Source of the DNA: Stentor roeselii
Taxonomy: Eukaryota > Ciliophora > Heterotrichea > Heterotrichida > Stentoridae
NCBI GenBank assembly: GCA_006503475.1
Contig: RSEH01000076.1
Coordinates: 1 to 64,000, forward strand
Reading direction: 5' to 3'
DNA: 64,000 nucleotides
Positions 1 through 64,000 of this stretch are shown here, piece by piece. How positions within the stretch are numbered: the first letter of the stretch is position 1; each line of letters starts with the position of its first letter. The position numbers and the translations under genes were made by a program. The notes below the pieces were generated by a model. It saw only the letters and a program-made list of their open reading frames with translations. It was not told the DNA's origin and made no database searches.

Positions 1-1827
1 TCCTATTTTGATCAGAATGGGTTCGAAGGTTGTGTCACAGAAAGGTTCAACAGTGACAAAATGACGAATATCCTGACATATCTAGCAAGAGAGATATCAA
101 CAAACTACCTCAACAACATCAAACTGCACTTTATTAAGTATGTTGAGAGGTTTGTTAATGTTCTCTACGGAAAAAGATCAGATCCCGCAAGGCAAGTCAG
201 CTTTAATCAAAATGCAGCTAGAGCCGCAAAGCATGCCATACTTAGCTTAGGCTCTGTTCCGGCGATTGTTCAACCTCACATACGATTTATCCTTCCACAG
301 AGGCCATTTTTGAAGGATAGCATCAAGTATGACCTAGAATGCAATCCTCAGGACTATCTGAGATGCATGGTCTACATGATGAAGTATGTAGAGTCACAGA
401 GAGAAAAGATCTATAGTGTCTTTCCTCTCAGGACTCAGCTATCACCAGGGTACATTACGCTGGACACCAACTCGCTGCTAACGCTCTTGGGGACAAGACA
501 AAATGGGTACTGTCAGACAAACTTTCGTCATAAAGGTGGGATCAAGTCAAATAAGGAAGATATTTGGGCAGCTTTCTTCGAAACTTCTAAAGCTTGCTTC
601 AAAAAGAGAGGCTATAGTTTCAATCATATGATTGATACTGATGGATTTGCTTGCTCAATAATCTTCTCAAAGGTGAAAAATCCTTTTGAACCACCTCAAG
701 ATGATCTCTACATTGAATCTGTTTGCAGAAAAAAACTCATTGAAAAGCGACTAGTTTCAGTTGATCCTGGAGTAAACAGTCCATTGACCTTCATCTCAAG
801 ACGGCCTGAGAAACGGAAAAAAAATCGAGAAAGTGAGGAGAGCGATCAAAAAGAAGAATACAAGGAAAGTGAAGAAAGTGAAGAGAGAGAAGAAAGTGGA
901 GAAAGTGAAGAGAGAAAAGAAAGTGAAGAAAGCGAAAAAAGTGAAGAACGCAAGAAAAGTGAAAAAATCGATTTTTTTGATGAAATCGAACAAAAGTACT
1001 TGTCATTAAAAAGAACGATTTACCCAGAGCAAAGAGACGATTGCAGGTTAATTGAGGAAAGTGAGGAAAGCGAGGAAGGAGAGGAAAGCGAGGAAGAAAA
1101 GAATTCATCAGCGAAAGCAAACAGAAAACGAGAAAACTACACGACCTTCAGGTACACTATGAAGCAAAGAATCCATGAAACAAAAAGATTAATTTACGAA
1201 AAGCGTAGAGACGACGAAAAGTCGAATACTCGTTTTTATGGAAGAACGGTTAAACAATGGGAAGCTACCCTTAGTTCCCATGACAGTAAAACTCTTAATC
1301 GGAATTCGTTCATGCAATACTTGATTGCAAAAAACGAAGTGAACAAAGTTTTACTCGACTTTTATGCCAAGGACCTCTTCAGAAAACTTAAGTGGTACGC
1401 TTATATCAATAAGCAAAGATCGGAGGCTAAACTGATCAAAGGATTTAAGCAAAAATTTGGTGGTCCAGATGAAGTTTTTGTAGGTTTCGGAGATTGGGAG
1501 GCAGCTGCTCACATGAGATTCAAGCATCCAGTCAAAGGCAAAGGCTACAGAACACTGTTTAAGAGAGCAGGATACAATATCTGTCTAGTCGATGAATTCA
1601 AAACCAGCTCCTACTGCTCCAACTGCCAAAACGGTGATCAAGATAGCAAGATGTCCAACGCAAGGGACGAAGATGGGAACTCTATTCACAGCCTTCTCAT
1701 TTGTAAAAAATGTAGAATACTGTGGAATAGAGATATTAATGGTGCCATCAACATCCTGAAATGCCTGGAGATGAAAAAAGCTGGAAAAAAGCGTCCGAAG
1801 TTTCTCAGACGCCAAAGTTCTCCATAG
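1..1827 (+). CDS. Fanzor (eukaryotic TnpB-like RNA-guided nuclease), 5' end outside window
   Basis: This gene encodes the body of a Fanzor, the eukaryotic relative of the TnpB/OrfB nuclease of IS200/IS605 elements. The frame is open from base 1, and the residues before the first ATG (position 61) read as normal protein, so I infer the true start lies upstream; residues below count from that ATG. RuvC-I is the VDPG motif (D235). The usual RuvC-II glutamate strand reads FGDWEA, and the glutamate in VDEFKTS (E512) fits the relocated catalytic Glu reported for Fanzors. A zinc ribbon follows (C519, C522, C548, C551), and RuvC-III is RDINGA (D558). All catalytic and zinc residues are present, so it looks intact. 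A Ser/Glu-rich insert of about 100 residues sits between RuvC-I and RuvC-II. No transposase lies beside it in the window. The stop is TAG. Confidence 0.85.
   Translation, partial: SYFDQNGFEGCVTERFNSDKMTNILTYLAREISTNYLNNIKLHFIKYVERFVNVLYGKRSDPARQVSFNQNAARAAKHAILSLGSVPAIVQPHIRFILPQRPFLKDSIKYDLECNPQDYLRCMVYMMKYVESQREKIYSVFPLRTQLSPGYITLDTNSLLTLLGTRQNGYCQTNFRHKGGIKSNKEDIWAAFFETSKACFKKRGYSFNHMIDTDGFACSIIFSKVKNPFEPPQDDLYIESVCRKKLIEKRLVSVDPGVNSPLTFISRRPEKRKKNRESEESDQKEEYKESEESEEREESGESEERKESEESEKSEERKKSEKIDFFDEIEQKYLSLKRTIYPEQRDDCRLIEESEESEEGEESEEEKNSSAKANRKRENYTTFRYTMKQRIHETKRLIYEKRRDDEKSNTRFYGRTVKQWEATLSSHDSKTLNRNSFMQYLIAKNEVNKVLLDFYAKDLFRKLKWYAYINKQRSEAKLIKGFKQKFGGPDEVFVGFGDWEAAAHMRFKHPVKGKGYRTLFKRAGYNICLVDEFKTSSYCSNCQNGDQDSKMSNARDEDGNSIHSLLICKKCRILWNRDINGAINILKCLEMKKAGKKRPKFLRRQSSP
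811..1115 (+). repeat. Degenerate GAAAGTGAAGAA repeat inside the Fanzor gene
   Basis: Two blocks (about 825-965 and 1055-1100) repeat a purine-rich 9-12 bp unit of the type GAAAGTGAAGAA. They encode Ser-Glu-Glu runs in the Fanzor. The repeat stays in frame and the nuclease motifs on both sides stay in register. It behaves as a coding minisatellite, probably a disordered acidic loop. The open frame on the opposite strand is a by-product of the purine bias. Confidence 0.8.
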
Positions 1828-1852
1828 AAGATTACTCTAAGCTGCTAGTAAT
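1791..1852 (+). other. Two small inverted repeats at the Fanzor 3' end (possible guide-RNA start)
   Basis: GCGTC at 1791-1795 pairs with GACGC at 1808-1812 across a 12-nt loop at the end of the coding region. ATTACT at 1831-1836 pairs with AGTAAT at 1847-1852 just after the stop. In TnpB and Fanzor systems the guide RNA comes from the 3' end of the nuclease gene and the adjoining element end, so the place fits. The stems are short and could be chance. Confidence 0.2.
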
Positions 1853-2765
1853 ATTGAGACGATTTCCTTTTGATAATTATACCTAATAAAAATTGAAAGA
1901 AACCTTATTTAATTTTAATCATATTGATTCATTCACCTTAAAATTTACTTCCCTGCTAAGATTTATTATATATATTCTCGTAGTTTGATTAATTAAATGA
2001 AAGAAGATTATTTTAAATAAATGCAAACGATTCTGGATATTAAATAATAGTATTTCAGTAAGATTTATAAGAAACTAATGGTACAAGAATTTTTTGGTTA
2101 ATATATTATATAAAAGAAAATTAAATAACTGCAAGACTCAAGTACTTTTTAAACAATTTAATATACATTTTCTATTAATTATCTGAGTAAATTTTTCATC
2201 AATGATAAACGAATCGTTTTAATAAGAGCTATAATTAACTAAACCAGAAACTAAAATTTTAGATTATATATATCTAGACTAGTTTGTTTTACTCCTTTAA
2301 TTACAAGTTTAGAATAATAAAATTTTGTTAGGTGTTTGATTTAAATTTCAAACTTTTTAGATAAAGTTCTTAACTTAATTTAAATAAAATTGAGATAAGT
2401 TTGATACCTACGATTACAAAAATCATATAATTATAAAACTTATAAATTTCATATGAAATTTATTTAATAATATCTATATTGCTTACACGAACAATTTTAA
2501 TTCCACTTCAAAATTAATTTCGAAATGTAAAACAATATTGATTTAAATCAAGATTATAAAAATTAATCAAGTTTATCATAGTTTAATTTAATTAAAACAA
2601 TATTTTTTAAATAGTTAATCTTCAAAGTTACCTATCCAAATTTCCCCACACCAAACTAAAAAATAAAAAAAATCCCTAAAAAAACCCATACTTTCTCTCT
2701 AAATCAAATAATTCTAAACCCAACTCCAAAAAATCACAAAATCCAAAATCCCGTAAAATAAACAA
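1853..2765. other. AT-rich intergenic gap, then a G-free leader
   Basis: About 0.9 kb of very AT-rich DNA with no gene, tRNA or clear repeat that I can support. It could hold the end of the Fanzor element and its guide RNA, but I see no terminal inverted repeat. The last part (2628-2767) has a single G in 140 nt on the sense strand of the next gene and includes a CCCTAAAA motif near 2675; it is probably the leader or promoter of the SFT2 gene. Confidence 0.6.
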
Positions 2766-3236
2766 ATGAAAAACTATTTCCCAATGACCAAAAAAGAAGA
2801 AGACACAGGCGATGCTTTTTTCCCCTCCTTGTCTCTAACAGAGCGTTTGATAGCTTTCGGTGCGTGCATGTGCATAAGTATCGTCCTAGACATTCTAGCC
2901 TGGTTCTCAGTGATAAAGATAATAGCCGGTCGTCCTGAGACATTCGCGATTTGTTTTTCTTTAGGAATCCTTGTATCTTGGACAGGTTCAGGTTTTCTCA
3001 TCGGTTTCAAGCGTCAATTCCGAATGATGTTCAAGCCAAGTCGCATTCTAACTACAATAATCTTCCTTTGCGCTTTAGCCCTGACCTTGATTTCCGCTTT
3101 GATCCTGAAAAACCGTCTCTTAACATTAATCTTCATGATAATCGAGATCCTCGCTTACACCTGGTACGTTTTAAGCTACCTGCCCTTTGCCCAGCGATTT
3201 GTGATAAAGCTTTGTGGAGCCTGGTGTAAAGACTAA
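2766..3236 (+). CDS. SFT2: SFT2-family vesicle transport membrane protein
   Basis: A 156-residue four-helix membrane protein of the SFT2/GOT1 family, which acts in vesicle fusion with the Golgi. The family signature is visible: SLSLTERLIAFG leads into helix 1, helix 2 carries FSLGILVSWTGSGFLIG, the loop has the conserved Gly/Lys/Phe pattern around FKRQFRMMFKPSR, then two more helices ending in WYVLSYLPFAQ. The length is typical for the family. It starts at the first ATG after a G-free leader, and the next gene begins 26 nt after its stop on the same strand. Open frames overlapping it on either strand are shadows. Confidence 0.88.
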   Translation: MKNYFPMTKKEEDTGDAFFPSLSLTERLIAFGACMCISIVLDILAWFSVIKIIAGRPETFAICFSLGILVSWTGSGFLIGFKRQFRMMFKPSRILTTIIFLCALALTLISALILKNRLLTLIFMIIEILAYTWYVLSYLPFAQRFVIKLCGAWCKD

Positions 3237-3262
3237 TAATCGCTTATTTAGTTCTGATAAAA

Positions 3263-4558
3263 ATGTCATTTGTTCATCTAGTCAACAGAAAATACTACCA
3301 AAGCCAAAACAAGTTTACCTCTGGAGTTCAAATCACGGTAAACAAGGAAATCCCGATGGAAGACTTGACAGTCGTAAGTCTCAAGTGCCTCCTTCTTGAA
3401 AACGCAGGAGACCCTGGCGAGATCAGAGAAAAATGCCCGAAAATTCAAGAACTCGATATTTCAGAAACAAATATTTTTGACTGGAAAGAAGTTGTTGCCA
3501 TCGTTTCACAACTTGAAGTAATTTTCATTCAGCAACTTGCCTTCCTTGATATCAGTCGACTTCGTTTCGACCTTGACAGCATTCAGGACCTTGGAGAGTT
3601 TAAGTCACTTAAAAGTCTCGTCCTCGGCAGAAGCAACCTTCCTGGGGAGAAGCTGAGGACTATCAGTAGAACATTCCCTGAACTTGTCAGTCTTGAACTT
3701 AGAGGAAGTGTTTTGGACTTGACTTCCACGTTTCTTGACTCGGCCTTCGCCAAGTTGATTAAATTGAATCTCGCTTTTTGCAAGTTGAATGATTTTTCTG
3801 AACTTTTAAGTCTTGCTCAATATGAAAATCTTGCTGAGCTTAAACTTTGCAATAATCCGATACGGAACTTGAGGTATGATAATGGATTCTTGAAGTTGAA
3901 GAAAATGAACTTGGAAGGAACTGGATTGGCTGATTTGGCTTCGGTCTTTTTAATGAATCAGTTTCCGGCTTTGAGTGAGATTAGATTGGGAAATACTCCT
4001 TTGGGTGAAAGGCTTGGGAATCATTTCAGGAAAGTGCTTATTGCGTATTTGCCGAGAGCTACGAAGTTGAATGGAGGGTATGTTGAGATTAAAGAAAGGA
4101 ATGTTCAGGAGAGGCAGTTTATTCGCGACTTTAGTGACCCTAATAATTCGTCTGCTCATGTTAATGACAATGAATATCTCTACAAGCTAATCGGTTTCGG
4201 ACTTCTCCCAGAAGAGCATTCCCCGAATTCCCAAGTCTTTTCAAAACTACTCGAAAAGCACGGAGCAGTTTACAAGTTCGCCGAAATAAGTCTAGCTCCT
4301 CCAACAACAGCAAATTTAATATTCGAGACAGAAGACGGTAGAAAAGAGCAAAAAGAAGTCCCTCTAGGGTGGACGGTAAGCAACTTAAAAAAGCTCTGTC
4401 AAGGTCTATTCGGTATTCCAGAAAAACAACAGAAACTTTACTACCTAGACACAGAAGTCCCAGCCTACGGAATGGAGCCCTTAAGATTCGACAACAAACT
4501 CCTTCGAACCTTAAAAATGAAAAACGAGGACTTGATAAAGGTTTGCATCAAGAACTGA
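3263..4558 (+). CDS. Tubulin-specific chaperone E-like protein without CAP-Gly domain
   Basis: A 431-residue protein with the middle and C-terminal architecture of tubulin cofactor E: a run of leucine-rich repeats (about residues 45-265, beginning VVSLKCLLLENAGDPG and then IQELDISETNIFDW) and a C-terminal ubiquitin-like domain (about 350-431, with PLGWTVSNLKKLC and YYLDTEVPAYGMEP). TBCE takes part in folding and recycling alpha-tubulin. The N-terminal CAP-Gly domain of TBCE is absent, and only 26 nt separate the start from the upstream stop, so no exon for it fits there. That matches the TBCE-like (TBCEL) layout. Whether it is a TBCEL orthologue or a TBCE that lost the domain cannot be settled here. 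Confidence 0.8.
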   Translation: MSFVHLVNRKYYQSQNKFTSGVQITVNKEIPMEDLTVVSLKCLLLENAGDPGEIREKCPKIQELDISETNIFDWKEVVAIVSQLEVIFIQQLAFLDISRLRFDLDSIQDLGEFKSLKSLVLGRSNLPGEKLRTISRTFPELVSLELRGSVLDLTSTFLDSAFAKLIKLNLAFCKLNDFSELLSLAQYENLAELKLCNNPIRNLRYDNGFLKLKKMNLEGTGLADLASVFLMNQFPALSEIRLGNTPLGERLGNHFRKVLIAYLPRATKLNGGYVEIKERNVQERQFIRDFSDPNNSSAHVNDNEYLYKLIGFGLLPEEHSPNSQVFSKLLEKHGAVYKFAEISLAPPTTANLIFETEDGRKEQKEVPLGWTVSNLKKLCQGLFGIPEKQQKLYYLDTEVPAYGMEPLRFDNKLLRTLKMKNEDLIKVCIKN

Positions 4559-4643
4559 TATTTTAAGGTAGACTAAACATGTCTAAGTGTTGAGACCTGG
4601 CATTTCCTTGCCATCTCTAAATTCATAATTTAAAAACTCCGTT

Positions 4644-6986
4644 ATGGACTTATCAACTGAAGTCTTTGCTTGGGGCCTCGACAACAAAGGACAGCTCGGG
4701 CTGGGTTCTCAGACCTCGGGGAAGTCGATAAGCACTCCTCGATTCTGCAGTTTTAATATTGTTATAAAGCAAGTCTCCTGCGGAGAAGACCACAGCGGGT
4801 TCATCTCTGAATCAGGACATTTGTATATGATGGGCAGCAATCAACATGGAAAACTTGGACTTGGAGATCGATCTTTGACTTACTCGGCTTCGCCTCACCT
4901 TGTTGAAGCTTTGGAAGCTGAACCTTGTTGTTTACTTTCTTGTGGAGGAAACCATTCGGCTGTAATTACTTCTTCAAATGAATTGTTTACTTGGGGACTT
5001 GGACAGTTTGGAGCTCTTGGAACTGGATCGCTTGAGACTATTTACCTTCCGGTTAAAATTCATGATAATGTGTCGGATGTTAGCTGTGGAACCAGACATA
5101 CTGCAGTCATTTCGAACTTGAATTTACTTACTTGTGGAGCTGGAGATGCTGGACAACTTGGAACAGGAAGGCGCACAACAGAATCCAAACTCGTAATAAT
5201 AAACAGTCCCAAAGTCCTTCAAGTCTCATGCGGAGAGTTCCATACCGGCCTTCTATCACCAGAAGGTAAAGTCTACATGATGGGTGGTAACTCCTTCGGC
5301 CAACTAGGTACCGGCAATAAAAAAAGCTGTTCAATTCCAACAAAAATCGACCTTCCCCGAGCTTTGAAAGTTTCCTGTGGAAGTCACTCAGCCTGCTTGA
5401 CAGTAGATGGCCTTTTCGTCTGGGGTTCATCAGTCTTCGGAGAGTTTTTAAGTCCAACTCGGGTAAAACTCGGTAAAATCAGAGATGTTTCCGTTGGAGG
5501 CGCTGTTTCTTTGGCCCTTGACTCGGAATTCAAACTTTTCGCTTGGGGAAATAACTCAAATGGAGAACTGGGACAAGGCGATTTCAATTCACGATCAACT
5601 GCTGTTCAGGTTTCTTGCTTGAAAAATAAAAAACTAGGAAAAATCGCTGCTGGAGGAAACTTCGCCATTTGTCTTGGGCAAAATCTTGAGTCAGACCTTG
5701 GAATCATTGAAAACTTTTCAAGTATCTCAGAAATTTGCTGTGAAAAACAAGAGTCAAGTCGAAACTACCAAAAACAATTCCCTGAAGATAGGGTAAAAAT
5801 AGCGAAAATAGAAAAAATAGCAAAAATCACTACAGAATTTGAAGACTTGCAAGAAAAACATCTGAAATCACAGGAAAACTTTCAAAATAAACTTCAAGAA
5901 GTGAATTTTTCTCTTCAAAATGTATCAAAAGAAGCTTCTCAGTTGCGAGAAGAGTTAAACAACGTGAACTCCCAGTTACATCTTGTTAAAAACGAAAACG
6001 GTTTCTTAAAAGAGGAAAATTTGAAGCTAAAAAAAGCTGCAGAAGCCGCAGCAAGTGCAACAAACGAGTCTCTTTTAGCGAAAATAACCGAAAAACACTT
6101 TTTTGAAATTCAAGAAATTCAAGCACTCGTGGAAAAAGAAAAGATTTTAAAGAAACAGGTGGAAAGGGACTTGGAAGTCGCTTTAAACCATCGCCAACGA
6201 CTGGAAACCGCCTTGGCCAAGACGAAAGAACAGCTTGAGGCGAGTTTAAAGACCCAGTCGGTACAAACTGAGGCAAGTCTTCAAGAGCTTCTTCAAACCC
6301 GCAGCTTAAACGAGAGCCTATCCTCAAAAGTACGAGCTTTAGAAGGTACAGTCCAAGACATGTACGAAGAAATCACTTTCTACAGCGAAAACATGAAAGA
6401 ACTTCACAAACAACAAGAAAAAATGCAGAATCTAATGCAAGAGACCCAAACTTCCAACATTTCAATTCAAGCTGAATCTCGTCACCAGAAAGCAACGATT
6501 GACTTACTTTCTCAAGAAAACAGCGAATTGAAAATAATGCTCGCTGACTTGGAAAAGACCGTTCAGGACCTTCTAAGTGAAAAAGAAAAACTTTTCAGTC
6601 AAAAAATTTCTGACTTCAAAGAAAAGTCCAGTCAAGTCCTAACTCCGAAAGTGCCTAACTTGAAAAATTTAATGCCACAAATCGAACTTCTTTCCGACGC
6701 GCCGCTGACTTCAAACCGTAAAAACTTGGCCGACATTCAAAAAGAACGTCTTCGAAAAGCGGCTTCAAAGCTTATCGAGAACCAAAACCCTCAAAGTCCT
6801 TTAAACAGTCTCCGCTTTTCCCCTCAAAAAGCCTCTCCAGACCACCGAAGTGACTCTTTTACTTTCCGAAAGTCATCAACACCTTCAAAAGACGAGGTAA
6901 AAGAAAAAATCAAGTTTTTAATGCAAAATCGTTCAAGAATTGAGAAACGTCTTCAAATCTTGCAGTCTGAGCAAGAAACTTTGTAA
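4644..6986 (+). CDS. RCC1-repeat propeller with long coiled-coil tail
   Basis: A 780-residue protein. The first 350 residues are about seven RCC1 repeats, each with a W/C-G...G.LG.G core (for example FAWGLDNKGQLGLG, FTWGLGQFGALGTG, MMGGNSFGQLGTG) and VSCG strands. Residues about 380-640 are a continuous heptad-rich coiled coil (LREELNNVNSQLHLV and similar). The tail is basic and Ser/Pro-rich, with a last helix KFLMQNRSRIEKRLQIL. RCC1 propellers bind GTPases or chromatin; with a coiled coil a cytoskeletal or scaffold role is likely, but no specific function can be named. The next gene starts only 11 nt after the stop. Confidence 0.85.
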   Translation: MDLSTEVFAWGLDNKGQLGLGSQTSGKSISTPRFCSFNIVIKQVSCGEDHSGFISESGHLYMMGSNQHGKLGLGDRSLTYSASPHLVEALEAEPCCLLSCGGNHSAVITSSNELFTWGLGQFGALGTGSLETIYLPVKIHDNVSDVSCGTRHTAVISNLNLLTCGAGDAGQLGTGRRTTESKLVIINSPKVLQVSCGEFHTGLLSPEGKVYMMGGNSFGQLGTGNKKSCSIPTKIDLPRALKVSCGSHSACLTVDGLFVWGSSVFGEFLSPTRVKLGKIRDVSVGGAVSLALDSEFKLFAWGNNSNGELGQGDFNSRSTAVQVSCLKNKKLGKIAAGGNFAICLGQNLESDLGIIENFSSISEICCEKQESSRNYQKQFPEDRVKIAKIEKIAKITTEFEDLQEKHLKSQENFQNKLQEVNFSLQNVSKEASQLREELNNVNSQLHLVKNENGFLKEENLKLKKAAEAAASATNESLLAKITEKHFFEIQEIQALVEKEKILKKQVERDLEVALNHRQRLETALAKTKEQLEASLKTQSVQTEASLQELLQTRSLNESLSSKVRALEGTVQDMYEEITFYSENMKELHKQQEKMQNLMQETQTSNISIQAESRHQKATIDLLSQENSELKIMLADLEKTVQDLLSEKEKLFSQKISDFKEKSSQVLTPKVPNLKNLMPQIELLSDAPLTSNRKNLADIQKERLRKAASKLIENQNPQSPLNSLRFSPQKASPDHRSDSFTFRKSSTPSKDEVKEKIKFLMQNRSRIEKRLQILQSEQETL

Positions 6987-6997
6987 ATATTTTTAAC

Positions 6998-7849
6998 ATG
7001 GAATCTGAGATCCTTACTTTGACTGTTGAACTTCCAGAAGGTGGAAGTCAGACTATCACTGTTCATGAGACTGACGAACCTGCTGACTTGGCGAAGGACT
7101 TTTGTTTAAAACATGGTTTAGACGAGAAGTGCATTGAAAGTTTGACTAATTTAATTGAACAGAATATTGACTTACTTCTGGAAAGTGAAAAGTCTAATGA
7201 AAAGTTAAAACCTTGTCTTGTCAAGCAAGCAATAGTTCTTCCTTCAAGACAACGACCGGCTTCACCGTTTTTGTATAACCAGGCTCGTCAGGTTCATGAG
7301 TCTTTCACGAAAATGCAGGCTCGAAGGCCGACATCCGCTGCGCCAACACAGAAGAAGTTACCAGAAAGAGATAACATAAACAGATATGGCATTAAAACCC
7401 CTGCTCGAGTCCCAAAAGCTCCTCAAAGAAAATACTACGACAGACTTGACCAATATTTCACCCTCTTTGAACTACTCAACCCGAACAATGAAGGAAAAAT
7501 CGCACCTGAGTCACTTTCAATCCCGGCACTGCCTCCTTATATGATGCAGATCATCAACCCTTTGATTGAAGAACTGAAAACAACGCATAAGACTATCGGC
7601 TTCTCGGACTTCACACAAGCCATGGATAAGATCACATCAAGTTTAGAAGATGGAAATAAGGCCTTACTACTTGAAACCAATCATAAAAAGGAATTTTTTC
7701 AGAATAAACCTGGAAAAATGACTGTTTATGATAGGCAGATGCTTATTCGGATGAAAAATGAAGAAAAACTTAGAGAAAAACGTATGCAGAAGGAAAATGC
7801 GGAACTTAAAGAATGCAAATTTCAACCGGTTGTTAGAGGAAGGAAGTAA
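6998..7849 (+). CDS. Conserved-looking protein with Ubl-like N-terminus and degenerate EF-hand region
   Basis: A 283-residue protein that I cannot name. Residues 1-60 look like a ubiquitin-like or PFU-like fold (LTLTVELPEGGSQTITV, then DEPADLAKDFCLKHGL). The middle has LYNQARQVHESF, a short box common in ciliate cytoskeletal proteins. Around residues 150-215, LFELLNPNNEGKI followed by IGFSDFTQAMDKI resembles a degenerate EF-hand pair. The C-terminus is a charged helix ending ELKECKFQPVV, like the E..ECTF.P.I box of many ciliary and basal-body proteins. A ciliary or cortical role is inference. It starts 11 nt after the RCC1 gene and ends 10 nt from the convergent C2-PX gene. Confidence 0.65.
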   Translation: MESEILTLTVELPEGGSQTITVHETDEPADLAKDFCLKHGLDEKCIESLTNLIEQNIDLLLESEKSNEKLKPCLVKQAIVLPSRQRPASPFLYNQARQVHESFTKMQARRPTSAAPTQKKLPERDNINRYGIKTPARVPKAPQRKYYDRLDQYFTLFELLNPNNEGKIAPESLSIPALPPYMMQIINPLIEELKTTHKTIGFSDFTQAMDKITSSLEDGNKALLLETNHKKEFFQNKPGKMTVYDRQMLIRMKNEEKLREKRMQKENAELKECKFQPVVRGRK

Positions 7850-7859
7850 GATAATTATT

Positions 7860-8702
7860 TTAAGGGGATGGGATTTTTAAAAGGCTGTTTAGAGTTTCGC
7901 AGGAAAACTCGCTTATGTTGTCTAGGACTACGTTTAAGAAAAAGGCTAGGCCGGACTTTCGGGAGTTTATTCTGGTTTCGTTGAATCGGGAAGTGCAGCG
8001 GCATGCACAGCTTAGCCATTCGAAGTAAGTTTTTTGGGGAAAGGGTAATATCGAGATTCCAGGAATAATTTGACTGATTTCATCTTTAATTTTCAAGAAA
8101 TCCGAATATCTAAGTTCAACTTTCCAGCTATGTCCATCATTTCTCTTAATAATAACTTCATAAATAGTATACGCATTTCCTTCTCTGACGATATTTTTAT
8201 GATTATTAATCTCTGCCCTCAGTTTAGCCAAATACTCAGAGTCAAGATAGCAGACCTCTAAAGTAAGCACAGAACATTCTTTATCATTTTCCCCACAAAG
8301 CGCCTGATCAAAAGGGACCGAATAAGCTTCATCATCAGGTTCTGAGAGTCTCAAAGCAAGAATCCTTGTTTCTTTCCAATGAATAATATTATCAGAGTTT
8401 ATCACAAACTTCGCAATCAAAGTGTCTGATCCGTAGTCATCTCTGTCAAAAAGATTGATGAACAACTTTGAACCCATTTCGAAGTCTATCTTGAAACTTT
8501 CGTCCCAGATGTGCTGTTCTCCGGATTCAGAAGCGATTTTTGAGGTGCAACTGCTACTGCCCGATTCCAGTTCGATGTAAGGAGCGAATTTGTTCATATC
8601 GATTATTTTGCTTAGGTTTGTCACTGATACGAGCTTTAAGGAGATGTAGGGGTTGATGTAGCCTTTTACGTCGTCTGCTGTTCCTAATGAATTTGATGCC
8701 AT
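7860..8702 (-). CDS. C2-PX domain protein
   Basis: A 280-residue protein with an N-terminal C2 domain (about 15-150: ISLKLVSVTNLSKIID, FAPYIELESG, IWDESFKIDF, LFINLFDRDDYGSD) and a C-terminal PX domain (about 185-278: YTIYEVIIKRNDGHSWKVE, RYSDFLKIKDEI, LPFPQKTYFEW, then a helix with NSRKSGLAFFLNVVLDN). C2 domains bind membranes, often through calcium, and PX domains bind phosphoinositides, so a role at endosomal or plasma membranes is likely. The PX basic and proline-rich stretch is present in degenerate form. It converges on the upstream gene with 10 bp between the stop codons. Confidence 0.78.
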   Translation of the reverse strand: MASNSLGTADDVKGYINPYISLKLVSVTNLSKIIDMNKFAPYIELESGSSSCTSKIASESGEQHIWDESFKIDFEMGSKLFINLFDRDDYGSDTLIAKFVINSDNIIHWKETRILALRLSEPDDEAYSVPFDQALCGENDKECSVLTLEVCYLDSEYLAKLRAEINNHKNIVREGNAYTIYEVIIKRNDGHSWKVELRYSDFLKIKDEISQIIPGISILPFPQKTYFEWLSCACRCTSRFNETRINSRKSGLAFFLNVVLDNISEFSCETLNSLLKIPSP

Positions 8703-9594
8703 TTTGTATTTGAGGTTTAGAGTTTTATGAGGAATTGTTAATTTTTTTGGTATCTAGATTATATTGATTGAAAAATATGTATTTGGATACTCGAATTTAG
8801 TAGTTGAGTGAAATTTAGTTTATTTTATCTTGTAAATCTTAAGTACAATTAATTAATTAGTTCTATAGCTTGAAAAATCGATTCTTAAAAATACTTCTGC
8901 TGGAGCTATTACTATAAAAATAAAAAATATAGAATATTATCACATTATGAAAATTTACAAGTGATAGTTTGGATACGAGTCTTATTTTTAAAGATTTCTT
9001 AAGATTTACTTGTTTTCTGAATTAATTCCCGGTGTGTGATTGATTTTATACTCTTCAATTCCTAACATATAATAATTTTTATAATACCAGTTGTAATAGA
9101 GCGAGTATCAAGAGAATGATATCTTAATCATAATATTAAAGGTTTTCATGCATTGAATCTCCTTTAAAGTTGATATTGAGTAAAAAGAAAGCTCATTATT
9201 ACTTCAAAACTAATTTACTAACTTCCTGCTCTAAATTTATATCCCCTTCCAGATATTAATACTAGTCACTAAGGACTCATTCCGAAGTGTCAATATCAAT
9301 TCCTATATCATTCTAAATCTTTAGTTAAAAAGAAATTAAACTTTAATATTCTATGAGTTCAGCCATTATTTATCGTTCTTATCAAAAGATCTCAAAATCC
9401 TATAAATTTCCAAAAAACCCAACAAAGCACCATCATCCCCAAGCTACTTAAACAAATCCTCCCACTCCATTTCAATAATCCTAAAATTTTCCAAATATTT
9501 TATATTCACTTAATACTCCTCTTATCTTTTTCGCCAACACCTGAATTCTTAGTACGAATGGCCAAATATGGGGCAAGGTGATTCCGTCTAATAA
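8703..9594. other. AT-rich intergenic region between divergent genes
   Basis: About 0.9 kb between the start of the C2-PX gene (minus strand) and the next plus-strand start. I see no gene, tRNA or repeat. The last 190 bases (from about 9400) are rich in C, A and T and nearly lack G on the plus strand, the leader pattern seen elsewhere in the window. It presumably contains promoters for both flanking genes. Confidence 0.6.
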
Positions 9595-11001
9595 ATGAAA
9601 CAAACAGGAAGACCAACCCTGCCAAAAAAGACGATTCACACTCCAAGTAAATCCCAAGACGAAAGAGTCTTTTTATTAGATTCCATTGAAGACATAATCA
9701 GCACAATGGCTTCTCCGACCTTCAAAGAGTTCAACCCGAAGACGCTGACCTATTCTCAAACAAGTGAAACTCCTCATCCAGACCCAAAATCATTGAAACC
9801 TTTCCCAACTCAAACTTATCCTAAACCGGCAAACAAAGAAAGGCCGATAAAAGTTCTTAAAGACTTTAAAATCATCGAATCTTTTCCTGAAAACTCTGAA
9901 AAAGTCTTTAAAGAAAAAGAAGAAATAATCAAACTTCAGGAAAATTTTATCTTGAACTTGAAAAACGAAATTGAAATACTTGAAAAAGAGAAAATTTTAC
10001 ATGAACAGGAAATAAATCAGATTAAAGGACTGAAAAGTGGAGCTTTGAAACTTGAGAAGAAAATATTGAAAATCACTGAGGCTTTTAAAAAGGATTTGAG
10101 GGCTGCTAAGCTGAATCTCTGTGATAAAGATGAAGTTATTCAGAAGATTATGTTTGAGAGTTCACTTAAAATAAAGGAAAAAACTGGAATCATTGAAAAG
10201 TTGAAAATTAAAGTTGCTGGATTCAAAGAAGAGAAAAAAGAACTTTTGAGGAAGTTGAAAGAAATTGAAAAATTTAAATTAAGCTTTGAGTGTCTTGCAA
10301 AGGAAAATAAAAAATTGAATGATCAGGTTTTTGAATTGACTGATCAAGCAACTAAATCAACCGACCAGTTAAAAATTCTAAGAGAAGAAAACAAAATCCT
10401 CGTAAAAAACTACAAAGAAGTCCAAAGCGAATTCCTAGATCTAGAAAAAAAGTATAATTCCCTAAGAGCTTTAAATTGCAAAACCACTAACGCCCAAATG
10501 GAAATAACAAACCTTCTCGGCAAGTTCGAGTCAATGAACAATCAAAACCATCTCCTAAACGAAAAAGTAAAAATCATGTCCGAAAGAATTTTACTTCTAA
10601 GCTCAGAAAACTCCGACCTAAAAGAAGCCTTACTAAAATTCGACAACACATCCAAACGTCATCATCAAAGTCCAATTTCATCAAGTCAAGAAAATCTAAA
10701 ATCCAAAACCTTAAAATTCACAAAGCCCAACCTCAGCAGTCTTCAAAGTAAATCAAAAGTTTCTTGCGACTTAATCGAAGTAAGTGACCCAGGGTGTTCA
10801 ATGGTGGAAAACCAGATGTCACATCTAGAATTCGAACTTGGCACAATCCGAAGTTTAAACCTGAAACTTCTCCACAAAGAAGAAGAACTAAACCAAAAAC
10901 TCTCAAAAACCTTGAAAAGTAAAAATTTTTTCCAAGACCAAGCAATTCAACTTCAAAGTCGCGTTGAAGAGTTAGAAAGAATGATTGTCTCGCAAGTGTA
11001 A
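9595..11001 (+). CDS. Coiled-coil protein of unknown function
   Basis: A 468-residue protein. Residues 1-95 are polar, Pro- and Lys-rich and probably disordered. From about residue 100 to 350 it is a near-continuous coiled coil (for example LKNEIEILEKEKILHEQEI and LREENKILVKNYKEVQSEF). A Ser/Lys linker (about 355-395) precedes a second short coiled coil at the C-terminus. No catalytic or named domain is visible. Such proteins are common structural parts of the ciliate cortex and basal bodies, but that is inference. Base composition matches the neighbours. Confidence 0.75.
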   Translation: MKQTGRPTLPKKTIHTPSKSQDERVFLLDSIEDIISTMASPTFKEFNPKTLTYSQTSETPHPDPKSLKPFPTQTYPKPANKERPIKVLKDFKIIESFPENSEKVFKEKEEIIKLQENFILNLKNEIEILEKEKILHEQEINQIKGLKSGALKLEKKILKITEAFKKDLRAAKLNLCDKDEVIQKIMFESSLKIKEKTGIIEKLKIKVAGFKEEKKELLRKLKEIEKFKLSFECLAKENKKLNDQVFELTDQATKSTDQLKILREENKILVKNYKEVQSEFLDLEKKYNSLRALNCKTTNAQMEITNLLGKFESMNNQNHLLNEKVKIMSERILLLSSENSDLKEALLKFDNTSKRHHQSPISSSQENLKSKTLKFTKPNLSSLQSKSKVSCDLIEVSDPGCSMVENQMSHLEFELGTIRSLNLKLLHKEEELNQKLSKTLKSKNFFQDQAIQLQSRVEELERMIVSQV

Positions 11002-11033
11002 AGGTTTTGTACACATTTAATCTAATCAGTTAA

Positions 11034-11282
11034 CTATTGACTAATGGGTGGGTCTTGCATTCCTAGAAGAGCTAAAAGCTTTGGGTAGTCTTCTGGGTTT
11101 AAAGGAATGATCTTGCAGGGGATTCCTTCTAAGAGGTTTATTTGGATTCCTTTTTCTTCGCTTTTAGGCTCTGGCTGTGCGGGTTGAACGGTTTCAGAAG
11201 GTTTTTCTTGGTAAGGATGATTTCTTGGTTTGTATCTGGGTCTATAGTTCCCTCTTGAATAGTTCTTGTAGTACCCAGACAT
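11034..11282 (-). CDS. Small Arg/Tyr-rich hypothetical protein
   Basis: An 82-residue frame with a biased N-terminus (YYKNYSRGNYRPRYKPR), a Pro/Glu linker and a more ordinary C-terminus (IPCKIIPLNPEDYPKLLALLG). It starts with ATG 28 bp from the divergent start of the MFS gene and stops 32 bp from the preceding stop, which suits the tight packing of this genome. The N-terminal bias suggests an RNA- or partner-binding tail. No family is recognised. The overlapping longer minus-strand frame lacks an organised protein and was not chosen. Confidence 0.45.
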   Translation of the reverse strand: MSGYYKNYSRGNYRPRYKPRNHPYQEKPSETVQPAQPEPKSEEKGIQINLLEGIPCKIIPLNPEDYPKLLALLGMQDPPISQ

Positions 11283-11310
11283 TGTTTATTATAGCATCTT
11301 CTGGTTATTA

Positions 11311-12579
11311 ATGAAAAAAAATTTCTTGAAATTCGCTCCTCTCTCCTTTTCTCAGATGATCTTTTCATTTAGTAGAGAATTGTTTATTTATTTGATTCCT
11401 GATTTCAGTGACTCTTCTTTTGTTGATATGGATGACGTCTGGATCAGGTTTTACATTGCTGGACTCTTTGTGATTCCGCTTAGTCTTTACTTGATGCAAC
11501 GACTGAAACTGAAACTTGATCGAGGATTCGCTATCAGCAACTTGGTCGCAGGTTTTTCACTTTTAGTTGCAGGACTTGCGATGTTAAAAGAAAATTATTC
11601 GCCTTTGCTTTACACTTTGATTTACAAGGTACTTAATGAAACCTGTTGGATATTCTCGACAACCTTCGCGGTTTCAATGATGCTCGCTGATGACGTCAAA
11701 AAGCTTTCAACAGTTCTTGCTTTTTTACAGGTTTTTTTTATATCAGGTAGTATTTTAGCTCCTTTCATAGGGTACCTGATTTATTCTTTCAACCTTACTT
11801 TGATCTTTTTGATATTTGGTTCAGTGCAGGTTATCTACTCAGGGTATTTTTTCTATTCACTTAAAACGACCTTGTCATTTCCAAGTTTCAATTTTTCTCG
11901 ATACTCCTCAAGACAAGGTTTCAAGTCAAGTTTAATCCTGGAGTTCATTTCCCAAGCATCAACATCCTTCTTGTTCTTTACTTTTCTACCCTCTCTTCAA
12001 AAAGATCTAAAAAAATCAGAACTTGCGACTTATTCACTTCTCCTCACCTTTAAAATCTCTTTCCTGGTATCAAGTGGTTTTTTCCCAACAATCTCTAAAC
12101 TTCACTCGAACTACTCAACCCTTTTGCTATCAGGTTACTTTTTATCAGTTCCTAGTTTTGCATTGCTGAGTTCCTACATTTCAGGCGACAGTGTATTTTT
12201 GAAGTCAGTTTCTTTGACACTTTTGGGTTTCTCATCAGTTTGGATTTTAAGTAATTTTTACTCAGTCCCTCCTTTGTTAAGACTCTTTCAGTCCATAAAG
12301 CATCTTCACTCGTCAGGCAGTGACAATGACTTGATAATTCAGGTGGTTTTCATTGGAGTGCTCTGTTGTTACTCAGGACAATACGCAGGGCTTTTGCTTG
12401 GAGCAGCGGTGAAGGCGGAGTCCTGGTACCCGACGTCTTCATTGATATGGGCTTTTATTTTCTCAGTCCTCTCGTTAGTCTACTGGAAATTCCTCAACCT
12501 TTCACAGTTCAGTCAAGTGAAACTCGAGACAAAGAACATCGAAATGATTGACGTCAACTGGGAAGACTCAAGTCATTAG
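11311..12579 (+). CDS. MFS-type multi-pass transporter
   Basis: A 422-residue protein with about 11-12 predicted membrane helices and short loops, the size and hydropathy of a major facilitator superfamily transporter. Helices are visible at, for example, IAGLFVIPLSLYLM, AISNLVAGFSLLVAGLAML, VFFISGSILAPFIGYLIYSF and FIFGSVQ-like segments, with a longer central loop near residues 185-200 dividing two halves. The substrate cannot be told, and the canonical loop 2-3 motif is weak. It ends 16 bp from the convergent coiled-coil gene. Confidence 0.65.
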   Translation: MKKNFLKFAPLSFSQMIFSFSRELFIYLIPDFSDSSFVDMDDVWIRFYIAGLFVIPLSLYLMQRLKLKLDRGFAISNLVAGFSLLVAGLAMLKENYSPLLYTLIYKVLNETCWIFSTTFAVSMMLADDVKKLSTVLAFLQVFFISGSILAPFIGYLIYSFNLTLIFLIFGSVQVIYSGYFFYSLKTTLSFPSFNFSRYSSRQGFKSSLILEFISQASTSFLFFTFLPSLQKDLKKSELATYSLLLTFKISFLVSSGFFPTISKLHSNYSTLLLSGYFLSVPSFALLSSYISGDSVFLKSVSLTLLGFSSVWILSNFYSVPPLLRLFQSIKHLHSSGSDNDLIIQVVFIGVLCCYSGQYAGLLLGAAVKAESWYPTSSLIWAFIFSVLSLVYWKFLNLSQFSQVKLETKNIEMIDVNWEDSSH

Positions 12580-12595
12580 TTTCTCATATTTAACA

Positions 12596-13321
12596 CTACT
12601 TCCTCAACCCCCTTGAATATAAACTCTTCCCCTGGACCTTGGGTGAAGGGTTCGCGAATTGAAAAGGGTCGAAAACAGCGCAGCTGTTTTCCTCTGCATT
12701 AAAAACGTCGAACTCGTCATTTGAACTATGCCCGTGGTCTTTTAAGTCCTTCACATAAGTGTTTCTTCTGGAGTCTTTCCTTACAAAGCCACTTCCTTCA
12801 ATCATCTGATTTTTTTTCTTGATAGTCTTCAACTCATTTTCCGTTTTCTGAATAGAAACCTTTAACTTTTCCATATGATTCTTCAAACTCGCTACAAATT
12901 CCTCAAGTTTCTCATTTTCTTGTTCAGACTCCAGATTTTTCGCATGCAAAGCTGAAAGCTTTGCATTTAACTTACTTTTATTCCCCTTAAGTGTTTCAAT
13001 ATTAGAAGAGACAAGAGAGATCTGAGCCTTGAGTTCAGAGATTTGCTTTAAAGGACTAGAAACATTAGAAAAACTGGTGAAATGTTTAATAGAAGAGTCA
13101 AGTACATCTAAAAACCCTTCTTGTGTTCTTTCCACATGAGGTTGAATTGCTGAGGAATTCAAAGAGTCCGGCAAGATGATGGAGTTTTTATGTCCGAAAG
13201 AAATCGAAGAAGTAGAGCCAGTAGCAAGTTGGTTATACTTAAAGTCACTGTTAGACATAGTACGTCGATGTTGATCTCTAGGTTTAGGGTCGAGGATATT
13301 CGAATTAACTCTTCGATGCAT
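12596..13321 (-). CDS. Coiled-coil protein of unknown function
   Basis: Translation should begin at the ATG at 13321 (MHRRVNSN); the frame extends five codons further up only to a TTG, which is not a normal eukaryotic start. The product is 241 residues: a polar N-terminus, a coiled coil at about 85-170 (ISLVSSNIETLKGNKSKLN and on), then an acidic and basic tail ending in SLYSRGLRK. Unknown function. The same-strand upstream gene stops 17 bp before this ATG. Confidence 0.7.
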   Translation of the reverse strand: MHRRVNSNILDPKPRDQHRRTMSNSDFKYNQLATGSTSSISFGHKNSIILPDSLNSSAIQPHVERTQEGFLDVLDSSIKHFTSFSNVSSPLKQISELKAQISLVSSNIETLKGNKSKLNAKLSALHAKNLESEQENEKLEEFVASLKNHMEKLKVSIQKTENELKTIKKKNQMIEGSGFVRKDSRRNTYVKDLKDHGHSSNDEFDVFNAEENSCAVFDPFQFANPSPKVQGKSLYSRGLRK

Positions 13322-13338
13322 GATTTTATTATACAAAA

Positions 13339-14079
13339 CTAAAGCTTGTCAATCGGTGACTTTTCTGCTTCTTGCATAAGTTCCTCAAACTCTAACTCGC
13401 CTTCAACCTGCACTGACGGGTCCAAGTCCAGGTCACTGAGAAGACTTTCAGACATGCAGCTTTCCTTTCTTCGCGGGATTTGCATGAGTTGTTTCACCAT
13501 CGACTCGTAGTCCTTTACTCCTTTGCAGTACATTTCAGTGAGTTTCATCAGTCGGAAGTTCATGTCTTTCGGAGTGATTTCAGTCGGGTAGTCCTGCACC
13601 AGTTGCCAGTTGTTGAAATGAACGCGGAAGTTCGGGATGATTGAGTTGAGACACACTTCGAACGGGTAGGTCTCTGAGTTGAGAACGCATTTCGTCTGGT
13701 AACCAGTGAAATAAGCGTAAAGGGCTGGCTTCAAACCTTCGTGACGGACTTTCAACAGCAAACTCCAGTAAACTATCTCCACTTCATTAAATAATAAGGT
13801 GCTCGCCACTGTGTTCACGATTTTGTAAGTCTCTTGAAAAGGAATTCCATGTTGCATCTGCCATTCCTCTGCCATGCTTTTCAGAAGGATTTGGCGAGTG
13901 TAGGTTACGCCTTGTGAGTAGAAGTCAGTGCAAAATGACTCGTATGATTTTAGAGCTGCCTTTTCTGAGGATTTTACGAAGTGGACTAACTCTGGAGTCA
14001 TTTCGGATGGTGAGACTAGCGGATCTGGGTCTAGTCGAGTTATTGTCACTGATAAATCTTGTCTTTTAGCTCGATTCAT
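13339..14079 (-). CDS. Hypothetical protein, conserved-looking globular region
   Basis: I place the start at the ATG at 14079 (MNRAKRQDLSV); the frame further up opens with a GTG and low-complexity residues. The product is 246 residues. A globular, mostly helical core runs from about 30 to 195 (for example ILLKSMAEEWQMQHGIPFQETYKIV and FNEVEIVYWSLLLK), followed by an acidic C-terminus (SESLLSDLDLDPSV). No family is recognised. It is followed 17 bp later by the coiled-coil gene on the same strand. Confidence 0.65.
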   Translation of the reverse strand: MNRAKRQDLSVTITRLDPDPLVSPSEMTPELVHFVKSSEKAALKSYESFCTDFYSQGVTYTRQILLKSMAEEWQMQHGIPFQETYKIVNTVASTLLFNEVEIVYWSLLLKVRHEGLKPALYAYFTGYQTKCVLNSETYPFEVCLNSIIPNFRVHFNNWQLVQDYPTEITPKDMNFRLMKLTEMYCKGVKDYESMVKQLMQIPRRKESCMSESLLSDLDLDPSVQVEGELEFEELMQEAEKSPIDKL

Positions 14080-16011
14080 TATATAGGATAAGAAACTATG
14101 GTTGGGTATTATTAGTCTAGATTTTGGTATTTTCACGATTTGAGAATGAGTGGGTTTTATGGGATTTTTAGAGAATTTTGATTAAAGAGAGAGAGATTGA
14201 TTTTTATTTTTTAGGATTTTTTTTGGGTTAGGATCTGGAGGAGGATTTTTCGGATTGGAGTATTGGTGGAGAATTTAGGATTGAAGATGGAATTAATGGA
14301 AGTATTTATCATATTTTCTTGAGATTGTTGAAATTTTGGAAATGATGATTGATGTTTTGTTGAAGAGAGTAGATTTTAGAAGAAATTTTTCTTTTAATAA
14401 GAGAGGTTGCAGATATTATGATTTCAATACAACATTTATTTAATTAAGATTAGAGATAAATCTATTTTAGACTTTTGATTTTAATATAAATTATTCATGG
14501 GTTTATTTGATTTGAAAGTGTTTATATCCTAAAAACTATTATAACTTGATGATAAATATATTCTTGCTTAATTTCCTTAAAAAATCTGCTGCTATACCTC
14601 CTTTTTTTTATATTCATGCTTATTTAACAAGTGGTTTATTAAATCATAAGTACTCTAAATAAAGTAGAAAATTCAATACTATTAAATTCTCATTCTTGCT
14701 AATTATTCGATTGATTGCCAATTTTCAATAAACTCTATTTTTTGTAAAATGTTTATGATATTTAATTCCAAAGTTTCCTTTGTCTTCGAATAATTTGATA
14801 ATCTTCATTTTATTAAAAAGTCTATTCTTCGAAAATATTATAAGCAAAGAAATAATCAATACTGCTTCACCCAAAACTTACCTTGGTTATTTCAACTTTA
14901 TTAAAACTTTATCAATTGAATTAGTCAGTTAATTAAATTTTAAAAAGTATAAAAAAATATAATTTTCTAAACTCTAAGCAGAAACCTTCATAAGTTTGAT
15001 AAGTGATAGTTTCATTTGTAATTTCGTTCATAACGCTGTTTTAATCTCAGAATTATCGCTGATCTATGTTTACAAATTTAAATGGTGTTTGCCATCAAGA
15101 AAGAAATTTAAAACTAAGAATCGTAGGAAAATAATAATCAATTAGGGAAATTTCTCCTCTTAATAAATTTCTGTCTAATAACTAAACATCTCGTTTGTAA
15201 ATTTGACATGTAATTAAGGTAATCATATTGAATTATTGTCTGCAGACATGTTTTTAACTTACTTAACAATTGGCTTTCTATAAGAGTATTTGATCAATGA
15301 AAGTTATTAATTAGAGATATTAGAGTGTCAGAAATTTATGGATAAGTTCAAGAATTACAAAAATGAAATAATTTATAGAGTCCATAAAGAATTATAATTA
15401 TTTACCTCTTAAAAAAATAATGAGATATCAAATTAGAATAAAATTGTATTTAAAAAACATAAAAAGAACTAAAATTTAAAAAATTCCAAATTAATGATTA
15501 TACTGCTTTAATTTTTTGGATATGATAATATAAAATTGTATTATCAACTGGTCTTTAGTGATATTAAAACTGAGAAATGGATATGAATCTGATTATGCAT
15601 AGCATTGAAGAATCTATAGAAATCTTCTAAAACAAAAAACACTGTCAAATCTCTGATCTTGATTTTCATCCAGCTGATATCTTCAGAAAACATAGATGAC
15701 TTTTATGAAAATATTGAATCCTATTAATTTAAAATAATAAAAACAGGGTGTCTTAGCTTGAGTAACTTAAAAAAATTACTAAGTGAAAGTCCTTAAAAGA
15801 GATTCAGATTCAGGGATTTGGTTTCTTTTATACCAGAAATAAATAAGACTATTGAGGCATCTGTTTGGAATTATGAAATGTTGTGAGGTAGAAAGTTAAT
15901 TTTATATAGTTTACAATACTTACTTACCTCCTTATGATATATTACTAGCCTGATATTATATTATAGGATCATTTCAACCTAACAAATTTATATCCCTCAA
16001 AAAACCAACAA
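14080..16011. other. 1.9-kb AT-rich gap
   Basis: This is the longest stretch without a gene. The first 300 bases (to about 14390) are G/T/A-rich and poor in C on the plus strand, meaning G-poor leader on the sense strand of the minus-strand gene that starts at 14079. The rest is extremely AT-rich with many stops in all frames. I found no tRNA, repeat array or conserved coding fragment. It could hold non-coding RNA, a small spliced gene or a remnant of deleted germline sequence, but nothing supports one of these. Confidence 0.6.
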
Positions 16012-19000
16012 TTATCTATCAAAAGCCTTCGTTGTATTAGTATCCACCGGATTTTCAATACACTCATTTTCAACCTTTCCTCTTCTCATTAAAATTTTCC
16101 CAGCCTGAACCTCGAAGCAGTTCATGACAAATCCAGCGATTCCAAAAAGTCCAGAAACAGTTCCAAGCAAAGTTCCAAGAAAAAACAAAAAATCTTGCCT
16201 TAAAAGCCTTGTAGTTAAAAGTCCAGTGGAGCTTAAATCAATGAAAACTTTGACATAAAGTCCATAAACAACAGGCAAATCATGAGGTTTAAACTGACTT
16301 CCTTTCACAGGTCTTGTCATTTCAGAGATATGAAAGCCAGTTTCTTGACTAGGCCATTCTTTAGCCTCAGATTTAAACAAAGAAGGAGTGGCTAAGAATG
16401 AGAACTTGTTTGGATCTTTTCCGATAAAAACAAAGCCTTCAGTGGCTTTGATAGAAGAGTGAATCGAGCTGATCTGATTAGGAATAGAAGAGCTGCAAGT
16501 TAAGTTCACTTCAATGGCAGAGGCGTAACTAAGAGGTTCAGTGATACTTAAGCTGATAGAAGCTCCTGTTTGAATAGTCCCTTTCTGGAAAAAGACGGTT
16601 AATTTGCAGGTCTCGTTGTTGATGAACTTAAACGATTCAAATTTCTTTGAATATTGGATACCTTCTAATGTTTGAGATATTGATGAAATGAACCATGGAC
16701 TTTCACAGTCACCGCCATAAGATCGAAGAAATAACTGAACTGACATTTCTTTAAACTTGAAATAAGACACTTCAGAACTCAACACAACCAAAGGCACCAG
16801 GCCTTTAGACTCCTGAACATTCGCATTAAAGTAACTGAGAGTAGTAACACATGTCATCAAAAGAGCAGCAATAACAAATAAAAATGAAAAGCAAGCCCCA
16901 GTTTTATTTTTTCTTTTAATTAAAAAAGAGTTTTCTTTATTTTCATGTTTATCTTCAAAAAGGTCGAAAAATTTCAGCTTGTTTCTGAGATTTTTAATCA
17001 TCAGGAAGACTATCAATATAAGAAATAGTGGAACACTTACTAAAGTTTGGTAAATGATGATTTTTTCTCTTAGTTCAGGTTCTTCGTACAGCCTCGGCTG
17101 GACACTGTCGTTCATGTAAGTGCTTAAGTCATCTAAAGGTGCTTTTGACCCCACCAAACAAGTCTTATTCTCAGGGCAGGCCTTGCAAGAAGAGGCTCCA
17201 GGCACATCACTGAAACTTCCTTGGCTGCAAGGCAAACACTGACATTCATTAGTCGACCCTGACTGATTATTATAAGTCCCTGGACGACATTCAGTGCACT
17301 TCAAACTTCCAAATTTATCAGAAAAAGTTCCTACTTCACAAGGCTTGCATTTTTTTTCTTCTACTCTTGTACCTCTCGAGCATAAAGGCTGGCAACCTAG
17401 TTCTGAGCATATTTCTTCGATGTTGATTTCTAGTAATAAATTGTGACCGATTTTTGATAGTAACGTGTTTCCTGATACGATACCGCCACCGAAGACGAAT
17501 AATGACTTGTGGAAGTAAACGAAACCTGAACCGTAAAGCCATAGGTCGAAATCGGTTTTTAGAACTTTTTCTTCTGATCCTGGACTGAGAAGTCGGATTT
17601 TTTTACGAAATGTTTGCATCCAGGCTTGTCCTCCCATTGTGAGGAAGGAACCGTTTATGAAGGCTTGAATTGATTGGCTTGAATCCATGTTGTTTAGCGA
17701 GTGATTATGGTATTCTGACCAGGTTGAGGATGACAAGTTAAAATAGTCAATTTTCGTTGAAGGTTGTTCAGAATGATAAGCTCCCAAAGACACAAAAAAC
17801 CGATCATTCTCAATCCAGCAATAAGGATACTGAACTTTCCTCAACCCAACAGAAAGAAGTCGATAACTGCAATTTCCAATCTGAAATTCCCACAACTCAT
17901 CAGAATTAACAGAGCCAATATTCCCTCCATAAATATAAATCTTTTTCTCTTTCATAACCAAACAAGCCCCTTTTGCCGGTCTGGGTTTTTCAACAGAAGA
18001 AGCATCGAGTTGGTTCCAAGTAAGAGTAAACTCATTGAAAATAAACAAATCATTTTTCATTCCACTCGAATCTTCCCCGCCCCAAACGACGAAGGCGCTT
18101 CCATCAGATCCAGCAGCATGAAGATAACGAGCAGAAGGAAGACTTCCTTTGGCGTCAACATTTTTCCAAGTCCGATTAACCATGTCAAAAGCCCACAAAT
18201 CACCGAAAATCGTCTCAGAGTTCATTCCTCCAAATAAGTAAAAATTTGAATTGATAGTCACCATTGTATGACGAGTTCTCGACTGGGGCATGACGATTTT
18301 TTCATTGATTACTTTGAAGGTAAAGGTTTGTAAGTCGATTTCTAACAAGCTATTGTAACTTTTATCAGAAGATTTTTTCGAACCTCCGAAAAGATACCCT
18401 TTGTTTTTGATTTTGACGAGAGAGTAAGAGTTACTTGCCTCTTCCGGCATTGTTTTCAGCACTTCCCAAGCCTTGTTAGTTGTTTTTAGATTGATTTTCA
18501 CGATATCTTCAGCATCTGTGCTGTTATGATAGAGCCATCCGAACAGCAGAAAAAGTTCATCATTGAAAATCAAGCTTTTTCCGAAGTGTCTGCATTCAAA
18601 AGTCCTAGATTTGTTAGAAATGACAGTCCATTCCTTCCTTTCCAGGGAGTAGCTGTAAAGGTACCCAAGACAAGGAAGTCCTAGATTAGGAACCCCTGGG
18701 ACTTGAAGGATGCTTCCTTGATAGTAATGAATATGTGAACCCTTATCAGCACCTGGAGCCTCGCCGTTCATTTCAAGCGCTTCCCAAGCCATCTTTTCTA
18801 AATCCAGCCTATTTAAACCTACCTGTGCATATCATTCGAGTTGCCATTCAAGGTAATTCCTCCTTGGACCAAAAAGAACTCTTTTCCATTTTCCAAAAAA
18901 CTGGTATACCCAAAAATCGCTCTAGGAATAGGAGCATTCTTCATGTAAAGCTTTTCCCATTTCATATACTTGAAGTCGAACACCCAGAAATCGTTTTCAG

Positions 19001-19340
19001 GTCCAAAAATCGTTCTTCCTCCGAAGATGTAAAACTTTTCATCGATGCTGCTGCAGAAACCTCCTGAATTTTGACGTGGAGCTGATTGGATATTACTTGG
19101 AGAGTCTGTTGACAATGGAATTATTTCTTGCCAGTGAAGGTTTGTAAGGGAAAATTCCCAGATATCGTTGAGACTGTTGGAATTGTCCCAACCTCCGAAG
19201 ACTATCAAAGATGACCGGGGGAGGAGGAAGTCCAGGAAGCTGTGGGCTCGGCAGGAGGGAGGAGACCTTGTTGATGGAATGAATGTTGGTAGGAAGGAGT
19301 GACAAGAGAGGAGAAGGGTTAGGGTTACTGTGAGTTTCAT
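16012..19340 (-). CDS. Kelch / Cys-rich multi-pass membrane protein, copy 1
   Basis: Two exons (19340-18823 and 18808-16012) joined by a 14-nt intron encode 1104 residues. The N-terminus is a signal peptide (KLTVTLTLLLSCHSF). About 600 residues of kelch repeats follow (GG motifs with W six residues after a Tyr/Phe strand). The splice itself rebuilds a kelch strand, NDMHRLDLEKMAW. A Cys-rich region like ephrin-receptor GCC2/GCC3 repeats (about 645-735; CRPGTYNNQSGSTNEC, CSQGSFSDVPGASSC) leads to a membrane helix (about 750), a second (about 815), a lumenal or external region, and a last helix (about 1060). It is probably a surface or secretory-pathway receptor. A paralogue lies directly upstream. 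Confidence 0.85.
18809..18822 (-). other. 14-nt intron in kelch gene copy 1
   Basis: The sense-strand sequence is GTAGGTTTAAATAG. Removing it joins two frames that differ by two, and gives an uninterrupted kelch motif. No GT-AG alternative of 15, 16 or 17 nt in the neighbourhood restores the frame. An A lies six bases from the 3' end, as in the other introns here. Confidence 0.7.
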
Positions 19341-19517
19341 TTTAGTTATGGTGTAGAAATATGATGGTGGTTTTAAATTATTTGATTAGATGACTAGTTG
19401 GAAAATGGATTATGGTTAAATTTCAGAAGATTAGAAGATGATTGAGAATTAATTGAAATCAATCTTGATGATCTTCTGGTACTGATCATATGATAATCTC
19501 TTTAATTAGCTTTTAAA
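19341..19517. other. Spacer between the two kelch genes
   Basis: There are 177 bases between the stop of copy 2 and the start of copy 1. It is AT-rich with no coding or RNA feature visible. It must hold the 3' end signals of one gene and the promoter of the other. Confidence 0.5.
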
Positions 19518-22500
19518 CTACTCAGGATTCGTATAAACTGGCAAGACCTTCAGATTTTTCACAGCTTTTCCAGATTTTCCTCTTCTTTTATCAAAAACAT
19601 GAGTAAGATCCTTTAACTTCCGAGCATTCCTTTTTGTTGTTTCTTTCCTCTGATACCGATCAACCAGTATCTCACAAAAGCTCATACTTCCAGCAAAAGT
19701 TCTCATAAGTCCAAAGATAGATCCAAGTAAAGCACTGATTAAATTAAGCCAAGTTTGTTTAACATATCTTTGAGTTTCCATTGCTGTTTCGCTTTGAGTG
19801 ATCACAATGCCTGCCCCCATAAAGCTTTGAATCGCGACGCTTTTTTTCCCTTACAATTCATTTGAGAACAGTGAGCCAATGTGAGGGTCTTGGCTTGTGT
19901 AGATGTGAAAACCGGTTTCTTCACTCGGCCATTCTGATGACTGCGAATAAAAGACCTGCATGAACAGTACTGAAGGCATTAACTTGAAGTAAAATCGCGT
20001 CGGGATCAATCCTTTGAACACCTGGTTCTCATTTGGAGATTTCAATGATGTGAAGACACTGCTGATTTTTTCAGGAATTGATGATGACGATGAAATATTT
20101 ACACTGATACCTGAAGCGTAGCTTTCAGTTTCATATAACTTGAACCAAATATGCGCTTCTTTTGAAATCATCTTGAAATTAGAAAATCTCAAAAAAAGAA
20201 TGCAGTTGTTGATGACCTTGAAACATTTTAACTCATCAACTTTAGAAGAAAATCCTTTTATTTCATAGTCAATCAAACGGATGCACTTACCATCCTTGAC
20301 ACATTTTCCTCCATACATATAAAAAGTCATGTTCACAGTCAAGAACTCCGCAGAAACCTCTTCTTTCAACACAACGACTGGCACAGTTCCTCTCACTTCA
20401 ATCACATTATCTAACTGAAAGTTAAGCATAGACAAGCTGATTATCACACAGCAGCCAACAATGAAAGAAACTGAAAAAGCGCCTCCGATTTTAGTCTTTT
20501 TTAACATGATAGGTTTGTTCAGTTCTTTTTTGTGACTTGCTGAAAAAATATCGACTTTTGGCAGAAACTTAATAGTTCGAGTCGATGAGATAAAGAAAAG
20601 CAACCCGATGATCATGAGGACTGAAAAAACTATCCAGATGAAGGAGGTAAGAGTTGAAATGTAACTTTTTTTTACTTTGTAGCTTGAAGGTTGAATTGTT
20701 TCATTCGCTGGAAGGGTGAAACTGCTTTTCACTTGAGAGGAACCCACTGGACATGCTGACTTGTCGGAACAATCAAGACAGTATCTTGAACCTGATTTGC
20801 TTGAAAAGCTTCCAAATGCGCAAGGAGTGCATTGGTCTTTTTTTGTTGAAGCTAGTAAATCGTTTTGTGTTCCTGGTGGACATGGTTCGCAGATATTATT
20901 CGAAAAGTACGTGCCTCTTGGACATAAATCACAGTTTTTTCCGAATGTGCCTTCGCTACAGTTTAAGGTTAATGGGTCGGTGATGGTAAATGATATTTTA
21001 TAGATGTTGTTGTAGAGCTTTATTAAGGATTTGTAAAAATCGTTTAGACCTGTTCCTCCGAATAAGAAAATTGAGTTTTTGTAGTGGACTGCTGAATGGC
21101 CTGCTAAAGTTATTTCGTTGGTTGTTTGAATTATCTCGCAATAACCAGTAGTTAAATCATAAACAAAAACAGGATTCAGCATTAACAAATCATAAAGATA
21201 CCCTCCTATTGAAATTAACTTATCATTCTCTTTAATAACAGTTGAATACTCCTTAAACAAACAGAGAGGATTATTGATAGGCTTATAATTTTTTTCAATG
21301 ACACTAAGATCAGTAAAATTGATTTTAAAATAATAAATTAGTTCATTAGGCATAGAAATTATATCCGATCCTCCAACAACAATCAATTTAACAGCTTCGC
21401 CCTGATCTTTTTCCATCCAACATTTCGCAGCACTGATATCAGAAGAAAATAAATTTTCAGCAATCATCTTAAACTCATTACTATCAAACTGATAAACCCA
21501 AAGATCATTATTTCCCTTCATCGCAGAATTCCCTCCAACAATAAACAACAAATTAATATAAGACACCATACAAGAGTTCGACCTTGGAGTTATCCGGACA
21601 CTGAGAGGTTCAACTTTAAACCAAAATTTCTTCGGTTCATAAAACCAATACAAGTCATTATAAAAGGTGTTTTCATTCTCTCCTCCAAAGACTGCTAATC
21701 TATTCGATCCCAATTTACAGCAAGAGTAAAATTTTCGGTTTATAGGAGCATCACCTGAAGTTATAAAAAATTCCCAGGTTAGTGTTTCCAGGTCGAATCT
21801 CCAGAAATCATTAAAAAATACGTCTGGGTCTTCTTCATTGAAATTTCCACCTCCGAAGAGATACATGTATTGGTTGATGACTATACTGCAATGATGGGAC
21901 CGGGGTGAAGGTGAAAGGAAATTTTCAGTTTCTTGGACCATTACAAGTTCCTTTAGATCGAAACTTTGAATAGAGTTGAAAGTTGCTTCAAAGTTCCTTC
22001 CGTAGAGAATATAAACTTTTTGATTTATCTGGACTGAAGAAGATCCCATGACAGGAATTCCGACAAATCCTTCAACTTTTTTCCAGGTTTTATTTAAAAA
22101 GTTGAATTTATTGATTTCATTGTAAGCAGTCATATTTTCCTCAAAGTAACCATAAATGACTATCATTTCATCTTGATGGATAAAAGAATAATGAGATTTC
22201 CTTGGTGCAGGTCTTTCACCAAGGACTTCAACGATTTCCCATTCTTCTTTAGTTAAATCATAGCGAAAGATCTCATCATTTGAGTCTTCACTGTAAGGTA
22301 CATATCCATAAATATAAAGAGAATTTTCATAAAAGACCATAGATCCAACTGACCTCGGCTTTGGAATATTTCCTCTTTTCGGCATTTTTCTGCTGTGCAA
22401 GGTATTGACATTAATGCTAAATTTCACTTACAAGTATAAGTCGTTTTGAAGTCCCAGTTCTGAGATACCTCCAAATAATGCGAAATAATGAGTTTCATTA

Positions 22501-22916
22501 TAAACAAAGTCAGTTGTGAATAATAAAGAACTGTCCAGTAATGAATCTCCTGTGTAGGACTCCACAGTCCAAGCATGATTTACTAAGTTGAAAGACATTA
22601 TTCCAGTGTTGAATCCAAATAGCAGGATTTTTCGATCATCTCTTAAAAACATTGAATGCGCATTGAATGAATTCGGGATAAAATCTGAGAGCTTGTTTAA
22701 TCTTTCAAAGGTTTTAGAATCGAGGTTATATGAAATTATGTTGGGCTTTTGATCGTTTGTGACTGAATCTATACCACCTATTGTAATGATTCTGTTTAGA
22801 AGAGGATCGTAGACTGATGATGAAAAGTAGATGCTGTTTGGAGGAGTTTTATGTCTTGGAATACTTTCAATTGATAATGATGATGCCTTTAGAAAGATTA
22901 TGAACAGCATTTTCAT
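19518..22916 (-). CDS. Kelch / Cys-rich multi-pass membrane protein, copy 2
   Basis: Three exons (22916-22432, 22416-19855, 19839-19518) joined by two 15-nt introns encode 1122 residues with the same layout as the next gene: signal peptide (MLFIIFLKASSLS), kelch repeats (LYIYGYVPY, MYLFGGGNF, LAVFGGENE, LFIVGGNSA, IFLFGGTGL), a GCC2/GCC3-like Cys-rich part (about 660-740; CPPGTQNDLLASTKKDQC), two membrane helices, a region with the same VVVLKEEVS and ETGFHI signatures as copy 1, and a C-terminal helix (LISALLGSIFGLMRTFAGS). The cytoplasmic tail is basic. The pair arose by tandem duplication; they have diverged greatly and their introns lie at similar but not identical places. Confidence 0.88.
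19840..19854 (-). other. 15-nt intron in kelch gene copy 2
   Basis: GTAAGGGAAAAAAAG on the sense strand. It contains the in-frame TAA that would otherwise end the protein before its last membrane helix. Splicing gives EFVAIQSFMGAG, and copy 1 has a homologous last helix in one frame, which supports it. Confidence 0.88.
22417..22431 (-). other. 15-nt intron in kelch gene copy 2
   Basis: GTAAGTGAAATTTAG on the sense strand, containing an in-frame TAA. Removal joins NDLYF to INVNTLHSRKM within a kelch strand. It is close to the site of the 14-nt intron of copy 1. Confidence 0.9.
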
Positions 22917-24482
22917 CTTATTATTAGATTTTTGGTTTTGGAGAGAAAATGTTTGGGTGTTATTAAGCTTTTTTTTGTTTTGGATTTTTATATTTAAGTC
23001 AATATCAGGGAAGCTAATGCAAATTACTTATTTTTAACTATGAAGTAAGAAACTTTAGTTTTAAGTTTTATACTAAAAGTTCTATTTGGCCTACCATTTC
23101 AAATCATGGAATTTTCATCAAATGCTAGACAATCCAAAAGGTTTAAATCTCTATTCTCTTGAATTTCTCAATAGATTAATTTTAAAGATTAAAATAATTT
23201 AGTAGAGATTAAAACTTGTAAACTATAAGTTTTAATCAATTCTTTTATCAATTTGAACAAAGATTTTTTTATAAGATTAAAGTCATTATTTGGATCAGAA
23301 TTCAATATAAATATATTCAAACTCTTCATGAATCAACCTAATTCCTTTAAATCAAACTCGACTCATTAGCATTTTATGAATTTTCACAAAATAATAAATA
23401 CTCTTCTAAATGATAAGTAACATGACAATAATTAGTTTAAGTTTAGCCTGGCTTATCCCTTATCAAATATTAGAGTATCATATTTTTTAAATAAGTTATT
23501 TGGTAAAATGATATAAGTTTATTCAAATGCGAATTTTAAATAGATAAATCTAACAAATTACATAAAAAAAGAATAAAAGCAGTCCTTCTTTTGCAGAAAT
23601 TTAGTTCTAATGTTAATTTGTATAAAAATTTTAGATCATATTTTTTAGAGAAAAGATTAAAGCATGATGTTAACTCAACCACGGTGTAAACTGGCACAAC
23701 TTATATAATTTCTTTAGAAATCTTTAAATTTTTTGAAATTATTCATCAATTGGATAAATTTTGAAATATTTTCTTGAGTGATAAAATAGTAACAGTTACA
23801 TAAAGTTAATATTGATCTTGGTAACCCTTAATCTTGATTTCTTAAACGGGTTGAAGATAAGGGTTCTTTTTCTGCATAAATTAGCATTAAGTTCTTGGGT
23901 GGGCCATTCACTAGACCTAGTTCATTATATGACAAAAGCTTGCGATTATAACCTACCACTAGTCGCTTGAGTATTATTCAAATAACAAATCAAGTCCAAT
24001 AATTTCTGTTTTTCTAAAAGATTGATCATAAAAGTAAGACTTATGATTCAAATAAAAAATTGTAAGTTTTTCCAATATTTTTTTACTTAGTTTGAAAGTC
24101 AAGTTTTAGTGTTAGTAAATTTGTAGATAAGTCAATTCCTCCAATAATGAAATCCTGCAAAGTTTGTTTAATAAACTTTTAGAAAATAGCTGTAATTAGA
24201 ATTATTTAATGTGAACTATGCTATCTTGTAAAATGAATTTATATCTGGTTAATATTCTGAAATATCCTCAAGAAAAGATAGTTTAAATTTAGTTAGATAT
24301 ATTGATGATAGAAGATTAGCTAGATATATAGATGATAGAAGAATAATAATCAAAAAATTAATAACATCAAAATACTTCATCATCTCTAAACGCAATACCT
24401 TAAATCTATCTCAATGAAATTTCATTCTTAACTCGTTCGAACCCTTAAGTAACTAAAATTCTCATAAATCTTAAAATACATC
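22917..24482. other. 1.6-kb AT-rich gap
   Basis: No gene, tRNA or large repeat is supported. Near the right end, 24294-24342 holds two copies of a 22-base unit (TAGATATATNGATGATAGAA type) at a 27-base period. The stretch around 23810-23950 is somewhat less AT-rich (two segments around GGTAACCCTTAATC and GGGTGGGCCATTCAC) but encodes nothing recognisable. The region lies between the starts of copy 2 and the stop of the cyclic-nucleotide gene, both on the minus strand. Confidence 0.55.
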
Positions 24483-25805
24483 TCATAAATCATCCAAAAC
24501 AACAGTATTCCTAAAAATCCCTTCAGTCACCACCCTCCTTCCCATATCCACATTAGACTGACTTTCAAAGACCGAGGTATGTTTATTCCTTTCAGTTTCA
24601 CATCCAAATTCAACAGACCCAGTCCTTCGATTGCTATACAAGATCCTAGCACATCCCAAATCAAATCCACTAAATTTCCTAAAATCTTCCTCATTCTTAA
24701 CAATTTTTTTCTTTTTCCTAAATTTCTGAAATCCATCAAGTTGAATCTTAGCTCTTTCAGTAAGACAAGAGCTTTGAAACCTTCTCTGTAAAAATTCGTT
24801 ATTATCCAAATAATTATCTTTAATCGCATTAACAAACTCAGGTTTCATGACCCTTAAATTAAAATCCTGTCTACTTCTTACATGCTTGCTCAAAACAAAG
24901 ACCTCAGCAGAGGCAGAAGTGCACTTCGCAGTATGTCTCATTACCTTGTCACCCGCCAGTACTTCTTCAATTCCTAAAATCATTCCTTTGCTTTTCTTCA
25001 CCAGTTTCAAATCAACTTGTTGTGCAAACATTTTAAAGTGTTTGTTAAAACTTTTCTTATTTTCTGGATTTATTGATTGTGTCAGCTGCTTAAAAATCAC
25101 CATGATGTCCCCGGCTTTAATGAAAAAAATCCAGGAACAAGAAGAACCCGCTCGATAAAGGACTTGATTCCAGGAGACTTTTTTTAATGTGAAGTAAAAT
25201 GAAACTTTTATCAGGTAGTTTCGAGACCAGGACTTGAAAATTGGAAGACTTTGCAAAAAATCGATTTTTTCGTTTATGGATCTTTCAGCGTGATGTGCGA
25301 GAAGACGGTGGAAGGATTCTTTTGAAAGGATTCCTAGAAGGGTTTTGGATTTTGCTGTTACTGTTGCTGCTCGTGGCTTGTCGTTTAAAAGGGCGAGTTC
25401 ACCGAATACGTCGCCGGTTGTGAGGATTTTTACTTCTTCGTAGGGCTCTGGGTTTAAAAATTTGCTTAGAAGAACCATGCCGATTTGTTTTTCATTGCTA
25501 CCGAAAAATCCGCTGATTCGTTTTTTGTTTTCGTGTTTTGGATCTTCTAGTCTTGGTGATCTGGACTTGTTGCTTGGGATTTTTACTGAAACTTTTCCTT
25601 CAAGAACAACGAAAAAGTCACTGGCAGGCTCACCAAACGATATGATAACCTGTCCAGGGTTAAACACTATCAATTTCATAGCCTTACAGCAAGCAATATG
25701 AATTTTATCATTTCCCTGTTCATCTACAATTTTCCTAAACAATTCACAGTTTTTAGTGATTTCAGCGATTTTATTCAAATCCATATGATGTGATTTCAAG
25801 TCCAT
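24483..25805 (-). CDS. Cyclic nucleotide-binding domain protein (PKA/PKG regulatory-like)
   Basis: A 440-residue protein with a cyclic-nucleotide-binding domain at about 20-170. The phosphate-binding cassette FGELALLNDKPRAATV (134-149) keeps the Glu and Arg that bind the cyclic phosphate, and the alanine pair is of the cAMP/cGMP kinase type. An insertion of about 45 polar residues (77-123) splits the domain before the cassette. A second, degenerate domain follows (about 175-310; IFKSWSRNYLIKVSFYF, QVLYRAGSSCSWIFFIKAGDIMV) with no intact cassette. The tail is basic. The start follows the stop of the protein-kinase gene by only 6 bp on the same strand, so the two may be expressed together; a functional link is inference. 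Confidence 0.85.
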   Translation of the reverse strand: MDLKSHHMDLNKIAEITKNCELFRKIVDEQGNDKIHIACCKAMKLIVFNPGQVIISFGEPASDFFVVLEGKVSVKIPSNKSRSPRLEDPKHENKKRISGFFGSNEKQIGMVLLSKFLNPEPYEEVKILTTGDVFGELALLNDKPRAATVTAKSKTLLGILSKESFHRLLAHHAERSINEKIDFLQSLPIFKSWSRNYLIKVSFYFTLKKVSWNQVLYRAGSSCSWIFFIKAGDIMVIFKQLTQSINPENKKSFNKHFKMFAQQVDLKLVKKSKGMILGIEEVLAGDKVMRHTAKCTSASAEVFVLSKHVRSRQDFNLRVMKPEFVNAIKDNYLDNNEFLQRRFQSSCLTERAKIQLDGFQKFRKKKKIVKNEEDFRKFSGFDLGCARILYSNRRTGSVEFGCETERNKHTSVFESQSNVDMGRRVVTEGIFRNTVVLDDL

Positions 25806-25811
25806 TTATAA

Positions 25812-26819
25812 TTACAAATTATTTTTAACAGTTCCAACTCCACTAGTCCTGATGCTATCATAACATCTAGTGACTGACGCTTGAGCAACAAACTCATGAT
25901 TTAAAAGTTCTGAAGCAGTAGGTCTCATAAGAGGGTCTCTATTCAAACACTTGATTAAAAAGTCTTTCAAACATTCCGAGACTTTAGGAATATCAGGAAT
26001 TCTATCTTTTTTCGCAATCAAATAAAGAACCTCCCGACTATTATTCGAATAGTTAGACCAAGGAGGTACCCCAGAGACCATTTCAATGACCAAGCAAGCT
26101 AAAGACCAGATATCCGCCGGGAATCTGTGTCCTTTTCTACAAACTAGTTCAGGAGCCATCCAGTAAGGGCTTCCTTTGAAACTTTGTGAGACGCTTCCTG
26201 AGTCTTCATCAAACTGTCGACTACATCCGAAGTCAGTGATTTTTAAAGTGCTGTCTTCAGTTATCAAGATATTTGCTGACTTTAGGTCGCGATGGATGAT
26301 GTGATTTGAATGAAGATACAAAATGCCTTCCAAGAGCTGTCTTGTGTAGTTGCTCACAGCTGACTCGCTCAGGCCTTGGTACTTTGAAAGAAGGTCGCTC
26401 ATGGAGCCGCTGGGGATGTACTCCATTAAAATGTCCACTGAATTCAGTTCTTCGTTGTAGTCAACTTGGAAGTATTTTATTATGTTTGGATGGTTCAACT
26501 GTCGAAGGATTTGCACTTCTCGGCTTATTTGTAATAGTTGCTTTTCTGCCTGTTCTTTTAAGTTACTTAATGGGTAGGTCTTCACTGCCAGCAACTCGCC
26601 TGATTCGATGTTGAGGACTTGGTACACCTTTCCGAATACTCCTGCACCTACTTGACTTCCTCGTTTCCAGTTTATTTGGTGGGATGGGGAAAAATGGTCA
26701 AGGGTTAAACTATGGCAAATTTTTCCTGTGTCGAGAGATCTTCCTGGAATTAACTGGGAAAAGGATTTTGATAGGTTTATTGGAATTACTTCTTTGGTCT
26801 TGCAGCAGGCTGATCCCAT
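25812..26819 (-). CDS. MAP3K/STE11-like Ser/Thr kinase, probably acylated
   Basis: A 335-residue kinase. The Gly-rich loop is VGAGVFGKVYQV, the lysine is AVK (K80), the catalytic loop is HRDLKSANIL (176-178), the metal motif is DFG (196-198), and the activation segment ends FKGSPYWMAPE, typical of MEKK/NPK1-type MAP3Ks. All catalytic residues are present. The N-terminus MGSACCKTK has Gly2 and Cys5-Cys6, the pattern for myristoylation and palmitoylation, so membrane anchoring is likely (inference). It has almost nothing beyond the kinase domain. It lies 6 bp upstream of the cyclic-nucleotide-binding gene and diverges from the potassium channel gene 138 bp away. Confidence 0.9.
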   Translation of the reverse strand: MGSACCKTKEVIPINLSKSFSQLIPGRSLDTGKICHSLTLDHFSPSHQINWKRGSQVGAGVFGKVYQVLNIESGELLAVKTYPLSNLKEQAEKQLLQISREVQILRQLNHPNIIKYFQVDYNEELNSVDILMEYIPSGSMSDLLSKYQGLSESAVSNYTRQLLEGILYLHSNHIIHRDLKSANILITEDSTLKITDFGCSRQFDEDSGSVSQSFKGSPYWMAPELVCRKGHRFPADIWSLACLVIEMVSGVPPWSNYSNNSREVLYLIAKKDRIPDIPKVSECLKDFLIKCLNRDPLMRPTASELLNHEFVAQASVTRCYDSIRTSGVGTVKNNL

Positions 26820-26957
26820 TTGAATTTTTATAATGGATGTGGAGTTAATTTAGAATGATGTAGATATGAAGCGATTTAGAATGGAATAAAGATTTTGGTA
26901 TTTTGAGAAGACTTAAGAGGATTTTATGAGAAGATGATGGAATTTTAGTAATTAAGA

Positions 26958-28124
26958 ATGAAAAGAGTGATAACAACTTTACCTACTAGTTTTTTACGAT
27001 TAAATCACATGACTTTTGCAGGAGGTTACAATCCTTTTATTAAAAAGCAGGTCACAGTAGCGAAACCAAAACGAAACATAAACTGGGACCTGATCTTTTG
27101 CATCCTTTCACTTATTCTAATATCCTTAGAACTACTAATCTACGAGCTGGAGTTTTCAGATGACAGGACTCACGAGAACTGCAAACAAAACCACGTAGAA
27201 TGGTTAAAATTCATAGTCCTCGGTTTAAGTCTCTTCGGAGTATCAGCGATTTTCCTGAAATACAAAAAGAAAAAATTCAGTTCAAGTCTTCGACTACTGC
27301 CACTAACCGAGTCATTCATAATGATTTTCGTGACTTACCCATACGCGAACGCGCATATAAAGTACCAGCAGTCAACAAACCTCACATCAATCAACGGGTC
27401 AGCAATTTCAAGAGAACTTTGTTACACCTTATCAGAGGCACTTTACCTGATCGGTTTTTCAAAGAGTTACTTTATTTACAAGTACATGTTAATGAAGATA
27501 GATTCCAAGAAATCTAAAGCGAAACTTCATCGTTTTGACCTGAAGTCTGAAGATGTGACAGGAATGAGCTTGATTTATTTTGTGACTTTTGTCGGATTGA
27601 TGACCATCGCGATTCTTGCGGAGTTTCTTAGGGTCTCTGAGAGGCCTTTTGTGAATATCTCGAAGTTGAACTATGAGAGTTACTTGAATTGCATTTGGTG
27701 TTTGTTCTGCTCGTTGACTTCAATTGGATTTGGGGATTTTTACCCTGTTACTCATGTTGGAAGACTTGCTGCTATTTTGTCTTCTGCTCTTGGAGCCTTG
27801 TTTTTGGGCCTGGTCTTGTTTTTCTTTAGTAAATTCACTACTTTGAACAATAATGACTTGAAAACTATGAAAATTATTGATAGGAACAGAGCATGTGGAG
27901 TCATTGTAGTTAACTCTTTGGTTTACTTTCACTTTTTAAATAAACTCGGAAAAACACATCAAAAAACAAGAGAATTAAAGAAAAAAATGCTGGAAAGTAT
28001 CGAAAAAAGCAGTTTTCACTTTAAATATCGCGCTTATCGCAGTGTCAAGGCCCATAAAAAAGCGATGATAAAAGCACAGAAGATAGAAAACAAGTTAGAC
28101 CGGTTTAACTTCGCAATAAACTGA
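26958..28124 (+). CDS. SK-like six-helix potassium channel
   Basis: A 388-residue channel subunit. Six membrane helices are visible from about residue 35 to 285, and the pore loop carries the selectivity filter TSIGFGDFYP (around residue 255), closest to the SIGYGD of small-conductance calcium-activated channels. S4 lacks the regular arginine ladder of voltage-gated channels. The C-terminus is a basic helical region (KTHQKTRELKKKM, AYRSVKAHKKAMIKAQ), in the place of the calmodulin-binding helices of SK channels, though the match is only in charge. Such a channel would help control membrane potential and ciliary or contractile responses. The stop is TGA. Confidence 0.85.
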   Translation: MKRVITTLPTSFLRLNHMTFAGGYNPFIKKQVTVAKPKRNINWDLIFCILSLILISLELLIYELEFSDDRTHENCKQNHVEWLKFIVLGLSLFGVSAIFLKYKKKKFSSSLRLLPLTESFIMIFVTYPYANAHIKYQQSTNLTSINGSAISRELCYTLSEALYLIGFSKSYFIYKYMLMKIDSKKSKAKLHRFDLKSEDVTGMSLIYFVTFVGLMTIAILAEFLRVSERPFVNISKLNYESYLNCIWCLFCSLTSIGFGDFYPVTHVGRLAAILSSALGALFLGLVLFFFSKFTTLNNNDLKTMKIIDRNRACGVIVVNSLVYFHFLNKLGKTHQKTRELKKKMLESIEKSSFHFKYRAYRSVKAHKKAMIKAQKIENKLDRFNFAIN

Positions 28125-28152
28125 CAGATTAACCTAAATATCCCAGATGCAA

Positions 28153-28875
28153 TTAAAAATAATCATCTTCATCTCCTTCTTCATCAGGTGAGTCATTTGG
28201 GTCAAAATTGTAAACCGGGTGATTTTTTTCATAAGGCAAAGGAGTCAAGTCCTTCATCGTCTTCTCCTCTTCAGTCATTTCAAGTCGAAAAGTCGAGTTA
28301 GGCCCTTTGTTACTTTTAGGTTCGTTAACTTTGCATTCTTTGACCAAGTCACCTTCAATTAAAAACCCGACAACTTCTTCAGTATTTTTCACATATCCTC
28401 TTAAATGCACACATTTCGCAGTCCCTCTCGATTCATCAAAAGACAAAATGCTGATAACCACCTCTGCCAATGAGAAAAAGGTGTCAAGTACTTTTAAGTC
28501 TATATAAGACTTGTTGCAAACCGCTACTGTTCCTAAGCCTTTCGAGTTTCTTGCTTGAATCGCTTGAAAAACAGGCCATTGTCCGAATTTCCAAACAAAA
28601 AACTCGAGATTATCAAGAAAAAGACTTCGTTCATCTGAAAAGACTTCAAGTGAAAAAGATTCAGAAAGGATCACTTGAAGACCTTCTTGATTTTTAAGGA
28701 CTTCTGAGAAGGCCTGGTCACAAAGGGCTAACACCCTGGGTTTATTTAGAGAGTTCATGGAAGTCATTAAAAACAATTTGGCTAAACCTGTGAATCTGTT
28801 GTCTTCAATGATGAGAGACAGGGTTGATGATGAGTTACTTAAACCTGCTTTCAAAAAATGAGCCAAAATCACCAT
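28153..28875 (-). CDS. ELP5: Elongator complex subunit 5 (ELP5/IKI1)-like
   Basis: A 240-residue protein with a RecA-like alternating helix and strand pattern without Walker motifs, and the characteristic end of ELP5: STFRLEMTEEEKTMKDLTPLPYEKN followed by a short link and an acidic tail (DPNDSPDEEGDEDD). Known ELP5 proteins end with the same TF.L..(T/S)...K..RD...LPYE box and an acidic tail. ELP5 belongs to the Elp456 ring that supports wobble-uridine tRNA modification by Elongator. The rest of the protein is too divergent for certainty by eye. Its start codon is 14 bp from the divergent start of the next gene. Confidence 0.55.
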   Translation of the reverse strand: MVILAHFLKAGLSNSSSTLSLIIEDNRFTGLAKLFLMTSMNSLNKPRVLALCDQAFSEVLKNQEGLQVILSESFSLEVFSDERSLFLDNLEFFVWKFGQWPVFQAIQARNSKGLGTVAVCNKSYIDLKVLDTFFSLAEVVISILSFDESRGTAKCVHLRGYVKNTEEVVGFLIEGDLVKECKVNEPKSNKGPNSTFRLEMTEEEKTMKDLTPLPYEKNHPVYNFDPNDSPDEEGDEDDYF

Positions 28876-28889
28876 TTCAATAGAATTTT
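28876..28889. promoter_or_regulatory. 14-bp divergent intergenic spacer
   Basis: Only 14 bp separate the two start codons of divergent genes. Any promoter elements must lie within the coding regions, or transcription must start almost at the start codons. Confidence 0.4.
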
Positions 28890-29462
28890 ATGGAAGAACA
28901 TTTGAATGTTTTAAGAGATTTACTCAAATATAGCCTTGAAGAAAACTATAAAATTGATAGGGATAGGGCTCCTTGTGATTTGAGTATCATTCAAGAGTAT
29001 TCGTTTCAGGAGACTTGTGAAGAGCTTCGGTTTTTAATTGAAACTCTTTTGACTTATAAAAAAAGTGCTAAGAACTTGCTGGTTAATAAGGAAAACCTTA
29101 GACAAGAACATGTTTGTCTTGTTGATTTGCCTAGTCATGAAAATTCTGAACTTTTCTGTAATTCATTGAGAAGGAAGCTGAAGGAAATTCAGAAAAAGTA
29201 TTTGGAAAAAGTTGAAAATTTGATGAATATTGGAGAGGCTTATTATTCTGTTAAACGTGAACCTGCTGTGAATTTTCTTCCACCTAGACAAAAGAAGCAT
29301 ATTCGGAGAGCTTCTACGTTCCGTTCGTTGAATAGCAGACACTCAGGCTCCGACCGTGGCCTAGAAACAGAAAAAAAACTTCTCTACAACGCAGTCGCCT
29401 CGATAAAAATGAAACCCTCACAAAGACCTCGTTCAACCTTGTTAAAATCACAAGACTTCTAA
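28890..29462 (+). CDS. Hypothetical helical protein
   Basis: A 190-residue protein. Residues 1-115 are helical and partly coiled-coil (LRFLIETLLTYKKSAKNLL, LRRKLKEIQKKYLEKVENLM), followed by a basic Ser/Arg-rich tail (KKHIRRASTFRSLNSRHSG) that could hold phosphorylation sites (RRAS). No family is recognised. It opens a run of same-strand genes with gaps of 10-23 bp that continues to about 37 kb. Confidence 0.7.
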   Translation: MEEHLNVLRDLLKYSLEENYKIDRDRAPCDLSIIQEYSFQETCEELRFLIETLLTYKKSAKNLLVNKENLRQEHVCLVDLPSHENSELFCNSLRRKLKEIQKKYLEKVENLMNIGEAYYSVKREPAVNFLPPRQKKHIRRASTFRSLNSRHSGSDRGLETEKKLLYNAVASIKMKPSQRPRSTLLKSQDF

Positions 29463-29472
29463 CCTAATATAA

Positions 29473-29904
29473 ATGGATTTAAAACTTTGCAAACTCTTAA
29501 AATCCTGCACGAACCAAAGACCAAGCCGTCATTCATTTTTCCAAGAATCCGAAAACCCAACCCAATCAAAATCACGAATTTCTCTAGTTCCAAAGCGAAT
29601 AAGCGAAAAGATTGACCTTCATGAAAAACCCTTCAGTTTTCCATCAAAAAGTCCAGAACTTTCAATAAAAACTCGAAAATACTTCATAAAAAAGCTATCC
29701 CCAATCGAATTTAAAGCTTTAGTAAAACCAACAAGAAAGATTTACGATCATCTTCAAGGCCAAGAAGGAAATTTCCATTCAAAAGACTGTTTTCGTCCGA
29801 AGTCTTTAACACCCATTCGTTTCAAACATAAAAATTCTTATTTCAAAATAGAAAGATTCAACGAGCACAAAGAAACTCTTTGTCTCATAAGTCGCAGTCC
29901 TTAA
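29473..29904 (+). CDS. Hypothetical basic protein
   Basis: A 143-residue protein rich in Lys, Arg, Ser and Pro, mostly without predicted fold. It contains no recognised domain. It starts 10 nt after the preceding stop and ends 23 nt before the next ATG. Codon use resembles the neighbours. No GT-AG intron of 14-16 nt joins it to either neighbour. Confidence 0.6.
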   Translation: MDLKLCKLLKSCTNQRPSRHSFFQESENPTQSKSRISLVPKRISEKIDLHEKPFSFPSKSPELSIKTRKYFIKKLSPIEFKALVKPTRKIYDHLQGQEGNFHSKDCFRPKSLTPIRFKHKNSYFKIERFNEHKETLCLISRSP

Positions 29905-29927
29905 TAATAAAAATAATAAAAATTATA

Positions 29928-31192
29928 ATGAGCACCCACTTCAGAACCCGAAAGTCAATCGTCGAGTCTACCCGCAAACTGAAAATTCTTTCAATAGTCG
30001 CAGCTCCCAAGAGTAAATCAAAGATTCCCATCGCAAGTCCCAGCATTCCTCGAGTTTTCTCTCCTGTCGTTGAAAGTTCTTCTCATTCAGCTGGTCCTTT
30101 AAAAAAAATAACTTCAGGGTTCTCATCAGTAGGTCGATTCACTAACAGTATTTTTGAGAAGTTTTCAGGTACTTTTTAATCAGTTCGTCCTTCACGATTC
30201 TCAAAACTTGCTGATTCGGAAAAAACGTTTTCACATATTTTACAGAATCTTGATATGTCAAAGTACACGTTATCAGAAAAAAAACAGAAAATTATCAAAA
30301 ATCTTGAAAAATATCAGGAAAAAAAAATTACTTCTCGCAATTTTCGAATCGCTTCTCAAGAAGCGAAAGTTTTGAAGTTCAGGAAACATCTTGAGGACAA
30401 GTTTCGCAAATATGAAATTAGAAGTCGACGAAAAGTCGGAGATATTTAGGAATGTATTAAAAGTAAAATAACTTGGACAGTCTTTTTGATGGTCTCGGCA
30501 GTTGCGTTTAAGGTAAACAGATTTATTAGAAGAAGGAAAAATTTCAAGAAAAAAAACTTTTTGATGTGGAAAAAATTTAAAAGTTTTGCTCTTGTTGTTG
30601 GAAAATTTCTGGTTTTGTTTAGGTTTGTTCGGCAGGAAAAGGCTTTGAAAGTTATACAGAAAGAGTTCACTCCTGCTTATAAGATTTGGAGAAATGTGGC
30701 AAAATCAGCTAAACTTTTTATTTTAGTTACTTTTTGTGAGACTAGTCTTACAAGGCTTATTATTGAAGGCCTTATGACGAAGTGGCGATTCAAGGTACTT
30801 GTAAATAGATCATTTTCATTCAAAGGACTCTTCGAAAATGCATGGCCAGAAGAAAGTATCTCATAAAGCAAGTCCTAAACCTTTGGAACCTTCAAGAAAA
30901 AGAGCTTCGAGACCATTCAAAAAAATACTACTTTATCTATGAATCCTCAAAACGAGTATACATAAAAGATTTCTTAAATCGAAGTCTAAAGTCAATCCTT
31001 AGCTCTCCAAAAAAATCAAAAAACAAAGAAAATCAAAGATCTTTTTTTTTCACAGAGGCAGAAGATCCCTTGCCCAAAGAAGGTCTTTTATCCCTTTTCA
31101 CCCGTCAAGTGATCCAAAACTTCATCAGACTCTCTCAAAAAGACTTGCGGAACAGTTTAAAGGCAAGGTCACTATCAAAGAGCCGAAAATAA
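29928..31192 (+). CDS. IQ-motif, Lys-rich helical protein (four exons)
   Basis: Four exons (29928-30168, 30184-30434, 30450-30794, 30809-31192) joined by introns of 15, 15 and 14 nt give one frame of 406 residues. Read without splicing the region looks like four or five short unrelated frames. The N-terminal 80 residues are Ser/Lys-rich; the rest is strongly basic and helical. The last splice creates an IQ motif, IQRTLRKCMARRKYLIKQV, which binds calmodulin-type proteins, and other degenerate IQ-like helices precede it. A calmodulin- or centrin-binding role at cortex or basal bodies is inference. ATG at 29928 is the first ATG of the frame. The RCC1 gene starts 12 nt after the stop. Confidence 0.75.
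30169..30183 (+). other. 15-nt intron 1 of IQ-motif gene
   Basis: GTACTTTTTAATCAG. It holds an in-frame TAA. The frame on both sides is the same, and the downstream side reads coherent protein (VRPSRFSKLADSEKTF) before any ATG. Confidence 0.85.
30435..30449 (+). other. 15-nt intron 2 of IQ-motif gene
   Basis: GTCGGAGATATTTAG, phase 0, ending in the in-frame TAG. The base after GT is C, which is unlike the usual GTA but keeps the GT-AG ends and the A six bases from the 3' end. Confidence 0.8.
30795..30808 (+). other. 14-nt intron 3 of IQ-motif gene
   Basis: GTACTTGTAAATAG. Removing it shifts the frame by two and creates the IQ motif IQRTLRKCMARR across the joined exon. No 15-, 16- or 17-nt GT-AG choice nearby restores the frame. 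Confidence 0.7.
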
Positions 31193-31204
31193 TTAATAAT
31201 AAAA

Positions 31205-32416
31205 ATGAGGCACATCATTAAGACTGGTCTTTTTGCTGTCCTTTACCCGAATGATGCATCGAATGACGGGAACCCTCTGACCTACTCATGGGGAAATAAT
31301 CGTTCGGGCCAACTGGGACTGGGCTCTGAAGTCTCTGTCGCCTTTCCTCATGTTGTGGAAGACTTGAAAAGAGAAAAGGTTCACAGCATTTGGACCTCCA
31401 GTCAATGCAACTCTTCGACTGCTATCACGGAAAAGGGAGAAGTTTTGACTTGGGGAAGTGGACTTGATAATATACTTGGACATAACTTGAATGAGTCTAA
31501 TGTTTTGATACCCACTTCAGCTAATTTGCAGCAATCGTTTAAGAAAATCGCTCCTGGAGGAGGACATATGCTGGCTTTAACTAATGATGGACGGGTTTGG
31601 TCTTGGGGACTTGATGACTGTGGACAGTGTGGCCAAGAAATTATAAAAAAGTCAGGCAATGCACGAGACTTCCATCCATCAGTACTTCGAGGTAGGTCAC
31701 CAGGACAAGTGCTAAATATTGAAAGTCGAGTAGTTGACATATCATCAGGTAAGTACTTTTCACTAGCACTAACAGAATCAGGAGAAGTCCTAAGCTGGGG
31801 AATGGGTCGAGAATACGCCTTAGGCCACAATTCCCGCGACACAATAAAAGTTCCAACAAAGATATCCAGTCTTTCCTCCTCAAAAATAATCCAAATATCA
31901 GCAGGTCGAAACTTCGCAGTAGCTTTAGACGACCAAGGCAACGTTTTTTCCTGGGGCACAAACGACTACGGCCAACTAGGCCAGGGGCAGACAGACCGAT
32001 TCAAATCAATTCCTGAGAAAGTAAGATTTCTTTCAAACGTGGTCCAAATCGCCTGCGGAGATTTTCACGTCTTGGCCCTGACGTCTTCTGGAGAAGTCTA
32101 CAGTTGGGGAAGTGGAAGCGACGGGCAGCTGGGGATTGGGACGACTTCAAACCAATCAACTCCTACATTGATAAAGTCTCTTCCGAAGATAAGCAAAATC
32201 AACTGTGGCGGTGGTCATTCTGGTTTCATTACCAGCGACTTTCAACTTCTCATGTGTGGAAGAGGCGTCGATGGCCAGTTAGGTCGACAAGGAAAAAACG
32301 AAAGCGTGGCGAGTAGTCGTTTATTGCCTGTGGAAGTCGACTTGTTCAGCAACTCTCGAGTTCTTCAATTCGCAGGAGGAGCGCACCATAGTTTAGCCTT
32401 AGTAATTGGAAAGTAA
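31205..32416 (+). CDS. RCC1-repeat protein (single seven-blade propeller)
   Basis: A 403-residue protein made almost wholly of RCC1 repeats: YSWGNNRSGQLGLG, LTWGSGLDNILGH, WSWGLDDCGQCG, LSWGMGREYALGH, FSWGTNDYGQLGQG, YSWGSGSDGQLGIG and LMCGRGVDGQLG, each followed by an (A/C)GG.H.(L/F)AL strand. That is a complete propeller with no extra domain. Family members act as GTPase exchange factors or scaffolds; the target is unknown. Its stop codon overlaps the start of VPS8 by one base (TAATG). Confidence 0.9.
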   Translation: MRHIIKTGLFAVLYPNDASNDGNPLTYSWGNNRSGQLGLGSEVSVAFPHVVEDLKREKVHSIWTSSQCNSSTAITEKGEVLTWGSGLDNILGHNLNESNVLIPTSANLQQSFKKIAPGGGHMLALTNDGRVWSWGLDDCGQCGQEIIKKSGNARDFHPSVLRGRSPGQVLNIESRVVDISSGKYFSLALTESGEVLSWGMGREYALGHNSRDTIKVPTKISSLSSSKIIQISAGRNFAVALDDQGNVFSWGTNDYGQLGQGQTDRFKSIPEKVRFLSNVVQIACGDFHVLALTSSGEVYSWGSGSDGQLGIGTTSNQSTPTLIKSLPKISKINCGGGHSGFITSDFQLLMCGRGVDGQLGRQGKNESVASSRLLPVEVDLFSNSRVLQFAGGAHHSLALVIGK

Positions 32417-35400
32417 TGAGTGACTTCGAAGGCTATGATATGAAGATTCTCTTTGAAATTCTGTATGAAGGAGACATGCCAAAAGTATATCAAATTCCGA
32501 AAGCGAAGACTTTCAGGTTCAGGTTCACCAAAGACCCTGAAGTGAAAACTGTGGAAGAACCGGAAAAACTTGAACAGCTACTTGTTGGAAGACTTTCAGC
32601 GAAGAAGACTGTTCAAAGCTCTGACCCGCTGGACTTGGTCCATGCGAAGGAACTTGCGGAAATGACTAGTACTGACAAGCAGATTAAGAACTACTTGAAT
32701 GACAAGAGAAAGTACCAGACTTCTAAACTTCCTGTTGTGAATATAACTGAAATGAATGAACTTGCTAGACAAATCACTGGACCGAGTTGTGTCAAGGTCA
32801 CTGAAAATTACTTGATTTTCGGGAATTCTTATGGAACTCTTAATGTTTTTACTCATTCAGCACATGAAATTAAAACTATCACCTCGCCGAAGGCCTTTGG
32901 AGCTGTGACTAGCATTGACTTATCACAAGATGAGGCTTTTCTTATCACTGGGTATAGTGGAGGACAATTGGGTCTTTGGGACTTTAAATCAGGAGCATCG
33001 ATAAGGACAAGTAACTCTTTTCATTCAAGTGAAATCCTGAAATTCGCTTTTTATAAAGGAAATAATCTAGCTATTTCCGCGGATATCTCTGGAAAAGTGA
33101 CTCTTGTTGAGTACACCAAGTCTTTTCTATCAACAAGCATCTCAGCCACTGAACTTATCAATGGAGAACTAGGGAAAGTCCACGACATGCAGTTGTTAAT
33201 CAGTGAGAACTCAAAACTCGCTCTTGAAAATTGCATCGTTGTCAGTTTTGTGACGAGTAAAGGACTTTACATTTACACCTTGTTCCCAGAAATCGGATGC
33301 TTTTTCAACAACCCTCGACCACAAAGTGTTGGAGAAGCGACTGTCGCTGTTATGGGCTGGAAACTTGCAAAACTTGAAAGCGAGTTTTATTCTTTAGCTG
33401 TTGTCTGGAGCACTTATGTCGTCATTTATCGAGTGAACTTCCCCATTCCTGAAGGAGTCGAAATCTTGACTTCATTCGACGTCGCTTCTCATGTCTTGTC
33501 TCTTGGGTGGCTTAGCAGTGAAGTACTTTTTTTAGCGACTGCTTCAAGTGACTTGGTTTTACTTTTGAAAAATGAAAGAAAAGTAATAAGTGAAAATTTC
33601 AGGCCTTTTGAAGTGATTAGTAGACAAGACGCTGTAGCTAAAGGGGTACAAGTTTTTGGAAGAAAAGCTTTTTTAGTTGGGTTGAAAGATGTCAGAGTTT
33701 TGAACTTGCTGAATTGGTCGGAATGCATCGATTTTCTCACTCATAAAGGGGAATGGCTTGAAGTGCTTAGCTTTGGCCTGGACTTGTATCATAATAACTA
33801 CCCGAGTCACTATGGAGAACCTGAGACTCCGGAAGAACTGCAAAATATCGTTGAGCAGCTTATTACTATTTATGTTAAAGTTGGGACTATTGACTGGGTT
33901 CATAAAATTTGTAATACTGTTGAGTATTGTGTTGGAACTGGGGCTGTTGACCTTATGTTTAATATGCTTTTAGACTACTTTGTTGATCATGGAGGAAAGG
34001 AAAGTTTGGAATGTTTTGTTTATACTTTGGAACCTTATGTGCTTTCTGGAAAAATTAAGAAAATTCCGAGATTTGTTTTGGGAAAGTTAATTGTTTTTTA
34101 TATCAGGTCTCAGAATGAAGGGGTTATTGAGAAAATTTTAATTAATGTTGATCCTGGAAGTGTTGATAGTGACCAGGTCATGCCAATAATAAAAGAATAC
34201 AAGTTATTCACAGCTGCAATCGTAATATGCTGCAATGATGGAGATTTCATCACCCCTCTCCAACTAATGACAGAATCATATAAAACCGAAGAAGGTTTCC
34301 AAAAGCATTATCTATTCTTCAAAATCCTATGGTACCTGCGCCTCTGTTTCAGAGGCGATCGTTTCTTACACGGTAAAATTTACGAAACTTACCACAAAAC
34401 AATATCTTCCGGTCTAGTTGACCATTTAATATCATCAGACTCTTTAAAATCCTTTCTAACCTACGACATAGTCAGTACCTTAAAAGTTCTATTCAATATT
34501 TTCGAGTCCAACCTTCTCGATGACTCCAGTTTACTAATAAAAACTCTTTTCATCCACGTAAAAGAATCTGACTCTCAAATGTTGAACTTCAGTTTATTCA
34601 TTTCTCGAATATGTCGAAAAGTTTCACTTGACCATGAAATCATTGTAGCAACATGTGCATGTCTATTAAAACTCAATCAAGGAATTGAGATAAGCCCGAT
34701 AGGTGGCAGTGACATAGTCGCTTACATTCACAACTTGACTTACGGAGGATTCAGTCATTCTTTTTTCACAGATTTTTCACTTTCAGAGATAGGCTCCGTG
34801 ATTTTATATCTTTTACAAAATGTGTCACTTTCAGAAGCAGAACAAATTCACTTACTTGGGATTAACAGACATTTGCCACATGTTCTGGTGAAGACTTACT
34901 TGTTAGACCTCCAGTCAAAATACGCTGAGAGTCTTGATACTTTCCTTAAGGCAGAAAAAGCGGAAGACAGAGCCTTGGTCTTTGACTGGCTGAGTAACAA
35001 GTTTAAAGAAGGGACTCAAGGAAAGATCCAAAAGCAAATGATTGATCGACTTAGTGACTTAGTTGAAATCGATTCAGATAAAACTGCACATTTGGTAAAA
35101 GACTGGCAAATCAACGGGCATGCTTTTATTATAAAGAAACTTGACAGTGCACCTAACCTTCAATTGAAATACCTGGCAGAGCTTTCTAAGGATCAATACG
35201 ATAAAGAACTTCTTCTTATTTATGTCAGACTTCTCTGTCTCTATGATAAGAAAAAACTGGTAAAGTTCTTAAAAGACTTCGAAAACGACTACATTGAAGA
35301 AAGTCTCCAAATCTGCAAAAATTTCTCAGCAATAGAAGCACAAGCTGTTCTAAATGAAAAGCAAGGAGGGGTCAAAGAAGCCCTCGAGCTCTGGGCAGGG

Positions 35401-36036
35401 CTGATAACAGAAACAAAATCACGTCTTCAACGTCAAGTCTACAAAAAAGAAGTGATTTCACCGAAAGAAATAAAAAGTCTGGGAAAGTTAATATCAAAGT
35501 ACTCTAAAGTTTGTGTGAGAAACTTAAACGCTTTAGACTTGGGAGAAATCGAAGAGTTTTGGTTCAAGATATTCAAAGACTGTCTTGATTGTTTCTGTGA
35601 GTTTAAAGATTTTTTCTATCTTTATCCTCAACTTGAGTTGATGTTGCATGGGTGTCTTAACCAGATACTTGAAAACATGCTGGAAAATGTTGACTTAAGA
35701 GCGATTCTTGACTGTCTTTCTAGTCAATATGAAGACTTTCCATTTAAACACATTCGGCAGAATATCATCAAAGTACTTGAAAGGTTCACCCATCAACAGA
35801 TCATCAAACAACAGGCTTTAAAACTGCTCAAACAGGACTCAGCCTTTTCGATTAACCAGCTTTATTCATCACGTCTTGAAGGACATGCTTCTGACTTCTT
35901 CATCTGTCGAAGTTGTGGGAAAAAAATAGGGCAAGTCACTGGAAATGTCTTCATCTTCGCTTGTGGACATGTTTTTCATAAGAGGTGCCAGGATTTGCCT
36001 TATTGTCTTATTTGTAATGACAGTAATAAATCATGA
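32416..36036 (+). CDS. VPS8: VPS8, CORVET tethering complex subunit
   Basis: A 1206-residue protein with the VPS8 architecture: an N-terminal WD-like propeller (about 110-430; CVKVTENYLIFGNSYGTLNVF, AFLITGYSGGQLGLWDFKSG), a long helical solenoid, and a C-terminal RING-H2 (about 1160-1202; CRSCGKKIGQ, ACGHVFHKRC, CLIC). VPS8 is the CORVET-specific subunit that binds Rab5-type GTPases for early endosome tethering. It is shorter than the human protein. The ATG at 32416 shares a base with the RCC1 stop; ATG codons at 32440 and 32476 are alternatives, and would still leave the leader inside or against the RCC1 gene. Its TGA stop overlaps the next ATG by four bases. Confidence 0.88.
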   Translation: MSDFEGYDMKILFEILYEGDMPKVYQIPKAKTFRFRFTKDPEVKTVEEPEKLEQLLVGRLSAKKTVQSSDPLDLVHAKELAEMTSTDKQIKNYLNDKRKYQTSKLPVVNITEMNELARQITGPSCVKVTENYLIFGNSYGTLNVFTHSAHEIKTITSPKAFGAVTSIDLSQDEAFLITGYSGGQLGLWDFKSGASIRTSNSFHSSEILKFAFYKGNNLAISADISGKVTLVEYTKSFLSTSISATELINGELGKVHDMQLLISENSKLALENCIVVSFVTSKGLYIYTLFPEIGCFFNNPRPQSVGEATVAVMGWKLAKLESEFYSLAVVWSTYVVIYRVNFPIPEGVEILTSFDVASHVLSLGWLSSEVLFLATASSDLVLLLKNERKVISENFRPFEVISRQDAVAKGVQVFGRKAFLVGLKDVRVLNLLNWSECIDFLTHKGEWLEVLSFGLDLYHNNYPSHYGEPETPEELQNIVEQLITIYVKVGTIDWVHKICNTVEYCVGTGAVDLMFNMLLDYFVDHGGKESLECFVYTLEPYVLSGKIKKIPRFVLGKLIVFYIRSQNEGVIEKILINVDPGSVDSDQVMPIIKEYKLFTAAIVICCNDGDFITPLQLMTESYKTEEGFQKHYLFFKILWYLRLCFRGDRFLHGKIYETYHKTISSGLVDHLISSDSLKSFLTYDIVSTLKVLFNIFESNLLDDSSLLIKTLFIHVKESDSQMLNFSLFISRICRKVSLDHEIIVATCACLLKLNQGIEISPIGGSDIVAYIHNLTYGGFSHSFFTDFSLSEIGSVILYLLQNVSLSEAEQIHLLGINRHLPHVLVKTYLLDLQSKYAESLDTFLKAEKAEDRALVFDWLSNKFKEGTQGKIQKQMIDRLSDLVEIDSDKTAHLVKDWQINGHAFIIKKLDSAPNLQLKYLAELSKDQYDKELLLIYVRLLCLYDKKKLVKFLKDFENDYIEESLQICKNFSAIEAQAVLNEKQGGVKEALELWAGLITETKSRLQRQVYKKEVISPKEIKSLGKLISKYSKVCVRNLNALDLGEIEEFWFKIFKDCLDCFCEFKDFFYLYPQLELMLHGCLNQILENMLENVDLRAILDCLSSQYEDFPFKHIRQNIIKVLERFTHQQIIKQQALKLLKQDSAFSINQLYSSRLEGHASDFFICRSCGKKIGQVTGNVFIFACGHVFHKRCQDLPYCLICNDSNKS

Positions 36037-37037
36037 TTCATGCTCTAAAGTTCAAGACTAACTTGTTTTCTCAGTTTATGGAAGAAATTGGAGAGGAAGT
36101 TGAATGTCTTTCGGATCAAGACTGTGAAATTAACAAAAAAAATCAATTTTTTGAAAAGATTTTTCGAAGGTTTTCAGGATTTTATTATAAGGTTGTTGGT
36201 CCGGTTGGAATTTTTGGAGGTTTAGCGGGGTTATTGTGTTTTCGTGAATTTTTAGCGGTTTTGAGTATCGCTTGCTTGGTTTTTGTGATTTGGGAAGTTT
36301 TTTTTTGGGGGATTAACGAAATTTTTCATTTGAAGATTGAAGAGTTGAAGGGGTTTTATCATATTTTTAGTGATTTAGGGAAAGTTGAAGAGTTTTGTGA
36401 GGTACTTGATACGGTTTCTGAGAAAGTTTCGGAAAATATTAGGAAAAAAATAGTTTTTGGGTATTTAAACAGTTCTCAAAGACTTGAAAGAACTTTAAGA
36501 CTTATTGATTTGTATTCCAAGTCACAAGCATTTGTAAGTTTTTCAGGTTTTTTTCGAAGATTTCAGCTTTTCTGGGTATTTCTTCAAGTTTTCACTGAAA
36601 TAGAAAATATTTTAATCAACATCAACGTGCAAAAACTCGACAAAACCAGAAAAAATCTTAAAATCATAGACCAAAAACTCAGAATCCAAAAACAAATCCT
36701 GCAAGACTTAAAAGTTTTCGAAACTCTAGAAAACGATGAAAAGTTGCTAAGACTCTCAGGTGTAAGTCTATTAGTGAATTCAATATTAGACCAAGAGAAA
36801 AAACCGCCTTCATTCAAACCCTGTTCAAAAAAATCAATAACCACTAATCTCTCATCTCCACCAGAAGAAATTCCCGAGACTCCAAAAGACCCATCCGACA
36901 TTTTCTTCATAATCGAAGGTTTAGGTGAAAAAGACTCGAATTCCTCAAAGCCCTTTTCAATCCCATCACATCAAAACAAAATTTCTCTTCCCTTAATAAA
37001 AGAGCTTCAATCAAGATTCCAAAAAACTGCCAAATAA
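36033..37037 (+). CDS. Membrane protein of unknown function
   Basis: A 334-residue protein. A pair of hydrophobic helices (about 52-90; VGIFGGLAGLLCF and FLAVLSIACLVFVIWEVFFWGI) follows an acidic N-terminus, then a helical region with possible coiled coil (190-240) and a Ser/Pro-rich tail. No family is recognised. The first ATG overlaps the VPS8 stop as ATGA; the next in-frame ATG (36078, MEEIGEEVECL) would start 41 nt after that stop and keep all visible structure, so it is a plausible true start. Confidence 0.65.
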   Translation: MIHALKFKTNLFSQFMEEIGEEVECLSDQDCEINKKNQFFEKIFRRFSGFYYKVVGPVGIFGGLAGLLCFREFLAVLSIACLVFVIWEVFFWGINEIFHLKIEELKGFYHIFSDLGKVEEFCEVLDTVSEKVSENIRKKIVFGYLNSSQRLERTLRLIDLYSKSQAFVSFSGFFRRFQLFWVFLQVFTEIENILININVQKLDKTRKNLKIIDQKLRIQKQILQDLKVFETLENDEKLLRLSGVSLLVNSILDQEKKPPSFKPCSKKSITTNLSSPPEEIPETPKDPSDIFFIIEGLGEKDSNSSKPFSIPSHQNKISLPLIKELQSRFQKTAK

Positions 37038-37120
37038 CCTAAAAACAAATAATTTTCTCTAAAAACCATAAAAACTCAAAACTTTCCCCATTCTAACCAA
37101 AATCAAAGTCATACCAATAA

Positions 37121-37456
37121 ATGGCCGAATCAGGATGGAACTTCCATATGAACCCTCCGCAATACCAGGAGATGTCCCCTTCAATAATATTCACCGAGTT
37201 GATCCACTCAATCAAAGCGAGCACTTCATGCGAAAAACAAGCAAAATCACTATCAGACTGCCGAAAAAAGCCTGAAGGAAAACTCACGAATCCTGAGAAG
37301 TGTCAAAGTTTCGCAATATCTTTGATTGACTGTTACCGCGACGTGCGACAAGTGCCTCCATCATGCAAAGAAGACTTCTCCTCAGTCCTTTCCTGTTTAA
37401 AAGACTCGGGCTCATGTGACCGAGCTTTGGAGTCCTACATGGCCTGCAAGCCCTAA
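37121..37456 (+). CDS. NDUFA8: Quadruple CX9C protein, NDUFA8 (complex I) type
   Basis: A 111-residue protein with four perfect twin-cysteine motifs: C37-x9-C47, C61-x9-C71, C82-x9-C92 and C99-x9-C109. Four CX9C pairs in two CHCH domains are the mark of NDUFA8 (PGIV), an accessory subunit of mitochondrial complex I on the intermembrane-space side; import depends on the MIA40 oxidation route in known systems. It is shorter than animal NDUFA8 (about 170). Other four-motif CHCH proteins remain possible. The leader (37038-37120) has almost no G and includes CCTAAAA. Confidence 0.7.
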   Translation: MAESGWNFHMNPPQYQEMSPSIIFTELIHSIKASTSCEKQAKSLSDCRKKPEGKLTNPEKCQSFAISLIDCYRDVRQVPPSCKEDFSSVLSCLKDSGSCDRALESYMACKP

Positions 37457-37482
37457 ATAGTTAATCCAGAAAAGGACAATTA

Positions 37483-38895
37483 TTACTTAGCCACGTATTG
37501 GAACAACTGATTCTTTATCACAGAATTTTTTCCTCCTGACTTCGGCGTCGCTGCCGTGTTAGTCGAATTTAAAGAAACTCGGCTTTTTTTTCGTCTTTTG
37601 TGAACTATGTAGATGTCGTTTAAGTACGCCCCTCGGACTTGTTTTAACCTTGGAGCGCTCAGTGCTGTCACTGAACCTGACTCTGGAATAGGAAATCGAG
37701 ACTTGTAGTCTTTTTCGAGCTTTTGTCCTGATAACTTGTTTGTCAGGTTTAAAGGAAGCCGAAGGACTTTAGGAAGATTTTTAGAGTACTTGGAAAGTTC
37801 AGGTTTTTCGAATTCTACCAGTTTTAAACTCAGGTCTTTTGAAATTTTTGACTTGGATACTGGACTGTCGTTTGACTGAAGATGTTTGTGGACTAGACTG
37901 TCGTTTGAGGATTTTTGAATGTTTTTAGGTCTTTCACAGCTGATTGCTTTTAGGTTCTTTTGGGAAAAGTTTCGAAGTTTTCGCCCTGAAGGACTTTCAT
38001 GAAGGTTTTTTCTGAGGGATAAGTCACGGTTGAGGCTTAGGTTGTTTAAAGAAGGTGCTCGAAACGAGTTATTCACTTTTCGTTCACCTGCCTGTTTTCT
38101 AAGAGTTTCATTGCGAAAGCTTCTGAATTCTTCAAGATGAATCAAATCTTCACAAGAAGGTCTTTTATCTGGTTGATGTCTCATCATTTTTCTGACGATT
38201 TTTTCCAGTCCTCTGAATTTCGGGATCTTTACTTTCATCTTCTTGACTTTGTAGTAAAGGGCAAGTTCGTGGTCGGCTTCGTAAGGCCTTCTCAAGGTAG
38301 CAAGTTCAAAAACAACGCAGCCTAATGACCAGATGTCAGTTTTATTTGAGTACTCCTTGCCTTGCAACACCTCAGGACTCATGATCAGAGGAGTCCCGAT
38401 GCGAGTCTTGACCAAGTCCTTCACGTTTTCTTTCCCGACGTTGAAGTCCCCGAGTTTCAGATTTCCTTCTTTTGTGATGAAGATGTTTGCAGGCTTCACG
38501 TCACGGTGGATGATGTTCGCGTCGTGAAGTGCCTTTAAAGCACTGAGGATTTGGAAGAAGTATTTCCAGATGACTTCTATTGTGAAGTCCTCGTTTTTCT
38601 CTTTTTGATTCTCGATTTTCTTTTGAAGGTCTCCTTGCTCTGCAAGTTCCATCACGATGTAAAGGTTGGGACCGGAAAAAAAGTGACTTTCGTAGGAAAT
38701 TATGAAGGCGTGGTTGAATCGCTTTAAAATATTTATTTCTTCTGTGGCGTATTGCTTTTGTTTCTCGCTTAAACGGTCGTACTCGATTTGCTTTATTGCG
38801 TAAAACTGACGGGTTATTAGGCTTTGTGCTTTGAAGACCTTGGAAAATGCTCCTTCACCGATTTCTTGGAGTATTTGGAAGTTTTGTACCTCCAT
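37483..38895 (-). CDS. NEK-family kinase with DFN in place of DFG
   Basis: A 470-residue kinase: Gly loop IGEGAFSKVFKA, lysine AIK (K35), catalytic loop HRDVKPANIFI (130-132), and activation segment ending GTPLIMSPEVL, with IWSLGCVVFELATLRRPYEA, all typical of NIMA-related kinases, which control cilia and microtubules. The metal-binding triplet reads DFN (150-152) with VGK after it; ciliate and green-algal NEKs are known with DLN at this place, so the kinase is probably still active. The C-terminal 200 residues are basic and disordered. It converges on the NDUFA8-like gene with 26 bp between stops. Confidence 0.9.
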   Translation of the reverse strand: MEVQNFQILQEIGEGAFSKVFKAQSLITRQFYAIKQIEYDRLSEKQKQYATEEINILKRFNHAFIISYESHFFSGPNLYIVMELAEQGDLQKKIENQKEKNEDFTIEVIWKYFFQILSALKALHDANIIHRDVKPANIFITKEGNLKLGDFNVGKENVKDLVKTRIGTPLIMSPEVLQGKEYSNKTDIWSLGCVVFELATLRRPYEADHELALYYKVKKMKVKIPKFRGLEKIVRKMMRHQPDKRPSCEDLIHLEEFRSFRNETLRKQAGERKVNNSFRAPSLNNLSLNRDLSLRKNLHESPSGRKLRNFSQKNLKAISCERPKNIQKSSNDSLVHKHLQSNDSPVSKSKISKDLSLKLVEFEKPELSKYSKNLPKVLRLPLNLTNKLSGQKLEKDYKSRFPIPESGSVTALSAPRLKQVRGAYLNDIYIVHKRRKKSRVSLNSTNTAATPKSGGKNSVIKNQLFQYVAK

Positions 38896-39406
38896 TTGTT
38901 AGAATTTCTTCGGTTGGAGTGAAGGTTTTTATTGATTTTTTTGGAGGGTTGATGGTCTTGTTTTAGGGGTCTTTGGTTTTTTTATAAGGAATTTGTAGGT
39001 GTTTAGACTTTTTGAGTAAATAAAGTTTAAAGTTTGGAGGATTGGGATTTTGTAGGTTTTCACTGAAAATGGGAAAATTTTGATGGCTGTTGATGGATAT
39101 GAATAGTATTACTCTTATTGAGGATTTGAATGATTTTCATGAGTTATTTACTTTCAATTTTAGAAGATTATCCTTAAAATTACAAAGCTTCGATTCAGGC
39201 CTATAAAAAAATTTAGACAATTTTTTTGGAAAAATACTTGAATTTAACATCAGCGACTTACTAACATTGGGATGAAGCCTCAGGGTCCAATCAACACCCC
39301 ATCAAAAACTGCCTAAAAAAAAGAGCAAGAATTCCATATTAGATACCTTCAAAAGTTCTAGAAGGATTTCAAAAGGCCATAGTGCAAAAAAAATACTATT
39401 TATACC
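38896..39406. other. Intergenic region between divergent genes
   Basis: About 510 bp. The part next to the NEK start (38896-39080) is T/G-rich with very few C on the plus strand, so G-poor on the NEK sense strand, the common leader pattern. The right part (39240-39400) is A/C-rich for the next plus-strand gene and has CCTAAAA at about 39311. No coding feature is visible. Confidence 0.6.
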
Positions 39407-39937
39407 ATGATGTCAATCGTTCTAGTAAATATGAACGTATACGAAACTTCAAACAATACAATCACAGAAATCATTTCTCACTTGCAAGAAAACTCATTCA
39501 ACTCATTCATCACCTGGTCAGGTCAAAACTGTTTGATAACAAACCTCGAAATCTTCCCATCAGTAGTGCTAACAACATTATTCAAAGGCTACACTCTTGA
39601 AACTTTCACCCAACTACTCGAAACCCTTTCCATAAAATACACCCTAAAGAAAAATACATTAAAAATAATCTTCCCAAACATAAAACAAAAAATTCGAAAG
39701 AGATCAAGAAGCGGAAATTCAATTCTCGGAAAATTCAGTGAAATCGAGTTAAAACAAGAAAAACTCTTCGCAGCGATTCTTCGAGCACAAGAAAAACTTG
39801 AAAGAGCAATTCGAATAAACAAGCAAATCAAACTCGAGTTAAAGAAATCTGATGAATATCAAAGAAACCTCATCGAAGAGAAGTCAAAAGAAGCACATGT
39901 GGATGAAATAATGCAGAAACTATTGAAACAAGTGTAA
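39407..39937 (+). CDS. Compact HSF-type DNA-binding protein
   Basis: A 176-residue protein whose residues 15-80 match the heat-shock-factor fold: a first helix (ITEIISHLQE), FNSFITWSGQNCLITN as the W-containing strand pair, FPSVVLTTLFKGY as the helix before the turn, and FTQLLETLSIKYTLKK in place of the recognition helix and following strand. The usual F.RQLN.YGF signature is degenerate (the RQLN is TQLL). A basic patch (KQKIRKRSRSG) and a coiled coil (about 105-170) follow, as the trimerisation region does in HSFs. It is very short, with no activation region. Divergence in the recognition helix makes its DNA target unclear. Confidence 0.65.
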   Translation: MMSIVLVNMNVYETSNNTITEIISHLQENSFNSFITWSGQNCLITNLEIFPSVVLTTLFKGYTLETFTQLLETLSIKYTLKKNTLKIIFPNIKQKIRKRSRSGNSILGKFSEIELKQEKLFAAILRAQEKLERAIRINKQIKLELKKSDEYQRNLIEEKSKEAHVDEIMQKLLKQV

Positions 39938-39961
39938 TAATTATATTCGATATGACTAATA

Positions 39962-40321
39962 ATGGATTCCATTTATGATAGGTATGGCGATCAAACGTTC
40001 TGGGATAGAATCATGGACCAGTTCTATGAAAGGAACTTGGCTGATAAACGACTTAAACGATTTTATGAAAGTTCTGATGTGCAAAGAATAAAAAGAATGA
40101 ATCAAGCTTTCTTGGCCACTGCTTTAAGACCCTCTGGTGAACATTTCCCTATTTCTGTTAAACGTACGCATCGGAATATGGAGATTTTCGGAGAGGATTT
40201 CGATAAGTTCGCTCAAAATTTGCTTCTGACGTTAAATGATAATGGAATCGCCAAGGCTGATGTTGAAGAAATTTTAAATGTTATTCAGTCGTTCAGGGCG
40301 GATTTGGTGAAGGCTGAATGA
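39962..40321 (+). CDS. Truncated hemoglobin (2/2 globin)
   Basis: A 119-residue single-domain globin of the truncated family. It has the N-terminal IYDRYGDQTFWDRIMDQFYERNLAD of helices A-B with Tyr22 at the B10 place, the KRLKRFYE segment, QAFLATAL in helix E, and His70 in RTHRNMEI as the proximal F8 ligand. The length is typical of group I proteins, which ciliates including Paramecium and Tetrahymena are known to have. It likely binds oxygen or NO. It starts 24 nt after the HSF-like gene on the same strand. Confidence 0.9.
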   Translation: MDSIYDRYGDQTFWDRIMDQFYERNLADKRLKRFYESSDVQRIKRMNQAFLATALRPSGEHFPISVKRTHRNMEIFGEDFDKFAQNLLLTLNDNGIAKADVEEILNVIQSFRADLVKAE

Positions 40322-40883
40322 GCCAAGGTTAGATAATTGGATGTGTTTAAATTTAATGGTTGGCTTGAAATATGGACCGAGGTGGATATTTAGATATGAT
40401 AATGTTATCAGATGGGATGAAATCTTGAAGGAGGGTTTTCATGACTTTTGGATATGTGTACTTATCTTAAGGGAAGAAATCTTGAAGAAGGGGTTTCGTG
40501 ACTTTTGGATTGTTTGAGATTCGCTGAAGAGCTTCTGGATAAAGATTTTAAGGTTTAGGAGCACATGAATATTTGTCTTTGATAATCGAATCGATACTTT
40601 ACATTGCAGGGGAGATTATAGTGATATTGATCAATGTCTTGGCTTCTCGTTTAGACTTGTCTATAAAAAAGACATAACTTTCATGAAAAGCTACTAATTA
40701 TCTAATCAATATATTTTTACCAAAGAAATAACAATATAAAAATTTCATCAAACTTTAACTCAAGCTCCACCCAATTTTCCACCATTCTTAAATAACCAGT
40801 TCAAAAAAATCCTCAAGTCTATTCTTAACCCGAGACAAGTCACTTACTTCCATCCATTCCAATTAAGACCTAAAAGGAGAAAA
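40322..40883. other. Intergenic region with a short direct repeat
   Basis: About 560 bp. The left part carries the 40-base repeat pair described separately. The right part (40740-40880) is rich in C, A and T with few G, the usual leader type, and has CCTAAAA at 40869. No gene is visible. Confidence 0.6.
40414..40510. repeat. Imperfect 40-bp direct repeat pair
   Basis: 40414-40453 and 40471-40510 share about 35 of 40 bases (GAAATCTTGAAGNAGGG ... GACTTTTGGAT), with a 57-base period. They do not encode protein. Confidence 0.8.
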
Positions 40884-42005
40884 ATGCACTATACAGCAAA
40901 ATACAACCGAGCTCAATTATCAGTAGTCCATCCACAACTCAACCAAGTAATTCCCAATCAGCCTTTTGGAGAGATCAAAGCAGGTAGAAAACAATTCTAC
41001 CAGAATAAAAACTTCGAAACTTCAGGACATTCAGCAAGTTACGGGCTTCCACAAGTCCCAGACGCAAACCCTTCAGCTTTCAAATTTCGAAATGCAGAGC
41101 TTGAAGCCTATCATCCACAGGCGAGTCCTCCTTTAAAGTTTCAACCACGTCAAAACATATCAAAAGAAGTTCAAGTCGACCTTGAAACATCTCCTCTCAG
41201 TAAAGCTGAAAGATTTTATAGTCAGAACAATCTTGTTGAAAAAACAGGAAAGGCTGAAATCATTGAAAAAGAGACAAAAAATGAGGAAATGCTTGAGGAA
41301 ATCGGGAAAATACGAAAAGAAATACAGAAAAAGGAAGATGAAATACAGGAATTTAAAAGAGTATTGGGAAATGTTCATAGTCAAGAAGAGGTTTTTAATC
41401 GAATTGATAAGAACAAATGGGACAAACAGTTTGAAGCTGAAAAAAGAATTGCTAATAAGACACTGCTGGACGATCAAGTCTTTGCAAAGAACCAGCTAAA
41501 GCGAATAGAAGAAGTCGAAAGAGAAAAAGAAAGAAACGAAAGACTCCGTCAACTAATCCAACTAAGAAACGACCAAGAGCGTGAAAGACAAGAAGCAATG
41601 AAAAAAGCAAATCACTACTTCCAAGAGCTTCAAGTGCAGCACGACCTTCAAAAGCAAATCCAAAACATAGAAAACCAGCAGTACTGGGAAAGCATTCCAA
41701 GACCAAAAGAAAACCCTCCACCTTCATCAATCTTGCACGCAGGTCACATCTCTTCACAGGTCTCTCCTCGAGGCAACAAAGCATCTCAGTTAAGTCCTTC
41801 TAAAATGTTTTATTTCACGAAAAAGCAACCAAAGCACTTAGTTTTCAATGCGATCACTGGAGAACTGAAAGATTTCAGCTGTTATGATCAGAAAAGCTTC
41901 TCACATTTAAAGATCAGGAATGCGAGTCCTGGACTAGACGATAGAAGTTTTTTTAAAGAAGCAGGGAATGCGATTGTTATGAGAAGAATGTCGCCAGTTA
42001 GCTAG
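40884..42005 (+). CDS. Coiled-coil protein of unknown function
   Basis: A 373-residue protein. The first 115 residues are polar, rich in Gln, Pro and Asn. A highly charged coiled coil runs from about 120 to 270 (IRKEIQKKEDEIQEFKRV, VEREKERNERLRQLIQL), and the tail contains YFTKKQPKHLVFNAITGELKDF. The pattern suggests a structural protein of cortex or cilia, but no family is recognised. Opposite-strand frames here are shadows. Confidence 0.75.
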   Translation: MHYTAKYNRAQLSVVHPQLNQVIPNQPFGEIKAGRKQFYQNKNFETSGHSASYGLPQVPDANPSAFKFRNAELEAYHPQASPPLKFQPRQNISKEVQVDLETSPLSKAERFYSQNNLVEKTGKAEIIEKETKNEEMLEEIGKIRKEIQKKEDEIQEFKRVLGNVHSQEEVFNRIDKNKWDKQFEAEKRIANKTLLDDQVFAKNQLKRIEEVEREKERNERLRQLIQLRNDQERERQEAMKKANHYFQELQVQHDLQKQIQNIENQQYWESIPRPKENPPPSSILHAGHISSQVSPRGNKASQLSPSKMFYFTKKQPKHLVFNAITGELKDFSCYDQKSFSHLKIRNASPGLDDRSFFKEAGNAIVMRRMSPVS

Positions 42006-42091
42006 ATGTTAATTAATTTCAAGCAGTTAAATTGAACTTCAGATGAGGAAAAGTAGGTATTTAAGTCAAGATTTTAGATTTTTAGATTTTT

Positions 42092-42322
42092 ATGAGTTTT
42101 CAATATTCCGAGACCACTGATGATTCCTTGTATCTTTATCGCCAGGTCGTCGCTAATCGTGAAGTCGCTGCTGCTGTGATTGAGAAGGGCTTGCTCGGTG
42201 AAAATGAATGGAGAGATTTAGGAATTCAAATGAGCAGGGGCTGGAATCATTATACTATTTATTCCTTGGATCCGAGTATTCTTTTGTTTAGAAAACTAAA
42301 AAACGGGACTAGAAACGTTTGA
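42092..42322 (+). CDS. CKS1: Cyclin-dependent kinase regulatory subunit CKS1
   Basis: A 76-residue protein that spans the whole CKS domain: FQYSETTDDSLYLYRQVV, LLGENEWRDLGIQMSRGW, HYTIYSLDPSILLFRK. Conserved anion-site and CDK-contact residues (YRQV, SRGW, H-Y, LLFR) are present, but the usual HxPEPH hinge sequence reads YSLDPS, so domain-swapped dimers may not form as in known CKS. CKS binds CDK and phosphorylated substrates in cell-cycle control. It is a single exon. Confidence 0.93.
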   Translation: MSFQYSETTDDSLYLYRQVVANREVAAAVIEKGLLGENEWRDLGIQMSRGWNHYTIYSLDPSILLFRKLKNGTRNV

Positions 42323-42327
42323 GTAAT

Positions 42328-42428
42328 AGTTAAATTTTTTAGGTTTTTTAGATTTTGAGTTTTAGGTGATTAAAGGAACAGTTAAATTTTTTAGGTTTTT
42401 TAGGTTTTGAGTTTTAGGTGATTAAGGA
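42328..42428. repeat. Two-copy tandem repeat, 52-bp period
   Basis: 42328-42379 and 42380-42428 repeat the unit starting AGTTAAATTTTTTAGGTTTT and ending in GAGTTTTAGGTGATTAA with a few changes. It follows the CKS1 stop by 6 bases. On the opposite strand it reads as a run of CCTAAAA-like motifs. Confidence 0.85.
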
Positions 42429-42561
42429 TTTAGTTTTGAGTTTTTATTGAGGATTTTAGGTTGATGTGATATTTCAGGTGATTTGTTTAGGGAGTTGGAG
42501 AGGGATATTTTTAAATGATGAAACCATTTTAATTTTAGGCTTATTATGGGATTTATAAAGT

Positions 42562-42807
42562 ATGAGTATTACACAGAAACCTAGACATAGGAGAGTCTTT
42601 AGCATGCCGGAACAGGACTTGGTCAAGGTTGCAGGGATTGCAACACTGGCGGATTTTGATGGAAGTATAAAACAGATAAAAAACAGTATAAATCAAAAAT
42701 CATCTAAAGTGCGAAACCAAAAGAAGCAAGTCAAATTAACTATTTTGCAAATGTTTTTCAATTTTGACACAGATACATCGATGGAGTCCTTACTTCGAGA
42801 TCTTTAA
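42562..42807 (+). CDS. Small hypothetical protein
   Basis: An 81-residue frame with ATG start, a basic N-terminus (KPRHRRVFSMP, with a possible phosphorylation site), and a helical middle and end (LADFDGSIKQIKNSI, VKLTILQMFFNF). Composition is like coding sequence of the neighbours. No family is recognised, and it is short enough to be doubtful. Confidence 0.45.
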   Translation: MSITQKPRHRRVFSMPEQDLVKVAGIATLADFDGSIKQIKNSINQKSSKVRNQKKQVKLTILQMFFNFDTDTSMESLLRDL

Positions 42808-43038
42808 TAATTTTACATTGTTTATTAAGGTAATAACAGAAATAATTATTTTATTCTTCAACAATACTAAAAAAATCAAGAATAAACAGTTTTTTCTGAA
42901 TTCTCAAAAATTTCGAGGTTTTTTCATACCCTGATGAAAAAAATGACTTTTTGTAAATAATTAAAACTTAAAGCAGTCTCATGAAACCCTACTCAAATTT
43001 TTATCATTATTCTAAATTTCATGAAAATTAATTCCTCC

Positions 43039-44238
43039 TCACATTCTATAAACCAATCCCCCGACAACAACTGGAATGATAAAAAAAACTAAATATTTAG
43101 TCCATCCTGAAGTTTTCTTAGTCTGCACCTTTTGCTTCTTTTTCTCACTTTCAGAGCATTTCTCCATGCAAAAAGAAAGAAGCTGCTGATTGAACTTTCC
43201 TTCATTAAAACACAAAGAAACATGAACCCTTTTGACAGAATCCAGCATGGGGATGACGATTTTATCTGCTTTTCCGCCAGCTTCTTTAATTTCAGATAAT
43301 AATTTAACGTCCTTGTCATCAACGGCAAAAGTGAAGTCCATTTTAAATAAAATCATTTGCAACTGCTGAAGTTCTTCTCTAATCTTGCTTAAATTAGCGC
43401 TTTTGTTGTTTTCCATGTAAAATTCAATCATTTCATAGTACTTTTCCTGCATTTCTTCAATAATTCTGTGCTCAAGTTCCTTTTCACTGCTGATTTCAAA
43501 TTCCAGATCCCAGTCATTTTTCACATAAGAAGCCGCGATACTCTTATAAATTTTTTCAGTGATTTCTTCTCGAGCCGCTGTATTTTGATGAAATTTTTCA
43601 AGTAAAAACTCGTATTTTTTGTTGATTTTCACGATTTTTTTGATATTTTTTAGAACTTTCGAGAGGTTTTGATACCTGATGTTTGAAAGTTTTGCTCTTA
43701 CTTGAATTGAAATCAGATCTGGGTCATTTGGTTTTATTTCAAGAGCTTCCTTTACCGCTTCACAGGCTTCATCAAAATGTCTGAGTTGAATGAAAGTAAA
43801 AGCAAGGCTGCTAAGGACTAATACAAGAGCCTTGTTACGAATTTCATTTTCTTCTGAAGACCCTTCATGAAAAACGACATCAAATTGATCATGTAAGTTT
43901 TTTTCATCTTTGACTTCAAGAAACTTCAGCAAACCATAGGCGTGCTCGTAACATTCAAGCGCTCTGTCAAAGTCTTCTGCATGAAAAAAACAATTTCCTT
44001 CTTTTTTGAACTCGTCAAAAGTGCCAATTTTGCAAGATATGCTGGAATTTCTTACTTTTTTCATGTGCTCTGAATGATTCACTGTGTTTCGAAGATATCC
44101 GGGGTACTCCAATAATGGCTGGTGACTTAAAAAGCGCTTGGGGATTGTTGGGATGTATCTGCATGGAGTCGTTAGGTTGATTTCTATGCAGTCAGGGTCT
44201 GAAAAGTCGCCTTGGGACCTGGTGAATGGACAAGTCAT
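43039..44238 (-). CDS. Tail-anchored TPR protein
   Basis: A 399-residue protein. Residues about 70-185 form tetratricopeptide repeats (FKKEGNCFFHAEDFDRALECYEHAYGLL; LVLSSLAFTFIQLRHFDEACEAVKEALEIKPND), like those of FKBP-type or TOM70-like co-chaperones. A helical region follows, and the protein ends in a basic stretch and one membrane helix, YLVFFIIPVVVGGLVYRM, typical of a tail anchor in the ER or outer mitochondrial membrane. The partner is unknown. Its start lies 8 bp after the stop of the GST gene on the same strand. Confidence 0.78.
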   Translation of the reverse strand: MTCPFTRSQGDFSDPDCIEINLTTPCRYIPTIPKRFLSHQPLLEYPGYLRNTVNHSEHMKKVRNSSISCKIGTFDEFKKEGNCFFHAEDFDRALECYEHAYGLLKFLEVKDEKNLHDQFDVVFHEGSSEENEIRNKALVLVLSSLAFTFIQLRHFDEACEAVKEALEIKPNDPDLISIQVRAKLSNIRYQNLSKVLKNIKKIVKINKKYEFLLEKFHQNTAAREEITEKIYKSIAASYVKNDWDLEFEISSEKELEHRIIEEMQEKYYEMIEFYMENNKSANLSKIREELQQLQMILFKMDFTFAVDDKDVKLLSEIKEAGGKADKIVIPMLDSVKRVHVSLCFNEGKFNQQLLSFCMEKCSESEKKKQKVQTKKTSGWTKYLVFFIIPVVVGGLVYRM

Positions 44239-44246
44239 TTTATTAA

Positions 44247-44924
44247 CTAGTCTAAATAGTTTGAGTACTTTTCGTGTAGGCGAGGAAGGAGAAGGTTAAA
44301 GACTTGGTGAGACTCTTGGATACCTGGAAGCTTTTCCATTTCTTGTAGGTAACTTTGGATTACTGCAAACTTTGAAAAATCAAATTTTAATATTTTCATT
44401 TGGGATAGTTCGCAGTATAGTGAAAGATCAGCGATACTTGGTGATGAAGTATTTGCAATGAAAGACTTATCAAGTACAGACTCAAGATATTTCAGTACTT
44501 TTATTTGCTTTTCTTTGCATTTTGAGTCGACTTCAGCAATAAAAGGCTTGTTGTAAATGGCTGGGTCTACAAATTTGTTTCGCACATATGTTCCGAATGC
44601 CTCTCGTGTGTTTGAATGATGCCAGTGAAGATATTCATCAATCTTGGCACGTGTTTCAGGAACTCTAGAGTACCAACTGTCATGGCTAATAAACTTATCG
44701 CTTATATAGCTCAGTATTGCATGGCTTTCTGATATGTGGAGATCGTTGTATGAAATTGATGGGACTGTGCCTAGTGCAAACTTTGACCGAAATGAATCTT
44801 TCAAGTGCTCTTTCTTGCTAAGACGAACCTGTATAAGTTCATGTGGCAATTTTTCTTGAAATATTAAGGAAAGTACTGCTCTACTAGGCTGAGAGAAGTA
44901 CTCAATATAAACCTTTAAGGACAT
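44247..44924 (-). CDS. Glutathione S-transferase, theta-like
   Basis: A 225-residue protein with a thioredoxin-like N-terminal domain (LKVYIEYFSQPSRAVLSLIF; GTVPSISYNDLHISESHAILSYI) and an all-helical C-terminal domain (PSIADLSLYCELSQMKIL). The SQPSRAV segment carries the catalytic serine region of theta-class enzymes, and E-S-H is the glutathione-binding Glu-Ser. It conjugates glutathione to electrophiles in the cytosol. The neighbour downstream is 8 bp away, but no functional link is evident. Confidence 0.88.
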   Translation of the reverse strand: MSLKVYIEYFSQPSRAVLSLIFQEKLPHELIQVRLSKKEHLKDSFRSKFALGTVPSISYNDLHISESHAILSYISDKFISHDSWYSRVPETRAKIDEYLHWHHSNTREAFGTYVRNKFVDPAIYNKPFIAEVDSKCKEKQIKVLKYLESVLDKSFIANTSSPSIADLSLYCELSQMKILKFDFSKFAVIQSYLQEMEKLPGIQESHQVFNLLLPRLHEKYSNYLD

Positions 44925-45074
44925 TATAATAAATTTCAGAATATCATAAAGGATTGAATAATATTAGAATAATTAATGATATTTTATATTCAAACTGTTC
45001 AAAGGAATCCAAATAATATTTAACGCTTTATCATTCCCAAAAAAAACTAAAAAATCCCTAAAACCAAAAAATAA

Positions 45075-47039
45075 ATGGGCCTTCTAAAAAACAGATCATT
45101 TTTGATCCTCCTGTCAATAACTCTTCCTACATTACTCCTTCTCCTCCTTCTCTACCTTCTCCTAATACTACTAGGTGCAATTCTAGGTCTTCTAACATTC
45201 TTTCTTCTACTATTTTTCCTGTTCCGTCATCTGCTGCAATTCCTTCTATTCCCAGGAGGTTCAAGAACCTGGCGTTACTGGTGGCAATCATCTCTAGAAA
45301 TCGAATTAGCCAACAACTTCATCGACCACCTTCACGAGCTTTCCTACATACTAGACCTTCTCGAGAAGTCATCCAACCTACTCCACATAAAAAAGAACTC
45401 AAAACAACTCCAAGAATCTTTAGAAATCTTCAAAGTCCTTCACTCAAGTTACACCCACATCTCAAATAACGACCTGACATCAAAACAACGAATATTCAAG
45501 CAAAAACTTTCATCAATTCTCGAAAAACTCTCTGAGACCAACTTGATCTTTTTACATAAATCTGAAGACCTTTTAAGTGTTTTAAGTCATTCCCAGGATT
45601 TTGACTGGTCCAACGTCACATTTGAGGATTTTCCTGAGAACATTCTTTTGAAGCAGGGTCAACAATTATTTTTAGAATTAGAGCAATTTGTACTTCAATT
45701 CACAGAATTTCACTTTCCATGGAGTCTGCTGCAAGAGGGTCTTTTCACGAATTTAAACGTATTGAGGTTAATTCTTCAAAGCAGTGTCCGATGCGAGCAG
45801 CACTGGGTGAGTTCTGAAGGTGTTGAAATTGACTGCGTTATAGTTCGCAATGAAGAAAACCAGGTGGATGCCCCTGTCGTGATTTTCTGTAATCCGAACG
45901 GAGGTCTTTACGAATACGCCTGTTATCAGAACAACTGGCTCGAGTTTTACATTTCACAAGGAATTGACTTCTGCATGTGGAACTACCGAGGATACGGCAG
46001 GACTCGTGGAAAGGTCTCCAGTCGCAATATGGTCGACGATGTCCAAGCGATCTTCGACTTTCTCAGCAAGTTTAAAATGTACAACAAAATCGCTGTTCAT
46101 GGAGAAAGTATTGGAGCAGTTCCAGCATGTGCCTTGGCCCGTCAGTCTGAAGTGGTTTTTCTATTTGCAGATAGAACTTTCAGTTCAATTGACAGTGTTT
46201 CGAAAGGACATCTGAGACTTCTCACACATCTTTCTGTTTCTGCTTGCTTGAAATGCTGCATTCAATGGTCCGATTCGACCTGCCAGAACTTTTTGTTGTC
46301 GAATTGTTATAAAGTGCTTTCATTCGACCCTAAAGATGAAATTGTCCCTGAAAGTGCTTCTTTAAAAGCAGGGATTTCGAATAGACTTAACTGTAATGAA
46401 CTTGACAGAGAAAGTTTAGAAGAGTTTTTAAAAGCACTTCAACAGATCAATAATTGTGTAGAAGCTTTAAGGAATAATGAAGTTTTGAAAGCGGAAACGT
46501 TGAAAGGCTCTTTTTCGTTGGTTTCGAAGGAAAATGAACCTGTTGATGAAGAAATCGTTGTGGGTGTCGCTTTCAAGATTTTTAAATGCATGGAAATTGA
46601 CTCGGCTGGGGTCACTCTTTATGATGTCAAAAATTTGGAGACTCTTGCAAGGTGGGTCAAAGGGCTGCAGATCTGGGGAAGTCTTCTTCCTATTGGAAGC
46701 AATCCTCTGGGAAGGGAAAAAGGAATTCAAAAGGTCAAGGCTACTATCGCGGTTTTACAGGAAGTCTTTAGAGAAAATGAGTTTAGGGTCAATTCTACTA
46801 TTGTCAGTCTTTGTCGCCAGGCTAGGCTGTTGAAGAATGCCTTCACTAAAGTGCTGAAATGTTTGGAAAATTTCAGTAGATCGGCTACTGAAGAACTCAG
46901 TATTCGAGATGATGATCAATTTGACTCCGGCCAAGGCGGTTACTTGATTCCAATAAACTGCGGGCACAGCGGAAAGTACTCAAATGAGGAGAAATCCCTT
47001 CTAACGTTCCACCTAAAGCAGTCTAAAATGATAAGCTAG
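45075..47039 (+). CDS. Membrane-anchored alpha/beta hydrolase
   Basis: A 654-residue protein. Two or three Leu-rich membrane helices fill residues 8-60. A helical linker follows, then an alpha/beta hydrolase fold from about 260: VVIFCNPNGGLYEY as the oxyanion-hole strand, CMWNYRGYGRTRG, and the nucleophile elbow HGESIGAVP with Ser345. D418 or D421 (SFDPKDEIVP) and His631 (NCGHSGKYS) fit the other triad places. A large insertion of about 200 residues separates the Asp from the His. It resembles lipid-directed hydrolases of the ABHD group; the substrate is unknown. Confidence 0.8.
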   Translation: MGLLKNRSFLILLSITLPTLLLLLLLYLLLILLGAILGLLTFFLLLFFLFRHLLQFLLFPGGSRTWRYWWQSSLEIELANNFIDHLHELSYILDLLEKSSNLLHIKKNSKQLQESLEIFKVLHSSYTHISNNDLTSKQRIFKQKLSSILEKLSETNLIFLHKSEDLLSVLSHSQDFDWSNVTFEDFPENILLKQGQQLFLELEQFVLQFTEFHFPWSLLQEGLFTNLNVLRLILQSSVRCEQHWVSSEGVEIDCVIVRNEENQVDAPVVIFCNPNGGLYEYACYQNNWLEFYISQGIDFCMWNYRGYGRTRGKVSSRNMVDDVQAIFDFLSKFKMYNKIAVHGESIGAVPACALARQSEVVFLFADRTFSSIDSVSKGHLRLLTHLSVSACLKCCIQWSDSTCQNFLLSNCYKVLSFDPKDEIVPESASLKAGISNRLNCNELDRESLEEFLKALQQINNCVEALRNNEVLKAETLKGSFSLVSKENEPVDEEIVVGVAFKIFKCMEIDSAGVTLYDVKNLETLARWVKGLQIWGSLLPIGSNPLGREKGIQKVKATIAVLQEVFRENEFRVNSTIVSLCRQARLLKNAFTKVLKCLENFSRSATEELSIRDDDQFDSGQGGYLIPINCGHSGKYSNEEKSLLTFHLKQSKMIS

Positions 47040-47049
47040 TTCTAAAATA

Positions 47050-47580
47050 ATGTCAATTCTCGTGTTTCCAGACCAAAACAACACCGAATGGATTTCCTGG
47101 AATCGTCTAACAAAAAAGTCCGGAGGCATCGAAAACTCTCACTTTCGATGGACATCTGAGAAATTCTGCGACTGTTCATCAACCTTGCCGTCAATTCACA
47201 TTTCGCCTCTAAACTTAGGACTGAAGCCGCTGAAAGAAACAAGAAATTCATGTCCAAGGCCTTTAAATTCACATCTTGTGATCCCCCTGCCGCCGTTTTC
47301 AGGATCAGTCAAATCGAGGAATACGATTAATTTGTATGCAAGGCCGAAAAACCCGATGAAGGAAAGTCAGCCGAATCAAGGATTTTTACTTAGTGATCGA
47401 GTACCCAGAGCTAATTTTTTAAGAGTTGGTCAAGGAAAAGAGAAAAATAGAAAAAAAATCAAGAAAATTACGAAATATGTTCAGTTGTATCGACATCGAG
47501 TTGATGGAGTTGTTGGAGTTAGGATGCTTGGGGAAGGAACTGCTGATGATAGTTTTAGGGATAGGACTGGGAATTTGTAA
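47050..47580 (+). CDS. Hypothetical basic protein
   Basis: A 176-residue protein starting 10 nt after the hydrolase stop. It is Pro-, Ser- and Lys-rich, largely without predicted fold, with a basic patch (KEKNRKKIKKITKYVQLYR). No family is recognised. The frame on the opposite strand in the same place also lacks features and was not chosen. Confidence 0.55.
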   Translation: MSILVFPDQNNTEWISWNRLTKKSGGIENSHFRWTSEKFCDCSSTLPSIHISPLNLGLKPLKETRNSCPRPLNSHLVIPLPPFSGSVKSRNTINLYARPKNPMKESQPNQGFLLSDRVPRANFLRVGQGKEKNRKKIKKITKYVQLYRHRVDGVVGVRMLGEGTADDSFRDRTGNL

Positions 47581-47639
47581 ATTATTTAAGAGGTTTTGGA
47601 GAAAATTTTGGGAATAAAGAAAGTTAATTAAAGGAGAGA

Positions 47640-47880
47640 AGGATCAATTAAAGAGTTATTATCGTAGTTTTTATAGAAATTTCATTAATTTCAATATTAT
47701 CTAAATATAAAAGATGATAGGATCAATGAATGAGTAATTATCGTAGTTTTTATATAAATTTCATTAATTTCTTCAATATTATCTAAATATGAAGGATAGC
47801 AGGATCAATGAAAGAGTTATGATGGTAGTTTTATCTAAATATCATTCATTCTTCAATATTATCTAAATATGAAAGATCGA
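47640..47880. repeat. Three-copy tandem repeat, about 80-bp unit
   Basis: Copies start at 47640, 47719 and 47801, each beginning AGGATCAAT and containing TTCAATATTATCTAAATAT near the end. The third copy has lost some internal bases. The array lies between convergent genes and runs to within a few bases of the stop of the minus-strand gene; it fills most of the 306-bp gap. Confidence 0.88.
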
Positions 47881-47886
47881 AACAAA

Positions 47887-50460
47887 CTAATTAATACTCG
47901 TCATCTTCAAAACCTCCAGCATTTCCTTTTCACTATTACTATAAGCTCTATCACATTTTGGACAGTTCTCCATATTCTGAAACCTGCAATGATTGCAAAC
48001 CTGGCAATTTTCAGGACACTTGACTTCATTTGTAAAATAGTCCTTATTAACTCCTGCTCCATGAACATCACACAACTTATTCTGTTGATCTCTATTTTCA
48101 TGCCCCATGTGATTATTCCCTAAATTTCCTTGAAAGCCAAAATTTCTGCCAGGATTTTGAATATCTTGATAAGGAGGTCCCAAAGGCTGTGGAAAGCCCA
48201 AATTTCTGCCAGGATTCTGAATATCTTGATAAGGAGGTCCCAAAGGCTGTGGATATCCCTGAACAACAACATTCTGTGACCTTATAAACCCCGCAGGAGG
48301 TGCAGTATCACCTAGAGTCATTTTCAATATCTCTAAAGTTTCAGTTTCCCTTGCACTATATTCTCTTAAGCAACTCACACAAGTATGCGTATCTTGAATT
48401 CTACATCTAGTACAAACTTCATTCTTACAATCCGGGCAGCTGATATCGCTGAAATTGTCTTCCATCTCATTATTTTTATGAGAAAGGCACATTTTTTGAC
48501 GGAAAATGTTATGTCCTGGCATTATTCTATCATTATTCACTTTGTTTCCTACTTGTTGAAACCCGGGGGCGTTCTGTCTATTTGGAGGGTTCCCTGGCAG
48601 ATGACCAGGTGGTAAAAAGTTCGGACCTGCCAAGCGCACCGTGTCTGGACGAGCTGGAGGCGCGACGGGCGGCACAGACGGCGGCTTGGCAAGACTGGGT
48701 ATGCTTAAAACTTTATCTCTGAATTGAGTCCCGATTTCTGGGTACTTTTCACATATTCTGTTGGTAGAGAGTCGTAAATTTTCATCGTAAACATTGAAAG
48801 AATGAAGATAATTTCCTATTTCCAGCAAGTAGTCAACCACATCTTGTGGAACACTTGGAACCACTGGTGGAGGTGCTTGGAAATGGTACCCGGGTGGGTT
48901 GATTGGATTATTTTGGTAGTTTGAAAGGGGTGGAGGGCCTGAAAGGGCTGGAGGGCCTGAAAGGCCTGGAAGGGGGTTCAAGTTTAATTGATTCATTGTG
49001 TTCACTGCCATCATAGGGCCTGGAACATTCAAGGGACTTGGTGGCGGCTGCTGTGATTTCAAACGCTCCTCCGCCGACGGAGGCGGCGGCAGGGTCTTAA
49101 CATCGTAGTCCGGCATCGATGTTGTCACGTATCCTGCTGGCTTCACGGGCGGCGGTACGTTCGGGATAAAAGCCCCGTAAGACCCTAAAGGGTTGTTTTG
49201 ACCTGCTGAACTTGCAGCGTTGTTAAATGATGGAGTTTGGTTTAATACTGGATAAACTGCAGGACTTTGAAATTTGTTATGCCCTGGATTTGAAGGAACC
49301 TCTGAAGAATAAGCACCTGCCGGCTGAGGAGGCTCTCGAGGATAAGATTGGTAAGAACCAGGACTTGGATTTATTGATGAGTAACCAGATGGTCTAAGTT
49401 GAGATTACTGAGAAGGGCCTAAGTTATTTCCTAGGATCGGGGGAGAGGTTCCTGGAGGGCCTGAGTAACCTGGAGGGTAACCTGGTGGGGTACGGTTTAT
49501 TTGATTTCTAGGTGAAAATTACATGTTTTTTTCAGCTGGATGTGATGGAATTAGTGGGTTGGTTGAATTTCCTGGAGTGGTTTGAATCACTGGACTTGTG
49601 TTGCTGTCCGAGCGGGAGAAGAATGTATTGTTTAATATCGCGTGCTCTACTGTTTGAAAGGATGGAAGAATGGGTGGTGGCACGTTGGAGCTGCTTATGG
49701 CTGGAGGAATTTTGTTTATTGGTAGTTGTGAGGCTGTTGAGTAATCATTGCCTGGAACTTTTTGAGAGAACTGAGGATATGCAGGGACTTTATGTGAGAC
49801 CAACTTTTCACCATACTTTTCAATATATTCAGGAAAAGATTCAAGTAGAATCATTTCTTCCGTGTATAAAATCGAAGTGATTCCAGAGTTTCTAACATAA
49901 AGAAACATTTTTGCTTTGTTATTTTCTTCATTAAACTTAATTATTTCAGCAGATTCAAGTAACACAATAATGTTAACATCAAAGACTATGGCAGTAGCTT
50001 CAACGATTTCTAAAAGATTAGGAATTTCGTAGGAATAGTTATGAAATCTTCTAATTGTGTCCTGGGTTAACCTTTCTTGAATAAGATAATGTAAAGTTAT
50101 TAGCACTGAAGGGATAACATCTTCATCTCTCATGTATTTAATGATATATCCATACCGTATTGAAAGTTCTACATTTCGACTATAGAGAATATAATCGAAT
50201 GCCTTGAAAGAGTAATCAAAAACCTCCCTACAATTCGGCTTGGCTGTAGTGACCTTTATTCTTTGACTCTGTAATCTATCAGTGATTGTTTTATAGACAA
50301 TAAAATCATCACAGTTCTGAAACCTCAAACAGATTTCAAGGAGACTCGTTAACAACGCGGCAAATAAAGACTTATCACCAGGATTGAATAGTCTTTCATG
50401 AGTGATATGAAGTTCAGGGTAATTGAATTCAGTTCTATCTTGAATGATGGGATTTACCAT
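47887..50460 (-). CDS. Otubain-like pseudoenzyme with two zinc modules, copy A
   Basis: Three exons (50460-49523, 49507-49409, 49393-47887) joined by two 15-nt introns give 847 residues. Residues about 20-215 resemble the otubain (C65) fold: NPGDKSLFAALLTSLLEICL in the place of GDGNCFYRA..., and LEIVEATAIVFDVNIIVLL then GITSILYTEE in the place of the ...HYDILY end. Leu stands where the catalytic Cys should be and Thr where the His should be, so it would be inactive. A long Pro/Gly/Asn-rich disordered part follows, then two C-terminal modules of the form C..H ... C...C..C..C ... C..C.R.YS, resembling RING or B-box zinc folds. The fold assignment is by eye. Confidence 0.65.
48132..48251 (-). 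repeat. Two-copy 60-bp tandem repeat inside coding sequence
   Basis: 48132-48191 and 48192-48251 are nearly identical and in frame, encoding the unit QPLGPPYQDIQNPGRN twice between the two zinc modules. The near-identity suggests a recent duplication. Confidence 0.92.
49394..49408 (-). other. 15-nt intron in otubain-like gene copy A
   Basis: GTAATCTCAACTTAG on the sense strand, holding an in-frame TAA. The Pro/Gly-rich protein continues in the same frame on both sides. Confidence 0.85.
49508..49522 (-). other. 15-nt intron in otubain-like gene copy A
   Basis: GTAATTTTCACCTAG on the sense strand, holding an in-frame TAA. Splicing joins PAEKN to INQINRTPPGYPPGY. Confidence 0.85.
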
Positions 50461-50503
50461 TTATAATGATTTTATATCTATTCACTTGACTTTGAATATT
50501 AAG

Positions 50504-52498
50504 TTATCCCTCCAGACTCATCTTGACACTAAGCAGATAATTATGATCGATTTCTGAGTAAGGATTCCTACAAACAACACATCTTTCAGTGTCTTTAACC
50601 CGACATTGATTACAGACAAAACATCCTTGTGGACAGTGAATATCAGAAGAAATCAAGTCTTTTTCTACCAACCCTCCATGCATAGCGCACTTCTTCAAAC
50701 GTTTAACAGCTCGAATAGTCTTCTCAACAACCTGTTTCTTCACCTCTTCATCGAAATTTCCCTTTTCAATCGAATCCTTCATAATCATCAAGATCTCCTT
50801 TTCATAACTTTCATATACTCTTCCACATCTGATACAAGATCCACAATTCTTAACCCTACAAAAATTGCAGATTTTTGAACAGTCATTACATTCAAATGTC
50901 GAAAAATTGTCGTTTTCTGTGACTTTCAAACATTTTTCACAAGTTTTCACAGATTCTCTTTCTTGAGGTTTTACCACAGGGTTAAAAATCGGTTTTTCTT
51001 TTAAATTATCAGAGTTCTTAGGAATTAAAACTGGAGACTTGACAGAGCAAATCAAGGTGGAAGGAAGAGGACCGATTTCAGGAAACGTTAAAGTGATTTT
51101 TTTTATTTTTTCTTGAAGGCCTTCATCATAAACTTTATGAGAGGAAATGACGTTGCTGATATAATTAATGAAACTTATGATTTCATTTGGAAGTTTTGAA
51201 GACTTTTGACTTTCTGCAAAGTTTTCTTTTTGGGAAATGTGACTTGATGGGATTGGAACATGTGTCGGAATTTTAGCTTCTGGAATAGGATTCGCTTCAG
51301 GTATTGGGGCAGATGATTTAATTACTGGCCCTGGCTTGTTTTCAAGGTTGCTTGCTTTTGGAGATGGTTGAGGGTATCGAGGACTGCTTTGAATGCCGCT
51401 TGGAGGAAGTATTGGAATTCCTGATTGATTTGGAGGTGGAATCTCTTGATTTACTTGCTTTTCAGAGAAATATGATGGCAAAGAGCCACTTGGGTTTCGC
51501 AGGTGGTTGGGATTGTTAATTGCCCCGCTGTGCTTTGGTACTGGAACTGGGATCTGATTTCTAAATTTACTACTCAAGTCTTCAGAGCTGTTTATTTCTT
51601 TTGAATTTAAGTCGACACTGCTGGATAGTGAAAAAATTTCTGCCTTTTGGGGACTGTCTCGTGTTTTATTTGAAGATGGACCTGAAAATCCTGGATTTTC
51701 TGGAAGTTTTAATTGGGTTAAATTATCGATTTTCTTTATCGGCTGTCGGAAATTTTCAGGAAGATTTTGATTGACTGGTGGAATTTTTACCTCTTCTTTA
51801 TAGAGATCAGTGATTTGAACTTTTTCGAAGACTAGTTTAGGAAGAATGGTTTCTAAGTTGCTTCTCTGTTCAGCTGCGATCATTTCACCCGAATACAAAA
51901 TGATAACCTCTGAGTTGTTTCTCAATTGCAGGTAGACCAAAGGTAGCTGAAAGTCAGAAAAGTAAATTTTTTCATAAGTTCTATCATCTTTAAACAAAAA
52001 AATCGCAATTTGAAAGATTTCCGCTATTTTCCTGATGATTTCCATAGCAAGTTGAAAGTCCATCTGCATATTAATCAATTGATCCTGAAAATTCCCTTCA
52101 AGTCTCTGAATCATAAGAAAATGAATAAAATCTCTGACGACTTCAGGAATACCTTGATTTGAAAAGTAATAACTTAAATACTCAACTCTTGTTGCATAGT
52201 CGTATTTCTGCTTATCAGTCAAAATCGAGAGCATTTTTGAGATATACTCAGATGAAGGTGCAAATTCGCTGTTCAAAGAAGCAAGCCAGCCAATAGTTCC
52301 TTTGATTTTACGGATCAGGTCATCCGAAATCTCCCTTTTCAGTCTTGAACAGTCTTCAAATCGCAGAACAAGCTCGAATAAAGCGAATCCAATCGTTGCA
52401 AACAAGGAATTCTGCATGAATGGAAAAGATCTTTCTGAAACTACTCCAGGATGATAACTCTGCTGATGAGATATGCGTGGTTGAAGCAGAAGACTCAT
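50504..52498 (-). CDS. Otubain-like pseudoenzyme with two zinc modules, copy B
   Basis: A single-exon 664-residue paralogue of the next gene, with the same order of parts. The otubain-like region (about 20-215) has MQNSLFATIGFALFELVLRF at the place of the catalytic Cys and VIILYSGEM at the place of the His-containing end, so both catalytic residues again appear lost. A Pro/Ser-rich linker (about 240-410) leads to a helix, then two zinc modules (about 515-570: CEKC, CNDC, CNFC, CIRCGRVYESYE; about 600-655: CAMH, CPQGC, CNQC, CVVCRNPYSE). A ubiquitin- or RING-linked scaffold role is inference. It ends 43 bp before the start of copy A. Confidence 0.68.
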   Translation of the reverse strand: MSLLLQPRISHQQSYHPGVVSERSFPFMQNSLFATIGFALFELVLRFEDCSRLKREISDDLIRKIKGTIGWLASLNSEFAPSSEYISKMLSILTDKQKYDYATRVEYLSYYFSNQGIPEVVRDFIHFLMIQRLEGNFQDQLINMQMDFQLAMEIIRKIAEIFQIAIFLFKDDRTYEKIYFSDFQLPLVYLQLRNNSEVIILYSGEMIAAEQRSNLETILPKLVFEKVQITDLYKEEVKIPPVNQNLPENFRQPIKKIDNLTQLKLPENPGFSGPSSNKTRDSPQKAEIFSLSSSVDLNSKEINSSEDLSSKFRNQIPVPVPKHSGAINNPNHLRNPSGSLPSYFSEKQVNQEIPPPNQSGIPILPPSGIQSSPRYPQPSPKASNLENKPGPVIKSSAPIPEANPIPEAKIPTHVPIPSSHISQKENFAESQKSSKLPNEIISFINYISNVISSHKVYDEGLQEKIKKITLTFPEIGPLPSTLICSVKSPVLIPKNSDNLKEKPIFNPVVKPQERESVKTCEKCLKVTENDNFSTFECNDCSKICNFCRVKNCGSCIRCGRVYESYEKEILMIMKDSIEKGNFDEEVKKQVVEKTIRAVKRLKKCAMHGGLVEKDLISSDIHCPQGCFVCNQCRVKDTERCVVCRNPYSEIDHNYLLSVKMSLEG

Positions 52499-52511
52499 TT
52501 ATAGAAGATAA
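52499..52511. promoter_or_regulatory. 13-bp divergent intergenic spacer
   Basis: Only 13 bp separate the ATG of the otubain-like copy B from the divergent ATG of the PPAT-HD gene. It is A-rich; promoter signals must overlap the coding regions. Confidence 0.4.
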
Positions 52512-54026
52512 ATGGAAAATCGTCAAGGTTTCGCCATCTATGAAAATGTAGAGAGTGGAGAGATTGAAGAAGTGATTCGAGAAATATTGATTTTCAGGTA
52601 TTTTATTACTGAAAAAATCATTGTTCAGGTGACTTTCGCGCAGCCTGAGATGATCCTCGACCTTTTCTCGCATATTTACATTTCGACCTACTCGGAAACT
52701 GACCCTCCTGTCTACCTGGTCCTGCCTCAGCTGCTCGGAAGTTCCTTTGCCCCTGATGGTTCTTTTATCTTGTTCAATCGAGCCTTCATCACCAACGACA
52801 TGCTCAGAATTATTCCCCCGGCGAGCGAAGCGAGCCTTAAACTAGCAAAAGTTAATAACTATCAGGAAAAAAAAACCACAGCTGAAAATTACTTAAAAAA
52901 ATACAACAAAAAGTACTCAAGAGCTGTCATGGGAGGAACTTTTGACCATATGCATGCAGGACACTTTATCTTTCTGACAATCGCTGCAAGTGTCACTGAT
53001 TTTCTTGCGATTGGATTGACTGAAGCGACGTTACTTGTGAGTAAATCTGGAAAGGAGTTTATCCAGCCATGGCAGATCCGAAAAGAAAAAGTTGAGAATT
53101 TTCTCTCAATAATAAAACCTTCTTTAAAAGTTGACCTGTTTCCAATTTTAGATCCGATAAGCAAGGCAGGGACTGAGGCTTACGACGCGATTATTTTAAC
53201 TACTGAAGTTGAAAAAGCCTTTGATTTAGTTAATGAAAAAAGACAGCAAAATAACCTTCCACCTTTAGAGATGGTTCTTGTTGATCTCGCTGTTTTGGAC
53301 CAGGGAAAAATCAGCAGTACTGATGTGAGAAAAGTTCTGGACTCGAAAAGCGAAGGGGCTTTTGTTTGGGTTAAAGAAAGATGGGAAGACCTTTGCTTTA
53401 GGATTGGTGTTGAGCGAGAGGTTATGGAAAGGTGGTGGGATTTTTTGTCTTGTCAGTATTCGAGGAAGTGCAGGTTTTATCATACTTTGAAACATGTTGA
53501 AAGTATTTTGAAGTATTTGGAGGGTCCTAATGAAGTTATTGAACTCTCTGCTTTTTTTCATGATTTGGTTTATATACCGTTTAAAGTGAAGGAGTTTTTG
53601 AGTAATGAAATTAGCAGTGTTAGATATTTTCAACAGTTTGTGAGGGAAGCTCGAATCGACTGTCCATTGAAAGAAAGACAGATTATGAATAGGATTGATC
53701 ATCAATTGGTTTGCGTCATTATAGAGTCAACTATAAGGCATTTACCTCTCACTGATAATCAGCTATGCAAATATTTTCTCGATTTAGACCTATCAATCCT
53801 CGCAAGTCCTACAGAAATCTACGAAAAGTACTGCGAGTCAATAAGAAACGAGTACATCCACATCTCCGAACTTGACTTTAAATCAGGTCGAAAGTCCATT
53901 CTCGAATCCTTCCTCCACCGCGAAAATTTATTCTTTTCCGATACTTTCCAGTTCCTCGACCCGAAAGGTCGTTCAAACCTATTCCACGAAATTTCCTCAA
54001 AGCTTTCAACATCTCCAAGCCTTTAG
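52512..54026 (+). CDS. Phosphopantetheine adenylyltransferase fused to an HD phosphohydrolase
   Basis: A 504-residue protein. Residues about 130-290 are a eukaryotic/archaeal-type PPAT, the coenzyme A step that joins AMP to phosphopantetheine: VMGGTFDHMHAGHF with the H148-x-G-H151 motif, GLTEATLLVSKSGKEF, EAYDAIILTTEVEKAF and the KISSTDVRK signature. Residues about 310-500 match the COG4339-type HD hydrolase: RWWDFLSCQYS, RFYHTLKHVESIL, and FFHDLVYIP with the metal-binding HD. In animals this PPAT type is fused to dephospho-CoA kinase; here an HD hydrolase stands in that place. The first 120 residues resemble the N-terminal part of COASY. The gene is a single exon. Confidence 0.85.
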   Translation: MENRQGFAIYENVESGEIEEVIREILIFRYFITEKIIVQVTFAQPEMILDLFSHIYISTYSETDPPVYLVLPQLLGSSFAPDGSFILFNRAFITNDMLRIIPPASEASLKLAKVNNYQEKKTTAENYLKKYNKKYSRAVMGGTFDHMHAGHFIFLTIAASVTDFLAIGLTEATLLVSKSGKEFIQPWQIRKEKVENFLSIIKPSLKVDLFPILDPISKAGTEAYDAIILTTEVEKAFDLVNEKRQQNNLPPLEMVLVDLAVLDQGKISSTDVRKVLDSKSEGAFVWVKERWEDLCFRIGVEREVMERWWDFLSCQYSRKCRFYHTLKHVESILKYLEGPNEVIELSAFFHDLVYIPFKVKEFLSNEISSVRYFQQFVREARIDCPLKERQIMNRIDHQLVCVIIESTIRHLPLTDNQLCKYFLDLDLSILASPTEIYEKYCESIRNEYIHISELDFKSGRKSILESFLHRENLFFSDTFQFLDPKGRSNLFHEISSKLSTSPSL

Positions 54027-54078
54027 CAGTTCAATTAAAATTAATCCTTCAAATCCCACCATTGACAACACCTAAAAA

Positions 54079-55269
54079 ATGAGAAGTGTTTCAGATGCCT
54101 TGTCAGACGAGGCTTCCTCTTCTGACGACTTCTCAGAATCTCGAGAAGTAAAATTCAAACTTCCTGAAACAAGAGACAAATTCGACTCAGACCTGAAGTG
54201 CATAGTTTGCCGAATCAACTTCAACATCCCTGGCGTGGCCCACACTGAAAAAGGACAGTGTTTGTTCTGTTATCGAGGAGTCTGCAAACGATGTCTGGTG
54301 TCGTCGAAAAAACACCCTGAAACAATGAAAAAGGAAAGAATATGCAGATGCTGTGTTGTTGAATTTAAGGAAATTCGGTTATTTGCTGAAAAAATTCAAG
54401 AATCTCGACTTGAGTTAGAACAGCTTAACCTTGAAATCCAACTTGCTGTTAAACAACATCATGTTGCTATGAATGAAAGGAAAAGAGTTCAAGATGATCT
54501 TCAAGTCGCTCAAGGAATCAAATCGAAAACTGATGAAGAACGTGAAGAAAATATTGAAAATCTTAAAGAAAAACTTAGCTCTTTAAGTGTGAGACATGAT
54601 GTCACTGAAGAAAAAACTAGGGAATGTATTAATTCGATTAACACCCTGAAAAATATTTATAGAGAAGAAAAATCGAAACTTGAAGAATTAAAAAGTCTTT
54701 ATTTGCAGAAAGAAGCTGAGGATGAAAAAATTAGGAGAAGGGTTGAAAGGCGAAAGAGAAAATGTTTGGAAGTTTTTAATGAAGGGAAGGTTTATGAAGG
54801 TGAAATTGACCTTGTTGGGGAAAATGTCTTGAAATTAAGAGAAGAAATTCAGAAATTAGAGAGAAGGATTGAAAGAAAAGAAGGAAAAACTATAGAAAGG
54901 TCTAAGGAATTAGAGGAAATTGCAGAGAAGTTTAAAGAAAATGATAGGAAAATTGAAAAGTTATCAGAATTTAAAAAAAGTTTAGCGTTTCATCAGGAAA
55001 ATGAAGATTTTTCACAGGAACAGCTTGAAAAACTATCAGAAGCTAATGAAAATATTTTGAAATATGATGAAATCATTATTAAACTACAGGAAAGGATCGA
55101 TTTGATTAAAAAGAACAGAGCTAGAAGTTTGTGTGTTACAAGTGATAACTATGAGAAAAAGTACAGACAATGTGAAATTCTTGCTAATATTTCTCATATG
55201 CAAAAGAGAAATGTGGTTAGCAGAGATAAATCAGGAGAGGCAGCTTGTCAAAAGTGCGTAATTAATTAG
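54079..55269 (+). CDS. FYVE-like zinc finger plus coiled-coil protein
   Basis: A 396-residue protein. Residues about 40-95 hold eight or so cysteines in pairs (CIVC, CLFC, CKRC, CRCC) in the order of a FYVE or Rab-effector zinc finger; the RR/KHHCR basic signature of phosphoinositide-binding FYVE domains is not seen. From about 100 to 355 it is one long coiled coil (LELEQLNLEIQLAVKQHH, LREEIQKLERRIERKE). This layout is common in endosomal Rab effectors, but the assignment is inference. It starts right after CCTAAAAA. Confidence 0.7.
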   Translation: MRSVSDALSDEASSSDDFSESREVKFKLPETRDKFDSDLKCIVCRINFNIPGVAHTEKGQCLFCYRGVCKRCLVSSKKHPETMKKERICRCCVVEFKEIRLFAEKIQESRLELEQLNLEIQLAVKQHHVAMNERKRVQDDLQVAQGIKSKTDEEREENIENLKEKLSSLSVRHDVTEEKTRECINSINTLKNIYREEKSKLEELKSLYLQKEAEDEKIRRRVERRKRKCLEVFNEGKVYEGEIDLVGENVLKLREEIQKLERRIERKEGKTIERSKELEEIAEKFKENDRKIEKLSEFKKSLAFHQENEDFSQEQLEKLSEANENILKYDEIIIKLQERIDLIKKNRARSLCVTSDNYEKKYRQCEILANISHMQKRNVVSRDKSGEAACQKCVIN

Positions 55270-55338
55270 ATTAACAATAAAGGAGGTTGCATAGCATTTT
55301 ATCATTTAACAAAACATAATATATACCTTAATCTTTAT

Positions 55339-55611
55339 TTAAGGGGAATTCAGCTCATTCTCATCCAATACGCTCGAGGTTTTGTCACAATTGACTTTAC
55401 ACCAATTCCGAATTCGATGAAATTTATCAAAAAGCCTTCCAAAAGTAAAATGAGCATCAACTACTTTTTCAATCATCAACGAGTGCAAAGTTGAAACAGT
55501 ATTAGACTGAAAAATGCCAGTTGAATCAAGTTCTTCAACAATAAACTGAAGATCATTCGATTCATCCGGATTTATTGGTTGCACTAAATATTTTTCAAAT
55601 TGATTAGACAT
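55339..55611 (-). CDS. Small hypothetical protein
   Basis: A 90-residue protein starting at the ATG at 55611 (MSNQFEKYLVQ); the frame upstream begins only with a TTG. It is acidic with a helical middle (TLHSLMIEKVVDAHFTFGRLFDKFHRIRNW). No family is recognised. It is flanked by convergent and divergent genes at 69 and 125 bp. Confidence 0.5.
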   Translation of the reverse strand: MSNQFEKYLVQPINPDESNDLQFIVEELDSTGIFQSNTVSTLHSLMIEKVVDAHFTFGRLFDKFHRIRNWCKVNCDKTSSVLDENELNSP

Positions 55612-55736
55612 ATTAATTATAACACTCAAATCAAACCCAACCTAAAAAATTATGATCAAAAAATTTTCAAAACCTTTTCCTGTTTAAACCCTTAAATCCT
55701 TATTTTTAATCAAAAACATCTTTACGCAAATAAGAA

Positions 55737-56927
55737 ATGATTAAAGCCAGTCAGGTAATTGAAATAATCCCAAGAAGACTGTATTGGCTTTGCGACAAGA
55801 CTGCTCCAACCAAGTCGAAATCATATGTTTTTTCGACAGACGACACATACACATACATTCCTTACAACAATGACTTCGGCCCTCTTGACATTTCTTTGAT
55901 TGTCAAGTACTGCAGGACTCTTGAGTCGCTTCTACGAAACCCGAAGTATGACCGGCAGCCAATTTATCACTACTCGTCTGTTGTACCTGCTAAACGGGCG
56001 AATTCCGCTCTGCTCATCTGCGCCTATCAAGTACTCATCTTGAAGAGGTCGCCTGACAAGGCCTGGCAACCGTTTTCCGAGATTCCTCGATTTTTACCCT
56101 TTCGAGATGCGAGTTCGGAGCAGAACAAGTTCGAGCTTCATATTTTTGATTGTTTAACCGCTCTTGAAAAAGCTTTGAATTTGAACTGGCTTGACGTTGA
56201 GAACTTTGATATTGATGAGTATCTCAAGAATAGCGACCCGGTTAATGGGGGGTTTAATTGGATTGTACCTGAAAAAATTATCGCGTTTCCTTGTCCTTCC
56301 AGTCGAACTAGTCAGAATAGCACAGTTGAAGAATATTCGAGGATTTTTAACTGCTGTGGAGTAACAACAATAGTCCGAGTCTACCAAGCCACCTACGAAA
56401 GCATCCGATTTAAAAAGCTAGGTTTCAGACATTTCGACATTGAAGAATCCTCAGAAGTTTTACCAACCGACTCAATGATCCGTCAGTTCATCGAGATCTG
56501 CCGAAGAGAGTCCATTTTAGCAGTGCATTGTTTGAACGGTTTAGGAAAAAGCATAACTTTAATCGGTTGTTACGTCATCAAGCACTACAGCTGGACGGGT
56601 CAAGAGTTCATCGCTTGGGCAAGAATGTGCAGGCCTGGATGCGTTTTAGGCAAGCAACAGTTCTTCCTTTGCAAGTACTACGAAAATTTATGCGCCATGA
56701 GCCGAAAAGGCCGCCAGTACTCGATGGTTAATGGCGAGTTCGAAAAACATTTAAGTCCTGATTTGACCTCAAGGCACAGCATTTCGGTTAAAGCTGGACA
56801 TTTTAGTGTCAAAGCACTTAGGCAGCCTGTTACTTATAAAACGAGATTTAATCAGTTGGTAAAAATTGACCCGGAACTGATGAAACTTTATGGAAAGAAG
56901 GATGGATTAAATAAGGAGGATAATTGA
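55737..56927 (+). CDS. CDC14-like dual-specificity phosphatase, probably inactive
   Basis: A 396-residue protein with both CDC14 modules: the N-terminal domain (IIPRRLYWLCDK, NNDFGPLDISLIVKYCRTLE, SSEQNKFELHIFDCLTALEKA) and the catalytic domain (FNWIVPEKIIAFPCPSSR, IVRVYQATYESIRFKKLGFRHFDI, then the P-loop and FIAWARMCRPGCVLGKQQFFL). The active-site loop, HCKAGLGRTG in active CDC14, reads HCLNGLGKSI: Cys265 is kept but Lys271 replaces the phosphate-binding Arg. The general-acid Asp region (F.DG..P) reads EESSEVLP. Loss of both suggests a pseudophosphatase that may still bind phosphoproteins. Confidence 0.82.
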   Translation: MIKASQVIEIIPRRLYWLCDKTAPTKSKSYVFSTDDTYTYIPYNNDFGPLDISLIVKYCRTLESLLRNPKYDRQPIYHYSSVVPAKRANSALLICAYQVLILKRSPDKAWQPFSEIPRFLPFRDASSEQNKFELHIFDCLTALEKALNLNWLDVENFDIDEYLKNSDPVNGGFNWIVPEKIIAFPCPSSRTSQNSTVEEYSRIFNCCGVTTIVRVYQATYESIRFKKLGFRHFDIEESSEVLPTDSMIRQFIEICRRESILAVHCLNGLGKSITLIGCYVIKHYSWTGQEFIAWARMCRPGCVLGKQQFFLCKYYENLCAMSRKGRQYSMVNGEFEKHLSPDLTSRHSISVKAGHFSVKALRQPVTYKTRFNQLVKIDPELMKLYGKKDGLNKEDN

Positions 56928-57018
56928 TTTAATAAAGGGTTTTTTGGGAAATGCTTCTTGGTTGAATTTTAATCATCTGGGCTTTAAACTTTGCTAAACT
57001 AAAATATTCAGAAGAAAA

Positions 57019-57369
57019 ATGGAGTATAGCAAAAATAGACCTTATCCTTGCACGATTTGTGAACTCGCGTTTAAAAGCAAACAGTTCTTGCAGAGACATA
57101 TGACAAGTCATTCTGATGAAAGGAATCATGTTTGTGTGTATTGTGAAAAGACTTATAAGTATCGGAAAGGACTTAATCGGCATATAAAAAAAGTGCATAA
57201 TATTGGAGTGGCTGATTCCCTCAAAACCTTTAAAAGACAGTTTAAAGTCGAGGATTTTCTTGATCTGGCTAAAGAATCCAAGTATCAGCCTAAAAAGATT
57301 TGGGACTTCGAAAAGGGCAGAGAGGTTGAAATCTTGTTTACCTGCATTAAAAAGAGCTCTCTTAACTAG
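57019..57369 (+). CDS. Two-finger C2H2 zinc-finger protein
   Basis: A 116-residue protein with two adjacent C2H2 fingers: YPCTICELAFKSKQFLQRHMTSH and HVCVYCEKTYKYRKGLNRHIKKVH, joined by the linker SDERN. A C-terminal region of 55 residues has a basic and acidic helix. It probably binds DNA or RNA. C2H2 genes are few in ciliates compared with animals. Confidence 0.82.
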   Translation: MEYSKNRPYPCTICELAFKSKQFLQRHMTSHSDERNHVCVYCEKTYKYRKGLNRHIKKVHNIGVADSLKTFKRQFKVEDFLDLAKESKYQPKKIWDFEKGREVEILFTCIKKSSLN

Positions 57370-57960
57370 TATAAATCTTTTATTGATGACTTCAAATCTT
57401 TATCTTAAATATCCAGGACCTTGTGAAGTAATCAAATTGAAAAATGGATTAATCAGGTAATTTGACGAATGATTCTTGACTGCACCTTGAATTCCCACAA
57501 ATTTCTTAACCTTCTCTAGATCCGAGTGTATTCAGACAACTTTTAATTGAGTTTTGTGTCTTTCTGGCCTCGATCAAAAGAAAGAATTCTGATCTTTTTG
57601 AAACTAATCATTCTTGATCCTCTGATCTTAGCTGAACCTTTTCAAGAGTTTTGAAGATGATAGCCAGGTATCCAACTCAAAAATTGACGGAAAGGAAAAC
57701 TGAAGTTAGAAGATTTAATAGATGGTCTGAGATTAAGAGGAAGAAATTGAACCAAAGAAGGCTAAAAACTTCAGAAATGATTAGAAAAGTTTAAAATAAC
57801 TCTCTTATCAGCTTAAAACAAGTTAAGGTAACTCTGGCTATCAAATAGAAATTAATCTATCAATAACAACATTTATATCAACCTGCCAACTCCACCTTTA
57901 TCATCATCCATCTAAGCCTCTATTCATTATTTTTTTCAATCATTTTACCAATAAAGGTAA
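57370..57960. other. Intergenic region, nothing recognised
   Basis: About 590 bp, AT-rich with somewhat higher GC in the middle. The last 100 bases are pyrimidine-rich and G-poor (leader type). I see no gene, tRNA or repeat. Confidence 0.55.
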
Positions 57961-58410
57961 ATGTTAGAGAAATCGTTTGATAATATTTTTATCCAAACTC
58001 GGAATAGAGATGCGAATCTTGACTTCTGGAGAGAAAAAATACAGAAATCAGTTAAATTTTCATCAAGTCACAAGCGAAATAGGAATAAAAGCTGTGAAAT
58101 GGTTGAGAATGTCAATCAAATTAATGCTGTTTTTCACTTTTTACGTTCAGAGCACGTAAAAATACAAAAAGAACTGAAAAATCAAGAAAAACTTCTGCAA
58201 GTGTTTAAAACTATCGATTTTTCTGATGAAAACTCAGCGAAAAACACAGAAGCATCTACCCCTAGTAATAAAAATTCGTTAAGAGGTGATGAGCTATATC
58301 TGGTCACTTTTAAGCCTGGCGATCGCTGGACTGACTGTGTGAGGAAAAAGAAACACTTCCCTCGAGATGTTTTTACAGTGCCTAAGACTAATTTAAATAA
58401 CTTATTTTGA
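57961..58410 (+). CDS. Hypothetical protein
   Basis: A 149-residue protein with a helical middle (FHFLRSEHVKIQKELKNQEKLL) and a basic C-terminus (CVRKKKHFPRDVFTVP). No family is recognised. Single exon with ATG start; it converges on the CK1 gene with a 174-bp A/C/T-rich gap. Confidence 0.6.
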   Translation: MLEKSFDNIFIQTRNRDANLDFWREKIQKSVKFSSSHKRNRNKSCEMVENVNQINAVFHFLRSEHVKIQKELKNQEKLLQVFKTIDFSDENSAKNTEASTPSNKNSLRGDELYLVTFKPGDRWTDCVRKKKHFPRDVFTVPKTNLNNLF

Positions 58411-58584
58411 GTCATAGACTAGTTTTTTATTAAAAAGGTTTAAGGGGTTATCTAGATTTTAGAGTTGTTTAGAGAAAAAGCTGCTTCTAGCTAAAATAGT
58501 AAAATCTTTCATTTCCAAATCGAAACTACCCTAAAAAAAATCTAAAAAAACACAAGCATAATCTAATTATAAAACTCACTCCGA

Positions 58585-59580
58585 TTAATTTTCAGAGATA
58601 TTCAATCTAAGTATATCTCTATTAATTTCCGGTCCTTTCGTAACAATAGTCGAGTCAAGATTAAGCATAATATCCTCAGTATCTTCAATAAAAGTAAATT
58701 TTTTCTTAACCTTTTTCGGTTTTGATACCGGCATAAGCGAATACTGTTTAACAATTCGATTATCCTTCTGAAACTTCCTTCCCAAGTCCAAAATTTTTTC
58801 CCTAACATAAAAATAATCAACATCATCCTGAAACTTCAATTGTTTGACATACTTAAATACATCAATCAATTCCTTAGCAGCAGATCCAAACAACTCTTTT
58901 CCCGAAATCTTTTCCTTAACCATGCAAATATTCGCAGTGCTTGTATTCGCCTTGATCCAAGGCAAAGTCCCAGTATAAAAATAAGCCAAAACATAACAAA
59001 ACGTTTCCAAGTCATCTCTTCTACTCTGTTGAAATCCTTTATGTGTATAAACCGAGCAATAATTACTAGTCCCTGCAAACCCGCAGTTTTCACTAAACTC
59101 CAAATGTTTCCCTTCTCGAAAAACCATGGAAATCCCGAAGTCGATGATGAAAACTGCTGAACGGTTCGACTCTGGACCTATCAAGACCTGTCTCGGTTTC
59201 AAGTCGCGATGAATGACTCCTCGTTCATGAATCCCTTCTAAAATCATGATCATTTGACGAGCGTAGTTCAAAAAGTCCTCAAACGGAAACTTTCGCCCTG
59301 ACTCGATAAACTTGTCTTCAAGACTTTGGCCGAGAAGCTGAATTACGATGTAGCTGAAATCTTCCTCGTCGCCAAAGTCAATCAGTCTTGGAACTCCGGA
59401 AAGGTTTTTCAGTTTATCAAGGATTCTTCGCTCGTTTTGAAGCATTGAACGATTTTCGGAACTGTCGACTTTTACTGCGTAGTGAAAACCTGTTGTTGAG
59501 TCCTGGCAGAGATAAACACGGCCGCAGGTGCCTTGGCCGATGAGCTGGATTCTGTTGTACTTTTCGCCGATTTTTTGCAT
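58585..59580 (-). CDS. Casein kinase 1-like kinase
   Basis: A 331-residue kinase of the CK1 group: Gly loop IGQGTCGRVYLC, lysine AVK (K37), VPRLIDFGDEEDFSYIVIQLLGQSLED as in CK1, catalytic loop HRDLKPRQVLIG (124-134), DFG (147-149), then GTSNYCSVYTHKGFQQSRRDDLE, the CK1 form of the APE region. The Asn of the catalytic loop (HRD.KP.N) is replaced by Gln131, and the next residue differs from the CK1 norm (DNFLMG), so metal binding may be altered. The last 60 residues are basic. It is a single exon with a G-free leader. Confidence 0.88.
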   Translation of the reverse strand: MQKIGEKYNRIQLIGQGTCGRVYLCQDSTTGFHYAVKVDSSENRSMLQNERRILDKLKNLSGVPRLIDFGDEEDFSYIVIQLLGQSLEDKFIESGRKFPFEDFLNYARQMIMILEGIHERGVIHRDLKPRQVLIGPESNRSAVFIIDFGISMVFREGKHLEFSENCGFAGTSNYCSVYTHKGFQQSRRDDLETFCYVLAYFYTGTLPWIKANTSTANICMVKEKISGKELFGSAAKELIDVFKYVKQLKFQDDVDYFYVREKILDLGRKFQKDNRIVKQYSLMPVSKPKKVKKKFTFIEDTEDIMLNLDSTIVTKGPEINRDILRLNISEN

Positions 59581-59697
59581 TTTTTATTGATTTTTTAGGA
59601 TTTTAGGAAGTTTTAGGAGTTTTTTTAAGGTTTTAGGAGTTTTTTTAAGGTTTTAGAGGGTTTTATTTAAGGGGTTTTGAATGTTTTTATAAAGATT
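59581..59697. promoter_or_regulatory. C-free intergenic leader with repeated CCTAAAA (minus strand)
   Basis: From 59579 to 59704 the plus strand has no C in 126 bases; on the CK1 sense strand it has no G. It contains several TTTTAGG units (CCTAAAA on the minus strand), two of them in a 20-bp direct repeat ending TTTTTTTAAGG. It separates the CK1 start from the divergent coiled-coil gene. Confidence 0.6.
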
Positions 59698-62382
59698 ATG
59701 AATTCGAATGTCTGGAAGTTAGCTGAAGAACTTGTATCTGCTGAGGTGCTAATCAATGAGTATATCAACTTGCAGGACACTTTGTATAGTGAAGCTGTTA
59801 TTTTAACTGAAGGTCCTCAAGAAGGCACACCGCGTTTTTTGATCGACAAACTTCAAAGTGGAGAAGAAGAAACTGAAGACGGTCTAAGTGCATGTTTTAA
59901 ATCTGTCAACTATTTAAAGAAGTCACTGGGTAAAGCGATGGACTTAGAGACTGCAATCATCAATCAGTACAAAACTTTCATTTCCAGGTTTAAATCAAAA
60001 GAACCTGCTTTTCAGTTACCCAGCAAGAAAACCGCTAAAAAATCCTGTGAAAACTGTGAAGAACTTGAAAATATCTTAGAAAATCTTGACAACGAGCTGG
60101 AAAACTACAAAAAATTGAATGTCAGTCTGAACAGTCAACTTGGAAAACAACAAAAAGACCTCCAAGGATACAAAAACATGTACATCGAACTCAAGTCTTC
60201 CCATGAAGAAGTCCTTCGAGAGCTCAAGTCACGAGTTTCTTTGACTGAAGACCTGGAATCTTCAAGAAAAACAAAAAAACAAGCAATTGACTCGAATGAC
60301 TACAAAATCGTTGAAAAGTCACTCTTTGAAGCTACCAAAAGATATGAAAATGAACTTGGAAAAAACCTTAAACTTCAGAACTCTTTTGAATCACTTCTTG
60401 AAGAAAATGAAGTCAAACAGGAAAAAATAGAAAAAGCTCAGATTATCATCAAAAAACTCAATGAAGAATGTGAAAAACTCGCAAAGGAACTTGGAAAAGT
60501 TGAAGAAGAACTTGATTTTTATAAAAAAGAATCGAAAAGTGCTGAAAAAATCGTTGTGGAAGCTAGAAAAAAATTTAATGAACTTGATGGGTTTAAAAGA
60601 ACTGAAGAAAGACTCAGGGAAGAAAATTCAAATTTTAAGGTAAAGTTGATGGAAATCTCTGAAAACGCGGAAAACGAAAAAAATCATCTGAAAAAAGTGA
60701 TTGAAGACCTTTTGTATGATAAAAAACATCTAGAGAAGGACATGGAGGACTTAGAAGAGAAACTAACTGAAATTGACGAAATGAACCAAAACCGTATATC
60801 AGCTTTTAACAACGCTTGTCAACAGATACACGACCTCAACGATGCTCTGGAAAAAAAAGAAAAAGAACTAGAAAATCTTTCTCAAGACTTCAAAATTCAA
60901 CTAGAAAACAAAGAACAAGAAAAAGAAAACATAAAAAAACATGCAGAAAATCTCATTCGGTCTCTTTCAGCCAAGCCCCATCAAAGCATCACAAGTCATT
61001 CAAACAACCCGAATCAAGCCAGTCACTCAGTCCCTCAAATCCTCTCAAACAAGCCAAACCATTCAACCCGCGGAAGCCACTCACCTCCAAGACAAGCAGA
61101 AGACCCTGAAAATTCCAATTCAAGTCCAATCGCTTCAACAACATTCACCATTTCTCCAGCTCTTCAACTAAAAATAGAAAACTTGGAAAATCAGCTTCAA
61201 GAATCAAGAACGACTGAAAAAAACTTGAAAAATCTGTTAAAAACTTTTCATGAAAAAGAAAAAAACTTTCAAATTTTAACTGAAAATTCAATTTCAGGTC
61301 TTAATTCACAGTTTTTAGCTGATCGTGAAAGATGGATGATGAAACTTGAGGATTTAGAAGGGAGTCTTCAGAGCCTTGAACGAAAAAACGACTCACTTTT
61401 AAGAGCTTTGGCAGATTTTTCGAAGCTTTTGAAGATAAAAGACACACAAATAGAAGACCTGCTGATTCTTGCGAAAGACTTGGAAAATAATTCAAGTCTT
61501 CGTGTAAAAGCTTTCCAAGACGAAAACAATTCAATTTTTTCTCTGATAAATCAAGAGATCCTTCCAAGGAGCAGACAAATATTGGACCAACACCTGGACC
61601 TTGCCCATAAAAAGATCAAAAACAACTCAATGGACTCAGAAAGGCTGCGAATCGAGTTGGAAGATTTAAAAGACCTTCACAGCAGGACTCTTTATCGTTT
61701 AGAAATCGCTCAAAATGAATTCTGTCAGGCTTCACGACAACTTTCAAAATACGAACAAGAACTGAAATCAATAAAATCACTTTTAGAAAATCCAGGCCTT
61801 GCTATTACTTATGAACCCTCTTCGAATGACTCACAACTCGCTTCAGAAGTACTTCAAAAGGTTCGAGACGTGTTTGAGTATAACCTCGCTCTTATCTCGC
61901 AGAGGACTGAAGCCAGAAGTGCTTTAGAGAAACTTGAAGTTGAAAGGCAAATGTTTTTGACTGACGTGAAAGTAACAAAGGAAGACTTTTTGGCAAAGCA
62001 AAAAATGATGAATGAGGAAAACTTGCGCCTTCGGGATTTGAATGAATTCTTGAAAAATAATGGAAATAAGGAAAAAGAAGAGAAAGTCTTGATTCAAGAA
62101 CATTGGGAAAAAGAAGTTAATTTTTTTAAAGCTCAGGGAGAGTATATCAAAGGTCTACTCACTGATGTTGAAAAGGAAAAGTTTAAAGTTGAAGCTGAGT
62201 TGAAACAAGTTAGAAATGAGTTTGTTGAACTTATGGCTGGATATGAAAGGGTTGTCAATGAAAAGAATATCTTGCAGAAATGCTTTGAAGAACTTAATCA
62301 GAAAATTTGGAGCAACTCGGAACGGATTAGGAATGAATGGAAAAAAGATTCGATGATGAGCAGTGGAAGCATGTTTAAATAA
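59698..62382 (+). CDS. Large coiled-coil protein
   Basis: An 894-residue protein starting at the ATG at 59698 (MNSNVWKLAEEL); the frame upstream offers only a TTG. A globular helical N-terminus (1-110) is followed by long coiled coils (about 115-425 and 495-880), interrupted by a Ser/Pro/Asn-rich linker (about 428-490; SHSNNPNQASHSVPQ). No motor or other domain is visible. The layout suits a centrosomal, basal-body or Golgi scaffold, which is inference. Confidence 0.82.
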   Translation: MNSNVWKLAEELVSAEVLINEYINLQDTLYSEAVILTEGPQEGTPRFLIDKLQSGEEETEDGLSACFKSVNYLKKSLGKAMDLETAIINQYKTFISRFKSKEPAFQLPSKKTAKKSCENCEELENILENLDNELENYKKLNVSLNSQLGKQQKDLQGYKNMYIELKSSHEEVLRELKSRVSLTEDLESSRKTKKQAIDSNDYKIVEKSLFEATKRYENELGKNLKLQNSFESLLEENEVKQEKIEKAQIIIKKLNEECEKLAKELGKVEEELDFYKKESKSAEKIVVEARKKFNELDGFKRTEERLREENSNFKVKLMEISENAENEKNHLKKVIEDLLYDKKHLEKDMEDLEEKLTEIDEMNQNRISAFNNACQQIHDLNDALEKKEKELENLSQDFKIQLENKEQEKENIKKHAENLIRSLSAKPHQSITSHSNNPNQASHSVPQILSNKPNHSTRGSHSPPRQAEDPENSNSSPIASTTFTISPALQLKIENLENQLQESRTTEKNLKNLLKTFHEKEKNFQILTENSISGLNSQFLADRERWMMKLEDLEGSLQSLERKNDSLLRALADFSKLLKIKDTQIEDLLILAKDLENNSSLRVKAFQDENNSIFSLINQEILPRSRQILDQHLDLAHKKIKNNSMDSERLRIELEDLKDLHSRTLYRLEIAQNEFCQASRQLSKYEQELKSIKSLLENPGLAITYEPSSNDSQLASEVLQKVRDVFEYNLALISQRTEARSALEKLEVERQMFLTDVKVTKEDFLAKQKMMNEENLRLRDLNEFLKNNGNKEKEEKVLIQEHWEKEVNFFKAQGEYIKGLLTDVEKEKFKVEAELKQVRNEFVELMAGYERVVNEKNILQKCFEELNQKIWSNSERIRNEWKKDSMMSSGSMFK

Positions 62383-62535
62383 ATTAATAATCAGTTAATC
62401 GCTGTGTGGATTTTATGATTGATTAAAGGATCTTTAGAAATTGTGATTTTTAGAATATCAGTGAGGTATTTTTATTACTTTTTGTAAGTAACTGAAGGTA
62501 AATAATAAAATAATTGTTCAATTCTTCGAACATAT

Positions 62536-63066
62536 ATGCAACCAAAAGAAAAGAAAACTCTAGTCTTCCTTGCAAGACAATCTGTCCTTAAGCCCCAAAA
62601 GCGTATAAAAAATAGCAAGTTATTCAGAAGTTTTTCACCACAGCGTAAGCCAATGCCACCTTTATTCCCTAAGCCTGTTGTGAATCAATGTGTTGTTAAA
62701 TCAAATACCAATCTTTTGAATCCTTCAGTTCAAGGCATTAATAAGCACTTCAAAGTAAACTCATTTGACCGCTTGACTATTGAAAATCTTTTATCTTCCA
62801 GTCATTACCCTGACAAAAACGAAGAAAATTCTCAGATCTCAAAGCGAAAAGTGATACACAAAAGAAAAGCTCAGTCGTTTTACAAGAATTTTGATACAAA
62901 TGAAGTACTTTCTATTTATGGTATTAAGTCGAAGCAAAAAATTGTAAATGAAGTTTCAAGACCTGGAAATATATTCAGCCCAAATGAAAATATTGAAAAA
63001 TTTCTGGAAAAACTAAAGGAAAAGTCGAAAGTTTTGATGGAAAAAATTCAGAAATCTTACAAGTAA
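62536..63066 (+). CDS. Hypothetical basic protein
   Basis: A 176-residue protein, strongly basic, with Ser/Pro-rich N-terminus (FRSFSPQRKPMPPLFPKP) and a short helical end (NIEKFLEKLKEKSKVLMEKIQ). No family is recognised. ATG start, single exon, codon use as in neighbours. Confidence 0.6.
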   Translation: MQPKEKKTLVFLARQSVLKPQKRIKNSKLFRSFSPQRKPMPPLFPKPVVNQCVVKSNTNLLNPSVQGINKHFKVNSFDRLTIENLLSSSHYPDKNEENSQISKRKVIHKRKAQSFYKNFDTNEVLSIYGIKSKQKIVNEVSRPGNIFSPNENIEKFLEKLKEKSKVLMEKIQKSYK

Positions 63067-63770
63067 TTTATCAAGACAATTTTAATAGCTATTTAATCTA
63101 GTGTATTTCACAAAAATGTATGTAAATTTCATTCAAGAAAAAGAATTTAGAAATTTTAAATCTAAAAATATGTTTCTTTAGTGAAACTAAAACACATTGA
63201 GGAAGGGGTTGATAAGTTCCTTGTTTTATTATATTCAAAGAATTGGCGAGATCATTAAATCACATTTAATTAAAGGGTAAGTAAAATTTGGTATGGGATA
63301 TTAAATTCTTTCTTAAACTTTCTCCTATATACAAGATGTGCCTGTTTCTAAAACAAATTTATGAAAGTAAATCATATAGATATTTAATCACTAAGATTTT
63401 TTTTTGCTTTGCTATTACAAGAGGAATTGATTATATTGTATTATTTTTCTTATATATATTTTACTATTCATCAAGAAATTCCTTAAAATTTTATATCTTT
63501 CTCCAAAGTTACAAAATGAATACACTTCTAAAATTTTGATTATTATCAGTTATCTCATTCATTTCCTCCCCCTGTGTTTTTTCAGCTTTTCCCTCCTATC
63601 CTCAAAAACTCCAACCTAAACAAATCCAAAAAAAAAAATCTCAGAATTCTTGAATAATCTTCATCAGTCTAACTCAAATAAATCCAAAATTTGACCTCGA
63701 ATATCAACTAAAATCCTTTCCTATCCAAATCTCAATAACTCACCTCAATTTCCATAATACCTGAGACTTA
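63067..63770. other. Intergenic region with G-poor leader
   Basis: About 700 bp. 63067-63540 is very AT-rich; the open frame at 63288-63539 is composed of AT-rich codons with hydrophobic bias and starts with a GTG or late ATG, so I do not call it. 63545-63770 is rich in C, T and A with very few G, the leader type seen before other plus-strand genes. Confidence 0.6.
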
Positions 63771-64000
63771 ATGTTGCATTCTACTAATTTCCTCAAATCC
63801 GTATCTCGAGTCCAAAAAAAAATCAAATCCTCTTCAGAGCCCTGGCTTGACACATCAAGTCAAGCCCATCAGTTTTGGAAGCAAATCTGGGGACAAGAAA
63901 TCACTCGAAAAGGAGAAGACGAAAAAGTATTTTTTTACCAATTTTCATCAAATTTCAACAAGCAAATCCTAAAAGCAACAGAAGACCTTCATACATTATT
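63771..64000 (+). CDS. Partial gene cut by the right edge
   Basis: An ATG at 63771 opens a frame that runs without stop to the last base (76 codons). The protein begins MLHSTNFLKSVSRVQKK and continues through WKQIWGQEITRKGEDEKVFFYQF, which has the composition of real coding sequence. It follows a typical G-poor leader. The N-terminus is basic with few acidic residues and could be a mitochondrial targeting peptide, but that is a guess. No family is recognised from this fragment. Confidence 0.65.
   Translation, partial: MLHSTNFLKSVSRVQKKIKSSSEPWLDTSSQAHQFWKQIWGQEITRKGEDEKVFFYQFSSNFNKQILKATEDLHTL

What the first reader, a model, noticed from the sequence alone, without database searches (positions are those of the whole stretch)
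1..1827. Intact-looking Fanzor in a ciliate macronuclear-type region
All RuvC and zinc-ribbon residues of a Fanzor are present (D235, relocated E512, D558, four Cys), so the nuclease may be active. In ciliates, mobile DNA is normally removed from the macronucleus, so a whole Fanzor beside ordinary genes suggests either a retained element or a gene kept for host use, perhaps in DNA elimination or defence. Only the motifs are seen; activity and role are inference.
Basis: partly seen in the sequence, partly recalled or inferred. Interest (0 to 1): 0.85.

Follow-up and report, generated by a model that had tools for sequence, protein, structure and literature searches.

The report
Multicopy Fanzor element in ciliate macronucleus
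The end of this sequence carries most of a gene for an RNA-guided DNA-cutting enzyme (Fanzor1), part of a mobile element with at least nine near-identical ends in what looks like the working genome of a heterotrich ciliate, a place from which such elements are usually removed.

Summary
Window 1-1827 encodes a Fanzor1: sequence search finds three solved Fanzor1s (SpuFz1 E 1.6e-26), and E532 and D578 align to SpuFz1 E541 and D606. It is not "whole": the contig begins inside the gene, and roughly 100-210 N-terminal residues are missing.

The last 76-130 bases up to window 1853 recur on eight other contigs with unrelated flanks (6 differences in 727 bases). In all nine the similarity stops at about 1853, 26 bases after the stop codon. 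This is a recently active mobile element, not a single-copy host gene. The eight contigs break there because of assembly: each break lies 77 bases before a variant or the junction.

The host is very probably a heterotrich macronucleus: CCCTAACA telomeres (619 matches, control 0), excess 15-base introns, standard code. Older Fanzor relics are decayed. I found no Tc1-type transposase, and the only reverse transcriptase looks like telomerase.

A retained element is supported; host use in DNA elimination or defence is not. Left end, mobilising enzyme, expression and activity remain unknown.

The parts
1..1827 (+). Fanzor1 ORF, 5' part missing (contig edge), TAG stop
637..645 (+). TDG motif (codons 213-215), named for the Fanzor1 WED domain
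   Evidence: motif from PMC10711439 passages
763..765 (+). RuvC Asp of the DPG motif (D255; D235 from the ATG at 61)
   Evidence: DPG from PMC10711439 passages
799..1134 (+). Glu/Ser-rich insert in RuvC (112 residues: 38 Glu, 16 Ser), partly a 9-base tandem repeat
1594..1596 (+). RuvC Glu (E532), aligned to SpuFz1 E541
1615..1626 (+). first CxxC of the zinc ribbon (C539, C542)
1702..1713 (+). second CxxC of the zinc ribbon (C568, C571)
1732..1734 (+). RuvC Asp (D578), aligned to SpuFz1 D606
1724..1853 (+). right end of the mobile element, shared in part (76-130 bases) with eight other contigs; boundary at about 1853
1777..1853 (+). predicted guide-RNA scaffold (inference by analogy with SpuFz1 and GtFz1; folding no better than shuffles)
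   Evidence: for the analogy; against
1854..1868 (+). predicted guide, i.e. host flank beside the element (inference)
   Evidence: for the analogy
1854..2765 (.). AT-rich host intergenic flank up to the next ORF (2766-3236, +)

Best explanation
This is the right-hand part of a Fanzor1-bearing mobile DNA element that spread recently to at least nine sites in the somatic (macronuclear) genome of a Stentor-like heterotrich ciliate and is retained there. Shown: Fanzor1 homology and nuclease residues; nine near-identical right ends with one sharp boundary and unrelated flanks; an assembly with heterotrich-type telomeres. Inferred: the last ~75 bases before the boundary are transcribed as the scaffold of a guide RNA that runs ~15 bases into the host flank, so each copy's guide spells its own insertion site; when a transposase (not found) removes the element or a chromosome copy lacks it, Fanzor cuts the empty site and repair from an element-bearing copy restores the element, which thus keeps its place while spreading.
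For: Fanzor1. Nine right ends, E 7e-84 to 5e-33, 6 differences in 727 bases, common boundary. Flanks unrelated, no ORF of 100 codons or more reaching the junction. Break positions explained by 77-base overlaps. Telomeres. 15-base introns and standard code. Guide-RNA layout by analogy: PMC10432273 section. Maintenance role by analogy with TnpB in multicopy plasmids: PMC11870625 abstract.
Against: Left end, inverted repeats, target duplication and transposase were not seen. The right end does not fold better than shuffles (z -0.58 to +0.64). The far ends of the nine contigs carry no telomere (0 of 9) and 1 of 145 sampled ends did, so the macronuclear location of these contigs is inferred, not directly shown. 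Micronuclear residue is not excluded. The structure model was unusable (pLDDT 48). No expression data.
Confidence: 0.78

Rival explanations
1. Micronuclear residue: the element is germline-limited and normally removed from the macronucleus; its junctions come from contaminating micronuclear DNA.
For: Ciliate macronuclei are largely cleared of mobile DNA (PMC9942806, passages), and contamination was kept open for the Blepharisma retrotransposons. The Fanzor contigs show no telomere at the far end (0 of 9).
Against: The contigs run from gene-dense, uninterrupted sequence straight into the element; a dominant empty site should have let the assembly read through (inference). An empty-site search was not done.
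Confidence: 0.12
2. Domesticated host gene: the Fanzor is kept by selection for DNA elimination or defence.
For: Open frame of 608 codons with the nuclease residues kept; ciliates have domesticated transposases (PMC9942806, passages).
Against: At least nine near-identical right ends at unrelated sites with a sharp boundary; the two coding differences seen both change the amino acid.
Confidence: 0.04
3. Assembly artefact, contamination or a virus fragment joined to host sequence.
For: Eight of the nine right ends lie within 132 bases of a contig end; Fanzor1 occurs in giant viruses (PMC10432273, section).
Against: Nine different flanks joined at one base, with break points that follow the 77-base rule; diverged Fanzor pieces on other contigs of the same genome; two scans of viral contigs found no relative.
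Confidence: 0.03

Closest known systems
Fanzor1 of Spizellomyces punctatus (SpuFz1, Spu-1 element)
   Same: Best sequence match (1.6e-26); same Glu and Asp of the nuclease site; multicopy element with one Fanzor ORF near its right end (PMC10432273 section).
   Different: Spu-1 has ~30-base inverted repeats, 134 ghost copies and ~80 bases between stop and right repeat; here no inverted repeat or ghost copy was found, only 26 bases follow the stop, and there is a Glu/Ser insert.
Fanzor1 of Guillardia theta (GtFz1)
   Same: Locus without inverted repeats (PMC10432273 passages); guide RNA overlapping the last 17 codons, the layout predicted here (last 16 codons).
   Different: Weaker match (2.4e-8); Asn at the third nuclease position where this protein has Asp.
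Fanzor1 of Parasitella parasitica (PpFz1)
   Same: Strong match (3.7e-23); also has an insert of ~100 residues in RuvC.
   Different: In the alignment its extra residues fall further downstream (near window codon 460) than the insert here (codons 267-378); the insert here is Glu/Ser-rich.
TnpB of IS200/IS605 elements
   Same: Works-like: guide spells the insertion site and cutting of empty copies favours element-bearing ones in multicopy plasmids (PMC11870625 abstract).
   Different: Prokaryotic and tested there, not here; the window protein reaches 33.2 of the 100 bits required by the TnpB family model.

Membership tests
Fanzor1 | Sequence closer to Fanzor1 than to TnpB, Fanzor2 or Cas12 | tested here: met
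   Only Fanzor1 chains among the meaningful matches; profile of the C-terminal part: SpuFz1 1e-53, PpFz1 5e-50 (both contributed to that profile), GtFz1 7e-5, TnpB-like chains 0.2 or worse. Whether Fanzor2 chains are in that library was not checked.
Fanzor1 | RuvC site D, E, D with the DPG motif | tested here: met
   D255 by motif only
Fanzor1 | CxxC...CxxC zinc ribbon (TNB) | tested here: met
Fanzor1 | TDG motif in the WED domain | tested here: met
   codons 213-215 (motif)
Fanzor1 | REC domains with the Fanzor1 helices and conserved arginine | tested here: inconclusive
   N-terminal part off the contig; model unusable
Fanzor1 | Guide RNA made from the right end | tested here: inconclusive
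   conserved 77 bases before the boundary but no excess folding and no RNA data
Fanzor1 | RNA-guided cutting of DNA | not testable with these tools
   needs an experiment
Tc1/mariner-type transposon | Inverted repeats with TA target duplication | tested here: inconclusive
   all nine right ends finish in TA, but no inverted copy was found and the left end was not seen
Tc1/mariner-type transposon | Tc1-type (DDE_3) transposase in the genome | tested here: not met
   no match in the assembly (3 of 14 control genomes rang); contigs under about 10 kb seem to be missing
Macronucleus of a heterotrich ciliate (host) | CCCTAACA telomeres, tiny introns, standard code as in Stentor | tested here: met
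   telomere unit from PMC9942806, code of Stentor coeruleus from PMC10942620; the 15-base intron length of Stentor is recalled

The most novel reading that the evidence does not exclude
In this ciliate the Fanzor acts as an anti-elimination drive. Each element's guide matches its own empty site, so copies from which the element was excised in the developing or dividing polyploid macronucleus are cut and refilled from element-bearing copies. This would keep the family in a somatic genome in which I found no retroelement and no Tc1-type transposase.
Probability: 0.05. Interest if true: 0.9.

Novelty: new member of a known kind. Interest (0 to 1): 0.5.

Why it matters
Fanzors are known from fungi, other protists, plants, animals and viruses, but in the held library I found no paper describing one in a ciliate (listings; passages of one paper). 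A young, multicopy Fanzor family with its nuclease residues kept, in what looks like a macronucleus, gives a natural place to ask what Fanzor does for its element when the host carries many copies of each chromosome and has a system to delete foreign DNA. It also warns that the body of such an element can be missing from short-read assemblies, so Fanzors there are easily undercounted.

Tried and rejected
Left end. I searched for an inverted copy of the right tip. A 21-mer with up to 3 mismatches gave the 9 right ends and one chance site in a methyltransferase gene. A 12-mer with up to 1 mismatch gave 222 sites against 205 for the control, and the printed list was truncated. Of its 16 exact sites 7 are right ends; 5 of the other 9 were fetched and lie inside contigs, and the other 4 are on the minus strand and more than 2 kb from the contig start, so they do not have the place a left end would have. 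I then compared 145 contig ends for shared words: besides the right ends only gene families and one ordinary 77-base contig overlap appeared.

Structure: the AlphaFold2 model was too poor (mean pLDDT 48.3, pTM 0.27), so no fold search was run. Guide-RNA folding was not above shuffles in five stretches. Rfam gave only matches far below the gathering scores. Viral relatives: two scans, none confirmed. PiggyBac excisase: no match, but no control rang either, so this says nothing. Selection on codons was not tested; the copies overlap too little.

Chromosome breakage at the element was considered, because eight right ends are at contig ends, and rejected: the breaks follow a 77-base rule, and two unrelated contigs also overlap by 77 bases.

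Full report
What was claimed and what is there. The window is the first 64 kb of contig C499 (170,452 bases) of an assembly of 44,391,514 bases in 522 contigs. Its first 1827 bases are an open frame of 608 codons that begins before the contig does. Pfam recognises only the zinc-ribbon domain above its cut-off (1.9e-9), but phmmer against solved structures finds the Fanzor1 proteins SpuFz1, PpFz1 and GtFz1 (1.6e-26, 3.7e-23, 2.4e-8); the other two of five matches at E up to 1 are unrelated, and no TnpB or Cas12 chain is among them. The NCBIfam TnpB model is touched only through the same zinc-ribbon end, 33.2 bits against a cut-off of 100. In the alignment the window's E532 and D578 fall on SpuFz1 E541 and D606 with one tag offset of 394; these two are catalytic in the structure paper (PMC11423790, passages). 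D255 stands in the DPG motif named for Fanzors, and the TDG motif named for the Fanzor1 WED domain is at codons 213-215 (PMC10711439, passages). By the alignments about 107 (SpuFz1), 103 (GtFz1) or 200-213 (PpFz1) N-terminal residues are off the contig, so 'whole' cannot be claimed.

An insert. Between the DPG strand and the next RuvC block lies a 112-residue stretch with 38 Glu and 16 Ser, partly a 9-base tandem repeat in the DNA. In one search the extra ~100 residues of PpFz1 (presumably its FRI domain, which binds cyclophilin) fall further downstream, so this looks like a separate insertion. The piece of the relative on C461 lacks the Glu/Ser-rich stretch.

A mobile element. A search of the genome with window 1700-1870 returned nine places (9 candidates, 9 scored). 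Eight are within 132 bases of a contig end: C249, C268, C60, C130, C230, C319, C394 and C68; the ninth is the window, where the element runs off the contig start. Over 727 compared bases the eight differ from the window at six positions, and in all nine the common sequence ends with AGTAATA at window 1853, 26 bases after the stop codon; one or two further bases agree in some copies by chance or target preference. The first 1500 bases of the flanks share no detected similarity. On the side that can be seen, the first ORF of 100 codons or more lies 152 to 2727 bases away in eight of nine cases, and none is found within 4 kb in the ninth (C319); no listed ORF reaches the junction. Two of the six differences are coding, both first codon positions that change the amino acid (codons 601 and 607, read), too few to test selection. 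None of the nine places lies inside a contig away from an end except the window's own, so short internally deleted 'ghost' copies like the 134 of S. punctatus (PMC10432273, section) are not seen here.

Why the copies are at contig edges. Each of the eight contigs starts or stops exactly 77 bases before a position at which the copies differ (1801, 1819, 1842) or at which the flanks begin to differ (1854, 1855). Two unrelated contigs also share their last 77 bases (L158/L174). This is what an assembly graph with k = 77 gives when a repeat joins different flanks. Among the contigs whose lengths I saw the shortest is 10,043 bases, which suggests that contigs under about 10 kb were dropped, and the element's body with them. 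By the same logic the window's own start implies another variant near window 78 (inference).

The host. Three CCCTAACA units in a row, with up to one mismatch, occur 254 + 365 times (overlapping counts) against 0 for the reversed control. The output lists only the first of them; where I know the contig length or the place is at the contig start, they are terminal (C5, C31 and C59 ends; starts of C26, C40, C48, C56, C70). CCCTAACA is the telomere unit of the heterotrich Blepharisma (PMC9942806, passages). In 187,091 bases 9 of 42 candidate GT-AG joins are 15 bases long, while no other length from 12 to 40 has more than 4, and five other motif pairs show no count above 4 at any length. ORFs of 250 codons or more end in TAA 30, TAG 15 and TGA 12 times. 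Stentor coeruleus and Climacostomum use the standard code, Blepharisma does not (PMC10942620, passages). A Stentor-like heterotrich macronucleus is therefore very likely; no rRNA was found to name it. Against a direct proof: the far ends of the nine Fanzor contigs carry no telomere (0 of 9), and only 1 of 145 sampled ends, mostly contig starts, did.

Other Fanzors and other elements in this genome. Diverged relatives occur on C461, C504, C401 and C178. All four are broken by stops, frame changes or rearrangement, and C461, C401 and C504 share segments of 64-94% identity. The reverse-transcriptase family has one match, which I read as telomerase from its motifs, and the Tc1-type DDE_3 family has none. 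These searches see only the contigs held, so a young multicopy element would leave only its ends; they do not show that no transposon exists.

How it probably works. In S. punctatus the guide RNA is a 75-nt scaffold at the right end plus 14-15 nt of flank, and in GtFz1 it overlaps the last 17 codons (PMC10432273, section). Here 77 bases before the boundary cover the last 16 codons, the stop and the 26-nt tail, so the GtFz1 layout fits, and the guide would be window 1854-1868. Folding gives no support beyond chance. By analogy with TnpB, which cuts plasmid copies lacking the element and so biases inheritance (PMC11870625, abstract), the most likely role is selfish maintenance of the element. 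That step is inference.

The review on RNA-guided DNA elimination mentions Fanzor once, as a comparison (PMC12203969, passages). Elements in a heterotrich macronuclear assembly have a precedent: more than 30 non-LTR retrotransposon copies in Blepharisma, with micronuclear contamination still to be excluded in that paper (PMC9942806, section). The same caution applies here, though contigs that run into the element, and not through an empty site, argue for retention.

Novelty. Fanzor1 is known in protists, and SAR hosts are mentioned in its branches (PMC10432273, section). In the held library 'Fanzor' with 'ciliate' gave 5 papers (4 listed) and 'Fanzor' with 'macronucle' 1 paper, none about a ciliate Fanzor as judged from titles, abstracts' starts and, for PMC12203969, passages; a wider search listed 15 of 182 papers, again none. 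The supplementary tables of the Fanzor survey and the second survey paper could not be read, so ciliate members may be listed there. I file it as a new member of a known kind.

Noticed in passing
C461, C401, C504 (L027-L032): Old, broken Fanzor pieces lie in segments shared between these contigs at 64-94% identity; on C401 the pieces are out of order (query 350-492, then 32-258, then 571-605).
   Followed up: partly
C178:207071-207208 (L033): A short relic closer to the window family (77% DNA identity over 127 aligned columns) sits between two intact host genes; it has stops.
   Followed up: partly
window 22417-22431 (-): A likely 15-base intron (GTAAGTGAAATTTAG) joins the frames 22428-23027 and 19851-22427.
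   Followed up: no
window 16012-22427 (-): Two large neighbouring frames share Kelch repeats and an ephrin-receptor-like domain, perhaps a local duplication.
   Followed up: no
C147:27571-27900 (-), L086: The only RVT_1 match of the assembly lies in a 945-codon frame that reads like telomerase reverse transcriptase.
   Followed up: partly
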